64,000 nucleotides of DNA, from NCBI RefSeq assembly GCF_007641235.1, contig NZ_CP038157.1, positions 558,001-622,000 on the forward strand, given 5' to 3'. The stretch comes from Corynebacterium sanguinis. GTDB taxonomy: Bacteria > Actinomycetota > Actinomycetes > Mycobacteriales > Mycobacteriaceae. Of this stretch, positions 1 to 64,000 are shown piece by piece. A program made the translations under genes and the position numbers. Position 1 is the stretch's first letter, and each line of letters opens with the position of its first letter. The notes below the pieces were generated by a model. It was given only the letters and a program-made list of their open reading frames with translations. It did no database searches and was not told the DNA's origin.

Positions 1-1481
1 AGCGCCGGCGAGATCGCCAGCGCGACCGGGGCGACCACCGCGAGGATGGCCAGCGCGGTGGAAAAGGCCTTGTTGAAGTCGCCCGTGATCAGCAACCAGA
101 TCAGGAAATCCGCCCCGGCAATGAAGTAGGCCGCGGGGATGAGCAGGCTGGCCGAGCGCGTCGAGAGCATGGTGGCAACGTTCTCGCGCTTCGAGGCATC
201 CTCGACCCACTTGTGCACGACGGCCCACCGTGTGGCGTGGCCAGTACGCGCGACGCGCACCTTCACCGTGCCGGACTTGATCAGCTCACCGGAGTAGATG
301 CGCGAACCGACTTTGGCTTCAAGCAATTCGCGCGTGTTGATCAGCGGCGAGCGCAGCATGCACGAGCCGCCGACGATGTCGCCGTCGACGGGAATGATGT
401 CGCCGGGGCCCAGGACCACGTCGTCGCCGCGGTTGAGCTCGGAGGCAGGAAGCTGCTCCTTGACCACCTTGCCGGAGGTGCGGCCGCGCCGGATGACCGT
501 GAACTCGCGGTTCGGGTCGGGCCGGCGCCGCTCCATGTCCTCAAGCAGGTAAGAGCGCACGCGGATTGAGTTGTAGCGGCCCACCAGCAACAGGGCTGTG
601 ACACCGCAAGCGACGTCGAGGAAGAGCTCGATGCCGTCGCCGCGGCGGGTGGGCAGCCATTCGCCGCTGGATTGCCAGCCGATGTCTCCCGCGCGTGTAA
701 ACAGCAGCGCGCACAGGGCCCACAGGAACGAGGCGATCACCGCGATCGAGCTCGCCCCGTCGAGCGCGGAAATGCCGCGGCGCACGCCTCCGGCCATCGC
801 GCGGTGGAACGGCCAAGCGCACCACAGCGCCACCGGGGTGGCAAGCGCCAGGCACACCCACTGCCAGCCGGCAAACTGCGCCTGGGGCACGTAGCTCATC
901 ACCAGCACGGGGATGGTGAGCAGGACCGCGACCCACATGCGCAGCGGGGTGACCAGGTCGCGGGCGGTAAACAGCAGGTCGGTTTGGGAGCGCGGCGAGC
1001 GTTCGAAGTCGCCGCGCATGAATCCCGCCGCCCGCTTCTCGCTCAAGGACAACTCTTCGAAGCGGCGCAGTCGGCGCATCTTGCCCGTCATGCCGCGGGT
1101 GCCGCGGCGTGGCATCGGGTGGTCGGTTGCGCGCCTGCCCACGGCGCGGCGGCGCAGCGTCGAGTCCGTCATCCGCGCCTGCACGCCGAACTCCGCGATG
1201 ACCGCGGTGATACGTGCCGGGTCCATGCCCTCGGGGGCGGTGATCCACGCCGTCGCTGAGGGGTAGACGAGACGTGCCGAGACGCCGTCGATACGCTCTA
1301 GCGCTTCTTCGATATCGCACAGCTGCGGGGCGTCCTCGAGGCCGGTGAGCTCGAAAGCGTAGGAAGTGCGTGGGAAAGTCCCCGCCTCATCGCCCACCTC
1401 GTGCGGGGTGTCCGGGTCGAACCCTGCCACAATCGCGGCCTGGCGAGCCTCCGCGATCGAGCGTTCGAGTGCCTCCCTCAC
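1..1481 (-). CDS. P-type ATPase, degenerate heavy-metal type (partial, C-terminus off window)
   Basis: The frame stays open from a GTG at 1481 to the window edge, giving about 493 residues. The layout is that of a P1B metal ATPase: an N-terminal HMA-like fold (about residues 25-95) without a CxxC pair, four membrane helices (about 165-285), an actuator domain with PGDIIPVDGDIV, two further helices, then the edge. Two signature sites are altered. The actuator TGES is replaced by NTRE (near 335), and the helix motif CPC reads APV within VVAPVALAISPA (near 485). The DKTGT phosphorylation site lies outside the window. The gene ends the heme operon, and its GTG overlaps the stop codon of the preceding gene. 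The family is recognised from overall architecture; the substrate cannot be inferred, and active transport is doubtful given the changed residues. Confidence 0.75.
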   Translation of the reverse strand, partial: MREALERSIAEARQAAIVAGFDPDTPHEVGDEAGTFPRTSYAFELTGLEDAPQLCDIEEALERIDGVSARLVYPSATAWITAPEGMDPARITAVIAEFGVQARMTDSTLRRRAVGRRATDHPMPRRGTRGMTGKMRRLRRFEELSLSEKRAAGFMRGDFERSPRSQTDLLFTARDLVTPLRMWVAVLLTIPVLVMSYVPQAQFAGWQWVCLALATPVALWCAWPFHRAMAGGVRRGISALDGASSIAVIASFLWALCALLFTRAGDIGWQSSGEWLPTRRGDGIELFLDVACGVTALLLVGRYNSIRVRSYLLEDMERRRPDPNREFTVIRRGRTSGKVVKEQLPASELNRGDDVVLGPGDIIPVDGDIVGGSCMLRSPLINTRELLEAKVGSRIYSGELIKSGTVKVRVARTGHATRWAVVHKWVEDASKRENVATMLSTRSASLLIPAAYFIAGADFLIWLLITGDFNKAFSTALAILAVVAPVALAISPA

Positions 1482-1948
1482 GGCCGCTCCACGAACTGGT
1501 TAGCGGCGGGGCGGAACATGAAAAACACCGCGAAGGTCAGCGCGACCACGATGGCAAACGACGCCCACGAGGTGACCTGGATGACAAACGCGGCGAGGTT
1601 GATGAAGATCGCCAGCGCGATAAACCCGCACGCCCACCCGCGGGCCCCCTTGAGCCCCTTGGGAAACTGTGCCGCGGCAACGACCATGCACAACGCCAGC
1701 ACGATGTTGCCCAGCGCGGTGACGCGCGTGTTGCGCATAAACGCCTCGCGGAACTGCTCATCACCGGCCTCCGGGAAGCCCGCGGTCAACAGGACCATTC
1801 CCGTGACCAGCATCAACACCGCTGCCGCGATGATGAGCCAGTAGGAGGTGCGTAGGGCGGGCGGCCACTCCTCGCCCGTGTACGGGCGCGCGGGACGGCG
1901 GTTGGGGTCGTTGGTACCTCCCACCATTGTGGGGAACATGCCTGCCAC
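1478..1948 (-). CDS. small conserved membrane protein
   Basis: This 156-residue protein is not matched to a named family. A short soluble N-terminus is followed by four hydrophobic segments (about residues 35-57, 80-95, 104-118 and 125-148), which suggests an integral membrane protein. It lies in the hemB operon, four bases after the upstream membrane gene, and its stop overlaps the GTG of the P-type ATPase, so translational coupling is likely. The frame opens with GTG at 1948; an ATG three codons later (1939) is an alternative start. Mycobacteria also carry small membrane proteins directly after hemB, which supports a conserved but unknown role near heme synthesis. Confidence 0.75.
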   Translation of the reverse strand: MAGMFPTMVGGTNDPNRRPARPYTGEEWPPALRTSYWLIIAAAVLMLVTGMVLLTAGFPEAGDEQFREAFMRNTRVTALGNIVLALCMVVAAAQFPKGLKGARGWACGFIALAIFINLAAFVIQVTSWASFAIVVALTFAVFFMFRPAANQFVERP

Positions 1949-1952
1949 TGCC

Positions 1953-2543
1953 CTACCCGTCCTTCTTGGTGTCGTGGGACAACGCCTCGTGGATTTCCTT
2001 CCGGGAAGCGTAGATCAGCCCGCACGCCGCCGCCACACCGATGATGATTTGGACAACGCCGAGAACCGCCGTAAAGCCCACGGGAAGCTGCGTCGCCCCC
2101 GCCACCGCCGCCGGGGCGATGACCACCAGCAGGGTGCGGATGACAAAGAAGATGGAAAACACCGTCAAGAGGCGGCGCGCCGCATCGGCCCATTTCTGGC
2201 CACGCGCCACCGCGCGCAGGGCGAACGCCAGCAGGACCATGATGAGCAGCTGAAACAGCGTCATGATGGCGATCGAGGTATACGTGCTCATCGTCAGCAT
2301 CATGTCCGAGACCTCCTGGCCGCGGTTGCGGGCGGCGTCGGCGGCCGCCTGGCGCAGCGCCGAGGGGTCGAGGATCAGGCCGACGGAGTTGGTCAGCTGG
2401 TGCACGAGCTCGCCGAACACCATCACCGACCAGCTCCCCAGCAGGTAGCGCATCGTGTCCGCGCCGCGCGGCTTCTTCCCGACGCCACTGATATGGCTCG
2501 GGCTGTCCGGGTTCTGCGGCTTCAGCGGCGGGATCGAGGTCAT
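1953..2543 (-). CDS. conserved membrane protein next to hemB (Rv0513-like position)
   Basis: This 196-residue protein has a hydrophilic N-terminus of about 30 residues and four hydrophobic segments: one around 35-55, one following the charged stretch near 75, and two at 120-145 and 150-175. No catalytic motif is visible. The start ATG at 2543 overlaps the stop of hemB by four bases, so the gene is co-transcribed and probably co-translated with it. The position directly downstream of hemB matches the mycobacterial membrane gene Rv0513, but this is a synteny argument only. The function is unknown. Confidence 0.75.
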   Translation of the reverse strand: MTSIPPLKPQNPDSPSHISGVGKKPRGADTMRYLLGSWSVMVFGELVHQLTNSVGLILDPSALRQAAADAARNRGQEVSDMMLTMSTYTSIAIMTLFQLLIMVLLAFALRAVARGQKWADAARRLLTVFSIFFVIRTLLVVIAPAAVAGATQLPVGFTAVLGVVQIIIGVAAACGLIYASRKEIHEALSHDTKKDG

Positions 2544-3562
2544 CGCAGGATCCTCGCGGCGTCGACGGCGAAGTAGGTCAGGATCTGGTCCGCGCCGGCG
2601 CGCTTGATCGAGGTCAGCGACTCCAGCATCGTCGCCTCCAGATCGACCCAGCCGTTACGGCCCGCGGCCTGAATCATCGCGTACTCGCCGGAGACCTGGT
2701 ACGCCGCCACCGGCACGGGGGAGAACTCGGCGATGCGGGCCAGAACGTCGAGGTACGCCATCGCCGGTTTGACCATGACGAAGTCCGCGCCCTCATCGAT
2801 ATCGAGCTGCGCCTCCAGCAAGGACTCGCGCGCGTTCGCGGGATCTTGCTGGTAGGTGCGGCGATCGCCGTGTAACGACGACCCCACGGCCTCACGAAAC
2901 GGCCCAAAGAAGGCAGAAGCGTACTTCGCGGAGTAGGCCATGATCGCAACGTCGGTGAAGCCCTCGGCGTCGAGCGCGCTGCGGATCATGCTCACCTGGC
3001 CGTCCATCATGCCTGAGGGGCTGACCACGTGCGCACCGGCGCGCGCCTGGGCCACGGCCATGCGCGCATAGCAGTCGAGGGTGGCGTCGTTAAGCACGAC
3101 CTGGCGCTTTTCGTCGACAATCCCGCAGTGGCCGTGGTCAGTGAACTCGTCAAGGCAGGTATCGGCCATGATCACGAGGTCGTCGCCGAACTCCTCGCGC
3201 AGGGCTCGGATGCCGCGGTTGAGCACCCCGTCCTCGGCCCAGCCGACCGAGCCGGTGGCGTCCTTGTCGGAATCGAGCGGCACGCCAAACAGGTCGATAC
3301 AGCGCACCCCCGCTTCGAGAGCCTCGTACGCGGTGGCCTTGAGGGAGTCCAGCGTGTGCTGGTATTGGCCCGGCATGGACGAAATCTCGCGCTCGGAGTC
3401 CAGGCCGTCGGCGTAGAACATCGGGTAAATCAGATCGCTGGCGCCCACCCGCGTCTCGGCGACAAGCTCCCGCATGGCGGGGGTAGTGCGCAGGCGGCGT
3501 GGGCGGCGGCGGATCTCGTTAGCAAAAGACACGGAACCCAGTCTAGGCCCTTGGGCGGACAC
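2540..3562 (-). CDS. hemB: delta-aminolevulinic acid dehydratase (porphobilinogen synthase)
   Basis: Condenses two 5-aminolevulinate molecules to porphobilinogen in the cytosolic heme pathway. The 340-residue length fits the family. The two Schiff-base lysines lie in MAYSAKYASAFFGPFR (about residue 217) and FVMVKPAMAYLD (about 270). The metal loop reads DTCLDEFTDHGHCG, lacking the second cysteine of zinc enzymes, so it probably belongs to the magnesium-type group. The GTG at 3562 overlaps the hemD stop as TAGTG; a second GTG at 3532 begins SFANEIRR and is an alternative start. The gene is third in the hemC-hemD-hemB order and overlaps the next membrane gene by four bases. Confidence 0.96.
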   Translation of the reverse strand: MSAQGPRLGSVSFANEIRRRPRRLRTTPAMRELVAETRVGASDLIYPMFYADGLDSEREISSMPGQYQHTLDSLKATAYEALEAGVRCIDLFGVPLDSDKDATGSVGWAEDGVLNRGIRALREEFGDDLVIMADTCLDEFTDHGHCGIVDEKRQVVLNDATLDCYARMAVAQARAGAHVVSPSGMMDGQVSMIRSALDAEGFTDVAIMAYSAKYASAFFGPFREAVGSSLHGDRRTYQQDPANARESLLEAQLDIDEGADFVMVKPAMAYLDVLARIAEFSPVPVAAYQVSGEYAMIQAAGRNGWVDLEATMLESLTSIKRAGADQILTYFAVDAARILR

Positions 3563-5268
3563 TACTCGCCGGCCGCCTTCCGACGCACGCGGCGCTTTTT
3601 GCGGGGAGGCGGCAGCTGGCCGGTGGCGCGCAGGCCGGCGACGTGCTCAGCGAGGGCGTTGACAAGCGAAGGCACGTCGGCGACCTCGGGCACGACGTCG
3701 ACACGCAGGCCCTGCTCGCGCGCCTCGGCGGCCGCCATCGGGCCGATCGCGGCGATGATCGTGCGCTGGTGGGGCTTGCCGGCGATGCCGACGAGGTTCT
3801 TCACCGTGGAGGCCGAGGTGAAGCACACCGCGTCGAAGCCTCCCGACTTGATCATGTCACGCACCTCGAGCGGCGGCGGCGCCGCGCGCACGGTCCGGTA
3901 GGCGACCACATCGTCGACTTCCCAGCCGAGGTCGACCAGGCCGTCGACGAGCACGTCCGTGCCGAGGTCAGCGCGCGGCAAGAGCACCCGCGAAACGGGG
4001 TCGATGTCCTCGACGTACTCGGGGAAAATCTCCACCAGGCCGTGGGCGTTCTGCTTCGTGCGGTGCGGGATGAGCTCCGGCAGCATGCCACGGGCGCGCA
4101 GCGCGTCGCCGGTCTTCTGCCCCACGGCGGCGAGGTGAACGCCGGCGAACGAGCGGGCGTCGAGGCCGAGCTCCTCGAACTTGTCCCACACCGCGTCCAC
4201 CGCATTCGTCGAGGTGAACACGATCCACTGGTAGCGGCCCTCAACAATGCCCTTGATCGCGCGGTCCATCTGCGCCGGGTTGCGCGGCGGCTCCATGGAA
4301 ATCGTCGGCACCGACTGCGGGATCGCGCCGTAGGTGGACAGCCGCGCGTTCATCGGCCCTGCCTGCTCCTTCGCGCGCGGGACCAGCACCCGCCAGCCGT
4401 ACAGGGGGCGGTTTTCCCACCACGAGTACTTGGAGCGGTCATCGACCGCCGTGCCGATGGTGACAACCAGGTTGCCCTCCAAGTCGGCGTCGATCTTGCC
4501 GATCGTCTCCAGCGTCGCGTCGAAGGTGCGCTGCAGGCGCGTCGTGCCGTTCGTGGTCACCGTCAGCGACGTCGAGGGGGAGAAACCGCGCTCGATGAGC
4601 TCTGCGGAGATGAGCGGCAACTGCTCCGCCACCGCCTGCAGCACCAGGGGCTGCGGGGCGTGGGCCAGGCCCTCCCAGTCGACGGGCTCATTCGACAGGT
4701 CCGCCTCGGTGTACGTCGAACCGAGAGCGATGCCAGCAAACGAGGGCACCGTCGACGGCAGAGACATGCCGGGCACGACCTGGAACTCTAACCCGGCCGA
4801 CGCCACGGCCGAGATCTCCTCTTTCACAGCGTCGCGGGTCAGCGGGTTGCCGCTGACCAGGCGGATCACGTCGCCGTCGCCGGCCTCACCGCGCTCAATC
4901 GCGGCGCCCGCGCGCTCCAGCCCGTCCTTTAAGATCTCGACGATGCCCGCGCCCGGGTTGCCCACCTCCTGGATCTCCGCGGCGGTCGGGTCGGCCGGGC
5001 GCGGCGGCTTGCGGCGCGCGCCGGCTTCGCGGGCCTCGGCGCACATCTGCTCATAACGCTCATTGGCTTCCTTGAGCTTCGCCTGCGGCACCGGCAGCTT
5101 GGAGGCGATAACGTCACGCACCCCCTGAAGGACATCGGGGTCAACGACGGCGATAGAGTTAGACTCCATCACCTCGCGGGCGCGGATCGTCAGCAGATCT
5201 GGGTTGCCCGGGCCTGCGCCAACGAAGATGATCTTCCCCGGCTGGGGCGTGGTGGAGGGCAGAGTCAT
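3562..5268 (-). CDS. hemD: fused uroporphyrinogen-III C-methyltransferase / uroporphyrinogen-III synthase
   Basis: Bifunctional protein of 568 residues. The N-terminal half is a tetrapyrrole methylase: GAGPGNPDLLTIRA at about residue 15, VSGNPLTRDA near 145, and VVPGMSLPSTVPSFAGI near 170. The C-terminal half, from about 305 (GWRVLVPRAKEQAGPM), is a HemD domain, with VFTSTNAV near 365 and CFTSASTVKN near 490. The start is placed at the ATG at 5268, because the upstream extension of the frame (to 5400) has no family-like sequence. Fusion of the siroheme methylase with HemD is usual in corynebacteria and mycobacteria. It couples hydroxymethylbilane closure to branching into siroheme. An arginine/lysine-rich tail of about 12 residues ends the protein. 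Confidence 0.93.
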   Translation of the reverse strand: MTLPSTTPQPGKIIFVGAGPGNPDLLTIRAREVMESNSIAVVDPDVLQGVRDVIASKLPVPQAKLKEANERYEQMCAEAREAGARRKPPRPADPTAAEIQEVGNPGAGIVEILKDGLERAGAAIERGEAGDGDVIRLVSGNPLTRDAVKEEISAVASAGLEFQVVPGMSLPSTVPSFAGIALGSTYTEADLSNEPVDWEGLAHAPQPLVLQAVAEQLPLISAELIERGFSPSTSLTVTTNGTTRLQRTFDATLETIGKIDADLEGNLVVTIGTAVDDRSKYSWWENRPLYGWRVLVPRAKEQAGPMNARLSTYGAIPQSVPTISMEPPRNPAQMDRAIKGIVEGRYQWIVFTSTNAVDAVWDKFEELGLDARSFAGVHLAAVGQKTGDALRARGMLPELIPHRTKQNAHGLVEIFPEYVEDIDPVSRVLLPRADLGTDVLVDGLVDLGWEVDDVVAYRTVRAAPPPLEVRDMIKSGGFDAVCFTSASTVKNLVGIAGKPHQRTIIAAIGPMAAAEAREQGLRVDVVPEVADVPSLVNALAEHVAGLRATGQLPPPRKKRRVRRKAAGE

Positions 5269-5429
5269 AAAAAGGTTCTTTTCTTTAAAAAAGGCGTAAG
5301 CGTAACCCCGGCAGCCGGGGCCGACTAAACGGACCCCGCATGCTCCGGGATTTCTCGACGTATGGTAGTTACACCTTAAAGTGAATCCGCCGGGAATCAA
5401 AAACCCGGCCGTTTACCCTCCCCGTGGCG
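5269..5429 (-). promoter_or_regulatory. hemC-hemD intergenic leader with short GC hairpin
   Basis: The 161 bases between hemC and hemD form the only sizeable gap in the heme operon. A perfect 6-bp stem with a 3-base loop (CCCCGG/CCGGGG) lies at 5306-5320, followed on the minus strand by a T6 run about 15 bases downstream, just before hemD. The distance between stem and T run is too long for a classical terminator. It may be an attenuator, an internal promoter region or simply a spacer. Confidence 0.3.
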
Positions 5430-6335
5430 CTACGTCATGAGCTCGGCCGCGCCCGACTCAAGGAGCGTCGAGGCGAGCTCTCGCCCGAGCCCCCGCGCCG
5501 CCTCGCGGTCAAGCACATCCGGGAGGCGGACCGAGCCCGTTTCCACCAGCTGGCGCGAGCCGTCGAGGGCGAACACCCCGGCGCGCAGCGTCAGCACACC
5601 GTCGTCGTACGCGGCGTGCGCGGCGACCGGCGCCGTGCACCCGGCCTCGAGGGTGGCCAACACGTGGCGCTCCGCGGAGATCTGCAGCGCGGCGGTGGTG
5701 TCCATCAGCGGGTCGAGCACCGCGCGCGTTGCGGCGTCGTCACTGCGGCACTCCACGGCGAGAGCTCCCTGGGCAGGGGCGGGCAGGAACGTGGTGGCGT
5801 CGAAAAGCTGCGTGGCGCGATCACCGTAGCCGGCGCGCGACAGGCCCGCGTAGGCGAGCACGATGGCGTCGAGCTCGCCGCTGGTGACTCGCCCCATGCG
5901 GGATTCGATGTTGCCGCGCAGCGGGCGGATGTCCAAGTCGGGGCGCATCGCCTTGAGCTGGGAGATGCGCCGCGGTGCGGAGGTGCCCACGCGCGCACCC
6001 TGCGGGAGGTCGGCAAGCTGCATGTTGTCGCGGGCAATCAGCGCCTCGCGGTTGTCCTCGCGGGTCGGGACCACAATGTGGGCGCGGGGCTCGTCGGCCG
6101 TGGGCAGGTCCTTGAACGAGTGGACCGCGATCTCGACCTCGCCGCGGAACAGCGCGTCGCGCAGGGCGGAGGTGAACACGCCTACGCCGATACGCTCGAC
6201 CGGGGCCTGCGACAGGTCACCGGGCGTGGTCACGATGGTCAGCTCGGCGTCGTGGCCGGCGGCGATGATCTCGTCGCGGACGTGGCCGGCCTGCGTCGTG
6301 GCCAGGTGCGAGCCTCGGGTTCCAATGTGCAGCAT
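5430..6335 (-). CDS. hemC: hydroxymethylbilane synthase (porphobilinogen deaminase)
   Basis: Polymerises four porphobilinogen units to hydroxymethylbilane. The protein has 301 residues, the usual length. It opens with [18 protein letters not shown], has the family segments HSFKDLPT (about 75) and VGTSAPRR (about 123), and carries the dipyrromethane cofactor cysteine in [13 protein letters not shown] (about residue 236). The ATG at 6335 follows a purine-rich AGGGGAGAAAAGG stretch that can serve as ribosome binding site. The gene lies 29 bases after hemA and is in the same operon. Confidence 0.95.
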
Positions 6336-6364
6336 AAGGTGTCCTTTTCTCCCCTGTTAAAAGC

Positions 6365-7681
6365 TTATTCCGTGATCTCACTGAGCTTGGGCAGGCGCTG
6401 CGCGTCGATCGCCACGGAGCTGCGGCCTAAGCCGAAAAGCTCCTCGATGGCCGTTTCCACGCTCACCGTATCCGAGGTCGCCGCGAGCTCCTTGATCTTC
6501 ACCGTCGGCGTGTGCAAGATCTTGTCGACGACCCGCCGAACCGTGCGGGAGACCTGGTCGAAGTCCTCCTCGCTTAGGTCCGGCACCCGCGCGCGCAGCC
6601 GGGCGAGCTCCCCGTCGGTAACCTCGCTGGCCGCCTTGCGCAGCTGCGCCACGGCGGGCCCGACCTCGCGCACGCGCTGGCGGGAGCTGAAGTTGCTGAC
6701 CTCCTCGGCGACGATCGCCTCGGCGGCGGCGCGCGAGCGGGAATCCTTGGCGTCGCTCTCGCGCATGCGCTGGTGCAGGTATTCGATGTTGACCAGGTGC
6801 ACGCCGTCGCGCTCGGTGACGGCGTCCTCGATGTCGCGCGGCAGCGACAAGTCAGCGAGCATAACGGGCCCGGAGATGTCTTCCGCCGTGATGGTGAACT
6901 CATCGCTCGCGGTCGCGGAGACGGCGATGTCGACCCGGGCCAGCGCCCCGGCGCGGGAGTTGAAGTCCACGACCTCCGCCGGCACGCCCGCCTCGCGGGA
7001 GTGCTCGGCGAGGCGTTCGGCGCGCGAGCGGGTGCGGTTAGCGATGATCAGGTTGTTAATCCCGCGTTTGCCCAGGTGCGTCGCCGCCAGCGAGGCCATG
7101 GCCCCGGCGCCGAGGACTAAGGCGGTCTTGCCCGTGAAATCCTCCACGCCCATAATCTTCATCGCCTCCTCCAGTGCGAGGGTGACCATGGAGGCGCCGG
7201 CGTCGTCGATCTCCGTTTCCGTGTGCACGCGCTTGCCGGTATAGAGCGCGGATTGCGCCAGCGAGTGCAGGCCGGGGCCGACTGTGCCGCGCACGGTGGC
7301 ATCTTGGTAGCTGGAGCGGACCTGGCCGATGATCTGCTGCTCTCCCACCACCATCGAGTCCAGGCCGGAGGCGACCGTCATCATGTGCTCGGCCGCCGCG
7401 TCGGCGTAGCGGACATACAGGTAGGAGCGCAGCTCCCCTTCCTCCACCCCAGACTTGTCCGCGAGCACGCTGAGCACGTCCTCGACGCCGGAGTGGAAGG
7501 AGTTGGTTACCGCATACACTTCGAGGCGGTTGCAGGTCGAGATAATCATCGCCTCGGACAGCGAGGGCTGGCTGACCAACGCGGTTGTCGTCTCCGTCTG
7601 CACGGTGTCGTCCATGCTGAGGCGCTCAAGTAACGCGACGGGTGCCGAGCGATGCGACATCCCTACGACGAGAACACTCAC
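6365..7681 (-). CDS. hemA: glutamyl-tRNA reductase
   Basis: First enzyme of the C5 heme route, reducing glutamyl-tRNA(Glu) to glutamate-1-semialdehyde with NADPH. The 438 residues include the catalytic cysteine in STCNRLEVYA (about residue 49), the NADPH-binding ALVLGAGAMASLAATHLGKRG near 185, and the C-terminal dimerisation helices. The start of the protein, MSVLVVGMSHRSAPVALLERL, is typical of the family. It is the first gene of the heme operon, so HemA output probably sets flux for hemC, hemD and hemB. A glutaredoxin-like gene lies 52 bases upstream on the same strand. Confidence 0.96.
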   Translation of the reverse strand: MSVLVVGMSHRSAPVALLERLSMDDTVQTETTTALVSQPSLSEAMIISTCNRLEVYAVTNSFHSGVEDVLSVLADKSGVEEGELRSYLYVRYADAAAEHMMTVASGLDSMVVGEQQIIGQVRSSYQDATVRGTVGPGLHSLAQSALYTGKRVHTETEIDDAGASMVTLALEEAMKIMGVEDFTGKTALVLGAGAMASLAATHLGKRGINNLIIANRTRSRAERLAEHSREAGVPAEVVDFNSRAGALARVDIAVSATASDEFTITAEDISGPVMLADLSLPRDIEDAVTERDGVHLVNIEYLHQRMRESDAKDSRSRAAAEAIVAEEVSNFSSRQRVREVGPAVAQLRKAASEVTDGELARLRARVPDLSEEDFDQVSRTVRRVVDKILHTPTVKIKELAATSDTVSVETAIEELFGLGRSSVAIDAQRLPKLSEITE

Positions 7682-7733
7682 ACAAACTCCTCCGGAAAAT
7701 ACTTTCTCGAGATCAAACTAAAGGATAGCCCAG

Positions 7734-7970
7734 CTAGCTTGCGAGCTCGGCGGCGAGGTCGGCGTTGTCTACTTCCCAGCAGGCGAACTCCTCGCCGTCG
7801 ATCACGACCACGGGCACGCGGTCGCCGTATTCGGCAGCGATCTCGGCGTCCGTGTCGACGTAGACAAGCGTCAGCGTCGCGCCCGCCGCCTCGACGATCG
7901 GGGCGATCTGGCGCGCGACGCGGTCGCAGGAACCGCATGTGGCGCGAACCATCAGCTCGACGTTTTTCAC
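7734..7970 (-). CDS. glutaredoxin-like thiol-disulfide protein
   Basis: A 78-residue thioredoxin-fold mini-protein. The redox motif CGSC is at residues 13-16 (RATCGSCDRV), and the cis-proline segment RVPVVVIDG follows at about 51. Beta-alpha-beta spacing and length match the short glutaredoxin-like family found beside hemA in actinobacteria (Rv0508 in M. tuberculosis, recalled). Mycothiol or mycoredoxin partners are likely in this genus, but no partner can be read from the sequence. It is 52 bases upstream of hemA on the same strand and may be co-transcribed. Confidence 0.85.
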   Translation of the reverse strand: MKNVELMVRATCGSCDRVARQIAPIVEAAGATLTLVYVDTDAEIAAEYGDRVPVVVIDGEEFACWEVDNADLAAELAS

Positions 7971-8046
7971 AGTGCTCCTTAACGGGCCTTGGTCACGGTA
8001 CGGTTGTTTACGCTACTCCGTCCCCGACGAAAGGCTGTAGACGACT

Positions 8047-9072
8047 ATGAGCGCGGACTCCGCACACCGCCCAGGCAGGGAATTCCTCGCGCAGTGGTCG
8101 GCGTCGCATGGCAACGTCCGCCGCTTCTTGGAAGAGCTCGCTGTGCCGCCGCTTGACGACGCCTCACAGCGCGCCGCCGGCGAAGCCGCAGCTGCCGCCG
8201 CCATTGAAGAAACGTTTGGGCTCAGCATCGACGAGTTCACCCTTGGGGTCGACACCGTTGGCGGCGCATTCGCCACCGCCGGCGCGGCGAGGGTCACCCA
8301 GCCGGACCCCGACGTGCCGCAGGACGCCGAGGCGGCAGCGTTTTTCGATATCGACAACACCCTGATCCAGGGCTCGTCGCTCGTGCTGCTCGGCCGGGGG
8401 CTGGCGAAGAAACGCATGATCACGTTGCGCGAGCTGCTGCCCGGACTGACCAAGCAGTTGCGCTACCGCGTCTTCGGCTCGGAGAAAACCTCCGACATCG
8501 CCAGCGGCCGCGCCCACGCACTGGGCCTGGCCCGCGGCAAGAAGGTCAGCGATTTGCTCGAGCTAGCCGACGACATAGTCGACCACCAAATCCTTGGCCG
8601 GGCGTTCGACCCGACGTTGCAGTTGGCCCACATGCACCTCGCCGCTGGCCAGCAGGTGTGGCTCGTCTCGGCCACCCCGGTGCAGATCGGCCAGGCGCTC
8701 GCCGCGCGCCTCGGGTTCACGGGCGCGCTGGGCACCGTCGCGGAGGCGGAAGACGGCGTGTTTACCGGGCGGCTGGTCGGCGACATCCTGCACGGGCCCG
8801 GAAAGCGCCACGCAGTGGCCGCGCTCGCGGCGCTGCAGCAGCTCGACTTAAAGCAGTGCACCGCGTACTCGGACAGCATCAACGACATCCCCATGTTGTC
8901 GATGGTGGGCACGCCCGTGGCGGTCAACCCCGATCGCGCGCTGCGCAAACACGCCCAGGACAAGGGGTGGGAGATCCGCGACTACCGCTCCGTGCGCAAG
9001 GCGGCGGTTCCGGCGACGGTGGCCGTGGTCTTTGCTGCCGCGGGGGCGTGGGCGCTGTGGCGCACGAAATAA
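8047..9072 (+). CDS. HAD-superfamily phosphatase, subfamily IB (SerB-like)
   Basis: A 341-residue protein. HAD motif I, FFDIDNTLIQGSS, is at about residue 98 with the nucleophile and acid aspartates. Motif II is VSATPVQ near 205, the motif III lysine is probably in PGKRHAV near 255, and motif IV is AYSDSINDIPML near 278. An N-terminal extension of about 95 residues and a C-terminal hydrophobic helix (about 315-337) flank the domain, so the protein may be membrane-anchored. It resembles the actinobacterial SerB1/Rv0505c group, often annotated as phosphoserine phosphatase; the natural substrate is uncertain. It diverges from the glutaredoxin gene across a 76-base gap. Confidence 0.85.
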   Translation: MSADSAHRPGREFLAQWSASHGNVRRFLEELAVPPLDDASQRAAGEAAAAAAIEETFGLSIDEFTLGVDTVGGAFATAGAARVTQPDPDVPQDAEAAAFFDIDNTLIQGSSLVLLGRGLAKKRMITLRELLPGLTKQLRYRVFGSEKTSDIASGRAHALGLARGKKVSDLLELADDIVDHQILGRAFDPTLQLAHMHLAAGQQVWLVSATPVQIGQALAARLGFTGALGTVAEAEDGVFTGRLVGDILHGPGKRHAVAALAALQQLDLKQCTAYSDSINDIPMLSMVGTPVAVNPDRALRKHAQDKGWEIRDYRSVRKAAVPATVAVVFAAAGAWALWRTK

Positions 9073-9105
9073 GGCCCACGGCCCTTGGGTAAGGGCTGTG
9101 GGCCT
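9072..9105. terminator. bidirectional hairpin terminator
   Basis: A 15-bp stem (9072-9086 with 9091-9105, one G-T pair) encloses a GGGT loop. It sits one base after the HAD-phosphatase stop and 13 bases before the bS22 stop, so it can end both converging transcripts. Confidence 0.8.
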
Positions 9106-9117
9106 AAAGCGGCATGT

Positions 9118-9219
9118 TTACTTGCCGAGCTTACGACGCTGAACGCGCGTGCGGCGCAGCATCTTGCGGTGCTTCTTCTTCGACATGCGCTTGCGGCGCT
9201 TCTTGATAACTGAACCCAT
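9118..9219 (-). CDS. small ribosomal subunit protein bS22 (AURKAIP1/COX24 domain)
   Basis: A 33-codon gene. The product starts [20 protein letters not shown] and ends QRRKLGK; more than half of its residues are lysine or arginine. It matches the tiny actinobacterial protein with an AURKAIP1/COX24 domain (Rv0500B in M. tuberculosis, recalled), identified as bS22 in mycobacterial 30S subunits near the decoding region. The ATG at 9219 is preceded by GAGGAAA with good spacing. The gene is often missed because of its size. It lies between the terminator at 9072-9105 and the BldC-like gene. Confidence 0.9.
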
Positions 9220-9402
9220 GTGGTTTCCTCGTTTCCTAGTTGTATGTACATACCTGCCGGCGGGCGTAGGTCGCAGCGAATGGGGTGTTGATCACACGCG
9301 GGGCCCTTTTCACGAGGTGCACTCTCGTAAAGGGCCAACATGAACCCACGCGCACGCTGGCACGAATGCCTACCAGCATACAGCCGGGCGCTTATGCCAC
9401 CA

Positions 9403-9450
9403 AAAAGGCTTCGGCACCCACCCGCACAGGTGCGAGGAGGGTGCCGAAGC
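9403..9450 (-). terminator. rho-independent terminator after the BldC-like gene
   Basis: A 12-bp perfect stem (9408-9419 with 9439-9450) is followed on the minus strand by five T residues. It lies 18 bases past the stop of the BldC-like gene, as expected for its transcript end. Confidence 0.8.
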
Positions 9451-9467
9451 GGGGGGTGGTAGGGCCG

Positions 9468-9659
9468 TTAACCGACGTTATAGACCGAGGAGTCGAGATA
9501 CTCGGTAACAGCGTTCTCGTTGACGCGGAATGAGCGTCCCACCCGCACAGCGGGCAGGTCGCCAGCGTGTACCAGGCGGTACACCGTCATCTTGGAGACA
9601 CGCATGATGTCGGCAACCTCAGCAACAGTGAGGAACTTACCCTTTTCTTCGTTAGCCAT
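9468..9659 (-). CDS. BldC-like helix-turn-helix DNA-binding protein
   Basis: A 63-residue MerR/excisionase-type winged helix. FLTVAEVADIMRVSKMTVYR forms the helix-turn-helix (residues 9-28), followed by the wing LPAVRVGRSFRVNENAVTEYL. Size and sequence fit the BldC family of small actinobacterial regulators (Rv0500A position), which bind DNA as head-to-tail oligomers; that behaviour is known for Streptomyces BldC and only inferred here. It is monocistronic: it has its own terminator at 9403-9450, with a 178-base gap to proC upstream. No phage genes are nearby, so an excisionase role is unlikely. Confidence 0.85.
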   Translation of the reverse strand: MANEEKGKFLTVAEVADIMRVSKMTVYRLVHAGDLPAVRVGRSFRVNENAVTEYLDSSVYNVG

Positions 9660-9837
9660 AATTTATTTACCCTTCAGCACGGTCGCGCTGTAGGCTTCCC
9701 CTCCCACAGGACGATCACGCACGTGCTCTAACTAGACTAGCGTGAACCGAGGGCAAGGTGCGACTTAAGCGCACAGAATGTTCCCAAGTTTTCGTAGTTA
9801 ATCCAAAGACACGGTTGTGATTCCTGGGGCTAGAAGG

Positions 9838-10710
9838 CTATTGGCCCAGTTCAGCCGAGCGCTTCGCCGCTGCTTCCGTGGCGCGGTACAGCGCACCACG
9901 CACCCCCGATTCCTCCAACTCGCGGATCGCCATAGCCGTCGTGCCCGCCGGTGAGGAGACGTCGTAACGCAACTGCGCCGGGGTCTTTCCGCCCAGCAGC
10001 ATCTCGCCGGCGCCCGAGGCGGTGGCCACGGCGAGCTCCCGGGCGACATCGCGCGGCAACCCCAGCGACACCCCGGCGTCGATCAATGCCTCGGTGAAGT
10101 AGTAGAAGTAGGCCGGCCCGGAGCCCGAGACGGCCGTAGCGGCGTCGATAAGCTTCTCCGGCACCTCGACGACGTGCCCGGTCACAGCCAGCGCCTCGAG
10201 TACTTGGGCGCGCTTATCCTCGTCGACGTAGCGCCCGCTCGCCGCGACGTGAACGCCTTTACCCACCAGCATGGGGGTGTTCGGCATGACGCGCACCAAG
10301 GGGGTGCCGGCGGCGGAGACGGCGCTTTCCATCGAGGCGAGCGTGATGCCCGCGGCCATCGACACCACCGCGGTGGATTCGTCGTGGCGGGCGATCGTGT
10401 CGCTAATCTCCTCGAGCACCTCGAGGATCTGGCCCGGCTTGACGCACAAAAAGCAGATGCTGGCGTCCGTCACGGCCTCGGAGTTGTCACTGCCCGTGAT
10501 GATTCCGTAGCGCTCAGCGAGCTGCGCAGAGCGCTCCGGCGAGCGGTTGGTCGCGAAGATTGACGTGGGCTCCACCCCGGCGACGACAAGCCCGGCGATG
10601 AGCGCCTCCCCGATGTTGCCGCCGCCGATGACGGCGATCTTGCCCAGCTGCTCTACCTGGGCGTGGGCGGAAGTGTCGTGTGCGTTCTTTGCTGTATCCA
10701 CGGCACCCAC
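9838..10710 (-). CDS. proC: pyrroline-5-carboxylate reductase
   Basis: Last step of proline synthesis, NAD(P)H-dependent reduction of pyrroline-5-carboxylate. The dinucleotide site IAVIGGGNIGEALIAGLV starts at about residue 27. VRVMPNTPMLVGKG near 138 and SGSGPAYFYYFTEAL near 195 are the family's substrate and dimer segments. The 290 residues include an unusual hydrophilic N-terminus of about 23 residues, so a later start is possible, though no clear internal start codon with a good ribosome binding site was seen. The gene follows the Rv0497-like membrane gene, as in mycobacteria, with a 34-base gap. Confidence 0.93.
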   Translation of the reverse strand: MGAVDTAKNAHDTSAHAQVEQLGKIAVIGGGNIGEALIAGLVVAGVEPTSIFATNRSPERSAQLAERYGIITGSDNSEAVTDASICFLCVKPGQILEVLEEISDTIARHDESTAVVSMAAGITLASMESAVSAAGTPLVRVMPNTPMLVGKGVHVAASGRYVDEDKRAQVLEALAVTGHVVEVPEKLIDAATAVSGSGPAYFYYFTEALIDAGVSLGLPRDVARELAVATASGAGEMLLGGKTPAQLRYDVSSPAGTTAMAIRELEESGVRGALYRATEAAAKRSAELGQ

Positions 10711-10744
10711 GATGCCACAACCCCGTGGGCGCCCGCAGCCGCGG

Positions 10745-11491
10745 TTACAGGCCGCTGATCAACCCAGGGCCGAGCGTGACGACGAGCGCAGCCAGGCCAG
10801 CCAGCGTCATCGTCAGCCCGTCCTTGCCGGTGCGCATCGCGCGCACACCAAACACCACGGCCGCGGTGACCACCAGCGCCAGGATGAGGGCGACCGCCAG
10901 CGGCAGGTTCGCCCACACCCACTGGAAGGCGATGAAACCGAGCACGCCCGCGATCAGGCCCAAAAAGACGAACAGAACGAGCATGATCGGGTTGACCGCG
11001 GCCTCGGCCTCAGCCTCCGCCTCCGGGAGGAACTCGGGCTGCTCAGCGTAGACGGACTCGTCGTAAACGGGCGCAGGTGCGGGGGCGGGGGCATCCGCGA
11101 CGACCGTGATCTCGCCGGTGACCTCGGCGGGCTCCTGCGCCGAGCGCTCGAACTTCGACCATGTGGTGGTAGTAGTCGCAGCGGCCGCGGGTTTCGGCTC
11201 CACCTCCACCTTCTTGATAACGGTGGTCTCGGACGCGTCCACGGGTTCCGGCTCAACTGCTTCGATGGGCTTGACCGGTTCCGGCTCAACCGGGTCGATG
11301 GGCACGCTGGAGTGCTTCGACTCCACAGGGCGCGCCTCGACCTTGCGCAGGGAGCCAGTGAGCTCAGCAACCGACACGCCGCCTTCGTCGAGGCTGCGGC
11401 GGCGGCGCCGGCGCGGCTGTTCGGCGCCCGGGTTTTCTTTCTGGGCTCGCGAGAGAAGCTCCGCGACAGTGAGCTGAGAGTCGTCAGACAT
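10745..11491 (-). CDS. Rv0497-like transmembrane protein
   Basis: A 248-residue protein with a long polar N-terminal half and a membrane-embedded C-terminus. Residues 1-40 carry the arginine-rich QPRRRRRRS. Residues 40-150 are rich in Pro, Glu and Val with PVEPEPVKPIEAVEPEP-type repeats. Three hydrophobic helices follow at about 160-245. The start at 11491 forms TAATG with the ppx stop, indicating translational coupling; the longer frame to 11560 lies inside ppx. The ppx-Rv0497-proC order is conserved in mycobacteria. The function is unknown; a cytosolic scaffold anchored in the membrane is one reading. Confidence 0.8.
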   Translation of the reverse strand: MSDDSQLTVAELLSRAQKENPGAEQPRRRRRRSLDEGGVSVAELTGSLRKVEARPVESKHSSVPIDPVEPEPVKPIEAVEPEPVDASETTVIKKVEVEPKPAAAATTTTTWSKFERSAQEPAEVTGEITVVADAPAPAPAPVYDESVYAEQPEFLPEAEAEAEAAVNPIMLVLFVFLGLIAGVLGFIAFQWVWANLPLAVALILALVVTAAVVFGVRAMRTGKDGLTMTLAGLAALVVTLGPGLISGL

Positions 11492-12435
11492 TAGCTCTCT
11501 CCTTCGTAGTTCGGTCCCTGGTCGATCCATCGCAGGATCACGCCTTCGCGCAACGCCCACGGGCAGATTTCCAACTTATCAATATTTAAGGCTCTCATTG
11601 CGGCTTCCGCCACTAACGCGCCCGCAACGATCTGGTGGGAGCGGTCCGCGTTGATGCCTTCGAGCTCCGCGCGGTCCGCCGCCGTCATGCGTGAGATGAA
11701 GGCGATGAGCTGGCGCAGACCCGGCGCGGTGAGCGTGCGCTTGACAAAAGGCCCAGCTGAGGACGGTGCGGCGCCGGTCAGGCGCGCGAGCGTGCGTAGC
11801 GTCTTCGACGTGCCCACGGCCAACCCGCTGCCCCCGAGCGTCCGGAACTGCTCGGCGGGCGCGGCGAGCTCGGCGTCGATGAAGTCGCGCAGGAGGTTGA
11901 TCTTCTTGCGCTCCGGCGGGTCGGTGTCGAACCACTGGTGCGTCAGCCTGCCCGCGCCGAGATCCAGGGAGACGGCAAGGTCGGGGGTTTCCTCGGTGCC
12001 GGTCGACATTTCCAGCGAGCCGCCGCCAATGTCGATGTTGGTGATCCGGCCAGCGGACCAGCCGTGCCAGCGGCGCGCGGCGAGAAACGTCAGGCGCGCC
12101 TCCTCCTCGCCCGTGAGGATCCGCAGGTCCACGCCGGTTTTTTTCTCTACGCGGCGCAGCACGTCGTCGGAGTTGGTGGCGGAGCGAATGGCGGAGGTGG
12201 CGAACGCGAGGAACTCCTCGCACTTCAGGTTCGTCGAGAGGTCTTTCGCCTCCTGCACAGCGCTCACGAGCTTATCGACGCCCCTGTCCTCGATCGCCCC
12301 GTCCTTATCGAGGAGCTCAACGAGCCGCAGGGGCTGCTTCCAATCGCTCATCGGAGTCGGGCGCCCGCCACTGTGGGCATCGACCGCCACGAGGTGGACG
12401 GTATTGCTGCCTACATCTAATACACCTAGTCGCAC
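11491..12435 (-). CDS. ppx: Ppx/GppA exopolyphosphatase family protein
   Basis: A 314-residue protein of the ASKHA fold. [18 protein letters not shown] (residues 3-20) is the first phosphate-binding loop, [16 protein letters not shown] lies near 85, and [12 protein letters not shown] near 138 is the second loop. The length is that of the short actinobacterial Ppx1/Ppx2 proteins, which hydrolyse short-chain polyphosphate or (p)ppGpp. The start codon is GTG. Location next to the senX3-regX3 region fits a phosphate-storage role, although regulation by RegX3 cannot be read directly. Co-transcribed with the downstream membrane gene through a one-base overlap. Confidence 0.9.
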
Positions 12436-12447
12436 ACACCCAGAGTA

Positions 12448-13332
12448 ATGGGTCTACGGTACTCAAGTGTGAATCAACCAACCCGAAGCCCCGTTTATCT
12501 CGGTTTTCCCGCCTCCTCCCCCGCCGGGAAGTCCATCCTCGCGGGGCGCGAGGTTGCCCCGGATTTCCCCCGCGAGTGGTTCGAGTTCACCAACCCGGAC
12601 GACCCGAAGCATCTAATCGTGGTCGATCTCACCTGGCTGGAATCGACGTGGAGCTGCCGGTTCGGCACCCCGGAGTGCCACGGCATCGACGAGAGCTTCC
12701 CGGTGGTCGGTTGCTGCATCCACGGCGCCTACCTCTCCGACGAGTCCGACCGCGACGACCTCTACAACGCCGTCGCCAAAATGCCCGCCAAGTACTGGCA
12801 GCTGCGCCCCCACGATGTCGACTCCTACATCGAGGCCGCCGACCCGGTAGTGCTCGAGCCGTGGCTGGAGTGGGACGACGATGAGGACGAACCGGGCCTG
12901 AAAACGACGCGCGTGGACGGTGCCTGCATCTTTGCCAACCGCGCCGACGCCGAGACGGGCCCGGGCTGCGCGCTGCACCAGTGGGCGCTAGCGGAGGGCT
13001 GCAACATCGTCGGCTCCAAGCCCGAGGTGTGCTGGCAGGTGCCGTTGTCGCGCGAGGACGAGTGGGTCGAACGTTCCGACGGCGAGCAGGTGCTGCGCAC
13101 CACCATCGGCGAATACGACCGGCGCCAGTGGGGCGGAGGGGGCGAGGACTTCGACTGGTGGTGCACGGGCGCGCCCAACACCCACACCCCGGGCGCAACG
13201 CCCGTGTGGCGTTCTATGCGGGACGAGCTAACTGCGCTGATCGGGGCGGCGGCGTACGGGGTCGTCGAGAAGCATTGCGCTGCTCGCGCCGCATTGCCTG
13301 ACGACGCCAAAGCGACGCACCCGGCGGGCTAA
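12448..13332 (+). CDS. cysteine-rich conserved actinobacterial protein (Rv0495c-like)
   Basis: A 294-residue soluble protein with about nine cysteines in conserved-looking places: [12 protein letters not shown] (about 71-80), [10 protein letters not shown] (about 90), [24 protein letters not shown] and WWCTG. The pattern suggests metal or Fe-S binding, but no known ligand motif is certain. It occupies the position of Rv0495c between ppx and regX3. It is transcribed divergently from ppx with a 12-base gap, so the promoters overlap. The ATG at 12448 opens the frame; a GTG at 12469 is an alternative start. The function is not known. Confidence 0.8.
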
Positions 13333-14021
13333 GCCTCGAACTTGTAGCCCAAACCGCGCACGGTGACCAGCTGGGTGGGGCGCGAGGGCGCGGCCTCAAT
13401 CTTGGTGCGCAGGCGCTTGACGTGGACATCGAGGGTCTTGGTGTCGCCCACGTAGTCAGCGCCCCAGATGCGCTCGATGAGCTGGCCGCGGGTGAGGACG
13501 CGGCCGGCGTTGCGCATCAGGTACTCCAGTAGGTCGAACTCCTTGAGCGGCATGGAGACCGGCTCGCCGTCAACGAACACGGTGTGGCGCGTGACGTCCA
13601 TCCTCACGCGGCCGCCCTCGAGGATGCGCTCGTCTGCCTCGAGCTCCTCGACCGCCACCTCAGGCCCGCGGCGCAGCACGGCGCGGATCCGGGCGATGAG
13701 CTCGCGGCTGGAGTAGGGCTTGGTCACGTAGTCGTCGGCGCCGAGCTCCAGGCCGACGACCTTGTCGATCTCGGAGTCGCGGGCGGTGACCATGATGATC
13801 GGCACCGCGGAGGTCGCGCGGATCTTCTTGCACACGTCGGTTCCGCTCATCCCGGGCAGCATGAGGTCAAGCAGAACCAAATCGACGCTGTTGCTGTCGA
13901 ACTCGCTCAGCGCGCTCTGCCCATCCGGGGCCACGATCGCCTCAAACCCCTCCTTGCGCAGCAGGTAGGCCAACGGGTCGGCCAAGGATTCTTCGTCTTC
14001 AACGATGAGAATCGTCGTCAT
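13329..14021 (-). CDS. regX3: response regulator RegX3, OmpR family
   Basis: A 230-residue regulator. The receiver domain (1-118) has acidic DE near 9-10, the phosphoacceptor aspartate in [13 protein letters not shown] (about 52), and the lysine in [12 protein letters not shown] (about 101). A winged-helix domain (about 135-228) ends [26 protein letters not shown]. Together with SenX3 it is the actinobacterial phosphate-limitation and envelope-stress system. In corynebacteria the pair is also called CgtSR1. The start overlaps the senX3 stop by four bases. The stop overlaps the end of the converging cysteine-rich gene by four bases, leaving no intergenic terminator. Confidence 0.93.
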
Positions 14022-15280
14022 TGCTTCTCCCTTTCCTTACGGCGCGTCGCAACCCGGGTGACCGCCTGCTTCAAACCCGGCTGGGGCTCGGCAGACTGCG
14101 CGCCGGGCTGCTCCGTCTCCCGATCGGCCAGAGTGACCTGAGCCTCGGGGGTGTATATCGGCAGCTCAATGGTGAACGTGGATCCCGTTTCGGGCCTCGA
14201 CCATAACTTGATGTTACCGCCATGATTGGCCACGACGTGCTTGACGATGGCCAAACCCAAACCCGTGCCTCCCGTCGAGCGCGAGCGCGCCCTGTCCACG
14301 CGGTAAAACCTCTCGAAAACGCGCTTCTGGTCCTCGGGCGCAATCCCGATGCCGCGGTCGGTGACGCGGATCAAAATCACCGAGTCCCGCACCACTTTCT
14401 GGGTGATGGTCACCGGCTGGTTGTTTGGCGAATAGTTAATCGCGTTGGACACCAGGTTCGACACCGCGGCGGTGAGCAGCGCCCGGTCCCCCATCACCTT
14501 GATGCCGGTGTGGCCGGAGCGGGTCAGCTCGATTTCCCTGTTGTCCGCGGTGACCTGGTTGCGCTGGATCGCGTCGTCGATGACGTCGTCGACACGCACG
14601 GGCGTTAACTCGGGCAGCGCCTCGGCGCCCTGGAGCTTGGACAGGCTGATCAGGTCGGTGATCATGTCACCCATGCGGTGGGATTCCTTGAGCAGCTTCT
14701 CGCCGAAGTACGTCACCATCTCCGGGTCACCCGGGTCTTGCAGCAGCGCCTGGGCCAGCAGGGAGACTCCACCGACCGGGGTTTTCAGCTCGTGCGAGAC
14801 GTTGGCCACGAAGTCGCGGCGCGCGGACTCCATGCGCACGTTCTCGGACTCATCGGTGCCGTAGACGATGACGAAGGAGGTGTCCGTCAGCGTCAGCGGT
14901 TTCACCACGGCGCGCACGCTGCGCACGAGGCTGCCTGTGGCGCGTTTCGGCAGGTCGAGGTCAATCGTGCGGGTCTCTAGGTCCTCGAAGACCTCGCGCG
15001 CCGTCTCCATTACCCGCGGGTTGACCGTGCGGCTGTGCACGATGGACATCTCGTGCGCGCGCGGGTTGGACAAAATCACCCGGCCCGCACGGTTGACCAC
15101 CAAGAACCCGGTCGTGGAGCCTTGGATGGCCAAGTGCAGGACCTTGCTCATGGTGCTGACGTTGTTATCTTCGTCCTCGGGCTTTGACGCGGTCTTCGCG
15201 CGCCGCTCAATCCAATAGACAAGCAGCAGCACCACGGCGGCGGCGAGCGCCCCGAGGACGAACGCTAAGGCGGGTGACAA
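14018..15280 (-). CDS. senX3: sensor histidine kinase SenX3
   Basis: Partner kinase of RegX3, about 420 residues. One N-terminal membrane helix (about 5-25) is followed by a PAS-like domain (about 45-150). The phosphoacceptor histidine lies in DFVANVSHELKTPVGGVSLL (about 180). The N box is NLVSNAINYSPNNQ, with G boxes DRGIGIAPEDQ and GGTGLGLAIVKHVV. The start chosen is the TTG at 15280, which opens SPALAFVLGAL directly before the helix, as in related kinases, and avoids gpmA. A GTG at 15325 would add 15 residues and overlap gpmA by 38 bases. Transcribed downstream of gpmA, an arrangement shared with mycobacteria. Confidence 0.9.
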   Translation of the reverse strand: MSPALAFVLGALAAAVVLLLVYWIERRAKTASKPEDEDNNVSTMSKVLHLAIQGSTTGFLVVNRAGRVILSNPRAHEMSIVHSRTVNPRVMETAREVFEDLETRTIDLDLPKRATGSLVRSVRAVVKPLTLTDTSFVIVYGTDESENVRMESARRDFVANVSHELKTPVGGVSLLAQALLQDPGDPEMVTYFGEKLLKESHRMGDMITDLISLSKLQGAEALPELTPVRVDDVIDDAIQRNQVTADNREIELTRSGHTGIKVMGDRALLTAAVSNLVSNAINYSPNNQPVTITQKVVRDSVILIRVTDRGIGIAPEDQKRVFERFYRVDRARSRSTGGTGLGLAIVKHVVANHGGNIKLWSRPETGSTFTIELPIYTPEAQVTLADRETEQPGAQSAEPQPGLKQAVTRVATRRKEREKQ

Positions 15281-15287
15281 GTCGCGG

Positions 15288-16037
15288 TTACTTCTGGTTG
15301 CCCTGGCTTGCCACAGCCGCAGCACCTTCGGCGGCTGCCTCCGGGTCGAGGTACGTGCCGCCCGGGTTGAGTACCGCGCCGCGGGAGCCGATCTCGTAGA
15401 CCAGCGGCATGCCGGTCGGGATGTTCAGGCCCGCGATGTCCTCGTCCGAGATGTTGTCCAGGTGCTTGACCAGCGCGCGCAGGGAGTTGCCGTGAGCGGC
15501 GACCATGACGTTCTTGCCCTGCAGAACCTCTGGCAAGATAACGTCCTCGTAGAACGGCAAGAAGCGCTCCACGACGTCCTTGAGGCACTCGGTGCGCGGC
15601 ACCTGCGGCAAAAAGGCGTAGCGCGGGTCGTTGGCCTGGGAGAACTCGTTGTCGTCGGCAAGCTCCGGCGGCGGGGTGTCGTAGGAGCGGCGCCACGTCA
15701 TGAACTGCTCCTCGCCGAACTCCTCGCGGATCTCGGCCTTGTTCAGGCCCTGCAGCTTGCCGTAATGGCGCTCATTGAGGCGCCAGTTGCGCTCGACGGG
15801 GATCCAGTGGCGGTCAGCGGCGTTAAGCGCGATGTTCGCGGTGCGGATCGCGCGGCGCAGCAGCGAGGTGAACACGATGTCGGGGAGGATGCCCTTGTCC
15901 ACGAGAAGCTGGCCCGCGTTGGCCGCCTCCTGCTCACCCTGTTCGGTCAGGTCAACGTCGACCCAGCCGGTGAATTGGTTGGACTTGTTCCATGTGCTTT
16001 GTCCGTGCCGTAGGAGAATCAGCTTTCCGTTGCTCAT
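15288..16037 (-). CDS. gpmA: 2,3-bisphosphoglycerate-dependent phosphoglycerate mutase
   Basis: Glycolytic enzyme interconverting 3- and 2-phosphoglycerate. The phosphohistidine motif [12 protein letters not shown] is at residues 6-17, the substrate segment [16 protein letters not shown] near 88, and the second catalytic histidine in [11 protein letters not shown] near 184. The protein is 249 residues, as usual, with a C-terminal extension rich in Ala and Glu. Seven bases separate its stop from the senX3 TTG, so mutase and kinase genes form one operon, as they do in mycobacteria. Confidence 0.96.
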
Positions 16038-16078
16038 GCGTCTAGCATGCCACGAAAATCGGCCCCCTGTTGCCGTGA

Positions 16079-17344
16079 TTAGCCGCCAAACGGCGCCCTC
16101 GGCGCACCACCCGGGACGAACTCGGCGAGCGTGTCCTCGTAGACCCGGCTCAGACTTCGCGCCGAGGCTGCCCAGCTGAAGCGGCGCGCGTGGCCCACCG
16201 CGGCCGCGCCCATCTCGATGCGCCGGGCGTCGTCGTTAAGCAGCTGGCCAAGCGCGTCGGCCCACGCCTCGGTGCCGTGCCCGTCGACAAGCAGCCCTGT
16301 CTCGCCCTCGGCGATGGCCAGCGGGAGCCCGCCGACGCGGGCCGCGACCACGGGGGTGCCCGTCGACTGCGCTTCGACGGCGACCAGGCCGAAGGACTCG
16401 TTGTAGCTGGGCACCGCGACGATGTCGGCCGCCTGGTAGATCGCCACCAGCTCCTCCGGGGGCCGCGGGCCCAGGAAGCGCACCCGACGCGCGATGTTTT
16501 CCTCGCGGGCGAGCGCGCGGTAGCGCTCCACGCTCGCATCGCTTCCCGACGCCCCACCGCAGATAATGACGTGCACGTCGCGCGCCGGGTCGCGGCGCGC
16601 CATCTCCCCTACCGCGCGGATCAGCACCTGGGGGCCCTTGAAATCCTGCAGCCTGCCAACGAACGCGACGACCTTGGCGTGTAGCGGGATGCCCAGCTGG
16701 CGCCGCGCCAGCTCCGTGTTGCGGTTCGACCCGGGGGTAAAAAGCTCCGTGTCGGCGCCGGGGGTGACCACGGCGATCTTCGCCGGGTCGACGTCGTAGT
16801 GCCGCGCCAACTCCGCGATCTCGTCCGGGGTGTTGACCACCACGGTGTTCGCGTTGTCCACGAGCTGCTGCTCGCAGATGCGGCGCGCCTCGCCCTCGGG
16901 CTCGGCGTCCGGGGAGCGGTGCGCGTTTTTCACCGCCGCCCACGTGTGCCCCGTGTGGACCAGGGGCACCCGCGCGAGGTCGGCCATGAGCCACCCCACC
17001 TGGCCGGAGAGCCAGTAGTGCGAGTGGATCAGGTCGTAGGACAGGTCGTACGTGCGGGAGAACTGCAGGATCCCGCCGGCAAAGGCGGCGAGCTGGGTGG
17101 GCAGATCCTCCTTCGCCAACCCCTCGTAAGGCCCGGCGACGATGTTGATCACGCGCAGACCCTCGCTGACCTCGACGATTTCGCCCCGGCTGGGCCGGGT
17201 CGCCCGTGTGAAGATGTCCACTTCGAGGCCGCCGCGCACGAGCTCGCGCGCGATGTTGAGAACGTAGACGTTCATGCCGCCAGCGTCCCCGGTGCCCGGT
17301 TGCTCGAGCGGGGAGGTGTGCATGGAGATCATCGCGACGCGCAT
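16079..17344 (-). CDS. mshA: D-inositol-3-phosphate glycosyltransferase (mycothiol synthesis)
   Basis: Transfers GlcNAc from UDP-GlcNAc to 1L-myo-inositol-1-phosphate, the first step of mycothiol synthesis. A GT4 enzyme of 421 residues: [20 protein letters not shown] starts the N-terminal Rossmann domain, [11 protein letters not shown] is near 105, [14 protein letters not shown] near 200, and the C-terminal domain holds the E-x7-E motif [20 protein letters not shown] near 330. The start is the ATG at 17344; the frame extends further upstream without family sequence. The presence of mycothiol genes fits the mycothiol-dependent dehydrogenase at 51.1-52.2 kb. Confidence 0.94.
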
Positions 17345-17372
17345 GCAGCCCAATTCTAGAGGCGCTTTTGGT

Positions 17373-18365
17373 CTAGTAGGCAGCGTGGCGGTGCCAGGAG
17401 TCGAAGTCGGCGGCGACCTCCGCTGCCAGCAGCCGGTAGGCCTGCACCGTTTTCGGGTGGAGACGGTCAAGCTCGACCACGGCGCCCTCCGCCAAATGGC
17501 GGTCGTAGGGGATGACGTGCACGGCGCGGGTGCGCGACGCGAAGTGCTCCGCGAGCTGGTAAATGTCAATAGTAGGTCTACCTGGAGCATTGGTCGAGAC
17601 AACCACCACCGCATTGGCGGCGAGCTGGTCGTGGCCGTGCAGGCTCAGCCAGTCCAGCGTGGCCGCCGCGGACTGCGCGCCATCGAGCGCCGGCGAGGTC
17701 ACCAAGATCAGCGAGTTGGCCAGGTCGAGCACGCCCGCCATGGCGGAGTGCATCAGCCCGGTGCCGCAGTCGGTCAGGATGACGTTATAGTGGTGCTGCA
17801 GGATGTCCACGGCTCGGCGGTAGTCGGCCTCGCTAAACGCCTCGCTGACTGCCGGGTCGCGCTCGGAGCCAATGACTTCGAGGCGCGAGGTCGCCTGGTG
17901 CGTAAATGCCCGCACCTGCGCGTAGCGCGATGTGTCGCGCGCGGCGAGCAGGTCGCGGATCGTCGCTGGGGTGGGCACCGCGGCGCGCTGAGCCAGGGTG
18001 CCCAGGTCCGGGTTGGCGTCGATGGCGATCACCCGGTCGCCACGCAGCTGGGCGAACACTGCCCCGAGTACCACGGTGGTGGTTGTCTTGCCCACCCCGC
18101 CTTTCAGCGACATCACGGCGATGCGGTAATCGCCGCGCAACGGGGCGCGGATGGCGTCGATAAGCTGCTGCTCCTGCAACTCCTTGCGGGAGCCGCCTGG
18201 GTTGATCCGCCCACCGGAGGCGGTGTGGAGCATGCGCCGCCAACCGCGCTGTGGCGGCGCGGTGACCGGGTTGAGAAGCGTTGATTGGTCGAGTCCCGGC
18301 GGCGGCAAAAGCTCCTGGTTGGCCTGGTTAAACCTGTGCTCGCCATAGCGCGCGGCATCGTGCAT
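17373..18365 (-). CDS. MinD/ParA-type ATPase, EspI-like
   Basis: A 330-residue protein. The N-terminal 95 residues are proline- and arginine-containing linker. A deviant Walker [13 protein letters not shown], follows near 105, then [17 protein letters not shown] near 131 and the Walker B-like [14 protein letters not shown] near 213. [20 protein letters not shown] and the [10 protein letters not shown] signature resemble the actinobacterial MinD-like ATPases associated with ESX (type VII) secretion, such as EspI. No ESX component is found in the window, so the partner is unknown. The ATG at 18365 follows GGGGGAAC. It diverges from the first acyl-CoA ligase. Confidence 0.8.
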
Positions 18366-18560
18366 GACAGTTCCCCCTGTAAATGTGTGCACCCCTCTTC
18401 CCACATTTTTTACCGCATTTTGAGCGGCTCGCAAGGCGAAGCATCGCCGGGTGGGGGGCTAGAGGTCACCTTTCGCGCAAATTGTGATGCGGGCCACCGC
18501 ATTTTCCCTATACTAATAAACAACCCATCAATGCCGACCGAAAACCCGAAGGAGTCTCTT
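18366..18560. promoter_or_regulatory. divergent promoter region, EspI-like ATPase / fadD cluster
   Basis: A 195-base gap between two divergent genes must hold both promoters. An AT-rich stretch CCTATACTAATAAAC (18507-18521) includes TATACT, a good -10 candidate for the ligase cluster. No clear operator was recognised. Confidence 0.5.
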
Positions 18561-20282
18561 ATGGGCGCATTCGAAGAAAAGGCGTGGTTGAAACACTACG
18601 CACCCTGGACACCGCACGAGGTTGAGCTTGGCGAGGATACCCTTGTTGACGTCTACGAACGCAACCTGGCCAAGCACTCGAACCGCACGGCGACCTGGTT
18701 CTTCGAAAAGACCATGACGTACGCGGACCTCAACGAGCAGGTCCTCAAGGCCGCGGCTGGCCTGCAGGAGCTGGGTGTGAAGAAGGGCGACTGCGTCGCG
18801 CTCGTCATGCCCAACTGCCCGCAGCACATCATCGCCTTTAGCGCCGTGATGCGCCTCGGCGCGACCGTCGTGGAGCACAACCCGCTCTACACCGCCTCCG
18901 AGCTTCTCCCCCAGTTCCAGGACCACGGCGCGAAGATCGCCATTGTCTGGGACAAGGTTGCGCCGACGATCTCGAAGCTGCGCAAGGACTCCCCGCTGTC
19001 CACCATCGTCTCGGTCAACATGATCGACGAGATGGCGCTGAAGTACCGCATCGCCCTCTCACTGCCGCTGCCGAAGGCCAAGGAGCTGCGCGAGCGGCTC
19101 ACCGGCGACGCCCCAGCGACGATGCCGTGGTCGTCCCTGCTGATTGACAAGCCCTTTGAGGCTCCGGAGGAGATTACGCAGGATGACACCGTCCTGATCC
19201 TCTACACCTCGGGCACCACCGGCCCGCCGAAGGGCGCCCAGCTCACCCACGGCAACCTGAACTCAATGCTCAAGTCCGGCCTCGTGTGGGTCAAGGACCT
19301 GGGCAAGGAGCAGGAGAAGATCATGACGATCCTCCCGCTGTTCCACGTCTACGGCCTGGCCCTGACCATGGGCCTCGCCATCGGCACCGGTGCCGAGCTG
19401 ATCCTGGTGCCGGCCCCGGAGCCGCCGCTGATCGCCATGGCGATGAAGAAAAACCCGCCGACGTTCTTCCCGGGCGTGCCCACCCTCTACGAGAAGATCG
19501 CGGAGGCGGCGCTGAACAACGACAAGACGTACCCGACGATCCGCAACTCCTTCTCTGGTGCGTCGACGCTGCCGGAATCGACGATTGAGAAGTGGGAGAG
19601 CATCACGGGCGGCCGCCTCGTCGAGGGCTACGGCCTGACCGAGACCTCCCCGATCCTGACCGCCAACCCGATGGACGGCAACCACCGCCCGGGCTACATC
19701 GGCCTGCCGTTCCCGAACACCGAGATCCGCATCGCCAACCCGGACAACTTGGACGAGACCATGCCGGACGGCGAGCCGGGCGAGCTGCTGGCCCGCGGAC
19801 CGCAGGTGTTCAAGGGCTACCTGAACAAGCCGGAGGCGACCGAGGACGCGTTCCACGACGGCTTCTTCCGCACCGGTGACATGGGCGTGATGGAGGAGGA
19901 CGGCTTCATTCGCCTGGTCTCCCGCATCAAGGAAATGATCATCAACGGCGGCTTCAACATCTACCCGGATGAGGTGGAGCAGGTGATGAAGGAGCACCCC
20001 GACATCGATGACATCGCCGTCGTCGGACGCCCGCGCAAGGACGGTTCCGAGGACGTGGTGGCGTGTGTGACCCTGCGCGAGGGCGCCGTCATCGAGTCGG
20101 ATGCGCTGCGCGAATACGCCCGCGAGCGCCTCACCGCGTACAAGGTGCCGCGCACCTTCTACCACTTCGAGGAGCTCGCCCGCGATATGACGGGCAAGAT
20201 CCGCCGCCGCGAGGTTCAGGAAACCCTCATTGAGATGCTCGAAGAGGGCGACGGCACCAAGGTCGGCGAGGAAAAGAGCTAG
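18561..20282 (+). CDS. long-chain fatty acid-CoA ligase (first of three tandem copies)
   Basis: Activates fatty acids to acyl-CoA via acyl-AMP. A 573-residue ANL-family enzyme. The P-loop-like motif ILYTSGTTGPPKGAQLTHGN is at about 213, VEGYGLTETSPILTANPMDG near 353, the acidic RTGDMGVMEEDGFIRLVSR near 437, and the A10 lysine in ARDMTGKIRRREV near 543. The ATG at 18561 follows AAGGAGT. It is the first of three adjacent paralogues that share these motifs and their N-terminal pattern (KAWLKHYAPWTP, KAWLQHYAEWTD, KPWLDSYTEWTA). The tandem set suggests strong use of exogenous fatty acids; substrate chain length cannot be read from the sequence. Confidence 0.92.
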   Translation: MGAFEEKAWLKHYAPWTPHEVELGEDTLVDVYERNLAKHSNRTATWFFEKTMTYADLNEQVLKAAAGLQELGVKKGDCVALVMPNCPQHIIAFSAVMRLGATVVEHNPLYTASELLPQFQDHGAKIAIVWDKVAPTISKLRKDSPLSTIVSVNMIDEMALKYRIALSLPLPKAKELRERLTGDAPATMPWSSLLIDKPFEAPEEITQDDTVLILYTSGTTGPPKGAQLTHGNLNSMLKSGLVWVKDLGKEQEKIMTILPLFHVYGLALTMGLAIGTGAELILVPAPEPPLIAMAMKKNPPTFFPGVPTLYEKIAEAALNNDKTYPTIRNSFSGASTLPESTIEKWESITGGRLVEGYGLTETSPILTANPMDGNHRPGYIGLPFPNTEIRIANPDNLDETMPDGEPGELLARGPQVFKGYLNKPEATEDAFHDGFFRTGDMGVMEEDGFIRLVSRIKEMIINGGFNIYPDEVEQVMKEHPDIDDIAVVGRPRKDGSEDVVACVTLREGAVIESDALREYARERLTAYKVPRTFYHFEELARDMTGKIRRREVQETLIEMLEEGDGTKVGEEKS

Positions 20283-20415
20283 CTCGCTTAACCACGTACA
20301 AAAGATATGTCGCGGATTTCCTACACACGCCCCACACTGAGCTTGTAAGATGTACCGGAGACCTTAGGTAGAATGAACTAATCAACGGCAACGACATACA
20401 AGGAGCGCGCTCGCT
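20283..20415 (+). promoter_or_regulatory. intergenic promoter region before second acyl-CoA ligase
   Basis: A 133-base gap with AT-rich DNA. TAGAATGAA at about 20370-20378 could be a -10 region. The ribosome binding site AAGGAG lies near 20400. The second ligase may therefore have its own promoter as well as read-through from the first. Confidence 0.4.
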
Positions 20416-22119
20416 ATGGGAGCTTTTGAAAACAAGGCCTGGCTGCAGCACTACGCGGAGTGGACCGACCGCCAGCTGCCTTACGGAGATGACACTCTCG
20501 TCTCCCGTTTCAACGACGCGGTAGCAAAGCACCGCAACAAGAAGTTCACGTGGTTTATGGGCAAGGAGCTCACCTACGGCGAGGTCGAAGACCAGGTCCG
20601 CCGCGTCGCCACCGGACTCAGCGGCCTCGGCGTCAAGCAGGGCGACCGCGTGGCCATCGCTCTGCCGAACTGCCCGCAGCACGTCGTTTCCATTCTCGCG
20701 GTGCACAGCCTCGGGGCAACGGTTGTCCAGCACAATCCGCTCTACACCGCCTACGAGCTCAAGGATCAGTTCGACGACCACGGTGCGAAGGTCGTCATCG
20801 CGTGGGACAAGGCCACGCCGGTGTACAAGGAGCTGGCGCGCACGACCCAGCTTGAAAAGGTCATCACCGTCAACATGATCGACGCCATGCCGTGGCACCT
20901 GCGCACGGTGCTCAGCCTTCCTTTGGGCTCGATCAAGAAGAAGCGCGAGGAGCTGACCGGCCCGGCCGAGGGCACCATCCCGTTCGCGCAGCTTCTGAGC
21001 AACGAGCCGAAGCGCGCGGACGTGCGCGTCACCCAGGATGACATCGCGTTCATCCTCTACACCTCCGGCACCACGGGGGCGCCGAAGGGCGCGCCGCTAA
21101 CGCACGGCAACATCAACGCCAACGTCGCCGCGGGCCTGGAGTGGTTCGGCAACTTCGGCGAGCAGGACGAGCGCATCTTCGCCGTGCTCCCGCTGTTCCA
21201 CGTCTACGGCCTGACGCTCAACTTCGCCATCGGTTTCGCGGTGGGCGCGCAGTCCATTCTCGTGCCCGCGCCGAAGCCGGAGCTGATGTTCTCCGCGATC
21301 GAGAAGACGAAGCCGACCATGCTGCCGGGCGTGCCGACGCTCTACGAACGCATCTCCGACTGGGCCATCGACAACAACAAGGACATCACATCCATCCGCT
21401 ACTCCTTCTCGGGCGCGGCGACGCTGCCCACCGCCACGCTGGAGAAGTGGGAGAAGGTCACCGGCGGCCGTTTGGTGGAGGGCTACGGCCTGACGGAGAC
21501 CGCGCCGATTCTCACAGCCAACCCGCTCGACGGCAACCGCCGGCCCGGCTACATCGGCGTGCCCTTCCCCGACACCGAAATCCGCATCGCCAACCCGGAT
21601 AACCCCGACGAGACCATGCCGGACGGCGAGCCGGGCGAGCTTTTGGCCCGCGGCCCCCAGGTCTTCTCCGGCTACCTGAACAAGCCGGAAGCCAACGAAA
21701 AGGCCTTCCACAACGGCTTCTTCCGTACCGGCGACATGGGCGTGATGGAGGAAGACGGGTTTATCCGCCTGGTTGCCCGCATCAAGGAGATGATCATCAC
21801 CGGCGGCTTCAACGTCTACCCCGACGAGGTGGAGCAGGTGCTCAAGCACCACCCGGACATCGACGACATCGCGATCGTCGGCCGCCCGCGCCCCGACGGT
21901 TCCGAGGACGTCGTCGCCTGCGTCACCCTGCACGAGGGTGCGCCACTGGACCCGGATAGTCTCCAGTCGTACGCGCGCGAGCGCCTCACCCCGTACAAGG
22001 TGCCGCGCACCTTCTACCACTTCGAGGACCTAAACCGCGATCAGACGGGCAAGATCCGCCGCAAGCATGTGCAGAAGACCCTGCTGCAAATGCTGGAGGA
22101 GGGCACCGCGAAGCACTAA
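20416..22119 (+). CDS. long-chain fatty acid-CoA ligase (second tandem copy)
   Basis: A 567-residue paralogue of the first ligase, with the same motif order: ILYTSGTTGAPKGAPLTHGN near 213, VEGYGLTETAPILTANPLDG near 353, RTGDMGVMEEDGFIRLVAR near 437 and the catalytic lysine in NRDQTGKIRRKHV near 545. Long identical blocks with copy one, for example PDETMPDGEPGELLARGPQV, show recent duplication. Differences cluster in the N-terminal substrate half. A putative promoter lies in the 133-base gap upstream. The third copy begins 38 bases after the stop. Confidence 0.92.
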   Translation: MGAFENKAWLQHYAEWTDRQLPYGDDTLVSRFNDAVAKHRNKKFTWFMGKELTYGEVEDQVRRVATGLSGLGVKQGDRVAIALPNCPQHVVSILAVHSLGATVVQHNPLYTAYELKDQFDDHGAKVVIAWDKATPVYKELARTTQLEKVITVNMIDAMPWHLRTVLSLPLGSIKKKREELTGPAEGTIPFAQLLSNEPKRADVRVTQDDIAFILYTSGTTGAPKGAPLTHGNINANVAAGLEWFGNFGEQDERIFAVLPLFHVYGLTLNFAIGFAVGAQSILVPAPKPELMFSAIEKTKPTMLPGVPTLYERISDWAIDNNKDITSIRYSFSGAATLPTATLEKWEKVTGGRLVEGYGLTETAPILTANPLDGNRRPGYIGVPFPDTEIRIANPDNPDETMPDGEPGELLARGPQVFSGYLNKPEANEKAFHNGFFRTGDMGVMEEDGFIRLVARIKEMIITGGFNVYPDEVEQVLKHHPDIDDIAIVGRPRPDGSEDVVACVTLHEGAPLDPDSLQSYARERLTPYKVPRTFYHFEDLNRDQTGKIRRKHVQKTLLQMLEEGTAKH

Positions 22120-22157
22120 GCTACGGGGCGGTAACCGTAGTCCCTATACTTGGGGGC

Positions 22158-23861
22158 ATGGCTTCTCACGCAGACAAACCCTGGCTCGATTCCTACACGG
22201 AGTGGACCGCCCCCAACCTAGATTACAGCACGGCGACGCTCACGAAGATTTACGCCGACAACATCACGGCAAACGGGTCGAAGATAGCGACCCGTTTCTT
22301 CGGTCGCACGATGACCTACGCCGAGCTTGATAGCGAGGTCCGCCGCGCCGCCGCCGGGCTGAAATCCTTCGGCGTCAAAGCGGGCGACCGCGTGGCGATC
22401 ATGCTGCCGAACTGCCCGCAGCACGTGGTGGCTTTCTTCGCCGCACAGCTGCTCGGCGCGGTCGTCGTCGAGCACAACCCGCTCTACACCGCCGCCGAGC
22501 TGCGCCCGCAGTTTGCCGACCACGGCGCCCGAGTGGCCATCGTGTGGGACAAGGTCGCGGGCACCGTCAACGAACTGCGCGACGACACCGATATCACCAC
22601 CGTCGTCAGCGTCGACATGACCCAGGCGATGTCCCTGCCAATGCGCCTCGCCCTGCGCCTGCCGCTGAAGCGTCTCCGTGAGGCACGCGCCGAGCTCACC
22701 GCGCCCGCGACCTCCACCGTGCCGTGGGAGGCGCTGGTCAGCTCCGCGCTGGTAAACAACGCCGACCAGCTCGAGGAAGCCGAGGTCTCCCCCGACACCC
22801 CGGCGCTGATCCTGTACACCTCCGGCACGACGGGTCGCCCCAAGGGCGCGCTACTGACCCACGCCAACCTGTGCGCCAACGTGACCCAGGGCATCGCGTG
22901 GGTCAAGGACTTCCAGGAGCGCGACCAGCGGATGGTGGCCACCCTGCCGTTCTTCCACTCCTTCGGCCTGACGTTCTCCCTGACCCTCGCGATGAAGATC
23001 GGCAGCGAAGTGATTCTCCTGCCTGCCCCGAAGATCGACCTCATCATGTCGGCCATTAAGAAGTACAAGCCGACCTTCATGCCGGGCGTGCCCACGCTGT
23101 TCGAGCGCATCGTCGCGCAGGCCAAGGAAGATAACGTCGACATCTCGAGCCTCAACATTGCTTTCTCCGGTGCTTCCTCGCTCCCGGTCGCGGTGATCGA
23201 CGAGTGGGAAAAGCTCACCGGCGGCCGCCTCGTGGAGGGCTACGGCCTGACCGAAACCTCGCCGATCCTCATCGGCAACCCCGAAAGCGCGGATCGTCGC
23301 CCCGGCTACATCGGCCTGCCCTTCCCGGATACCGATATCCGCATCGCCAACCCGGAGAACCTGGATGAGGACATGCCCTACGGCGAGGCCGGCGAGATCC
23401 TCGCCCGCGGCCCCCAGGTGTTCGGCGGCTACCTGGATAACCCCGAGGCCACCGAACAGGCGTTCCACAACGGCTGGTTCCGCACCGGTGACATGGGAAT
23501 CATGGAGTCGGACGGCTTTGTCAAGCTCGTCTCGCGCATCAAGGAGCTCATCATCACCGGCGGGTTCAACGTCTACCCCGCCGAGGTCGAGGAGGTCATC
23601 CGCGCGCACAAGGATGTCGAGGACGTCGCCGTCGTCGGCCGACCCCGCCCGGACGGCTCCGAGGATGTCGTTGCCTGCGTCACCCTCACCGACGGTGCCA
23701 AGTTGGACTCCGAGGGCTTGCGCGCTTACGCGAAGAAGCACCTCACCGCCTACAAGGTGCCGCGCACGTTCTACCACTTCGAGGAGCTCGCCCGCGACCC
23801 CATGGGCAAGATCCGCCGCCGCGAGGTCCAAGCGGACTTGCTCGCTCAGCTCGAGGACTAG
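22158..23861 (+). CDS. long-chain fatty acid-CoA ligase (third tandem copy)
   Basis: A 567-residue ANL ligase and the most divergent of the three. ILYTSGTTGRPKGALLTHAN lies near 215, VEGYGLTETSPILIGNPESA near 355, RTGDMGIMESDGFVKLVSR near 440 and ARDPMGKIRRREV near 545. In the gate region it has FFHSFGLTFSL where copies one and two have LFHVYGLAL or LFHVYGLTL, which could change acyl-chain selectivity. The ATG is preceded by a G-rich stretch rather than a standard AGGAG. The stop overlaps the stop of convergent murB by three bases, so no room is left for an intergenic terminator. Confidence 0.92.
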   Translation: MASHADKPWLDSYTEWTAPNLDYSTATLTKIYADNITANGSKIATRFFGRTMTYAELDSEVRRAAAGLKSFGVKAGDRVAIMLPNCPQHVVAFFAAQLLGAVVVEHNPLYTAAELRPQFADHGARVAIVWDKVAGTVNELRDDTDITTVVSVDMTQAMSLPMRLALRLPLKRLREARAELTAPATSTVPWEALVSSALVNNADQLEEAEVSPDTPALILYTSGTTGRPKGALLTHANLCANVTQGIAWVKDFQERDQRMVATLPFFHSFGLTFSLTLAMKIGSEVILLPAPKIDLIMSAIKKYKPTFMPGVPTLFERIVAQAKEDNVDISSLNIAFSGASSLPVAVIDEWEKLTGGRLVEGYGLTETSPILIGNPESADRRPGYIGLPFPDTDIRIANPENLDEDMPYGEAGEILARGPQVFGGYLDNPEATEQAFHNGWFRTGDMGIMESDGFVKLVSRIKELIITGGFNVYPAEVEEVIRAHKDVEDVAVVGRPRPDGSEDVVACVTLTDGAKLDSEGLRAYAKKHLTAYKVPRTFYHFEELARDPMGKIRRREVQADLLAQLED

Positions 23862-24865
23862 ATCTCCACGCCCACCCACACGGGCTCCGGCTCGAGGACA
23901 ACGCCAAATCGCTTGTCGACGCCCGCCCGCACGTCCCGGGCCAGCGCCACAATATCGCTCGCCGCGGCGTCACCGCGGTTGGTCAGCGCCAGGGTGTGCT
24001 TCGTGCTCAGCCGCGCCGGCGCGCCGTGGCCCGGGTAGCCCCGCGGGAACCCGGCGCGCTCGATGAGCCACGCAGCGGAGAGCTTGACGCGCCCGTCGGG
24101 CTGCGCGAAGCGCGGCATCGTGTCCTCGCCGGTGTCGTTGGCGATGGCGTCGGCAAGCGAGGCTGGAACGATCGGGTTGGTGAAGAACGAGCCCGCGGAC
24201 CAGGTGTCGTGGTCGCTGTCGTCAAGCACCATGCCCTTGGCGCGGCGGGTGGCGATGATGTTCTCGCGCGCCTGCGCCAGGGGGAGGCGCTGCCCGCCGA
24301 GGTGGCGCAGCGGCGCGGACAGCTCCGCCGGCTCAAGGCGGAGCTCGAGCTCGAGCACGACCGCGCGGGCGGTGAACTTCAGGTTGGAATAGCGGTACGC
24401 CAGATCCAGCGACTCGGCCGGCACCCACTCGTCGGCGCCCGTCTCGCGGTTATACAGGCGCACGCGGGTGAGCACGTCGGAGATTTCCGCGCCGTAGGCG
24501 CCCACGTTCTGCACGGGCGCGGCGCCCGCGGAGCCGGGGATGCCGCTGAGCGCTTCGATGCCGCCCAGGCCGCGATCCACGGCAAACGCCACGACGTCGT
24601 CCCACACGGTGCCGGCGCCGATGCGGAGCGTGGAGGCGTCGATAAGCGAAAGCGATTCGTTGCCCGCGATGACCGCTGTCAGGTCGAGCGGGCCGTCGGC
24701 AACGACCAGATTCGAGCCGCCGCCGACGACAAGCAGCTTCTCGCCTGCCGCATCGAGGCGCGCCACCGTCTCGGCGAGCTCGTCGGCCCTCGTGCAGCGG
24801 ACGAGATCGCGGGGGCTGCCGCCGATGCGCAAAGTGGTAAGCGAGGCAAAAGATGAATCAGTCAC
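23858..24865 (-). CDS. murB: UDP-N-acetylenolpyruvoylglucosamine reductase
   Basis: Reduces UDP-GlcNAc-enolpyruvate to UDP-MurNAc in peptidoglycan synthesis, using FAD and NADPH. A 335-residue protein. FAD-binding VVGGGSNLVVADGPLDL lies near 50, GIPGSAGAAPVQNVGAYGAE near 110 with YRYSNLKF near 163, the catalytic serine in SAGSFFTNPIV near 225, and the C-terminal HTLALTNRGDA near 305. The YRYS segment marks the type I enzyme. The start is a GTG at 24865 after AAGGGG; the longer frame to 24946 has no family sequence. Divergent from the DUF2505 gene with a 24-base gap. Confidence 0.94.
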   Translation of the reverse strand: MTDSSFASLTTLRIGGSPRDLVRCTRADELAETVARLDAAGEKLLVVGGGSNLVVADGPLDLTAVIAGNESLSLIDASTLRIGAGTVWDDVVAFAVDRGLGGIEALSGIPGSAGAAPVQNVGAYGAEISDVLTRVRLYNRETGADEWVPAESLDLAYRYSNLKFTARAVVLELELRLEPAELSAPLRHLGGQRLPLAQARENIIATRRAKGMVLDDSDHDTWSAGSFFTNPIVPASLADAIANDTGEDTMPRFAQPDGRVKLSAAWLIERAGFPRGYPGHGAPARLSTKHTLALTNRGDAAASDIVALARDVRAGVDKRFGVVLEPEPVWVGVEI

Positions 24866-24889
24866 CCCCTTAACGGTAGTCTGTGACCC

Positions 24890-25381
24890 ATGACCGCACA
24901 CAGCGAAGTAACCGTTACCATCAATCACCCCGCCGCCAAGGTGCACCAGGCGCTGAGCACCAAGGAGTACTGGGAGTTCATCGCGGCCAACCTCTCCCCG
25001 GAGCCGGGCAGCCTCAACGAGTTCAACGGCGATTCCGTCGTCCTCTTCGAGATCCTGCCGCAGACTATCCTGCCCGAGGCCGCTCAGGCGATGATCTCCC
25101 AGGACCTCAATCTCAAGCGCACCGTGAACATCGGCGCGCTCGCGGGCGAGACCGCCAAGCTCGCCTACACCGGCGACGTCAAGGGCACCCCGGTGGACTT
25201 CTCCGGCGACATCGAGCTCACCGGCGCCGGCGAGACCACCACCCTTGCCTACGCCAACGAGGCCAAGGTCTCCATCCCGTTCATGGGCGCCGCCCTTGAG
25301 CCGAAGGTCGGTGAAGCGCTCGAGGAGATCTTCTCCAACGAGGGCAAGCTCACCGAGCAGTGGATCAGCGAGAACCTCTAA
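24890..25381 (+). CDS. DUF2505 domain protein
   Basis: A 163-residue SRPBCC-like protein of the DUF2505 family, which sits next to murB in many actinobacteria (Rv0481c position, recalled). The pattern starts SEVTVTINHPAAKVHQALST, and the strands alternate as expected for a helix-grip fold. No catalytic motif is visible. This type of fold binds lipids or other hydrophobic ligands. It is divergent from murB and 17 bases before the methyltransferase gene, probably co-transcribed with it. Confidence 0.8.
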   Translation: MTAHSEVTVTINHPAAKVHQALSTKEYWEFIAANLSPEPGSLNEFNGDSVVLFEILPQTILPEAAQAMISQDLNLKRTVNIGALAGETAKLAYTGDVKGTPVDFSGDIELTGAGETTTLAYANEAKVSIPFMGAALEPKVGEALEEIFSNEGKLTEQWISENL

Positions 25382-25398
25382 ACCTTTTTCAACCCTCC

Positions 25399-26211
25399 AT
25401 GGCCGGTCACGCCCACAATCTGCGCGCGCAGTCTGGGCGCGACCGGCCGTTTGGCGTGATCACCCGGGGCACGACGGGCGTCAACCGGCTGCGCCGCTCC
25501 GACCGCTGGACCCGCTTCAACCCGCAGGTCGGCGAGCTGCTCCGATCCGTGCCCGCCCCGCTCGCACTGGACGTGGGCTACGGCGCCTCGCACACCACCA
25601 CCGTGGAGTGGGCCAGGTGGCTGCGCCAGATCAACCCGCGCGTTGAGGTCGTGGGGCTGGAGATCCACCCCGAGAGAGTTCTTCAGCCGCGCGACGGCGT
25701 GCGCTTCGAACTCGGCGGGTTCGAACTCGCCGGCTACACCCCGCACCTAGTGCGCGCGTTCAACGTGCTACGCCAATACGACGTCGCCGACGTGCCCGCA
25801 GTGTGGGAGTCGGTGACCTCCCGCCTCGCCCCGGGCGGACTTTTTGTTGAGGGCACCTGCGATGAGCTGGGCCGGCGTGCGGCGTGGGTGCTGCTGGATG
25901 CCACCGGCCCCCGCTCCCTCACCCTGGCCTGGGACCCGCAGGACGTCACCCGGCCCTCCGACGTCGCGGAGCGGCTGCCCAAGATACTGATCCACCGCAA
26001 CGTCCCAGGTGAGAGCATCCATGAGCTTCTGTCCGCCGCCGACGCGGCGTGGGACCACGCCGCCGGCTGGGCACCCCACGGCCCCCGCGTCCGGTGGGCC
26101 CGCGCCCGCGAGGAGCTCATCGGCAGCGGTTGGCCACTGCACCCCGTGCGCCGCCGGCTGCGGGACAATATGTTTACAATCGATTGGGAGCATGTCGCGG
26201 TGGACGTATGA
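25399..26211 (+). CDS. class I SAM-dependent methyltransferase
   Basis: A 270-residue protein. The SAM-binding region starts with LALDVGYGASHTTTVEWARW (about 56-75); the acidic end of the next strand is VVGLEIHPERV (about 91). A later motif is GGLFVEGTCDELG near 150. The first glycine-rich loop is DVGYGAS in place of the common DxGxGxG. The substrate is unknown. The ATG at 25399 was chosen over an in-frame start at 25360 that would overlap the DUF2505 gene. The neighbours murB, DUF2505 and DUF2993 suggest an envelope-related role, but this is only context. Confidence 0.75.
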   Translation: MAGHAHNLRAQSGRDRPFGVITRGTTGVNRLRRSDRWTRFNPQVGELLRSVPAPLALDVGYGASHTTTVEWARWLRQINPRVEVVGLEIHPERVLQPRDGVRFELGGFELAGYTPHLVRAFNVLRQYDVADVPAVWESVTSRLAPGGLFVEGTCDELGRRAAWVLLDATGPRSLTLAWDPQDVTRPSDVAERLPKILIHRNVPGESIHELLSAADAAWDHAAGWAPHGPRVRWARAREELIGSGWPLHPVRRRLRDNMFTIDWEHVAVDV

Positions 26212-26218
26212 TAGCCGC

Positions 26219-26995
26219 ATGACTCGCACCAAAGGCTCGCTCGCCTGGAAAATCTTCGTCGGAGTACTCGCGGTAATCCTCATCCTGATCGTCGTCGCAG
26301 AATTTGGGCTGCGCGCCTATGTGTCCAACCGGATTGAAACGGAGTTCGCCAACGCCGCCCCCGTTCCGACGACGGCTAACCCCCAGGTCGCGTTCGGGCC
26401 TCAACCGCTCACGTTCGGCCTGCTTGCCGGCACCGTCCCCCACATGACCCTCTCAGTCCCCTCGACGTTGGTGCTCGACGGGGATTCGTTCACGGGCCAG
26501 CCCGCCGCGACGGTCAACGTAGACAAGGTCCGCCAGTCCGATTCCGGCTTCGTCGCCGACACCCTCGATGTCACGACCGAGCTGCCGGACGCGTTTATCC
26601 AGGCCATTTTGCAGCAGCAGGCATCTGCGGCCCTCTCGCAGGTCGACGGCCTACCCGCCGCGACCCTCAAGGATTTAGTCAACATCTCCGGCGTGGAGTC
26701 GAACCCGGATGCCGGAACCGTGGCCATCCAGTTCAACAACGGGCTCGCCGGGATCAACCTGCGCCCGCAAATGGACGGCGACGAGCTCACCTTTACCGCC
26801 GACTCCACCAGCCTGTTCGGCATCGACCTGCCGGGCGGGGTTGCGGAGAGCCTCTCGCAGGCCCTTCGCGAGGGCATGCAGGACGCCGTGTTCGGGCCGA
26901 TGCGCGTGCGCGATGTCACCGTTATCGACGGCGGCCTGCTGGTCTCGCTCAACGGCCATGACGTCAACCTGAACCAGATCAGCGAGGCTCTGTAA
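26219..26995 (+). CDS. DUF2993 (LmeA-like) membrane-anchored protein
   Basis: A 258-residue protein with one N-terminal membrane helix (WKIFVGVLAVILILIVVAEF, about 10-29) and an extracytoplasmic domain of about 225 residues. The domain has the DUF2993 pattern (SNRIETEF, PLTFGLLAGTVPHMTL, VTTELPDAFIQAIL). This family includes mycobacterial LmeA, implicated in lipomannan elongation; that role is known for one homologue and only inferred here. The ATG at 26219 is seven bases after the methyltransferase stop. The last 17 bases overlap the convergent DeoC-like gene. Confidence 0.8.
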   Translation: MTRTKGSLAWKIFVGVLAVILILIVVAEFGLRAYVSNRIETEFANAAPVPTTANPQVAFGPQPLTFGLLAGTVPHMTLSVPSTLVLDGDSFTGQPAATVNVDKVRQSDSGFVADTLDVTTELPDAFIQAILQQQASAALSQVDGLPAATLKDLVNISGVESNPDAGTVAIQFNNGLAGINLRPQMDGDELTFTADSTSLFGIDLPGGVAESLSQALREGMQDAVFGPMRVRDVTVIDGGLLVSLNGHDVNLNQISEAL

Positions 26996-27506
26996 ACACC
27001 ACCGCGGCGCCGGCCTCGAGCGCGTCGACGACCGCCTCGACGCTGTCGTCGACCCCGATTGCGGCCACGTCCAGCGTCGTGCGGGGCAGCTCAGCACCGC
27101 TTGGGCACACAAGCTTATCGACGCCCACCAGCTCCCCAGCCCGGATCACCGAAGGGCGGGCATCGTAAAGCAGCCCGAGCCTGGCGGGCGCCTCGACGGC
27201 CTGGCGCACGGCGAGGACATCGGCTAACACTTCGTTGTCGCCCTCGGCGTCCGCGTCGACGGCGAGCCACACCTCGGCAGCGCCCATCTCGACAGCCAGG
27301 CGCGCCTCCGCCGCCTTGATCACGCTGTGGTGGCGCCCGTCCTGCCATCCCACCACGGCGATGACGGGCACGCCCGTGCGCTTCGCCGCCTGCACCCGCG
27401 TCGGCTCGACCACCACGCCCGCCTGATGCCGCTCGGAAACGTTAAAGGGCCGGCCACCGAGGGCGGTTATACCCGTCCGCATGGCCAGCCACTCGAGGTC
27501 ATCCAC
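26979..27506 (-). CDS. DeoC-like aldolase-family protein lacking the Schiff-base lysine
   Basis: A 175-residue product (GTG 27506, four bases after the DUF2516 stop). The central VIAVVGWQDGRHHSVIKAAE and LAVEMGAAEVWLAVD align by eye with the beta-barrel of deoxyribose-phosphate aldolase, where the K-x2-E and GA-x-E segments are conserved. The position beside DUF2993 and DUF2516 equals that of mycobacterial deoC (Rv0478). The active-site segment GADFVKTSTG of the family here appears as GVDKLVCPSG, so the lysine that forms the Schiff base is a valine. The protein is also shorter than the usual 220-260 residues. It may be inactive or have a new function. The family assignment is moderate; a GTG at 27530 would give 183 residues. 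Confidence 0.5.
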   Translation of the reverse strand: MDDLEWLAMRTGITALGGRPFNVSERHQAGVVVEPTRVQAAKRTGVPVIAVVGWQDGRHHSVIKAAEARLAVEMGAAEVWLAVDADAEGDNEVLADVLAVRQAVEAPARLGLLYDARPSVIRAGELVGVDKLVCPSGAELPRTTLDVAAIGVDDSVEAVVDALEAGAAVVFTEPR

Positions 27507-27510
27507 TAGC

Positions 27511-27825
27511 TTACCAGCCGTGGTTACCACGGATGATGTTGTTCAGGTGCGGGCGGACGTCGAAGAAGTAGACGCCGATCGCCACCGCACCGAACCACGC
27601 AATGAATGGGAAACGCAGCAGGCAGACGGCCGCGGCGCCGCCGACGATGGCGACCCACACCCACTTGCCCTGGCGCCCGGCGGCCTCAAAAGCGTCCTCG
27701 CGGGTCGTGGCCGCCAAAACGGCACCGCCGATGCCGGCGATGCCCACCAGCATAAACAGCAGGTTGCGAACTAGCGCTGGCACGGTGAGGATGAAGCCCA
27801 CCGAACCCAATGTGCCAAGGTCCAT
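27511..27825 (-). CDS. DUF2516 membrane protein (Rv0476-like)
   Basis: A 104-residue membrane protein with three hydrophobic segments: residues 9-40, about 56-75 and about 75-95. The ending DVRPHLNNIIRGNHGW is typical of the DUF2516 family found between hbhA and deoC in mycobacteria. The start is ATG 27825; an adjacent GTG at 27828 is an alternative. No catalytic motif is seen. Probably co-transcribed with the upstream hydrophilic conserved gene (30-base gap) and with the DeoC-like gene. Confidence 0.8.
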   Translation of the reverse strand: MDLGTLGSVGFILTVPALVRNLLFMLVGIAGIGGAVLAATTREDAFEAAGRQGKWVWVAIVGGAAAVCLLRFPFIAWFGAVAIGVYFFDVRPHLNNIIRGNHGW

Positions 27826-27855
27826 CACGCGCGGGACTCTCCCTCTGGGTTAAAG

Positions 27856-28491
27856 CTAAACGGTGCTGTTGCCGTTGTCGCCATCATGGTCACGGATAAC
27901 TTCCCCGTCAATGATATCCTCCGCCTTCTGCTCGCCCGAATCCGGGCGGGAGACCTGCTCGGATACCTTCGCAATGAGCGTGTCCAGGCGCTCGCGCAGA
28001 TCCTTGACAACCCCCTCGGCATCCACGTCGGACTCCTCGGCGCGGTTGCGCACACCGGCGACCGCCTGGTTGAAGGTCTCCTTCACCTCGCCTAACGCGT
28101 TGCTGAAGGCGGCCTTCGCCTCGTCAGCCTGGCCGGACTGAGCTGCGGCGCTGCCCGCGCGGGAAACGGAGCCCGCGACGTCGCGGAAGATGGCCTCGGC
28201 ATCGGTGGCGAACGTCGTCGCGGCGGCGCGGAAGTCACGGTCGTTGTCCGCGGAGTTGAACGCGCCGCGCGCATTGTCGACGGCGCCACGCAGCTGCTGC
28301 AGCAGGCCCTCTTGCGGGGATGCATCAGCGGCGGCGTGCGCCCCCGTCGGCTCGGTTGCACTGCGGTCCTCGCGCAGCTTCGTGGCGAACTCGCTGACGA
28401 CGCCGCCGACAGCGGAGCCCGCTGACAGCCAGGCCTCGCCCGCGCCGCGCAGGCTGTCCATGATCGAGTTGTTGTCGTTGTTGGAAGTCAT
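27856..28491 (-). CDS. conserved corynebacterial hydrophilic protein (HbhA-position)
   Basis: A 211-residue, very acidic, alanine-rich protein. No signal peptide or membrane helix is present. Long helical segments (about residues 55-175) without prolines suggest coiled-coil or amphipathic helices, for example RGAVDNARGAFNSADNDRDF and ALGEVKETFNQAVAGVRNRA. It sits where hbhA lies in M. tuberculosis, but the lysine-rich HbhA tail is replaced by an acidic tail ending DGEVIRDHDGDNGNSTV. It resembles a family often called CGLAU_01105 in corynebacteria (from memory). Function unknown; 21 bases downstream of DUF445. Confidence 0.7.
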   Translation of the reverse strand: MTSNNDNNSIMDSLRGAGEAWLSAGSAVGGVVSEFATKLREDRSATEPTGAHAAADASPQEGLLQQLRGAVDNARGAFNSADNDRDFRAAATTFATDAEAIFRDVAGSVSRAGSAAAQSGQADEAKAAFSNALGEVKETFNQAVAGVRNRAEESDVDAEGVVKDLRERLDTLIAKVSEQVSRPDSGEQKAEDIIDGEVIRDHDGDNGNSTV

Positions 28492-28512
28492 CGTGGGCTC
28501 ACTTTCGTGGGG

Positions 28513-29814
28513 CTAGTTAAAGAGCAGCTGAGACACAGTGTAAATGGCCAAGCCCGCCAGCGCACCGACTACGGTTCCGTTCAGGCGAATGAACTGCAGG
28601 TCCTTGCCCACCATGAGCTCGATCTTGTCGCTGGCCTCTTTGCCGTCCCACCGCGCGATGGTCTCGGAGATGATGCTGACGATCTCACCGGCACCGTTTT
28701 CCGCGAGGTACTTCGTCACCGCCGCGAGGCGGGTTTGCGCGCTGTGCGCCACCTGCGGATCCGTCTGCAGCTTGTCACCCCATTCGATGCACAACGACAC
28801 CAGCTTGCGCCGCAGCGGGGATGCAGGGTTGGAGGAGGCGTCGATAAGCGCTTGCGAAACCTGCGCCCACAGCCCGCCGGCCGTCGAAGTCACGGCGTTC
28901 GAGCCCATCACGTCGGCCTTAATCGACTCGACGCGCGAGATCATGTCCGGGTCGAACTGCAGGTCCTGGGCGAACTGGTTGATGTGGCGACGCACGGCGC
29001 GGCGCGCCTCGTGCTGCGGGTCCGTGTCCATTTCGCGCATGAACTCCACCAGCTCGCGGTACACCCGCTCCCCGACCAGGTCTTTCGCAAACTTCGGCGC
29101 CCACTTCGGCATGCGCTCGTCGATCATGGTGACCACAACCTCCTCCATGCCCTCGACCTTGCGGCGGCCCCAGGCGATGACGTCGTCGACGATCGGCTCG
29201 ACCTTGCCGTCCTGGATCAGCCCCTCGAGCGCCCTGCCCAGCGGCGGGCCCCACGTCGGCTCCGCGAAGCGGTTAATCACGTGGGTGTTGATCACCCGCT
29301 CAGCCTCAGCCGGGTCGATGGACTGCACGATCCGGATGGTGAACCCGCCGACGTGTTCAGAGACCCGCTCCGCGTTGTCCGGCTGCACCAGCCACGCGCC
29401 GACTCGCTGCGGGACCTTCGCCTGGACCACCTTGTCCGTAATCGTCTGCGCGTTGAGGAAGTTCTCGCTGACGAAATCACCAAGAGCGCCGGCGACCTGG
29501 TCCTTCTTACGCGGGATGATCGACGTGTGCGGAATGGGCAAGCCCAGCGGGCGGCGAAACAGCGCGGTCACCGCGAACCAGTCCGCCAGACCGCCCACCA
29601 TCCCGGCCTCCGCGGCGGCGCGCACGTAGCCGACCCAGCCCGGGGCCGTGCCCTGCGACTGCCACCACGAGCAGGAGAGAAAGATCACCGCCATCACGCC
29701 GAGCAGGCTGGTGACAAAAATCTTGTGGTTGCGCAGCACCCGGCGGCGCTGCGACTCGTTGTCCGGCGTGGGCAAGGGGATCGGGTCCGGCCCCTCAAGC
29801 GCGTGTTGTGCCAT
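28513..29814 (-). CDS. DUF445 membrane-anchored protein
   Basis: A 433-residue protein. An N-terminal membrane helix (KIFVTSLLGVMAVIFLSCSW, about 30-50) is followed by the DUF445 signature VGGLADWFAVTALFRRPLGLPIPHT (about 75-98). The middle part is a long helical stretch (about 110-390), and a second membrane helix closes the protein (VGALAGLAIYTVSQLLF). This family includes YjiN of E. coli; its biochemical role is not established. The ATG at 29814 is preceded by no clear AGGAG. Upstream a terminator (29851-29878) separates it from the next gene. Confidence 0.85.
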   Translation of the reverse strand: MAQHALEGPDPIPLPTPDNESQRRRVLRNHKIFVTSLLGVMAVIFLSCSWWQSQGTAPGWVGYVRAAAEAGMVGGLADWFAVTALFRRPLGLPIPHTSIIPRKKDQVAGALGDFVSENFLNAQTITDKVVQAKVPQRVGAWLVQPDNAERVSEHVGGFTIRIVQSIDPAEAERVINTHVINRFAEPTWGPPLGRALEGLIQDGKVEPIVDDVIAWGRRKVEGMEEVVVTMIDERMPKWAPKFAKDLVGERVYRELVEFMREMDTDPQHEARRAVRRHINQFAQDLQFDPDMISRVESIKADVMGSNAVTSTAGGLWAQVSQALIDASSNPASPLRRKLVSLCIEWGDKLQTDPQVAHSAQTRLAAVTKYLAENGAGEIVSIISETIARWDGKEASDKIELMVGKDLQFIRLNGTVVGALAGLAIYTVSQLLFN

Positions 29815-29850
29815 GCCCTCGATTAAAGCACCTGGGCTAAGACATGAAAG

Positions 29851-29878
29851 AACTCCCCGCCAGCGAGGGCGGGGAGTT
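29851..29878. terminator. hairpin terminator
   Basis: An 11-bp perfect stem (29851-29861 with 29868-29878) encloses a 6-base loop. It follows the stop of the minus-strand gene at 29891-30262. On the minus strand the tail reads CTTTCATGTCTT, which is only moderately T-rich. Confidence 0.7.
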
Positions 29879-29890
29879 TCGCTTTTCCGT

Positions 29891-30262
29891 CTAGTTAACG
29901 CGACCGGTGCGCGTGCGGTACTCCTTGTACCCGCGGCGGCCCATGGACATGAGCACGATCGCGGCGATCATCGTCACGGCGAACTCAATGACACCGAGGA
30001 TGAGCAGGCGGGAGCCGATGTTGGACTCCGAGCCCATGCCCCAAACCATCGCCGCGCCGCCCCAGACGGCGAGACCGACGCCGAAGAGAGAGGCGAGGAT
30101 CAGGCCCATGGCGATCCACAAGGAATGGGTGTTCAGCGAGGAGTGCGGGGCGCCCAGGGAGACGGGGTCGTATCCCTCGATGTAGGCGTCCTCGATGCGC
30201 TGCTGGTAATCCGGGAAGCTCTCGCTGCGGATATCTGCAACCGACTCGGGAGTGTTTGCCAT
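29891..30262 (-). CDS. small membrane protein with two helices
   Basis: A 123-residue protein. The first 45 residues are hydrophilic (QQRIEDAYIEGYDPVS). Two hydrophobic helices (about residues 48-73 and 84-107) form a hairpin, and the tail is basic (GRRGYKEYRTRTGRVN). No known domain is recognised. The gene is monocistronic between two transcription boundaries, the terminator at 29851-29878 and the 98-base gap to sdhB. Function unknown. Confidence 0.7.
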   Translation of the reverse strand: MANTPESVADIRSESFPDYQQRIEDAYIEGYDPVSLGAPHSSLNTHSLWIAMGLILASLFGVGLAVWGGAAMVWGMGSESNIGSRLLILGVIEFAVTMIAAIVLMSMGRRGYKEYRTRTGRVN

Positions 30263-30360
30263 GGGGTGTGTCCTTTTCTCTAGGTCTCTCGACGCCTTTC
30301 GACGTCTCTCGCTAGTCGCTTCGAGTAACTAGTGTTTCTGGTGCCCAGTATAGGGCACTC

Positions 30361-31109
30361 TTAGTCGTCCTTGCCGCGGAAGGCTGCACGCGCGCGCTCA
30401 GCGTTGATCGCGCCGACGGCGTCGAGCGGGATGCCCGCCGGGCAAACGTCCGCGCACTCCCCGTAGAGCGAGCAGTGGCCGAAGTTGGTTTCGAGCTCAT
30501 CGACCATCTGGCGGGCGCGCTTGCCGCGCTCCTGCTTGCCCAGCGGAAGTAGCTTGAGGTGCTTCAGCTTGGCGCCGGTGAACAGGTGCGCAGCACCGTT
30601 CGGGCAGGCCGCGACGCAGGCACCACAGCCGATACAGGCCGCGTAGTCGAGCGCGAGCTCGGCGGTCTCGTGGTTGACGTGCAGGGTATCGGCGTCCGGG
30701 GCGGTACCAGCCTGGACGGAGATGTAGCCACCCTGCTGCATGACGCGGTCCAGCGCGGAACGATCCACGGCCAGGTCCTTGATCACCGGGAACGCGCCCG
30801 AGCGGAACGGCTCGATGCGCAGCGTGTCGCCGTCCTTGTAGTTGAACAGACGCTGCAGGCACGCGGTGGTGTTCTGGCCAGCGCCGTGCGGGCGGCCGTT
30901 GACGGTCACGCCACAGGTGCCGCAGATGCCTTCGCGGCAGTCGGAAGCGAAGGTGAACGGCTCCTTGCCAGCCTCGACGTAGTTGTTGTTCACGTGGTCG
31001 AGGAGCTCGAGGATGGACATCTGCTCCACCGCGTCGTCGACCTGGACGGTTTCGAAGTTTCCGTCAGTATCGGGTCCGGCCTGACGCCAGATCTCAAGTG
31101 TCAGTTTCA

Positions 31110-31110
<1 letters not shown>
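30361..31110 (-). CDS. sdhB: succinate dehydrogenase iron-sulfur subunit
   Basis: Electron-transfer subunit of succinate:menaquinone oxidoreductase, 249 residues. The 2Fe-2S ferredoxin domain has CREGICGTCGVTVNG (about residues 58-72) and a further cysteine in TTACLQRL. The C-terminal cluster domain has CIGCGACVAACPNG (about 146-159) and CSLYGECADVCPAG (about 202-215). The start at 31110 overlaps the sdhA stop by one base. It forms the sdhCAB operon and supplies electrons to the membrane subunit. Confidence 0.96.
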
Positions 31111-33203
<2,093 letters not shown>

Positions 33204-33227
33204 AATGTAATTCTCCTTGTCAGCCGT

Positions 33228-34001
33228 CTACCTTGAGAAGCCGGGAATCCAGCCGAATGAGATCGCCAGCGGCATGACGATGTTTCCAATCACCACGAGC
33301 GCCGGGAGGATGTAGGCAAGGACCACCATGACGGCGTGTCCGCGCTTGCCCAGCCAGCCCAGGTCGGAGACCGCGAGGTAAACGCCGTGCGTGAGGTGGA
33401 GAAGCAGGGCGAGGTTAGCGATGACGTAGATCGCGACAACCCACCAGCGTCCCGGCGCGAAGGTGGCCAGCAGGTTGTTGCGCACCGCGCCGTGGACGAA
33501 CTCGTCGGAAGCGACGACCTGGCCGAGGGTGAGGTCGAGAATGTGGAAGATGATGAACAGCAGCAGGATAACGCCGGTGATCAGCATCGAGCGGGTGGCG
33601 GTGGACTGCCAGCCGCCCATCAGGTTCGTGCGCTTGAACTTGCCACGGGACTTCGCCGAGCGCCCGCGCAGGGCGAACGCGCCCCACACGTGCAGCACAA
33701 GGGCGACGAGCAGGACAATGCGGATCAGCCAGAGCAGGGCGCCGTAGGGCAGGATGGGCTCGCCCATGGTGCGCAGGAAGTGGCCGTACTCATCGATCGG
33801 GGCTACTCCGTTGCTGTGCAGCGGCATGAAGATCTTGAGGTTTCCGACCATGTGGCCGAGAACGTACAGGCCGAAGAGCAGGCCGGTTACGGCCATGATC
33901 ATCTTCAGAGCCCACGTGGGGACGGATGGCCGCTCGCGCAGCGGCGCTTCGGTAATTTTTCCGTGGCGAATTGCGTCACGGTCTGCGTTTTGTACAGTCA
34001 T
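33228..34001 (-). CDS. sdhC: succinate dehydrogenase cytochrome b subunit
   Basis: Membrane anchor of 257 residues with five predicted helices, beginning at WALKMIMAVTGLLFGLYVLGH (about 30-50). Candidate heme-ligand histidines lie in the helices: GHMVGNLK, ALVLHVWGAF, FIIFHILDL and LLLHLTHGVYLAVSD. A single membrane subunit with five helices is the type B arrangement with two hemes, as in C. glutamicum. The ATG at 34001 follows GGAGGTGCC. First gene of sdhCAB and divergent from ramB. Confidence 0.94.
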   Translation of the reverse strand: MTVQNADRDAIRHGKITEAPLRERPSVPTWALKMIMAVTGLLFGLYVLGHMVGNLKIFMPLHSNGVAPIDEYGHFLRTMGEPILPYGALLWLIRIVLLVALVLHVWGAFALRGRSAKSRGKFKRTNLMGGWQSTATRSMLITGVILLLFIIFHILDLTLGQVVASDEFVHGAVRNNLLATFAPGRWWVVAIYVIANLALLLHLTHGVYLAVSDLGWLGKRGHAVMVVLAYILPALVVIGNIVMPLAISFGWIPGFSR

Positions 34002-34220
34002 GGCACCTCCAGTGTCGCTATTACTCTACGAAATGCGCCCGACCTTTACCTACTTAATGGTTGTGGGGGTGGACGCTACCCACAGGTGCGGCGGGTTTTA
34101 CCGGCGAAAACTGTGTGCATTGCGGGGGGTTTCTTAAGGGTTTCGTACCCCTGCGTGCAGCATTTTCTACCCTTGTGATCGACTCATCCGCCACACCAGA
34201 CACGCCTTTAACACCGACAC

Positions 34221-34236
34221 TGTGACCCTGAACACA
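34221..34236. promoter_or_regulatory. GlxR (CRP-type) binding-site candidate
   Basis: TGTGACCCTGAACACA matches the corynebacterial GlxR pattern TGTGA-N6-TCACA in both half sites except one base. It is 220 bases upstream of sdhC and 122 bases upstream of ramB. Confidence 0.45.
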
Positions 34237-34296
34237 TCCGGGCCCGCGCATGCGCTGACCCACTGAACAGTCACCCCGAAGGGTGTCAAACTTTTG

Positions 34297-34340
34297 TTTG
34301 TAAAGATTTTTCGCAAGGCCTTCGCACGAATCTTTGCACA
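34297..34340. promoter_or_regulatory. candidate RamB operators upstream of ramB
   Basis: TTTGTAAAGATT at 34297-34308 and AATCTTTGCACA at 34329-34340 are inverted copies (10 of 12 bases), each with a CTTT(G/A)CA core like the known RamB box. They end 17 bases before the ramB start, in a position suited to autorepression, which is known for C. glutamicum ramB. Assignment by similarity only. Confidence 0.4.
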
Positions 34341-34357
34341 GTGGTTAGATACTGATT

Positions 34358-35761
34358 ATGTCCAAGACTTATGTCGGCTCACGGCTGCGCCAGTTGCGCC
34401 GGGAGAGAAACCTCAGCCAGGCCTCCCTGGCTGCGACTCTCGAGCTCTCCGCAAGTTACGTCAACCAGATCGAGCACGACGTGCGCCCACTGACCGTCCC
34501 GGTGCTCAAGCGCATTACCGAGGCCTTCGGCGTCGACGCCACCTTCTTCTCGCGTGACGACGACTCCCGGCTCCTCGCCGAGCTCAAGGACGTCGTGGCG
34601 GACCAGGAGCTGGGCGCGGCCAACGTCGAACTCCAAGAGCTCTCCGAGCTCGTCTACCGCCACCCCTCCATCGCCCGGTCCGTCGTCGAGATGCACCGCC
34701 GCTACTCCAACGCCCGCGACAAGCTCACGCTGGCTCTGGATTCGCGGGTGTCCAGCCCGGAAACGCTGACAATGCCCCACGACGAGGTGCGCGACTTCTT
34801 CTACTCCCGCCAGAACTACCTCGACGACATCGACCACAAGGCCGAGGAGCTGGCCGGGCGCATTGGGGTGCAGCGCTTCGGCATCCTCGACACCGAGCGC
34901 GCGCTGACCCGCTACGTCACCGAGACGCACGACGTTGAGGTGCGCACGAGCCCGTCGGAGTCCGGGGTTCTGCACCACCTCGACCTCGACGCAGGCGTGC
35001 TTTCGCTCTCCCCCATCCTCTCCTCGGGCCAGCGCGCCTTCCGCCTCGCCTCCGCCCTCAGCTTCCTCGAGGCCAGTTCGTTTATCGATGCCCACGTCGC
35101 CGCCGAGCCGTTTACCTCGGAGACCTCGAAAAACCTGGCCAGGCGCGGCATTGCCGCCTACTTCGCCGCCGCGACGCTGTTGCCGTACTCACTGATGCAT
35201 TTCGAGTCGGAGAAGAACGGCTACGACGTGGACTACCTCTGCCACGTCTTCGGCGTCGGCTACGAAACCGTGGCCAGCCGCCTGTCGACGCTACAGCGCG
35301 CGAACATGCGCGGCGTGCCGTTTACCTTCGTGCGCGTCGACCGCGCCGGCAACATCTCCAAGCGCCAATCCGCGACCGGCTACCACTTCTCCACCTCCGG
35401 CGGGACGTGCCCGCTATGGGGGATCTACGAATCCTTTACCCGCCCCGGCGAGACGGTGCGCCAGCACGCGACGATGCCGGACGGGCGCACCTACCTGTGG
35501 GTGGCGCGCACCGTGCGCCACCACCGCTTCCACTTCCGCGAGACGGAAAAGCTCTTCGCCATCGGCCTTGGCTGCGAGACCCGCCACGCCGAGCGCACCA
35601 TCTACGCCGAGGGCATGGCGCTTGACGACGTCTCCCAGGCGACGCCGATCGGAGCGGGGTGCCGCGTGTGCCCACGCGAGGCCTGCGCGCAGCGTGCCTT
35701 CCCCTCCATCCAGCACGGAATTGAAGTTGACCCGCACACGACCTCGATCGCCCCGTACTGA
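34358..35761 (+). CDS. ramB: acetate metabolism transcriptional regulator RamB
   Basis: A 467-residue regulator. The N-terminal helix-turn-helix domain (about residues 5-62) reads [31 protein letters not shown], followed by an IrrE/DUF955-like zinc-peptidase-type domain with [20 protein letters not shown] near 295, and a C-terminal domain with several cysteines ([26 protein letters not shown]). RamB represses acetate and glyoxylate genes in C. glutamicum. Its location divergent from sdhCAB and near lpd fits control of the tricarboxylic acid cycle. Orthologous to Rv0465c, which sits at the same relative place. Confidence 0.92.
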
Positions 35762-35782
35762 TAAATCCGTACACTGGGGCTT

Positions 35783-36241
35783 ATGAGTACTTCAACTAAT
35801 TCCGCAACCCGAGTCATCGACGCCCCCGCAGCCGACATCTACGACCTGCTGACCAACCCGCAGCGCCACGCTGAAACGGACAACTCCGGAATGGTCGTCT
35901 CCGCCGATCAGGCCGAGCGCTTCCAGTCCGTGGGCGACACCTTCACCATGAACATGACCAAGGAGGACGGCGATTACCAAACCCGCAACAAGGTCTTCGC
36001 CCTCCAAGAGAACAAGGTCGTGGGGTGGCAGAACCTGGAAAACACCACCGCCGGTGTCGAGGTGGGCGCCAAGTGGCTCTACGAGCTCGAGCCCGAGGGC
36101 CCTGACGCAACGCGGGTGAAGATCACCTACGACCGCTCCGACATCGAGAGCAGCGAGGTTAAGTCGATGTCTGAGTCGTTCGACGACGACTTCCTGGAGA
36201 CCAGCCTGGACGCGCTGGCCGCAGCCGTGTCCGGTAGCTAA
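35783..36241 (+). CDS. SRPBCC family lipid-transfer-like protein
   Basis: A 152-residue protein of the polyketide-cyclase/START-like fold. It begins with STNSATRVIDAPAADIYDLLTNPQRHAE, the usual strand-helix pattern, and ends with an amphipathic helix (about 125-148). No catalytic residues are known for this group. The ATG at 35783 is 21 bases after ramB; it may be co-transcribed with ramB. The terminator at 36261-36295 follows. Confidence 0.8.
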   Translation: MSTSTNSATRVIDAPAADIYDLLTNPQRHAETDNSGMVVSADQAERFQSVGDTFTMNMTKEDGDYQTRNKVFALQENKVVGWQNLENTTAGVEVGAKWLYELEPEGPDATRVKITYDRSDIESSEVKSMSESFDDDFLETSLDALAAAVSGS

Positions 36242-36260
36242 CTACGACGTCTCAAGACAC

Positions 36261-36295
36261 AAAGGGGCCCGCCGATTTACTCGGCGGGCCCCTTT
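36261..36295. terminator. bidirectional hairpin terminator
   Basis: A perfect 15-bp stem (36261-36275 with 36281-36295) and a 5-base loop, with AAA at the left arm end and TTT at the right arm end. It lies between the converging SRPBCC and lpd genes and can terminate both. Confidence 0.9.
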
Positions 36296-36314
36296 GGCGT
36301 CGTCAAGCGGGCAC

Positions 36315-37727
36315 TTAGAGGTTAATCATGTGCCCCTCGACGCCGTGGGCGACCTCCTTGAGGGCCTCCGAGAGCGTTGGGTGAATGTGGATGTTGCGTG
36401 CGATCTCCCCGGCGGTGAGGTCGAAGCGCTGGGCCAGGGTAATCTCCGGCAGGAGCTCGGAGGCGTTCGCGCCGACAAGGTGGCAGCCGAGGATCTCGCC
36501 GTGCTCGCCGTCGGTGATCAGCTTGGCAAAGCCGGCGGACTCGGCCAGGCCGATCGCCTTGCCGTTGGCGGAGAACGGGAACATTGCGACCTTGATGTCG
36601 CGATCCGGCCAGTTCTTACGGGCCTGCTCCTCGGTGTAGCCCATGGAGGCAACCTGCGGGTTGCAGAAGGTCGCGCGCGGGGTCATCATGTAGTCCTCGA
36701 TTTCGAGGGTTTCGGCGTCCGCGATGGTCTCGGCGGCGATGATGCCCTGGGACTCTGCGACGTGGGCAAGCTGCAGCTTCGCGGTGACGTCACCGATGGC
36801 GTAAATGCCCTTGACGTTGGTGCGCAGGCGGTCATCGACGGCGATCGCGCCGCGCTCGGTCAGCTCCACGCCCGTGTTCTCCAGCCCGAAGCCCTCGACG
36901 CGCGGGGCAAAACCGACGGAGATCATGACGCGGTCAACGGTGAGCGTCTCGGTCTTGTCCGAGCCGTTCTTTGCGATGTCCACCTCGACCGAATCGCCGT
37001 TGTCGCGCACCGCGGTCGTGGCGTGGCCGGTGAGCAGATTCACGCCCATCTTCTTGTAGGCGCGGGCGATCTCCTTGGACACGTCCTTGTCCTCGTTGGG
37101 CAGGACGCGGTCCATGTACTCGACGACGGTGACCTCAACGCCATAGTTGGACAGGACGTAGGCGAACTCCATGCCGATCGCACCGGCGCCGACGATGACC
37201 ATCTTCTGCGGGGCCTCGGGGTTGAGGATCTGCTCCTCGTAGGAGACGACATTGTCGGACAGCTCGATGCCCGGCAACGTGCGCACCACGGAACCCGTGG
37301 CGATGATGCAGTTGTCGAACGTGACGGTCTTACCAGCGTCGTCGCCCTCGGTGATCTCGATGGTGGAGGCGTCCTTAAAGGTGCCGAGGCCGTGGATCTC
37401 GGTGATCTCGTTTTTCTTCATCAGGTAATGCACGCCGCCGACGATCTTCTCGGAGACCTTGCGGGAGCGTTCGTGTGCGTCCGCGTAATCGAACTCCACG
37501 TCACCCTTGATGCCGAAGGTCTTGGCCTCACGGGTAAAGATGTGGGCCACTTCGGCATTCTTAATCAAAGACTTAGAGGGGATGCAGCCCACGTTCAGGC
37601 AGACACCACCCCAGTACTTCTTCTCTACGACAGCAACTTTTTTGCCCAGTTGGGCAGCTCGGATGGCGGCGACATAGCCACCGGGGCCAGCGCCGAGGAC
37701 AACAACGTCAAAATGTTCGTTACTCAC
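36315..37727 (-). CDS. lpd: dihydrolipoyl dehydrogenase
   Basis: E3 component of pyruvate and 2-oxoglutarate dehydrogenase complexes, a flavoprotein of 470 residues. FAD motif FDVVVLGAGPGGYVAAIRAA near 7, redox-active disulfide GGVCLNVGCIPSK near 40-52, NAD motif VIVGAGAIGMEFAYVL near 178, and the C-terminal His-Glu pair in IHPTLSE near 445. The GTG at 37727 gives a family-like start (SNEHFDVV); a TTG two codons upstream (37733) also opens the frame. It stands alone downstream of the 36-codon ORF. Confidence 0.95.
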   Translation of the reverse strand: MSNEHFDVVVLGAGPGGYVAAIRAAQLGKKVAVVEKKYWGGVCLNVGCIPSKSLIKNAEVAHIFTREAKTFGIKGDVEFDYADAHERSRKVSEKIVGGVHYLMKKNEITEIHGLGTFKDASTIEITEGDDAGKTVTFDNCIIATGSVVRTLPGIELSDNVVSYEEQILNPEAPQKMVIVGAGAIGMEFAYVLSNYGVEVTVVEYMDRVLPNEDKDVSKEIARAYKKMGVNLLTGHATTAVRDNGDSVEVDIAKNGSDKTETLTVDRVMISVGFAPRVEGFGLENTGVELTERGAIAVDDRLRTNVKGIYAIGDVTAKLQLAHVAESQGIIAAETIADAETLEIEDYMMTPRATFCNPQVASMGYTEEQARKNWPDRDIKVAMFPFSANGKAIGLAESAGFAKLITDGEHGEILGCHLVGANASELLPEITLAQRFDLTAGEIARNIHIHPTLSEALKEVAHGVEGHMINL

Positions 37728-37788
37728 GCCCAACAGAATACGTGGACTTTTGAGTCAGCGTCTGTCGGGCGCACGTTGGGGGTAGGGC

Positions 37789-37899
37789 TTAGAACCAGCC
37801 CAGTTGCAGCGAAAGGTTCGATGATGCCGAGGATCCTGCGTGGATGAGCTGGCCGAGGACCTCGTTGATCTGGAGCTGAATGAATTCGAGCGGGTTCAT
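37789..37899 (-). CDS. 36-residue small ORF between lpd and the mycolyltransferase
   Basis: A short ORF of 36 codons with start ATG at 37899 and a good ribosome binding site GAAGGAA six bases upstream. The product begins MNPLEFIQLQINEVLGQLIH and continues with a serine-rich AGSSASSNLS stretch, then LQLGWF. It has no signal peptide, is mainly an amphipathic helix (residues 3-20) and ends in an aromatic pair. Corynebacteria are known for such tiny mycomembrane proteins (PorA, PorH, about 45-57 residues, without signal peptide, some mycoloylated on serine), so this is a possible analogue, but no similarity to a named protein was recognised. A leader peptide or chance ORF is also possible. Confidence 0.5.
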   Translation of the reverse strand: MNPLEFIQLQINEVLGQLIHAGSSASSNLSLQLGWF

Positions 37900-38198
37900 G
37901 GTGTTCCTTCGGTAGGTGTTGGGGGTTTTTGGTCTTCGACATCGACGTCGGAGCTGCGGCGGTCATTGTTACACGGTGTAGCGACGGTGTCTGGGTAGCG
38001 CCACCGGAGCCACGCGAAAGCTTAGCGCTAACTCTAAGCCAATTTGGTAACAATTTTGACCAAAATAGCAATTTGTTGCTCACTAGGGTCGAATTGTTGT
38101 GAAACATCGGTTAAGTTTACAGCGATGCCTACGGTGTAGGCCCGCACCAGCGTGCTCGTTATTGCATGCTTCTTGTCAAGGAAAGTCGAAGGAAACAC
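37900..38198. promoter_or_regulatory. divergent promoter region, small ORF / mycolyltransferase
   Basis: These 299 bases contain AT-rich DNA (around 38020-38090). They hold the promoter of the mycolyltransferase on the right and presumably that of the 36-codon ORF on the left. No clear operator was recognised. The ribosome binding site of the right gene, GAAGGAAA, lies at about 38187-38194. Confidence 0.5.
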
Positions 38199-39350
38199 AT
38201 GAACCTCAAGCGCTCCGTTCTCGCCGCCACCGCAGCGTTGTCGCTCGCCCTTGGTGCAGCACCGCTGACCCCCGCCGCCAACGCCACAGATGTGACCCCC
38301 GCGCAGGTGGCCGACGGTACAGCTGTCGGCGAGGTCAAGACGTGGAATGTCAACGAGGATCCGCCGCTGGTGGTTTCCACCAAGAAGCCCCAGGACTGGA
38401 TCAAACAGGTCGACAACAAAAGTGTCCTGGCCTACAAGGTCTTTTCACCGTCGATGAAGCGCGACATCCCCATCGCCGTCATCCCGGCAACCGATGCCAA
38501 TGGCGAGCGCGTGGACAACGCTCCGACGATCTACCTGCTCAACGGCGCTGGCGGCGCGGAGCAGAACGCCGACTGGCTGAAGATGTACGACACCAGGGAC
38601 TTCTTCGCGGGCAAGGGTGTCAACGTGGTCATCCCGCAGGCCGGCGCGTTTACCTACTACACCGACTGGGTCGACGAGAACGTCCAGTCCCCCTACATCA
38701 ATGGCCCCCAGAAATGGGAGACCTTCCTGACCAAGGAGCTTCCGGGCCCGATCGAGGACACCCTCAACGCCGACAACCGCCGCGCCATTGTCGGATTCTC
38801 CATGTCCGGTACCTCCGCGCTCGTCCTCCCAGCGCACAACCCCGGTTTCTACGACGCCGCCGCCTCCTTCTCCGGCTGCGCCGCAACCTCCTCCCCGCAC
38901 GCCTACAACTTCGCCCGCGTGACCATCAACCGCGCCTCCGGTACCGGCGATTTCAAGACGGTGACCCCGGAGCAGATGTGGGGCCCGATGGGCGGCGAGT
39001 ACAACCGCTACAACGACGCGCTGCTTAACGCCGATAAGCTGCGTGGCACCGCGCTCTACATCTCCACGGCGACCGGCCTGGCCGGCCGCTCGGATCAGGT
39101 CAGCTACCTCATCGGCCAGGGCGCACCTGCACCCGCCGCGAGCGTGGGCGCGACCACTCTGCAGGTCGAAGGCGGCGTGATCGAAGCTGCCATCAACAAG
39201 TGCTCGCACGATTTGCGCGCCAAGCTCGAGAGCGAGGGCATCCCGGCGACGTACGAGTTCCGCAACGTCGGCACCCACTCGTGGCCGTACTGGCGCGAAG
39301 ACATCGAGAAGTCCTGGTACAGCACCATCGCACCGGCTTTCGACATGTAA
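38199..39350 (+). CDS. mycolyltransferase (antigen 85 family), secreted
   Basis: Transfers mycolic acids to arabinogalactan or trehalose in the cell envelope. A 383-residue precursor with a signal peptide of about 27 residues (AALSLALGAAPLTPAANA, cleavage after ANA). The alpha/beta-hydrolase nucleophile serine lies in VGFSMSGTSAL near 210, the catalytic acid and histidine are expected in the C-terminal half, and GTHSWPYW near 365 is typical. The motif ptIYLLNGAGGAEQ near 112 is the oxyanion strand. Corynebacteria encode several Cmt enzymes and the number cannot be assigned here. ATG at 38199 follows GAAGGAAAC. Confidence 0.92.
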   Translation: MNLKRSVLAATAALSLALGAAPLTPAANATDVTPAQVADGTAVGEVKTWNVNEDPPLVVSTKKPQDWIKQVDNKSVLAYKVFSPSMKRDIPIAVIPATDANGERVDNAPTIYLLNGAGGAEQNADWLKMYDTRDFFAGKGVNVVIPQAGAFTYYTDWVDENVQSPYINGPQKWETFLTKELPGPIEDTLNADNRRAIVGFSMSGTSALVLPAHNPGFYDAAASFSGCAATSSPHAYNFARVTINRASGTGDFKTVTPEQMWGPMGGEYNRYNDALLNADKLRGTALYISTATGLAGRSDQVSYLIGQGAPAPAASVGATTLQVEGGVIEAAINKCSHDLRAKLESEGIPATYEFRNVGTHSWPYWREDIEKSWYSTIAPAFDM

Positions 39351-39370
39351 GACTTTCTCAGCCGGTAGTC

Positions 39371-39421
39371 GACGCCCCACCCCAGCCCACGGGATGACCT
39401 CGTGGCCAGGGGTGGGGCGTC
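39371..39421. terminator. long GC-rich hairpin terminator
   Basis: A 13-bp perfect stem (39371-39383 with 39409-39421) extends inward with a second short stem (CCACG/CGTGG). It lies 20 bases after the mycolyltransferase stop and before the peptidase gene. There is no T run, so termination may be factor-assisted. Confidence 0.65.
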
Positions 39422-39458
39422 GTCGTTGGCCCACAGGCGGGGGTACACTATTGCGACG

Positions 39459-40721
39459 ATGACAAACCACAGGCTGCGCTCAACTCCCGTTCCCGGCACC
39501 GTCGATGCCTACACGGGCGTGGAGTTCAACCTGGGGTTCCACGTCCACCACTACGACCTCGATCTGACCTACAAGGTCGGCCCGAACCGCCTCGAAGGCA
39601 CTGCGACGCTGACGCTGACCAACTGGCGCGAACTCGACCACATGACTCTCGACCTGCAGCCGTCGATGGTGGCACGGCGGGTGACCTCCCGCAGTCTCAC
39701 GGGCGGGGATATCCGCGTGCGGCGCTTCAAGCAGTCGCACGGCAAGTTGCGCATCAGCTTTGCCGAGGCGATCGCCGTGGACGAGGAGTTCGAACTGGTT
39801 ATCAGCTACGGGGGCAACCCGCGCCCGCGCCGCACCCCCTGGGGCCTGCTGGGCTGGGAAGAACTTACCGAGGGCTCGCTGGTTGCCAGCCAGCCCAACG
39901 GCGCGCCCACCTGGTTCCCCTGCGACGACACCCCGGACGAGAAGGCAACCTACTCCTTCAACGTCCGCGCGGATCGCGATTACACGGTGATCACCAACCC
40001 CACCGCCAGGCCCATGCCCACCTACCTGGCAACCGTGCAGGTTGGCAGGTACTCCCGGGTCGATCTCGGGCGCAATGTGATCGCGTGGCTACCGTACAAC
40101 GTCGGCCCGGGTGATTTTGCAAAGCAGCAGGCGATGCTGGAATTTTTTGAGGAGACTTTCGGGCCTTACCCGTTTGAACGCTACGAGGTGGTGGTTACCG
40201 AGGACGACTTGGAGATTCCCCTCGAGGCGGCCGCGATGTCGATTTTCGGGGTCAACCACCTGCGCGGTGAGGAGCGACTGATCGCCCACGAGCTGGCGCA
40301 CCAGTGGTTCGGCAACTCGCTGGGTGTTGCCCAGTGGAGCGACATCTGGCTCAACGAGGGTTTCGCCTGCTACTGCGAGTGGCTGTGGGCGGATCACCAA
40401 GGCACCCCGGTTGATGTCAGCGTGCGCCAGCACTACCGCAGGCTCACGCGGCAGAGTTTCACTCTTGCCGACCCCGGCCCCCGCGACATGTTCGACGACC
40501 GCGTGTACAAGCGCGGCGCGATCACGCTGCATGCTTTACGACGCCTCGTCGGCGACGCCGCCTTTTTCAGCGCCGTGCGCAGCTACGTGGCCAAGAACGC
40601 CCACAGCGTCGTCGAGCCCTTCGACCTGGTCAACGCGCTGAAGGCCCACGCCCCCGGCGCGGATGTCGAGGGGGTTATCGACGCCTGGATTAACCGGCCC
40701 GAGCTTCCGGAGTGCCCGTGA
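39459..40721 (+). CDS. M1-family zinc metallopeptidase, short form
   Basis: A 420-residue aminopeptidase-like protein. The zinc site HELAHQWFG (about residues 278-286) and the third ligand glutamate in DIWLNEGFACY 19 residues later are complete. The exopeptidase GAMEN motif is replaced by EAAAMSIFG near 260, so specificity may differ. The C-terminal helical domain of classical 850-residue PepN enzymes is absent; only the N-terminal beta domain and catalytic domain are present. No signal peptide. The ATG at 39459 was chosen over an upstream frame start at 39402. The next gene's GTG overlaps its stop. Confidence 0.88.
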   Translation: MTNHRLRSTPVPGTVDAYTGVEFNLGFHVHHYDLDLTYKVGPNRLEGTATLTLTNWRELDHMTLDLQPSMVARRVTSRSLTGGDIRVRRFKQSHGKLRISFAEAIAVDEEFELVISYGGNPRPRRTPWGLLGWEELTEGSLVASQPNGAPTWFPCDDTPDEKATYSFNVRADRDYTVITNPTARPMPTYLATVQVGRYSRVDLGRNVIAWLPYNVGPGDFAKQQAMLEFFEETFGPYPFERYEVVVTEDDLEIPLEAAAMSIFGVNHLRGEERLIAHELAHQWFGNSLGVAQWSDIWLNEGFACYCEWLWADHQGTPVDVSVRQHYRRLTRQSFTLADPGPRDMFDDRVYKRGAITLHALRRLVGDAAFFSAVRSYVAKNAHSVVEPFDLVNALKAHAPGADVEGVIDAWINRPELPECP

Positions 40722-41908
40722 GAAGCCTCTCCTTCGCCACTCTTTTCGCCGCAATCAGCGGCTTCGCGGTGCTCTGGGTTGCCCAGCGCGTCCTGCCCGC
40801 GGAGACGGACTACCGCTACTTCGCCGCTTTCTGGTCGCTGTTCTTCGCCGCCACCGGGCTTATCGACGGCCTGACGCACGAGACCACCCGCGCCGTCGCC
40901 GGCGCCCGGGAATCTGGTGCGCACGGTTCCGCTAACCCGTGGCGGGTCGGGGCGCTGGTTGCCGCGCTGATCGCCGTCGCGACGGCCGTCGGCGGCGTGC
41001 TGTTCATGCACCAAGTCGTGCCCGTGGCACCCGCCCCCGCCACCATCCTTATTGCCTTCGGCCTGGTCAGCTACGTGTTCCAGGCGGCGCTATCCGGGAT
41101 CTTGAGTGGGGCTGGGCTGTGGAACCAGTACGCCGCGATGGTCGCGCTCGACTCCGGCGTGCGCCTCGTCCTCGCCGTCGTGGCGTGGGCGATGGGGTGG
41201 TCGCTGTGGGCGTTCGCGATCATCACGGTAATCGGCGCAGCGAGCTGGTTGGTCATCCTCGGCTCCTCCCAGGCCGCGCGAAACAGCATCCGTGTGGCCC
41301 TGGACGTGGATCGCGCGGTGTTTTCCCGCCGGGTGTCCTCCGCGATGGTCGCCTCGGGGGCTTCGGCGGCGCTGATCACGGGCTTCCCCGTCGCCGTCAA
41401 TGCCGCCTTCCCCTTCGGCGGGGGCACTGCAGTCGCCGCGATCATCAACGCGGTGCTGCTTACCCGCGCCCCCGTGCTCGTGCCGCTGCAGCGCTTCCAG
41501 TCCGCGTTGGTGGTGCGGTTCGTGGAGCAGCGCGAGCGCATCCACGCCGCCCTTGTCGCCCCGATCGGCGCCGTGCTGGGCTTGGGCGCTGTTGGCTTCG
41601 CCGCCGCCTGGTTGCTCGGGCCGGCGATCCTTCGTTTCGCCTTCGAGCCGGAATTTTTCGTCCCGGGGTTAACCCTGGGCGCGCTCACCTTCGCCTCGGC
41701 GTTCATGGGCGCGCTGATGATCACCGGCGTGGCCGTGCTCTCCACCGAGCGCCACGGCGTGTACGTGGCCGGCTGGGTGGTCGCGACCGTCGTCGCGTTC
41801 GCGCTGCTTTTCGCCCTGCCCTACGGGGTGGTCACCTCGGTGTGCGCGGCCCTGTACGCAGGCCCACTTGCCGGAGCCGCGGTGCATGCAATAGGTCTAC
41901 GTCGGTAG
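40718..41908 (+). CDS. polysaccharide flippase-like multispanning membrane protein
   Basis: A 396-residue membrane protein with about 12 hydrophobic helices. GTG at 40718 overlaps the peptidase stop (GTGA); GTG 40712 is a further option. Helix pattern and lack of soluble domains fit an oligosaccharide flippase or Wzx/MurJ-type transporter. Hydrophilic loops are short. Neighbouring dTDP-rhamnose genes suggest export of a rhamnose-containing glycan, an inference from context only. Residues 1-25 form the first helix (SFATLFAAISGFAVLWVAQR). Confidence 0.7.
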   Translation: MRSLSFATLFAAISGFAVLWVAQRVLPAETDYRYFAAFWSLFFAATGLIDGLTHETTRAVAGARESGAHGSANPWRVGALVAALIAVATAVGGVLFMHQVVPVAPAPATILIAFGLVSYVFQAALSGILSGAGLWNQYAAMVALDSGVRLVLAVVAWAMGWSLWAFAIITVIGAASWLVILGSSQAARNSIRVALDVDRAVFSRRVSSAMVASGASAALITGFPVAVNAAFPFGGGTAVAAIINAVLLTRAPVLVPLQRFQSALVVRFVEQRERIHAALVAPIGAVLGLGAVGFAAAWLLGPAILRFAFEPEFFVPGLTLGALTFASAFMGALMITGVAVLSTERHGVYVAGWVVATVVAFALLFALPYGVVTSVCAALYAGPLAGAAVHAIGLRR

Positions 41909-41916
41909 GGTTTTGA

Positions 41917-43315
<1,399 letters not shown>

Positions 43316-43320
43316 CTCCC

Positions 43321-44643
43321 ATGAACCCCACCCCCATCGACGGCCTGGAAATCCACCCGCTCGACGTCCACGCGGACAACCGCGGCTGGTTCAAGGAAAA
43401 CTGGTCCGGCCAGCGGCTGCGCCCGGTGCAGAACAACATCTCCTTCAACGCCCGGGTTGGTGCGACCCGCGGCATGCACGCCGAGCCCTGGGACAAATGG
43501 GTCTCCGTGGCCACCGGGCGCGTCTTTGCTGCGTGGGTGGACCTGCGCGAGGGCTCGGAAACCTTCGCGACGAAGTTCGGCGTCGAGATCGGCCCGGACA
43601 CCGCGGTGTTCGTCCCGCGCGGGGTGGCCAACGGCTTCCAGGCCCTCGAGGACGCAACCACCTACACCTACCTGGTCAACGCCCGCTACAACCCGAATGG
43701 CGCGTACGCCTACTGCTCCTACCGCGAGATCGACTGGCCGCTCGAGCCCACCGAGTTATCTGAGGCGGACCAAAAGCACCCGCCGCTTGCCGACGCCCCC
43801 ACCGTGCCGCCGCGCAAAATCCTTGTCACCGGCGCGAACGGGCAGCTCGGCCGGGCCTTGCGCAAGGTCTACTCGGAGCGCGAGGCGGAATTCTGCACCC
43901 GGGCCGAGTTCGACATCACTCATCCGCCGGCGCGCGATTGGAACGAGTACCGCGCGATCATCAACTGCGCCGCCTACAACGACGTCAACGGGGCGGAAAC
44001 AGAAAGGGGCACAGCGTGGGCGGTCAACGCGGACGCTGTGGCGGGGCTTGCCCGCATCGCCTCCGAGCACGACCTGACCCTGGTGCACGTCTCCAGCGAC
44101 TACGTCTTCGATGGGTTGAATACAGAGCACACCGAGGACGAGCTGCCATCGCCGCTCAGCGCCTATGGGGCGTCGAAAAGCGCGGGTGAAACCGCCGCCC
44201 GGGCCACGCCGCGCCACTACGTGATTCGCACCTCCTGGGTGTTCGGTGAGGGCGCGAACTTCATGGACACCATGGCCCGGCTCGCGGACAAGGGTGTGAG
44301 CCCCAGCGTGGTGGCCGACCAGCGCGGCAGGCCCACGCATGCCGACGATCTGGCGCACGGCATCGCGCATCTGCTGGCGACAAAGGCCGAGTATGGCGTG
44401 TACAACATCACCTCCGACGGCGATGCGGTGGGCCGCGACGAGATCGCGATGAGCGTATTCATCGGGGTGGGCGCGGACCCCTCCGACGTCACCCCCGTGA
44501 CTACTGCCCAGTACGCCGAGCTCAACGGCCCCGAAGCACCCCGCCCGAAGGAATCCACCTTAAGCCTGGACAAGATCAAGGCAACCGGGTTCTCACCGCG
44601 GAACTGGCGCGCGGCGTTGGCGATCTATCTGGCGGCGCGCTGA
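43321..44643 (+). CDS. rmlCD: fused dTDP-4-dehydrorhamnose 3,5-epimerase / reductase
   Basis: Bifunctional enzyme completing dTDP-L-rhamnose. Residues 1-155 are the RmlC cupin domain, with the catalytic histidine probably in TRGMHAEPWDKW near 55 and FVPRGVANGFQALED near 97. Residues 160-440 are the RmlD SDR domain: ILVTGANGQLGRALRK near 165, SSDYVFDGLN near 260, the Tyr-Lys of YGASKSAGE near 280. This fusion is characteristic of corynebacteria. The ATG at 43321 follows no strong ribosome binding site. The inverted repeat at 44665-44751 lies directly downstream. Confidence 0.94.
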   Translation: MNPTPIDGLEIHPLDVHADNRGWFKENWSGQRLRPVQNNISFNARVGATRGMHAEPWDKWVSVATGRVFAAWVDLREGSETFATKFGVEIGPDTAVFVPRGVANGFQALEDATTYTYLVNARYNPNGAYAYCSYREIDWPLEPTELSEADQKHPPLADAPTVPPRKILVTGANGQLGRALRKVYSEREAEFCTRAEFDITHPPARDWNEYRAIINCAAYNDVNGAETERGTAWAVNADAVAGLARIASEHDLTLVHVSSDYVFDGLNTEHTEDELPSPLSAYGASKSAGETAARATPRHYVIRTSWVFGEGANFMDTMARLADKGVSPSVVADQRGRPTHADDLAHGIAHLLATKAEYGVYNITSDGDAVGRDEIAMSVFIGVGADPSDVTPVTTAQYAELNGPEAPRPKESTLSLDKIKATGFSPRNWRAALAIYLAAR

Positions 44644-44664
44644 TGCCCCCCCCCGAACCGCCAA

Positions 44665-44751
44665 ATGCTGACCAGTACATGCTTGTCAGTCGATTAACGA
44701 AAGGCCCATAGGTACGGATGTCCCGACTGGCAAGCATGTACTGGTCAGCAT
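44665..44751. repeat. 28-bp near-perfect inverted repeat with 31-base loop
   Basis: Arms at 44665-44692 and 44724-44751 are reverse complements over 28 bases, with one mismatch that would be a G-U pair in RNA. The loop is 31 bases. It begins 22 bases after the rmlCD stop, behind a run of nine C residues. The stem is far longer than needed for a terminator, and no T run follows. It resembles a miniature inverted-repeat element or a stable RNA hairpin. Confidence 0.75.
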
Positions 44752-44778
44752 CTGGGGCGAGAGCTTTCCTATTGTTTT

Positions 44779-45342
44779 ATGGTGGAAAGTATGAAGCCTA
44801 TGCCTATCACCTCATCCACCCGCCCGGGTCCCGGCCGCGGCACAGACATCGCCCTGCTCGCGCGGTTGGCCAACCGCATCGGCGCGCAAGTACAAGGGAC
44901 GAAGACACTGAACCTATTCGGCGCGGTCGGCCGGGCGAGGCGCAACTTTTTACCGTGGCTGCTCTATTCCGGCTCCTTGATGCCCTTCGGTATCCTGCCG
45001 CGCAGGCAATCCGAGCTGGTCATCTTGCGCGTCGCTACGCTGCGCGATTCCCGCTACGAACTCGAGCACCACACCACGATGGGCAAGCGCTTCGGCCTCA
45101 GCGACGCCGACATCGAAGCTGTCAAGCGGCCCGAGCACGGCTTCACCGGTCGCACGGGGGTGATCCTGGATGCTACCAATGACCTCATCGAGCACCGCCA
45201 GATCACCGACGAGGTGTGGGAGCGCCTGCGCGACCACCTCAGCGACAAAGAGATCACAGCCCTGCTGTTGCTCGTGACCAACTACGACGGCCTGGCAACC
45301 GTCATGGACGTCCTCCAGGTACCCCTGGACGAGAAGCGCTAG
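44779..45342 (+). CDS. carboxymuconolactone decarboxylase (AhpD-like) family protein
   Basis: A 187-residue protein of the CMD fold: the helix SELVILRVATLRDSRYELEHHTTMGKRFGLSDADIEAVK (about 75-115) is the family core. The CxxC pair found in AhpD-type members is absent (SRYE replaces it), so a peroxidase role is not supported. The Glu and His of ELEHH are retained. The C-terminal helix is typical. The start could also be the ATG at 44791. The stop overlaps the convergent SDR gene by four bases. Confidence 0.8.
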   Translation: MVESMKPMPITSSTRPGPGRGTDIALLARLANRIGAQVQGTKTLNLFGAVGRARRNFLPWLLYSGSLMPFGILPRRQSELVILRVATLRDSRYELEHHTTMGKRFGLSDADIEAVKRPEHGFTGRTGVILDATNDLIEHRQITDEVWERLRDHLSDKEITALLLLVTNYDGLATVMDVLQVPLDEKR

Positions 45343-46214
45343 AGCATCGCGTCCTTCGCCACCCACCGAAACGCGCGGTTGATCCCCCGCATGGCTCCTG
45401 CGTATAGCCAGGGTGCGTTGACCTGCGCCCAGCGCGCCAGTGCCACATCTGCGCCGGTGGTTATCAGCGGCTTATTCTTCTCCACGCCGCGAAGGATGAT
45501 CTCGGCGCACTTCTCCGGCGAGATGGCATGGCCCTGGAAAAGCTCGCGCGCCTTGCGTACCCGGGGGTTGTCCATGTCCACCCCGTCGACGTCAATGGTG
45601 CGCACCAGCCCGGTGTCCACCGCGCCCGGCGCGACGGCGTGCACTCTAATGCCGTAGGGGGCGAGGTCGAAGCGCAGCACCTCGCACATCGCCAGCACGC
45701 CTCCCTTGGATGCCGAGTACGCCGCGTGCCAGGGCAGCGCGAGGATGCCCGCGGAGCTGGAGACGCAGACCAATCGGCGGGGGCCGATTTCCTGTTGCTC
45801 CTGCCTGGGCAGCGGGCCGGCCTTCATCATCGCCGGGGTGAAGGCGCGTGCCACGTGGATGGTGCCCATGAGGTTGACGTCGATAAGAGTGCGCCACTTC
45901 TCAAGCGGCATCGTGTCCACCCTGCCCCAGATGGAGATGCCTCCGACGTGGTGGACGGTGTGGGCAGGTCCGTGCTGCTGAGCAAGTCCACTCGCCCAGG
46001 AATCGACGGCATCTGCGTCGGCGACGTCGACCACGGAGGCGTCGATAAGCTTGGCTCCCCGCGCCTCGCAATCGCGCGCGGTGGCCTCGAGCCCGGCGGA
46101 ATTGATATCGCTGATGGCAAGCCGCCAGCCGAGATCGGCCAGCTGGAGGGCGAGGGCGCGTCCGATGCCGGAGGCGGCACCGGTGACGACGGCGTAGTGG
46201 CGGGTACCGAACAT
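45339..46214 (-). CDS. short-chain dehydrogenase/reductase
   Basis: A 291-residue SDR enzyme. NAD(P) motif [15 protein letters not shown] near 9, the NAG-type segment appears as VHHVGGIS near 90, catalytic serine in [12 protein letters not shown] near 150, and Tyr-Lys in [10 protein letters not shown] near 170. A C-terminal extension of about 60 residues ([21 protein letters not shown]) is common in actinobacterial members. The ATG at 46214 follows GGAGC. Divergent from rmlA (65 bases). Substrate unknown. Confidence 0.85.
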
Positions 46215-46278
46215 GGGCGCTCCTTTGCTGTGTAGTTTCACCCACCATAGGAAAACTCGGTGTCTAATGTGGAGATTC

Positions 46279-47142
46279 ATGAAAGGCATCATCCTCGCGG
46301 GCGGCTCGGGCACGCGTCTCTACCCCATTACCAAGGGCATCTCGAAGCAGCTCATGCCGATCTACGACAAGCCGATGATCTACTACCCTTTAAGCACCCT
46401 GATCAGCGCCGGCATCCGCGAGGTCCTCGTGATTACCACCCAAGAGGACGCAGATGCTTTTCGACGCCTGCTTGGCGACGGCTCCGACTGGGGCATCATG
46501 ATTGACTACGCCGTGCAACCGAAGCCCGAGGGGCTGGCCCAGGCGTTCATCATCGGCGAGGAATTCATCGGCGACGATTCCGTCGCCCTCGTCCTCGGCG
46601 ACAATATTTTCGACGGCGCCGGGCTTTCAAGCATCCTCGGCGGGATCCGCGAGATTTCGGGCGGCGCAATCTTCGCCTACGAGGTCTCCGACCCGCAGCG
46701 CTACGGCGTCGTCAGCTTCGACGAGCGCGGGATGGCGACCTCGATCGAGGAGAAGCCTGCTGCCCCGAAGTCGCCTTTTGCCGTAGTGGGGCTTTATTTC
46801 TATGACAACAGTGTGGTTGACATCGCGAAATCGATCACCCCGAGCGCTCGTGGTGAGCTCGAGATCACCTCGATCAACGAGGAGTACCTGCACCGCGGGG
46901 CGCTTAAGGTCCACCGCTTGGAGCGCGGCGACGTGTGGCTCGATACCGGGACGATCGATTCGATGACCGAGGCCAGCGCTTACGTGGAGGTGATCCAGAA
47001 GCGCACGGGCACGGTCATCGGCTCGCCCGAAGTCGCGGCGTACCGCGAGGGGCTGATCTCGGCGGACGCGCTTGCCGAGCTGGGGCGCGCGATGTTGAAG
47101 TCCGGCTACGGCCGCTACCTCATCGACGCCGCTCGCGATTAG
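46279..47142 (+). CDS. rmlA: glucose-1-phosphate thymidylyltransferase
   Basis: First step of dTDP-L-rhamnose synthesis, making dTDP-glucose. A 287-residue protein. The nucleotide motif [20 protein letters not shown] is at residues 5-24, followed by [12 protein letters not shown] near 30, VLGDNIFDG near 110, and EKPAAPKS near 160. The length is standard. It is separated from rmlCD by the CMD and SDR genes on the map, so the rhamnose genes form two transcription units. The ATG at 46279 was chosen because the upstream frame lacks family sequence. Confidence 0.94.
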
Positions 47143-47251
47143 GTACTATTTTCTAATTTTGTCACATAACCTCCATTCATGCCCTTGAGTATCGAATATA
47201 TGTTCACTACACTGGCATTTATAAACGGGGGGAATTTCAGCGACGAACGAT

Positions 47252-48598
47252 ATGCGACGCGACGGCGCCCGGCTCATCATCGAGGGCGAGTTCATGGTGT
47301 TCAGCAGCTACAGTCTGGACACCGTCCACAGCATAGACAGCGACTACGACATTGAAATCGCGGAACTGATGGCAATCACAGGGCGAGGGAAACATTTCGT
47401 CGAGGCCGGGGTCGCCGGTTACAGTCGCCTGCGCGACCTGCCTCGCCTGCGCGCGCTGCAGAACGAGCGCCAGCTTCTCGACGTCCCCCGGCTCGCCGCG
47501 ATCGACCGCACCTTGAGCGTGCTCGCCCCCGACACAACCGCGCGCACGCTCGCGCTTTTCGACGACCTCCTGGTCGACATGTTCACCTCCACCCGCCTCG
47601 GCGCCGCCCTGCCCAGCGTGTGGAGCGTCACCCGCAGACTGCGCCGCCTCGTCGCCGAGGTGGATCCCTCGGTCGATTTCAACCCTGTCAAGCGCCGGCA
47701 GCGCGAGAAGCCCCTGGCACCCACCGCACGCTTCTTCCCCGGTGCCGACGGCACGACAGCGCTCAACCTCACCGCCGACGCCGCGACCATGGCCAGCGTC
47801 GACGCGTTCGTCGGCGCCACGGCCCGAGAACACAAGCTCGGCCTCGCCGACGCCATGATCAAACTGCTCACCGGCCACCTCGCGCCCGAAACGCACGCGA
47901 CCACGCGCGTCTACGCCGTCGGTGAGGAAACCTTTTCCCCGCGGCTCGGCTGGCTCGGGGACTCCTACCTCAACCTGTTCGGCGAAGGCAACGTCAAGAT
48001 CACCCAGCTTGACGACGCCTCCAGCGCCCACACCGATAGTTACACACCGACCAAGAAGATGGCGGCCTTTGTCAGGGCGCGCGACGGCGCATGCGTCTTC
48101 CCCGGCTGCCACGTCCCCGCTGAGCGCTGCCAGCTCGACCACCGCATCCCCTACGGCCAGGGAGGCGAAACAACCCCAGACAATCTCCACTGCTTGTGCC
48201 AACGGCATCATAATTTCAAGACAGATAAGCGGGGGTTTTACATCCCAGACCCCGCCACGGGTGAAACAATCTGGCTTTTCGCAGACGGCACCTGGATTAC
48301 CAGCGAGGCCAAGGGAATCCTGCGGGACAACCTCACCCCGACCAACCCCAGGTGGGCAACAACCCGCGAACGCGTGCGCGCCCGTCGCGCCCACATCGCC
48401 CGGTTCAACGCGGCGTGCCACGCCGCCTGCGACGAATACGACTCCGGGGCCGACGATGGCGCAACGGTGGCGAAAATCAAGCACTTTGAGGAGGAATTTG
48501 ACCTCACCTTCGACTACCCACCGCAACCAGAAGACCTCTCGTGGATCCCGCCCGAACCGGACGACACTGAACCTCCCTATCCCGACCCGCTCGCGTAG
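47252..48598 (+). CDS. DUF222 / 13E12-type HNH endonuclease domain protein
   Basis: A 448-residue protein. The N-terminal DUF222-like helical region covers about 50-260. The C-terminal HNH region has CVFPGCHVPAERCQLDHRI (about 285-303) and LHCLCQRHHNFK near 318, with the two CxxC-type zinc pairs and the HNH histidines. The 13E12 family is repeated in many actinobacteria, with uncertain biological role. Candidate starts are ATG 47252 and 47294. No mobile-element ends are seen at its edges, and it is flanked by rmlA and a glycosyltransferase gene. Confidence 0.85.
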   Translation: MRRDGARLIIEGEFMVFSSYSLDTVHSIDSDYDIEIAELMAITGRGKHFVEAGVAGYSRLRDLPRLRALQNERQLLDVPRLAAIDRTLSVLAPDTTARTLALFDDLLVDMFTSTRLGAALPSVWSVTRRLRRLVAEVDPSVDFNPVKRRQREKPLAPTARFFPGADGTTALNLTADAATMASVDAFVGATAREHKLGLADAMIKLLTGHLAPETHATTRVYAVGEETFSPRLGWLGDSYLNLFGEGNVKITQLDDASSAHTDSYTPTKKMAAFVRARDGACVFPGCHVPAERCQLDHRIPYGQGGETTPDNLHCLCQRHHNFKTDKRGFYIPDPATGETIWLFADGTWITSEAKGILRDNLTPTNPRWATTRERVRARRAHIARFNAACHAACDEYDSGADDGATVAKIKHFEEEFDLTFDYPPQPEDLSWIPPEPDDTEPPYPDPLA

Positions 48599-48609
48599 GA
48601 TACGGCCAC

Positions 48610-49428
48610 GTGGCCACGATTTCTGCGCTTTTGTCCGCCTACAGAAACACCCCCGCCGGGGAACTCCGCCAGGCCTTGGACTCCCTCGCCCGGCAGACCC
48701 GTCCCGCCGATGAGGTCGTCGTCGTCTTTGACGGGCCAGTCTCCGACGATGTGGAGCGCTTGGCAGAGGGGACTGAGAATGTGCGCGTCGTCACGCTTGC
48801 TCACAACGTGGGACTGGGCCCCGCGCTGCAGGCGGGACTGGAGACAATCACCTCCGACTACGTCGCGCGGCTCGATACCGACGACATTGCGCACCCGGAG
48901 CGGATAGAAAAACAAGTGGCATTTATGGAGGCTCACCCAGATATCGCGGCGCTCGGCACTGCGGTACGCGAGTTTTCAGGCGCGACCGATCTCGATGCCG
49001 GCCCGGTGCGCGCGATGCCGGAAACCCACGAAAAAATCGCGAAATACGCCCTGATCAACTCGCCGCTCAATCACCCCTCGGTGATCCTGCGCACCGCCGC
49101 GATCAAGGAGGTCGGCGGTTACCAGGGCGTCCACTTCATGGAGGACTACGACCTCTGGGCCAGGCTCATCGCCGCCGGCAAGAGACTCCACAACATGCCC
49201 GAGCCGCTGACGTACTTCCGGGTGAGCCCGGAGCAGTTCGCGCGGCGCACGGGCCGCGAGATGTTCGCCGCCGAGCGCGAGATGCAGGCCCGGTTAGTTT
49301 CTTACGGGCTCGTCGGCCCGTGGCGCGCTAGGTTCAACCTCGCCGCCCGAACGACCTACCGGTTGCTCCCGATGACGCTGTTGACACGCGTATATACCCG
49401 CCTTTTCACCGCAGCTAGTAACGTTTAG
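48610..49428 (+). CDS. family 2 glycosyltransferase
   Basis: A 272-residue GT2 enzyme. It begins with ISALLSAYRNTPAGELRQAL, has RLDTDDIAHPERIEKQ (DxD motif, about residue 90) and the acceptor-side segment MEDYDLWARLIAAGKR near 178. No membrane helices. The start is GTG 48610 (product MATISALL). It sits 11 bases after the HNH gene and six bases before a second GT2, so the pair is co-transcribed. A role in cell-wall polysaccharide synthesis near the rhamnose genes is an inference. Confidence 0.88.
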   Translation: MATISALLSAYRNTPAGELRQALDSLARQTRPADEVVVVFDGPVSDDVERLAEGTENVRVVTLAHNVGLGPALQAGLETITSDYVARLDTDDIAHPERIEKQVAFMEAHPDIAALGTAVREFSGATDLDAGPVRAMPETHEKIAKYALINSPLNHPSVILRTAAIKEVGGYQGVHFMEDYDLWARLIAAGKRLHNMPEPLTYFRVSPEQFARRTGREMFAAEREMQARLVSYGLVGPWRARFNLAARTTYRLLPMTLLTRVYTRLFTAASNV

Positions 49429-49434
49429 GCCACC

Positions 49435-50133
49435 ATGAGCGAAATCCAGGACTACTCCGACACCTGGCTGGTGATCCCCTGCTACAACGAGGGCCCAGTC
49501 ATCCAGGAGGTCATCGAGCATGCCCGCGAGACTTTTCCTCACATCGTCGCGGTGAACGACGGCTCCAAGGACAACTCGCCCGCCGCGATCCACGCCGCGG
49601 GCGCGCACCTGGTGAACCACCCCGTCAACCTCGGGCAGGGCGCTGCGATCCAGACCGGCATCGAGTACGCCCGCGCACAGCCCGGTGCGCAGTACTTCGT
49701 CACCTTCGATGCCGACGGGCAGCACCAAGTCAAAGACGTGGTGAAGATGCTCGAGCGCCTGCGCACCGAGCCAGTGGACATCGTCGTGGGCACCCGCTTC
49801 GCCGGCCAGGAAACCACCCAGGTGCCGCTGATCAAGCGCGTGGTACTCAAGACCGTTGTCTTGCTCTCTCCCCGCACGCGACGCCTCGGGCTCTCGGACG
49901 CCCACAACGGGCTCCGCGCCTTCAATAAGAAGGTCGCAGACGAGATGAACATTCGGATGAACGGCATGTCGCACGCCTCCGAGATCGTCGCGCTTATCGA
50001 CGCCAACGGCTGGCGCGTCACCGAGGAACCCGTAGACATCCTCTACACGGAATACTCGATGAGCAAGGGGCAATCTCTTATCAACGGCGTGAACATTCTC
50101 GCCGACGGCATCGTGGCAAGGAGGCTCCCGTGA
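49435..50133 (+). CDS. family 2 glycosyltransferase, polyprenyl-phosphate sugar type
   Basis: A 232-residue GT2 protein with VIPCYNEGPVIQEVIEHA near 11, VAVNDGSKDNSPAAI near 35, FDADGQHQVKDVVKML near 88 and TRFAGQETTQVPL near 120. The pattern resembles dolichol/polyprenyl-phosphate mannose or glucose synthases without the membrane domain. It overlaps the DUF2304 gene by four bases; DUF2304 proteins are often next to such enzymes and probably act as membrane partners. The nucleotide sugar is unknown. Confidence 0.88.
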   Translation: MSEIQDYSDTWLVIPCYNEGPVIQEVIEHARETFPHIVAVNDGSKDNSPAAIHAAGAHLVNHPVNLGQGAAIQTGIEYARAQPGAQYFVTFDADGQHQVKDVVKMLERLRTEPVDIVVGTRFAGQETTQVPLIKRVVLKTVVLLSPRTRRLGLSDAHNGLRAFNKKVADEMNIRMNGMSHASEIVALIDANGWRVTEEPVDILYTEYSMSKGQSLINGVNILADGIVARRLP

Positions 50134-50492
50134 TCCAGGTCCTGCTGCTCGCGGCCGCGCTCGCGGTCGCGTTCTACTTCTTTACCAACCGCAAGAAGGC
50201 CAACGCCAAGGCATGGGTGAAAATCGGTTTCGCCGCGCTCATGGTGGCCGCCATCTGGGCAATCCTGCGACCCGATGACGTCACCGTGCTGGCTAACTGG
50301 CTCGGCGTGGACCGGGGCACCGACCTCATGCTCTACGTGCTCATCATGGCGTTTTTCTTCACCACGATCTCGGCCTGGACGCGATTCCGCGAACAGGAGC
50401 TGCGCTACGCCCGCCTCGCCCGGGCCATCGCGCTGCAAAACGCCGTGGTTCCCAGCACTGAGAACCACGGCGCTGTAACGAAAGAAGGCTAG
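50130..50492 (+). CDS. DUF2304 membrane protein
   Basis: A 120-residue protein with three hydrophobic segments (residues 3-18, about 28-45 and about 68-85) and a cytosolic C-terminus containing FREQELRYARLARAIALQNA. It starts at GTG 50130, overlapping the glycosyltransferase gene by four bases. DUF2304 proteins accompany GT2 enzymes in polysaccharide clusters. The stop overlaps the convergent metallo-hydrolase stop by four bases. An 11-bp hairpin (50441-50472) lies inside its 3' end. Confidence 0.82.
   Translation: MIQVLLLAAALAVAFYFFTNRKKANAKAWVKIGFAALMVAAIWAILRPDDVTVLANWLGVDRGTDLMLYVLIMAFFFTTISAWTRFREQELRYARLARAIALQNAVVPSTENHGAVTKEG
50441..50472. terminator. hairpin inside the 3' end of the DUF2304 gene
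   Basis: A perfect 11-bp stem (50441-50451 with 50462-50472) with a 10-base loop, 18 bases before the DUF2304 stop. The two converging genes overlap here, so a terminator must lie within coding sequence. No T run follows. Confidence 0.5.
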
Positions 50493-51115
50493 TAGCCCCG
50501 CTTGATCCACTCCTCGAGGTGGGGGGCTTCCTCGCCGATCGTGGTGTGGTCGCCGTGGCCGGTGCGCACGATCGTCTCAGGGGGAAGATCCAAGACGCGC
50601 TTCTGCAGCGAATCAATGATCGTGTCGAAGGACGAGTAGGAACGCCCCGTCGCACCAGGGCCGCCCTGGAAAAGCGTGTCACCGGAAAACAGTACGCCGG
50701 CCTCCTCCGCGTAGAGCACGACCGAGCCCGGCGAGTGCCCCGGGGTCGACATCGCTTTAAGCTCCGTTCCGGCAATCGAGAAGATGTCGCCATCGCCCAA
50801 GTTCACGAACGCTTCGTTCGGGTTCTGCTCGTACCAGAGCATGTCGTCGCCCGGGTGCAGGTATACGGGGGCGTCGACAAGCTTGCTCAAAAGCGGGGCG
50901 GCGTCGACGTGATCGTTGTGGCCGTGTGTTGCGATGATGCCCTTGACCTTCCGGTCGCCGACGGCCTTGGCAATGGTCTCGGCATCGTGCGCGGCATCGA
51001 TGATGTAGACCTCGCGGTCATCGCCGACGATCCATACATTGTTGTCCACGTCCCACTCTCCACCGTCGAGGCGGAAAACACCGGACGTGAGTACGTGTTC
51101 AATTCGCAGAGACAT
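50489..51115 (-). CDS. metallo-beta-lactamase fold hydrolase, partner of the mycothiol dehydrogenase
   Basis: A 208-residue MBL-fold protein. The metal motif ATHGHNDHVDA is at about 70-80, and the other ligands lie in TPGHSPGSVVLY near 133, FSGDTLF near 152 and the final HGDHTTIGEE near 190. The start ATG is one base after the stop of the upstream dehydrogenase gene, a pairing conserved in actinobacteria. It probably hydrolyses S-formylmycothiol or a similar product of the dehydrogenase, but this is inferred from the gene pair. Confidence 0.88.
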   Translation of the reverse strand: MSLRIEHVLTSGVFRLDGGEWDVDNNVWIVGDDREVYIIDAAHDAETIAKAVGDRKVKGIIATHGHNDHVDAAPLLSKLVDAPVYLHPGDDMLWYEQNPNEAFVNLGDGDIFSIAGTELKAMSTPGHSPGSVVLYAEEAGVLFSGDTLFQGGPGATGRSYSSFDTIIDSLQKRVLDLPPETIVRTGHGDHTTIGEEAPHLEEWIKRGY

Positions 51116-51116
51116 G

Positions 51117-52214
51117 TTAGAACTCCACCACGCTTCGCAGAACGTCGCCACGCTTCATCTTCGCGAACGCGTCCTCAATGTCGCCGATGCCGATGCGCTC
51201 GGAAACGAACTCGCCGAGCGGGAAGCGGCCCTGCATGTGCAGGTCCACGTAGGTCGGGAAGTCGCGCTCGGGCAGGCAGTCGCCGTACCAGGCCGGCTTG
51301 ATGGACCCGCCGTGGCCGTACAGGTCGATTGCCGGGATGTCGACGTGGTCGGTGAGGTTCGGAACGCCCACCATGACCATCCGACCGGCAAGGTCACGGG
51401 AGTAGAACGCCTGGCGCCAGGTCGGCTGGATCCCGACGGCGTCGATGGTGACGTCCGGGCCGAAGCCGTCGGTAAGTTCGCGCACGGCGTCGATCACCTC
51501 GTCCTCGCTCTTGCCCTTGGAGCACACCGCGTGGGTCGCGCCGAAGCGCTCGATGGCCGCATCGCATTTGCGCTGGTCAAGGTCGACGGCAATAATTGTC
51601 GACGCCCCGGCCAGCTTGGCTCCGGCCACGGCCGCCAGGCCGACGCCGCCAAGGCCGAACACGGCGACCGACTCGCCGAGCTGGATGTCGCCGGTGTTTA
51701 CCGCCGCGCCCAGGCCGGCCATGATGCCGCAGCCGAGCAGGCCGGCGGCCGCCGGATCCTCCTCGGGGTTGACCTTCGTGCACTGCTTCTCGTGCACCAG
51801 GGTCTTCTCGGCGAACGAGCCGATTCCGAGGGCGGGGGTCAGCTCGGTGCCGTCGTCAAGCGTCATGCGTGCCGACGCATTGTGGGTGTTGAAGCAGTTC
51901 TTCACGTCGCCCTTGCGGCAGGCGCGGCACTCGCCGCATACCGCGCGCCAGTTCAGCACCACGAAATCTCCCACTTCGACGTGGGTGACGTTCTCGCCGA
52001 TCGTTTCAACGATGCCGGCCGACTCGTGACCGAGCAGGAAGGGGAAGGCATCCTCGATGTCCCCGTCGCGGTAGGCGAGGTCGGTGTGGCAGACTCCGGT
52101 GGTCTGCACCTTGACGATAACGTCGTTCGGCCCCGGCTCCGGAAGGGTAATGTCGACCACCTCGACGGGGCTACCTTTTTCGCGTGCAATGACTCCTTGT
52201 ACTTTTTCGCTCAT
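51117..52214 (-). CDS. S-(hydroxymethyl)mycothiol dehydrogenase
   Basis: Mycothiol-dependent formaldehyde (and nitrosomycothiol) dehydrogenase, a zinc alcohol dehydrogenase of 365 residues. The catalytic zinc site includes [12 protein letters not shown] near 38 and GHESAGIVE near 62; the structural zinc cysteines lie in [15 protein letters not shown] (about 92-106). NAD motif [16 protein letters not shown] is near 190. The ATG at 52214 is preceded by a C-rich stretch on the plus strand. Together with mshA it supports a mycothiol-producing host, and it forms a pair with the metallo-hydrolase. Confidence 0.9.
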
Positions 52215-52237
52215 ACCCCCCAATGGTAACGAGGCGA

Positions 52238-53071
52238 CTAGGAGTTAGCGATGACGCGGGCCACGTGATCGTGGCCCCGCTGGTTCACGTGGATCGGCAA
52301 ATTGCCGGGACCTGCGTAGAAATCGACCAACCCGGCCCACATCCGCTGATCGTCCGGGGCGCACATGTTGTTATTCCACGTCGAGGGCTTCACATCCAGG
52401 AACTCGGTGCCCGTCGCCCGGGCAGCATCGACCGACATCCACTGCGCCTGATCCTCCCAGCGCTGGATCTGCGCGAACGACGTCCAGTCCGACACGTTCG
52501 GCGCGATGTGGAACAGGCACACCTTGTCGCCGGAGGTGATCTTCGGGTAACCCACGAACTGGATCCGCGCATTCGGCGCGGCGGCACGGATGCGGCTGAC
52601 CTGCGGAATCATGTAGTTGACAAAGTCGCGGCGCACGTCAGCATCCGGACGGCCCTCGTTGTTGTAGGTGTCGTTGAAACCGGTCGTGATGATCACCCGG
52701 GCCGTGCCCGGGTTCAGCGCACCGTCGGACAATGCACGGTCGACCTGGGTGTACAGCTGCGGGCCGGGCGAGACCGTCACCGTACCCGTGCAGGAGTAAT
52801 CGGACGCCGCCAGCCCGAGCTGCGCCGCCGCCTGCCGCCCCCAGCTCGTCGGGCTCTGCGGGCACCACGTGCCGACACCCGACGACCCGCGCGGGTCGAG
52901 CCCGAGCTTGCCGGCCAACCACTGCGGAGCGTTCGGGTCCGAGATGACCGAGTCCCCGAAAATCACCATGTTGCGCTGCTGCGCGTTCGCGGGAGCGTGC
53001 GCCATGGACAAGGCAGCGAGCGCGGTGGCGCACACGGCCACTACACGGAGGCGGATGGTACGGGCGAGCAT
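52238..53071 (-). CDS. secreted GDSL/SGNH-family esterase
   Basis: A 277-residue precursor with a signal peptide of about 30 residues ([21 protein letters not shown]). The nucleophile is in [13 protein letters not shown] near 36-48 (GDS). The conserved block III is [10 protein letters not shown] near 150 (GxND), and the catalytic Asp-His pair is in [11 protein letters not shown] near 268. Cysteine pairs ([17 protein letters not shown]) suggest disulfides. Substrate unknown; secreted corynebacterial lipases of this type act on esters. Divergent from the acyl-CoA ligase gene. Confidence 0.85.
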
Positions 53072-53267
53072 GCAGGACTCCTCTACAACTACAACGTCAC
53101 AGGCATTTCTATTGCATCCTAGAGTATCGCCGCCAACCGTGTCAGCGTTACAGCGTTAACCCCCACCCTGGCGAAAGTCCATACCGCGCACGGTATCAAC
53201 GATAAGGTGGTGAACACGCACTGGCACCACCGACGGAAAAGACAAGCCCATACCCACCCTGAACCCA

Positions 53268-54930
53268 ATGCAGCGCGTGACCTTTACCACCACGTCGCTG
53301 GTGCGCCTCCTCCGGGCCGGCATCGGCGCGGGCGCGTTGTCGCCGGAAGGCAGCCCCGCCGCGCTTTTCAAGGTTCTCCCCCTCTACAGCCGCTACCGCT
53401 TCACCACGGCGCGCGAGATCGAGCAGTCATCCGCTGCGTGCCCAGAGCGCAACGCGCTTATCGACGACGACGGGGTCCTGAGCTACCGCCAGCTACGCGA
53501 TCAGACCCGCGCTGTGGCCACGTGGCTCCTCGCTCGCAAGCGCGACCGGGGGGGTGGAAGAGCTCCGTGTTGCGGTGATGGCCCGCAACGGCCGCGGTGT
53601 GGTCATACCCATGGGTGCGAAAGGCCTCACCGGAGGGCACCTGTTCCTGCTCAACGTCGGTTCCTCCCCGGAGCAGCTCGCCGGCATCTTCGCGGAGAAC
53701 CGCATCAACGTGCTGTTTATCGACGACGAATTCGCCGACCGGATCCCTGCGAACATGGACGGCATCGAGGTCATCTGGGCACACACCACGACGGCACACG
53801 GGAGCGAACCCACCCTCGCCCGCATCGCGGAAGGGGTGGAGCAGGCCGACAACGCACCGCAACTGCCGCTTTTCCCCTCCCACGGCAACATCGTCCTGAT
53901 GTCCTCGGGCACCACCGGGGTGCCGAAGGGCATCCTCCGCCCGGAGCCCATCCTGCCGTTCGTGATCGGCGGGTACCTCTCCACCGTGCCGTGGCGATCC
54001 GGGATGACGGTGCAACTGACCGCTTCCATGTTCCACACCTGGGGCTGGTCGGCGGTCAATGTCTCGCTCGCGCTGCGCAACACCATCATCACCCAGCGCG
54101 TCTTCGACCCAGAGAAAGTGTTCCGCCAGATCCAGGACTTCCGCTGTGACGGGCTGGTGTCCTCGCCGATCTTTTTCAAGCAGATGCTCGCCATCCCCGG
54201 CAACAAGATGTTCGACACCTCGAACCTGAAGTTCATCGCCTCGTCCGGAAATGCGCTGACACCGCTTCTGGTGGAGCGCATGACCGAGCGCTTCGGGCCC
54301 ATCCTGGCCAACTACTACGGCTCCACCGAGCTGGCCCTGGCGGCCTGTGCCAACGCGGAGATGGTCGCGGCGGATCCGACCATCGCCGGCCGCATTCCTC
54401 CGGGCACGATCTTGCGGATTTACGACGACAATGGGCGCGAGACCAAGCCCGGCGAGGTAGGGCGGATCTTCCTCACTAACGAAACTGCGTTGAAGGGCTA
54501 TTCCAACCCCCAGACCCCCATCGTGGAGATCGACGGCCTCATCGAGATGGGCGACCTGGGTTACTTCGACACCGACGGGCACCTCCACGTGCTCAGCCGC
54601 AACGACGACATGATCATTGTCGGCGGGGAAAACGTCCACCCGCAGTCCGTCACCGAGGTTCTCGAGCGCATGCCCGGCATCGATGAGATCCATTCCGGAG
54701 GTGTTGACGACGAGGACACCTTCAAGCGCGTCGCCGTGTGGGTTGTCCCCACTGACGACGAGGCAGGAGATGCCCTGACCTCCGACGCAATCCGTGAATG
54801 GGTCCGTCTCAACCTCGCCGATCACTCCGTGCCGCGAGACATTAACTTCGTGACCGAGCTGCCGCGCAATGCCACAGGCAAGGTGGTGCCGCGCCTGCTG
54901 CCGGCATCGACACGCGATGACGAGCGGTAG
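53268..54930 (+). pseudogene. acyl-CoA ligase (FadD-like) broken by a frameshift in a G7 tract
   Basis: An ANL-family ligase of about 553 residues if read through one frameshift. Frame one (from 53268) encodes the N-terminus up to LLARKRDR. In frame two (53554-54930), the rest continues with EELRVAVMARNGRG, the motif LMSSGTTGVPKGILRPEP near 225, YYGSTELALAAC near 360, MGDLGYFDTDGHLH near 435 and the catalytic lysine in LPRNATGKVVPRLL near 535. The tract GGGGGGG at 53548-53554 is where the frame changes: with six G residues it reads ...RKRDRGVEELRVAVMARN without a gap. It may be a sequencing error, a natural mutation or a slippery switch. Confidence 0.85.
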
Positions 54931-54940
54931 AGTGCACACC

Positions 54941-55393
54941 ATGCACTTCTCCGCAAAAACACTGCGCAGGTTCATGAATTTCTGGCCGCCGTTTCTCGGC
55001 GCCGGAATCCGGGTTCGCGAATTCGCCGACGACGGCTCGCGTGTGGTGGTGAACCACACGCTGACCAAGTTCAACCGCAACGCCGTGGGCACCGCCTTCG
55101 GCGGCACAATCATGGCGATGACCGACCCGTTTTTCATGCTCGCCTCGATGGCACGGCTGGGCAAGGAGTACACCGTGTGGGATGTCGCGGGCGAGGTGAA
55201 ATTCCTGAAACCGGGAAAGGGAACCATCACGGCGGTGATGGAGATCTCCGACGAAACCTACGATCTGATCAAGGAAAAGACGGCCGACGGATCAAAGTAC
55301 CTGCACTGGTTCGATACCGAGGTCACCAGCGAGGCGGGCGAGGTCGTCGCGCATGTGCGTAGGCAGGTGTACTACCGCCGAAAAAGAAAATGA
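54941..55393 (+). CDS. DUF4442 hot-dog-fold thioesterase-like protein
   Basis: A 150-residue protein of the DUF4442 family (hot-dog fold, related to PaaI-type thioesterases). It has NRNAVGTAFGGTIMAMTDPF near 45-65, with the asparagine and glycine turn of this group, and ends basic (RRQVYYRRKRK). The ATG at 54941 is taken as start; an in-frame ATG lies at 54917. It follows the acyl-CoA ligase by 10 bases. Its stop codon touches the tRNA fragment at 55393, marking the end of the core genome in this window. Confidence 0.85.
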   Translation: MHFSAKTLRRFMNFWPPFLGAGIRVREFADDGSRVVVNHTLTKFNRNAVGTAFGGTIMAMTDPFFMLASMARLGKEYTVWDVAGEVKFLKPGKGTITAVMEISDETYDLIKEKTADGSKYLHWFDTEVTSEAGEVVAHVRRQVYYRRKRK

Positions 55394-55436
55394 GCCACCT
55401 GCGAGAATCGAACTCGCGACCTTCTCATTACGAGTG
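55393..55436 (-). other. 3' half of tRNA-Thr(CGU), attachment-site remnant of an integrated island
   Basis: Read on the minus strand, this 44-base stretch matches a tRNA from the anticodon loop to the acceptor end: anticodon CGT in loop CTCGTAA, variable loop, a perfect 5-bp T-stem with TTCGATT loop, and acceptor strand AGGTGGC plus discriminator T. The 5' half (acceptor 5' strand, D arm) is missing; the sequence to the right does not resemble it. The anticodon stem pairs only partly. This is what integration by a tyrosine recombinase at a tRNA 3' end leaves behind; the intact gene should then be at the other end of the element, beyond the window. Confidence 0.8.
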
Positions 55437-55780
55437 AACCCTTCCTGGCGTTGGCTAGCAACAACGCCACCAAGGACGACAGTAAAAGACCAGATCAGAG
55501 AAGCAATACCGCCAATGAGAAACGGTTAGCGCTCAGAGCGGTGTGTATTTTGTGTGTACTCGCCCGTTACTTTGATGGTGTCCCCATAATGGGGATAGTC
55601 GCGTCTGGACACAGGAGCTTTCCCCTTTCCTCAGTGGTGCGACCAGAGGGAGAAGAAACATCCACCCCGGTGCACCCGCTGCGGTGACAACGACCCATCG
55701 CCCGCAGCAGGTGGCAATCGTCACGGTTATCCCTCTTTTTCAGATTCCTGTCCTCGGGATCAGAAAAAGACGGGGGCCTG
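55437..55780. other. gene-free left border of the copper island
   Basis: About 340 bases between the tRNA fragment and the DUF305 gene. No convincing gene was seen; short ORFs here lack ribosome binding sites and family sequence. It contains an imperfect hairpin at 55735-55769 that probably ends the DUF305 transcript. Confidence 0.6.
55735..55769 (-). terminator. candidate terminator after the DUF305 gene
   Basis: Two 14-base arms (55735-55748 and 55756-55769) pair with two mismatches around a 7-base loop, 12 bases beyond the DUF305 stop. The outer part of the stem is A/T-rich, as seen in bidirectional terminators. Confidence 0.4.
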
Positions 55781-56467
55781 TCATAGGTCAGTGAGCATCT
55801 GCTGCATCTGGGCGATCTCGGCCTCCTGGTCGTTGATAATTTGTTCGGCCAGGGTGATTGCATGGGGATTCTGGCCGTCAGCAACCTCGTCACGGGCCAT
55901 GTCGACCGCACCTTCGTGGTGGGCGGTCATCTGCTCCAGGTAGAGGCGGGCAGCCTCGGTGCCCTGGGCTTCCTCAAGGGCTGTCATGTCCTCCTGGCTC
56001 ATCATCCCGCTCATGCCACCCATCTCGCCGTGATCCATTCCACCCATCTCGTCCATGGTCCCCATGCCCCCAGAGTCGGTGACCGGCTGCTGGCCCCAGG
56101 CCTCGAGCATGGCGTTCATCCGGTCAATCTCCGGTCCCTGGGCGTCAATAACCCCCTGGGCAAACTCCACGACCTGGGCGGGGATACCCTCCTTGGCCAG
56201 GAGCATCTCACTCATCTCCACGGCCTGCTGGTGATGGGGGATCATCATCTGGGCAAACATGATGTCCGCGTCGTTGTGATCGGCGGAGATCTCCCCGTCC
56301 GCCTCAGTCGTCGCCGTGGTGGTCTCGGTCGTCTCAGCGGTAGTCGTCGCAGTGCTGGTGGCCGAGGTGGTGGCGTCGGTGTTGCCTGACTCGGTGGCCT
56401 CACCGCAGGCGGCCAGCGCCAGGGTGGAGGCCACGGCGAGAGCGGAAAGAACAAGGGTGCGCTTCAT
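55781..56467 (-). CDS. DUF305 lipoprotein, copper-island
   Basis: A 228-residue lipoprotein. The lipobox is LAAC, with Cys at 21, after SALAVASTLALAAC. A threonine-rich linker (about 30-60) is followed by a DUF305 ferritin-like four-helix domain with MMIPHHQQAVEMSEML near 76 and the repeat MTAHHEGAVDMARDEV near 185. A methionine-rich insert (GGMGTMDEMGGMDHGEMGGM) near 135 suggests copper binding. DUF305 proteins are common in copper-resistance islands. The ATG at 56467 was chosen. It is downstream of the truncated copper ATPase, so it once followed a full copB. Confidence 0.9.
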   Translation of the reverse strand: MKRTLVLSALAVASTLALAACGEATESGNTDATTSATSTATTTAETTETTTATTEADGEISADHNDADIMFAQMMIPHHQQAVEMSEMLLAKEGIPAQVVEFAQGVIDAQGPEIDRMNAMLEAWGQQPVTDSGGMGTMDEMGGMDHGEMGGMSGMMSQEDMTALEEAQGTEAARLYLEQMTAHHEGAVDMARDEVADGQNPHAITLAEQIINDQEAEIAQMQQMLTDL

Positions 56468-56515
56468 GGTGGAGCCTTTCAGGGTCATATGGGGGCAGTG
56501 GAGAGAAGTGGTGGA

Positions 56516-56677
56516 TCAGTGGACGGCGGTGGATACCGGAGTAGGCGTGGTGTGTTCCTCCTTCGGACTGGTGGGAGCCAGGTGGGCCGGGTCCAGATCA
56601 ATCCGGCGCAGCAGCTGAGCGTTAAGCGCCACCACAATCGTCGACAGCGACATCAACACCGCAGCAGCAGCCGGGGG
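56516..56677 (-). pseudogene. 3' stub of a second copper ATPase gene
   Basis: The last 53 codons of a CopB-type ATPase remain in frame to a stop at 56516: LMSLSTIVVALNAQLLRRID and LAPTSPKEEHT match the end of the intact CopB at 58669-60903 (LMSASTIVVALNAQLLRRID, LAPTESKEEHS). The similarity stops abruptly at 56677, where transposase-like sequence begins. The gene was evidently cut by an insertion or deletion. It lies 48 bases upstream of the DUF305 lipoprotein gene. Confidence 0.85.
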
Positions 56678-56909
56678 AAGCAGAAAAGGGCAGAAACACC
56701 ACTTCCCAGGACTTGACCCCGCGGGATCCGACCGAGGCCATCGTTGAACACCTCCGCGATCAAGGTGTTGCGACGACCACTTGAATCCGCCTTGGGCCCC
56801 GCGATCTGAGTGCATCACCGCGCCTTCGCGCAGGTGGCCGTGGTCCCGGGCCATCGCCAGCGCATCGACGACAGCGAGGTGCGCATGTGCTCGGCCATCT
56901 GCCAGCCGA
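56678..56909 (-). pseudogene. degenerate IS3-type transposase fragment
   Basis: On the minus strand, frame-broken pieces of an rve-type (DDE) transposase are readable: GWQMAEHMRT, then after a frameshift LAVVDALAMARDHGHLREGA and VMHSDRGAQ, then a further frame change. The HSDRGAQ segment is the second catalytic Asp region of IS3-family OrfB. No start, stop or terminal repeats remain. It sits between the copper ATPase stub and the IS6 element. Confidence 0.55.
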
Positions 56910-57753
56910 GGTGCTGTTGCAAAGTTGGGGGAGAACAGCGAAGACTCAGTTTCTCATTCTCTGATGGCCGCTGCGTGTGGGCGTTCTCAGGCCGTCTCGA
57001 AGACCCGGTTGACGTTCACCGCGTCCGGGTTCGGTTGCCCGTAGGCAAACATCGTGCCTTGCCCTTTCCGCAATGAGTGCATCGCCTCCATCCCTTTCAA
57101 CGTCCGATATGCAGATGTCCGGTTCTTAAACGCGCCTTTCGGCCCGAGGATCCGCTTCAGCCGACCATGGTCGCCTTCCAGGATGTTGTTGAGGTATTTC
57201 ACCTGCCGGTGTTCCACTGTTGGCGGGCAGATTCCCTCTGACTTCAACTCGGCGATTGCCCTGGCTAGGGAGGGTGCTTTATCGGTGTTGATCACTCTGG
57301 GATACCCGGCTGACGCATTGGATCTGAGGGCCTTGGCCAGGAAACGCTTCGCTGCGGCCACGTTCCGTTTCGGAGAGAGGTAAAAGTCCAGGGTCTGGCC
57401 ACCGGCGGTGATCGCCCGATAGAGGTAGCACCACCTGCCGCCGACCCGGATATAGGTCTCATCCACCCGCCAGGAACTGGCCTGCCAATCAGGTACCTGC
57501 CGGTACCACCGTGTTTGCTTGCCCAGCTCAGGGGCGTATTTCTGGACCCAGCGGTGAGAATCGTGGTGTGATCAACCGGCACGCCCCGCTCGGTCATCAT
57601 TTCCTCCAAGTCTCGGTAGCTCACCCCGTAGCGGCAGTACCACCGCACCGCCCACAGGATGACCTCGCGAGGGAAATGACGACCCGAGAAGATACCCATG
57701 GCTGTGATTATTTCACCTCGCTCTTCCTACTGCCCCAACTTTGCAACAGCACC
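56910..57753 (-). mobile_element. IS6-family insertion sequence, IS1628-like, frameshifted
   Basis: An 844-base element bounded by perfect 21-bp inverted repeats (56910-56930 and 57733-57753) containing the IS6-type end CTGTTGCAAAGTT. It carries one transposase gene on the minus strand with a frameshift. The 8-base flanks (CCAGCCGA left, GATGCAGG right) are not duplicated, so the copy did not arise by a simple insertion here; recombination between copies or an adjacent deletion is likely. Confidence 0.85.
56987..57699 (-). pseudogene. IS1628-like IS6 transposase with internal frameshift
   Basis: The N-terminal part (57699 leftwards) reads MGIFSGRHFPREVILWAVRW and RDLEEMMTERGVPVDHTTI. The C-terminal part reads DETYIRVGGRWCYLYRAITA, NTDKAPSLARAIAELKSEGI and GPKGAFKNRTSAYRTLKGME, ending VNRVFETA. 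The DDE residues are in DETYI, NTDKAP and near LEGDHGRLKR. Around 57557-57565 two extra bases (ATTCTCACC where ATTTACC is expected) break the frame; corrected, the protein would be 236 residues, the size of IS1628 transposase. Probably inactive unless the shift is a sequencing error. Confidence 0.85.
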
Positions 57754-57796
57754 GATGCAGGTACCCCAAGAGACCGGGCCTGTGGGCAGAGACAAA

Positions 57797-57836
57797 GCCC
57801 TGGAATGAACTCCTGTCACCAGGGTCATTCCAGGGC
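57797..57836. terminator. hairpin between IS6 element and YdhK gene
   Basis: A perfect 12-bp stem (57797-57808 with 57825-57836) with a 16-base loop. It lies about 170 bases after the YdhK stop on the minus strand and may end the copper operon transcript; there is AAA on its left flank and TATTT on its right flank. Confidence 0.55.
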
Positions 57837-58006
57837 ATATTTCCCCTGACTAAGAGAAGCAGTGACACAGAAGGTCTACCTCAGCGTGGGCCCTGTGGGC
57901 GTGCAGGTTCCGTGTGTGGCTGGTGTGCTGCGGCATGGTCGGCAGCGATTGATGACCGACTCTGGAGCGGGTGCCTTGTCTGGTCTCGCGGTTCAGGGTG
58001 GGTGGA

Positions 58007-58621
58007 CTATTCGGCGGGTTGGATCTCGCTCTCGGTGACCCATTTGTGGTTGATCATGGTCATCTCCCCAGTGTCAATGTCGACCATGTAGACCGTTTCC
58101 TGCGTGGAGTAGTCGATGGTGGCGGTCGCGCCCTGCATTCCCGGCATGTGCTCGGCGTTCAGGACCACCTTGGTGCCGCCGGGGAGCGGTGCCTCGCCCG
58201 GGTCGACAAGCTCCTCGTGCACGACCCACCGGTGATCGGTGACCGGCTCACCACCGTCAGTCGGGGTGTAGCTGACCGAGTAGGTGGTGGTGTCGAAGGC
58301 CCCGGAGATCGTGGCCTGCGCACCGTCCATGCCCGGCATGTGATCAGCCGTGAGCATCACCTCGGAGCCGACCGGGTAGGTCGGATCCGTGGCTTCAGTG
58401 ATGCCCTCCGGGGGCGGGCCACCGTCTTCCGGGTGCTCCATGTCATGACCACCGTCGTCGGCAGTGGTGGTGTCTTCCTGGTGGGTCTCGTTGGTCTCTG
58501 CGGTTGCCGTCGTGGTGCTGGTGGTGTCGGCATCGTCGGAGTTGTCGGTGGCGTCGCTGCAGGCGGTCAGCGCCAGGGTGGAGGTCAGTACCAAGGCGGC
58601 GAGGGTAATGCTGCGTTTCAT
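58007..58621 (-). CDS. YdhK/DUF1541-type lipoprotein, copper island
   Basis: A 204-residue lipoprotein with lipobox LTAC (Cys 21), a Thr/Asp-rich linker, and two tandem DUF1541 repeats: SEVMLTADHMPGMDGAQATI (about 90-110) and TKVVLNAEHMPGMQGATATI (about 150-170), each with a conserved H-M-P-G-M metal-binding-like motif. The family occurs with copper ATPases in Gram-positive bacteria and is thought to bind metal outside the cell; this is inferred. Its signal region closely resembles that of the DUF305 lipoprotein. The ATG at 58621 is 47 bases downstream of the copB stop. Confidence 0.88.
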   Translation of the reverse strand: MKRSITLAALVLTSTLALTACSDATDNSDDADTTSTTTATAETNETHQEDTTTADDGGHDMEHPEDGGPPPEGITEATDPTYPVGSEVMLTADHMPGMDGAQATISGAFDTTTYSVSYTPTDGGEPVTDHRWVVHEELVDPGEAPLPGGTKVVLNAEHMPGMQGATATIDYSTQETVYMVDIDTGEMTMINHKWVTESEIQPAE

Positions 58622-58668
58622 GAGCGTTCCTTTCAAAGGTGGTGTGAGTTAGGGGTCGAGAGACAAGG

Positions 58669-60903
58669 TCAGTCAGTAACGGTTACGGGGGATATCGACC
58701 CACTGTGTTCCTCCTTCGACTCGGTCGGAGCCAGGTGAGCCGGCTCCAGATCAATGCGGCGCAACAGCTGGGCGTTCAGGGCCACCACGATGGTCGAGGC
58801 AGACATCAAGATCGCGCCCACGGCCGGGGACAGCACGAACCCGATCGAGGCGAGCACTCCGGCGGCCAGCGGCACGGCGAGGATGTTGTAGCCAGAGGCC
58901 CAGATCAGGTTCTGGATCATCTTGCGGTAGCTGGCCTGGGACAGCTCAATCATCGACAGCACTGCCCGCGGGTCATCACTGGCTAGGACCACCCCGGCAG
59001 ATTCCATGGCCACATCCGTGCCGGCACCGATGGCGATACCGACCTCCGCGCGGGCCAGAGCGGGGGCGTCATTGACACCGTCACCGACCATGGCCACGCT
59101 CAGGCCACGCTCCTGTAACTGGGTGACCTTGGTGTCCTTGTCCTGGGGCAGGACCTCGGCGAAGACCTCATCGATCCCCAGGTCCTGGCCAACCGCCTGG
59201 GCCACCTGCTGCGCGTCACCGGTGATCATCGCGACCTTCACCCCGCGGTCCTGCAGGGCTTTCACGGCGGCGCGGGATTCGGGGCGGATCTTGTCCTCGA
59301 CGGCCACCGCACCGATGATCTGACCGTCGCGGACAATATGGAGCACACCGGCCCCACGCCCGGTCCAGGCGCTGGTGGTGTCGGTGAGCTCGGCCGGGGT
59401 GGTGAGGTTGAACTCGCGCAGCATGTTCGGCCCGCCCACGAGGATCTCAGCGCCATCGACAGTCGCCCGGACCCCCCGGCCGGAGGCGGCGCTGAAACCA
59501 GTTGCACGGATTTGCCGACGGGAGGCCTCGGGATGGGCGGCCGCGGCCGCCACGATGGCGCGGGCCACGGGGTGCTCGCTGTCTGCCTCCGCGGCGGCGG
59601 CCAGGGCCAGCAGCTCGCCCTCGGTGACGCCGACAGCTGCCGCGACACCGGTGACCGCGTGCGCACCCTCGGTCAGGGTGCCGGTTTTGTCGAAGAGCAC
59701 CACGTCTATGGTGCGCATCCGCTCGAGTGCCATCCGGTCCTTGATGAGCACCCCAGATTTCGCGGCCCGCTCGGTGGAGATCGCAATGACCAGCGGAATC
59801 GCCAGGCCCAGGGCGTGCGGACAGGCGATGACCAGCACCGTGACCGTGCGCACCACGGCATCGTCCGGGCTGCCGATGATGGTCCACACCACCGCGGTGA
59901 TCAGAGCGGAGATCAGCGCGAACCAGAACAACAACGCCGCCGCCCGATCCGCCAGGGCCTGGGCCCGGGAGGAGGAGGCCTGGGCGTCGGCAACCATGCG
60001 CTGGATGCCTGCCAGGGCGGTGTCCCCACCGGTGGCCTCCACCCGGACCCGGACGGTGTTGTCGGTGGCCACGGTGCCGGCCACCACGGTCTCACCGGTA
60101 TCCCGGAAGACGGGACGGGATTCGCCGGTGATCATCGCCTCATCGAATTCGGCGGCTCCGTCGAGGATGGTTCCGTCGGCCGGCACCCGGGCACCGGCCC
60201 TCACCAGCACGACGTCGTCGACGACCAGCTCGGAGATGGCCACGGTGCGGGTGGTCCCGTCGATGACTTTCTCGGCCTCGTCCGGCAGCAGGGCAGCCAG
60301 CGCGTCAAGCGCGGAGGACGCGGCCCCGAGAGCACGCATCTCCAGCCAGTGGCCCAGCAGCATGATGGTCACCAGCAGGGCCAGCTCCCACCAGAAGTCC
60401 AGGTCAAAACCGCCCAGCCCCAGAGTGGTGACCCAGGAGGCGACAAACGCCACGGTGATGGCCATGGCGATCAGGAGCATCATCCCGGGTTGGCGGGATT
60501 TCAGTTCGTTCCATCCGCCCTTGAGGAAAGGCGTTCCGCCGTAGACGAAGATGATCGTGCCCAGCACCGGGGGGATCCAGGTGGATCCGGGGAATGCCGG
60601 GAGGTGGTAGCCGAGCAGGTGGGCGACCATGGGGCTGAAAATAACGACGGGAATGGACAGAATCAGCGACCACCAGAAGCGGTCCCGAAACATTGCGGTG
60701 CTGTGTCCGGCGTGTTCGCCGTGACCATGAACGTGGTGGTCTTCGTCCAGGGCGGAGTGCGGGTGATCGTGGGGCATCGCCTGGCCGTGGGTGTCGGCAT
60801 CTGCGTGGTGTTCGTGGCTGGCATGATCCGGGTGGTGGGTGTGGTTTGTTTCCGGAGCGGGGTGATCACCATGGTGATCGCCGGAATGGTGGGGAGTGCT
60901 CAT
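58669..60903 (-). CDS. copB: copper-translocating P-type ATPase, CopB type
   Basis: A 744-residue P1B-3 ATPase exporting copper. The N-terminal 70 residues are very histidine-rich (HHPDHASHEHHADADTHG). The actuator motif MITGESRPV is near 250. The ion-path motif CPH (VIACPHALGLAIP) near 360, not CPC, marks the CopB subgroup. DKTGTLTEGAH is near 405, SEHPVARA near 440 and GDGVNDAPAL near 620. Eight membrane helices are expected. The ATG at 60903 follows GGAACG. Downstream of the CopZ-like gene by 51 bases and upstream of YdhK, all minus strand. Confidence 0.95.
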   Translation of the reverse strand: MSTPHHSGDHHGDHPAPETNHTHHPDHASHEHHADADTHGQAMPHDHPHSALDEDHHVHGHGEHAGHSTAMFRDRFWWSLILSIPVVIFSPMVAHLLGYHLPAFPGSTWIPPVLGTIIFVYGGTPFLKGGWNELKSRQPGMMLLIAMAITVAFVASWVTTLGLGGFDLDFWWELALLVTIMLLGHWLEMRALGAASSALDALAALLPDEAEKVIDGTTRTVAISELVVDDVVLVRAGARVPADGTILDGAAEFDEAMITGESRPVFRDTGETVVAGTVATDNTVRVRVEATGGDTALAGIQRMVADAQASSSRAQALADRAAALLFWFALISALITAVVWTIIGSPDDAVVRTVTVLVIACPHALGLAIPLVIAISTERAAKSGVLIKDRMALERMRTIDVVLFDKTGTLTEGAHAVTGVAAAVGVTEGELLALAAAAEADSEHPVARAIVAAAAAHPEASRRQIRATGFSAASGRGVRATVDGAEILVGGPNMLREFNLTTPAELTDTTSAWTGRGAGVLHIVRDGQIIGAVAVEDKIRPESRAAVKALQDRGVKVAMITGDAQQVAQAVGQDLGIDEVFAEVLPQDKDTKVTQLQERGLSVAMVGDGVNDAPALARAEVGIAIGAGTDVAMESAGVVLASDDPRAVLSMIELSQASYRKMIQNLIWASGYNILAVPLAAGVLASIGFVLSPAVGAILMSASTIVVALNAQLLRRIDLEPAHLAPTESKEEHSGSISPVTVTD

Positions 60904-60954
60904 GACGTTCCTTCCGCTCAACCCGGTCGGGGTCGAGATGATGGGTAAAACAGA

Positions 60955-61281
60955 TCAGGATAAGACGGTGTAGCCGGCCTCCTCGATGGCCCGGCGAACC
61001 ATCTCCGGAGGTACGACACCGGTGACCGTGACGGTGGAAACACCACCAGCAGCGAGATCAATCTGGACGTCGTCGACCTGGGGGAGGGCCTGAAGGGCCT
61101 GGGTCACGCTTTTCGCGCAGTGTCCGCAGGTCAGGCCGGTGACCTGGTAGCTAGGGGAGGACCCTCCTGCTGACGAGTCGCTGGCGGCAGGGATGGAGGC
61201 GGTGTCGGCACGTGAGGCAGGTCCGCAACAGCTGCAGCCGTGGGAGGCCATCGGCAAGAGGCGGGGCGGGGAGGTGATCAT
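60955..61281 (-). CDS. heavy-metal-associated domain protein, CopZ-like
   Basis: A 108-residue protein. The C-terminal HMA domain (about 45-108) has the metal site GLTCGHCAKSVTQ (CxxC) and ends VVPPEMVRRAIEEAGYTVLS. The N-terminal 40 residues carry an additional cysteine cluster, HGCSCCGPAS, near residue 17, which could bind extra Cu(I). Probably a copper chaperone delivering to CopB. The ATG at 61281 follows TAGGAGC. A CsoR-type palindrome lies 49 bases upstream. Confidence 0.9.
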   Translation of the reverse strand: MITSPPRLLPMASHGCSCCGPASRADTASIPAASDSSAGGSSPSYQVTGLTCGHCAKSVTQALQALPQVDDVQIDLAAGGVSTVTVTGVVPPEMVRRAIEEAGYTVLS

Positions 61282-61392
61282 GGGAAAGCTCCTACGGGTC
61301 GGTGGGATGCGATAACGCTCGCTAGCGTATACCCCCCCGGGGTACATTCTCAAGGGGTGGAGGGCACGGCCCTCACGCGGGGCAGGGTGTGG
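61282..61392 (-). promoter_or_regulatory. promoter region of the copZ-copB-ydhK operon
   Basis: A 111-base gap between copS and the CopZ-like gene. It includes the palindrome at 61330-61344. The GGTATA sequence at the operator edge could serve as -10, so a repressor bound there would cover the promoter. Confidence 0.55.
61330..61344. promoter_or_regulatory. CsoR-type operator candidate
   Basis: TACCCCCCCGGGGTA is a palindrome of two TACCCC/GGGGTA arms around three bases, matching the known CsoR operator pattern of actinobacteria. No csoR gene is in the window, so a chromosomal CsoR would have to act here. Confidence 0.55.
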
Positions 61393-62520
61393 TCACCGAG
61401 CAGCCTCCTCACTGTCGGGAGGAGACAGCGGGAGGCGGAGGGCAAACACCGCTCCGCGACCGGGTCCGGGGGAGGTGGCGGTGAGAGTGCCGCCGTGGGC
61501 CTCGACCAATGCCCTGGAGATGGTCAGGCCGATACCGGCCCCGCCGTTGTCCCGGCTGCGGGCGGCATCCCCCCGGTAGAAGCGTTCGAAGATGTGTCCG
61601 AGCTGGCCAGGTGGGATGCCCTCGCCGTCATCGGCGACGTGGATGAGCGCGGTGGACGCCCCCTGTCGGTGGACGCTGATCCGGACCTGCCCGCCGGCCG
61701 GGGTGTGCCGTAGCGCGTTCGACAGGAGATTGCTCATCACCTGGCCGAAGCGTTGCCGGTCCACGAGCACCCGGGCGGTGTCCGTAATGGTCTCGACCTG
61801 TAAATCGACGCCTTTGTTAGCATAAGCTTCCCCCGCGGCAGCAGCGGCGGTATGGAGCAGATCCCCGAGCCCTTCCTCCGCCAGGTCCAACTCGATCCGG
61901 TGTTCCTGGGCCCGGGAGACATCGTCGATGTCTTCCATCAACCGGGTCAGGCGGGTGAGTTGGTCAGCCATGATCGTGTGGGTGGCATTATTCCAGTCCA
62001 CGGCCCCGTCCTGGAGACCATCGAGGTAGACCGTGAGCACCGATAAGGGGGTGCCCATTTCGTGGGCCAGATCAGAGAGCATCTGGCGGCGGACCTGTTC
62101 GGTGTGTTCCAGCCGGTCGGCCATGGTGTTGAAGGCATGTGCCAGGGTGGTGACCTCGGGGCCTGCTTCTCCGGCGGGCACGCGGATGCGATAGTTGCCG
62201 GCCGTCAGGCTGGTAGCGGCGCGGGCGAGATCTTGCAGGGGGGTGCGCAGGCGACGCGATAACCACAGGCTGGCAAGCAGGGCGCTGATCAAGGCGGTGG
62301 GCAGGGCGACGGCCAGGGTGATCAGGTTGGCGTCCCGGTAGGCCTGCTCGGCATGGAACAGCTCCAGCGAGGGGTCCTCCCGGCCGGCCATCAACATATG
62401 ATCATGGAACAGGGTCGGGCCCACCATCGTGGCCACGGTCGCGGCCACCAGCAGGCTAATCACCACGACCACCACCTGGGCGGTCAGGAAGCGGAAGGTC
62501 AGGCCGGGTCCGTGATTCAT
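61393..62520 (-). CDS. copS: copper-responsive sensor histidine kinase
   Basis: A 375-residue kinase: first membrane helix VVVVVISLLVAATVATMVG (about 12-30), a short periplasmic loop of about 40 residues, a second helix near 75-95, a HAMP domain (about 96-150), the histidine box SDLAHEMGTPLSVLTVYL near 152, N box NLLSNALRHTPAGG near 270, and G boxes DDGEGIPPGQL and GGAGIGLTISRAL. It overlaps copR by four bases (ATGA). The neighbours and the CopR box identify it as the copper-sensing kinase; copper binding itself is not visible in the short sensor loop. Confidence 0.9.
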   Translation of the reverse strand: MNHGPGLTFRFLTAQVVVVVISLLVAATVATMVGPTLFHDHMLMAGREDPSLELFHAEQAYRDANLITLAVALPTALISALLASLWLSRRLRTPLQDLARAATSLTAGNYRIRVPAGEAGPEVTTLAHAFNTMADRLEHTEQVRRQMLSDLAHEMGTPLSVLTVYLDGLQDGAVDWNNATHTIMADQLTRLTRLMEDIDDVSRAQEHRIELDLAEEGLGDLLHTAAAAAGEAYANKGVDLQVETITDTARVLVDRQRFGQVMSNLLSNALRHTPAGGQVRISVHRQGASTALIHVADDGEGIPPGQLGHIFERFYRGDAARSRDNGGAGIGLTISRALVEAHGGTLTATSPGPGRGAVFALRLPLSPPDSEEAAR

Positions 62521-63239
62521 GGCTGCCCCACCCGGTAGCCCACGCCACGCACGGTGTCGATAAACCCCCGGCCCCGGGTGTCGGTGCCGAGCTTGCGACG
62601 CAAGTTGCCGATGTGGACATCGACGATGCGTTCATCGCCGACCCAGGTGGTGTCCCAGACCTCGGTGACCAGGTCGTGGCGGGTCAGCACCTGGCCGGGG
62701 CGCAGGGCCAGGGCAACCAGCAGCTCGAACTCCGTGTGGGTGAGCTCCACGGTCGTCTCCCCCACCCGCACCTGATGGGCGACGGGGTCAAGGATGAGGT
62801 CACCAACGATCAAAGGGGTGGTCACCTGCGGTGGGGTGGTGCTGGTGCGCGGGCGGCGCAGCACCGCATGCACCCGGGTCACCAGTTCCCGGATGCTAAA
62901 AGGTTTGGTGATGTAGTCATCCGCCCCCAGGGTCAAACCGCTGATCTTGTCGTCCTCGCTGCCACGCGCGGTGAGCATGAGGATGTAGCAGTCCGAGAAG
63001 GTGCGGATCCGTCGGCACACCTCCAGGCCGTCGAGTTCGGGCAGCCCCAGATCCAGCACCACAACATCGGGGGAAAAGTGACGGGTCTCGTCCACGGCCT
63101 GGATGCCGGTGTGCGCCTGGCGGGTATCGAAGCCGGCCCGGATGAGGTAGGAGGCCACCATCTGAGCCAGGGGTTGTTCATCATCGACGACCAGCACCCG
63201 CCCCGGGGGCGTGGCGGTGGTCGGTGTGCGGTCAGCCAT
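62517..63239 (-). CDS. copR: copper-responsive response regulator, OmpR family
   Basis: A 240-residue regulator: receiver domain (about 12-125) with acidic DDE at 19-21, phosphoacceptor Asp in DVVVLDLGLPELDG near 62, Lys in DYITKPFSIREL near 112, then a winged-helix DNA-binding domain (about 145-238) ending RRKLGTDTRGRGFIDTVRGV. Autoregulation is likely, since a CopR-type direct repeat lies 58 bases upstream of its start. Operon copR-copS with translational overlap. Confidence 0.92.
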   Translation of the reverse strand: MADRTPTTATPPGRVLVVDDEQPLAQMVASYLIRAGFDTRQAHTGIQAVDETRHFSPDVVVLDLGLPELDGLEVCRRIRTFSDCYILMLTARGSEDDKISGLTLGADDYITKPFSIRELVTRVHAVLRRPRTSTTPPQVTTPLIVGDLILDPVAHQVRVGETTVELTHTEFELLVALALRPGQVLTRHDLVTEVWDTTWVGDERIVDVHIGNLRRKLGTDTRGRGFIDTVRGVGYRVGQP

Positions 63240-63641
63240 AGACCCCAGTATCGCTCCGGCCAGGGGAATACCACCCTCGCTCAGTGCTTGGCGGGGAAAA
63301 CTTCATCAAATCTTCAAACGTCACCCTTCGACCGCCGTCACCCCTGTGCCTCACCCCGGGCCGGTGGCATCGCCTCCCCTGGTCGGTTCAGCAGGCGCCA
63401 CCAGGGATTTCACTGCCTGCACCGCATACCCGGGGCGGGTGGAAGGACATCGCCCACGGCTGTGGGGTGGTGTCCCGGTGGTGACCCAGCCCACCGAATT
63501 CACCCCCTTTTCGCCCTGTTATAAGGCTGTGAGCAGGGTTTTTGGATTCTAGCCCGTCAGGCACCCGTGCTAGATAAAGGTATGGCATCGACCTTGAGGC
63601 GGTGTCTTCTTATGGCCTTACCACGATCCAAGGAGATTGAC
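63240..63641. promoter_or_regulatory. divergent regulatory region, copRS / cueP-like gene
   Basis: About 400 bases without a gene, between copR (left) and the CueP-like gene (right). It contains the CopR box at 63297-63316 near copR and an AAGGAG ribosome binding site for the right gene at 63629-63634. Short ORFs in this stretch lack starts with ribosome binding sites and look like GC-rich chance frames. Confidence 0.6.
63297..63316 (-). promoter_or_regulatory. CopR box (9-bp direct repeat)
   Basis: On the minus strand the sequence reads TGAAGATTT-GA-TGAAGTTTT. The first unit equals the C. glutamicum CopR motif (TGAAGATTT repeated after two bases), and the second differs in one base. It is 58 bases upstream of copR and suits copper-induced autoregulation; the CueP-like gene is 326 bases away on the other side. 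Confidence 0.65.
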
Positions 63642-64000
63642 GTGAAACGAGCAGCGATCGCAGCCGCCGCCCTTGCCCTCGCCCTCACGGGGTGTTCGGC
63701 CGCCGACCCGGAACCCACCGCCGACGGGACGGTGTCCCAGGACACATTCCTGACTGCCCATGGCCTGGCCGCCATGGACGCGGTGGAGATCATTGATCAC
63801 CTCGACCGGCAGAAGGTCACTGAGCGTCCCACGGATCTGATCGCCTCAGTACGTGGCAATGAACTGCTGCTCTCGAGCGATGACCAGGAAGTCGTGGTCG
63901 ATCTTCCCGACAATCAGACGTATGTCTCGATCGCACCCTATCTCACCTCCACCCACGACTGCTTCTACCACAGCCTCACGACCTGCCTGGGGGAACTCGA
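63642..64000 (+). CDS. cueP: CueP-type periplasmic copper-binding protein (partial, right edge)
   Basis: The first 119 codons of a lipoprotein-like gene starting at GTG 63642 after AAGGAG. The signal region ends in LALTGCSAAD, a lipobox with Cys at 18. Then come FLTAHGLAAMDAVEIIDHLD and, near the window edge, THDCFYHSLTTCLGEL, the cysteine-containing copper-site segment of CueP. CueP binds copper outside the inner membrane in enterobacteria and is found in actinobacterial copper islands. It is divergent from copRS and completes the export-sensing-buffering set. The remainder lies off the window. Confidence 0.85.
   Translation, partial: MKRAAIAAAALALALTGCSAADPEPTADGTVSQDTFLTAHGLAAMDAVEIIDHLDRQKVTERPTDLIASVRGNELLLSSDDQEVVVDLPDNQTYVSIAPYLTSTHDCFYHSLTTCLGEL

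Follow-up and report, generated by a model that had tools for sequence, protein, structure and literature searches.

Tyrosine recombinases that insert mobile DNA into tRNA genes have been described for several kinds of bacterial element. The Islander report (PMC4383910) gives a 3′ fragment of the target gene for 3,760 of 3,919 islands and an anticodon-centred site for 2,083 of the 3,919. Among the integrases of actinobacterial integrating elements (AICEs) in tRNA genes, a second source (PMC3218068) includes a group that targets a tRNA-Thr gene. The locus described here, in Corynebacterium sanguinis, is like the Islander tRNA islands (PMC4383910) in its regenerated tRNA, the displaced 3′ fragment at the opposite end, the internal integrase and the anticodon-centred site; it is unlike them in that its recombinase is broken and holds an inverted duplicate of the left end. 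With AICEs (PMC3218068), it shares a tyrosine recombinase and the use of a tRNA gene 3′ end, but no replication or transfer genes, including those of the conjugation or TraB type, were recognised among the island proteins scanned. Structural phage genes were not recognised among these proteins either. An island targeted to a tRNA gene with its crossover in the anticodon loop is of a kind already known, and only its possibly self-disrupted integrase is mildly unusual. In the literature searched, nothing on a tRNA-Thr copper island in Corynebacterium appeared among the matches listed.

The Displaced tRNA Half and Its Empty Site

The window, the whole stretch of DNA that was analysed, covers 64,000 nucleotides (G000:C1:558001-622000) of a single contig of 2,362,885 bases. 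On its reverse strand, bases 55393-55436 are a tRNA-Thr(CGU) 3′ half, which begins at the anticodon loop and runs to the discriminator base (Table 1). The preliminary description had placed this half correctly to within one base at each end. The 44 bases that it expected to recur in an intact gene are a genuine exact repeat, which is slightly longer, at 46 bases, and reaches one base beyond the discriminator. It had also described the half as touching the last core gene, and the final two bases of the half do overlap the stop codon (55391-55393) of the DUF4442 gene. The 5′ half is indeed absent: ARAGORN found no whole tRNA in the window, and no intact 5′ half adjoins the fragment. No RNA was found at this site by Rfam at gathering scores; under relaxed limits the tRNA model reaches 17.6 bits (cut-off 29), a low score that is expected of half a gene.

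Table 1. Features of the island and its borders; plain numbers are window positions.
Feature	Position	Strand	Basis or remark
DUF4442 (thioesterase-like), last core gene	54941..55393	+	PF14539, 1.5e-19; protein next to the G020 empty site 99% identical
Displaced 3′ half of tRNA-Thr(CGU), left attachment-site copy	55392..55437	-	46 bases shared exactly with the intact tRNA gene
Left arm of perfect inverted repeat, 2,323 bases	55432..57754 (L004:433-2755)		From tRNA junction to inner IS6 end
Left terminal sequence by attachment site	55438..55562		Same junction in G096; 98.4% over 1,291 bp including the tRNA half (L081)
40-base sequence also present in further genomes of the genus	55563..55602		Exact copies in G167, G239, G213, G018
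CopM-family metallochaperone (DUF305) lipoprotein	55781..56488	-	NF049983, 96 bits (cut-off 90); PF03713 matched in the identical right-arm copy
Copper P-type ATPase gene, 3′ remnant	56516..56682 (right edge approximate)	-	L004:1552-1683 80% identical to L004:3705-3836 in the intact ATPase
IS6-family element	56910..57753	-	Reading frame in two overlapping pieces; PF13610 on one piece
DUF1541 lipoprotein	58007..58636	-	PF07563, 1.6e-47
Copper-translocating P-type ATPase	58669..60921	-	TIGR01511, 571.6 bits (cut-off 397)
CopZ-like heavy-metal-associated protein	60955..61353	-	NF047957, 60.7 bits, under cut-off of 85; plasmid counterpart annotated as heavy-metal-associated domain protein
Sensor histidine kinase	61393..62520	-	Strong matches, none above cut-off among 25 listed; plasmid counterpart so annotated
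Response regulator	62517..63239	-	Strong matches, none above cut-off among 25 listed; plasmid counterpart so annotated
CueP-family metal-binding protein	63639..64000, on to L004:9218 past the window	+	NF038094, 189.2 bits (cut-off 60)
Right arm of inverted repeat	G000:C1:625346-627668 (L004:12347-14669)		Ends inside the recombinase gene
Recombinase, N part	L004:14628 to about 15018		PF14659; PF22022 below its cut-off
Recombinase, C part	ends L004:19241		PF00589
Intact tRNA-Thr(CGU)	G000:C1:632317-632392 (L004:19318-19393)	same as half	Contains the 46-base repeat

The preliminary description had further predicted that an intact tRNA-Thr(CGU) with the same bases, and an integrase, would lie to the right of the window, beyond position 64,000. 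The second copy of the repeat is found there, at G000:C1:632319-632364, within an intact tRNA-Thr(CGU) gene. It matches at 46/46 bases on the same strand, is the one further copy in the genome, and is spaced 18,927 bases from the first. A chance repeat was rejected, as the 46 exact bases also form half of an intact tRNA gene. The predicted integrase is present as well, as a tyrosine recombinase whose C part ends 76 bases before the tRNA 3′ end, but it is in two pieces. The comparison with a strain without the island, proposed at the same time, yields an empty site in the relative G020, in the order left flank, intact tRNA-Thr, right flank. In this genome, a single intact tRNA-Thr(CGU) stands directly at the DUF4442 stop codon, with the identical overlap, and both island flanks meet at that one tRNA (loci L008, L079). 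In L079, the stretch corresponding to the left flank is 4,499 bp long and 99.2% identical; the right flank corresponds in two stretches, one of 681 bp at 98.7% and one of 9,869 bp at 96.0%.

Both copies of the attachment site, an intact tRNA and a recombinase are present in this genome, and a close relative has the empty site. It is as good as certain that an 18.9-kb island (G000:C1:613392-632364) was inserted here by a phage-type tyrosine recombinase, and that the half tRNA represents the displaced end of its chromosomal attachment site. A stray duplicate of part of a tRNA gene, with no connection to integration, is barely conceivable, given the recombinase beside the intact tRNA, the common strand and order, the same junction in G096 and, above all, the G020 empty site, which in effect refutes this reading. 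In the integration that we favour, the recombinase would have recombined a circular island with the anticodon-loop region of tRNA-Thr(CGU); the island’s own 3′ half would have restored a whole tRNA gene next to the recombinase, and the old 3′ half would have been left 18.9 kb away.

The exchange appears to have altered the end of the tRNA gene. The native gene, as found at the G020 empty site, has no encoded CCA, while the island-supplied 3′ half encodes CCA, with a long hairpin and T residues 11 bases on. This hairpin has a predicted fold of -30.3 kcal/mol (z -2.51), and 2 of 200 shuffled sequences fold equally well. The main hairpin was not listed by a terminator scan of the tRNA strand, and its description as terminator-like rests on folding plus reading of the sequence. 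The CCA and hairpin region also occurs in G096 (100 bases at 97%), and tRNA-Thr(CGU) genes elsewhere in the genus are found both with and without CCA. On this comparison, the new 3′ half of the tRNA, with its CCA and terminator-like hairpin, was evidently supplied by the island. A GCAGGTCA motif is found downstream of the tRNA at 5 of 17 integrase-tRNA sites among those listed, which are too few to claim anything.

A Copper Module as Cargo

The genes between the two attachment-site copies include a P-type ATPase, CopM, CopZ-like, CueP, multicopper-oxidase-like and TlpA/CcdA-like proteins and a two-component system, a cargo that would be expected to give copper tolerance. Not all of these assignments are equally firm: the multicopper-oxidase-like protein scores 242.6 bits with TIGR01480, under the cut-off of 479, the match of the TlpA-like protein is likewise below its cut-off, and the CcdA-like protein was named by eye, with a weak family match only. 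The DUF1541 lipoprotein is one that we take to be of the YdhK type. The IS6-family element has 24-base terminal inverted repeats that are 96% complementary, and it matches an annotated IS6 transposase at 97.5%. The ATPase 3′ remnant (56516-56682) is found in each arm of the inverted repeat described below. In G096, the end of the remnant belongs to an intact ATPase. The coexistence of the remnant and the intact ATPase suggests that two copper modules have recombined.

A large part of this module is carried by two plasmids of Rothia terrae (NZ_CP062961.1 and NZ_CP062960.1), which match alike and contain DNA pieces 95-98% identical to that of the island; the copper module thus also occurs on plasmids. 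Among 49 plasmid records with matches, 34 point to Corynebacterium. In NZ_CP062961.1, CopM (DUF305), the Cu-ATPase, a metal-binding protein, the two-component system, CueP and multicopper oxidase follow in the same order as in the island. The Rothia copy differs in being plasmid-borne, in having no tRNA ends and in lacking the IS6-DUF1541 stretch between CopM and the ATPase. Beside the copper module, Rothia terrae p2 (L143:2498-4294) has an annotated cadmium resistance transporter and a recombinase family protein. The plasmid match starts at window position 55603 (L004:604), just inside the 40-base repeat, which is probably the end of a common insertion sequence. A longer query covering 55563-55602 matched 40 of 242 genomes, all of them, except G000 itself and G096, only over or near the 40-base stretch.

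The Same tRNA Site Across the Genus

A search with the 3′ half, allowing up to 2 mismatches, matched 195 of 242 genomes of the genus and gave no match in the other 47. Two or more copies of the half occur in 8 genomes. Two of these were set aside: G226 carries the half at the beginning of two contigs, which apparently share a single split tRNA, and G256 has two intact tRNA-Thr(CGU) genes 2.2 kb apart (G256:C1:218137-220370). Truncated halves are found in at least six of the 242 genomes (G000, G096, G027, G008, G159 and G258), a count that is a lower bound, since diverged cases would escape. In all six, the shared stretch takes in the anticodon loop with the whole of the 3′ side and stops 0 to 5 bases 5′ of the loop. 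Where the tRNA and the half lie on one contig (five genomes), the half is downstream on the same strand; in G258 they are on different contigs. The crossover deduced from these shared stretches belongs to the anticodon-centred class.

An array at the same tRNA-Thr(CGU) in another species, G096, is a close counterpart (L184, L101; G096:C1:331000-382000). It is like the island here in having the same island end, left junction and recombinase-side terminator region (97% over 100 bp), and unlike it in having an IS3-like element, named by eye, and an IS6 remnant at the expected position of the recombinase, together with a 38-kb prophage-like region that has its own integrase and lies between the island and the intact tRNA. 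The intact tRNA-Thr(CGU) occupies C1:331714-331789, and an integrase domain lies at 333194-333703; two more 3′ halves, at 369723 and 380959, bring the half copies to three. Tail and endolysin genes precede the second half copy, and these genes and the half copies indicate a stacking of the prophage-like region with the copper island at a single tRNA. An integrase-domain search of G096 gave five places, none of them within the copper-island copy. At the same tRNA, G027 has a 9.2-kb element (G027:C2:857800-868000; L185) with an uninterrupted related integrase and HTH, DUF3631 and Prim-Pol genes. From its gene content this element looks like a phage satellite or a plasmid-like element.

A Recombinase Apparently Broken Twice

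As read from its remaining parts, the recombinase gene of the island appears to be disrupted at two places: an IS21-like element splits it, and a perfect inverted copy of the island’s left end stands where its start would be. Between the two pieces lie an IstB gene and the Mu/rve-type transposase part of the IS21-like element. Upstream of both stands a Mutator-type transposase gene, presumably IS256-like, which, judging from the gene order, appears to interrupt the IS21-like element. With its recombinase in this state, the island cannot be taken to be mobile today and is probably stranded, barring a related integrase acting in trans on its intact 46-base ends. Nor is the island in its original form, as its left end is duplicated, inverted, in the recombinase gene.

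The closest relative of the N part is 50% identical (G027), and those of the C part are 47% (genus) and 48% (Nocardia) identical, shorter segments at 51% and 72% aside. With the best relatives only about 50% identical, we infer the target choice of this recombinase from its position, and we likewise infer that the present recombinase made the insertion. Among 40 related recombinase loci scanned for tRNAs (29 genus loci and 11 named ones), a tRNA gene lies no more than about 250 bases from the matched stretch at 25, and at 3 of these it is tRNA-Thr(CGU). Named integrase relatives in genome contigs amount to 14 loci, of which 10 are from Nocardia, one is from Pseudarthrobacter and 3 are uncultured. 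Integrase matches were found in 2,205 phage records, all at less than 60% identity (the best among those listed at 43%), and viral contigs hold 2 distant relatives. A plasmid search with the integrase end matched 77 records, and in the 20 of them listed the matches cover the tRNA only.

An Inverted Copy of the Left End Inside the Integrase Gene

The two arms of the inverted repeat are 100% identical, and each has its outer end at the point of attachment crossover, the left arm beside the tRNA half and the right arm in the integrase gene. Both junctions, that with the tRNA and that with the integrase, fall within one and the same hexamer, TCACTC. This arm end also adjoins the tRNA half in G096, with 98.4% identity over 1,291 bp, and on this ground it is the island’s true left end. 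The arm ends at residue 22 of the integrase, and 23 of 34 alignments of the N piece, from a search of 43 loci, start at residues 23-26; in a second set of relatives, 7 of 9 alignments start at or just past the junction. Another 9 of the 34 start further inside the integrase, and 2 of the 34 (L051, L057) and 2 of the 9 (G059, G271) reach a few residues into the arm. Because the alignments mostly start past the arm, the start of the integrase gene has most likely been replaced by the arm. Derivation of the arm from the integrase gene was dropped, both for this reason and because of the G096 arm end at the tRNA junction. At the inner side, the arms end at two inverted IS6 copies, and no others were found in the genome among 40 of 78 candidates scored; target duplications of IS6 were not seen by eye at the four flanks.

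The arm could well have been copied during repair, a reading that stops just short of an even chance. A broken end in the right IS6 would have invaded the inverted left IS6, copied out to the left attachment site and switched through the six-base microhomology TCACTC into the recombinase gene. Such copying takes a single event with no second copy of the island, agrees with the 100% identity of the arms, which marks them as recent, and has up to six common bases at the junction to draw on, though the recombinase’s original bases there cannot be read. It leaves unexplained why the switch fell at the attachment crossover when it could have fallen anywhere in some 1.5 kb of arm outside IS6, and this coincidence counts against a random switch.

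It is also possible, though more doubtful, that the recombinase acted on its own gene: it would have joined an attachment-like sequence there to the left attachment end of another, circular copy of the island, after which an IS6-IS6 deletion of the surplus would have left the inverted arm. This fits with one arm end meeting both the tRNA half and the recombinase remnant within the same six bases, with the start of most integrase relatives just past the junction and with the termination of the arms by two inverted IS6 copies, the sole ones among the candidates scored. In addition, the recombinase DNA beyond the junction and the anticodon arm both have AATGAG, and G096 retains about 80 bases of IS6 at the right end of the cargo, in matching orientation. 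AATGAG, however, lies 5 bases from the arm at the tRNA junction but 6 bases from it in the recombinase, and the presumed overlap of 7 bases is mismatched, which argues against a clean conservative exchange. The alignments that enter the arm, or start further in, also speak against it, as do the failure to find an intermediate or a second genome with the integrase-arm junction and an exact 17-base arm-end probe that had no match in viral contigs. The complete scenario, in which the integrase inserted the left end of the element into its own gene and beheaded itself, a self-inactivating auto-integration that turned a mobile island into a permanent one, seems unlikely on these sequence comparisons. 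Alternatively, an assembly error may lie at the right, integrase-arm junction, which is present in this genome only.

Integration at tRNA-Thr(CGU), with the half tRNA as its displaced mark, explains the right part of the window as a horizontally acquired copper island with exact ends and an empty site. Islands, a prophage-like region and a satellite-like element have all used tRNA-Thr(CGU) in this genus, which shows it to be a recurrent docking site. Finally, the inverted left end within the integrase gene provides a concrete example of how an island may become fixed.
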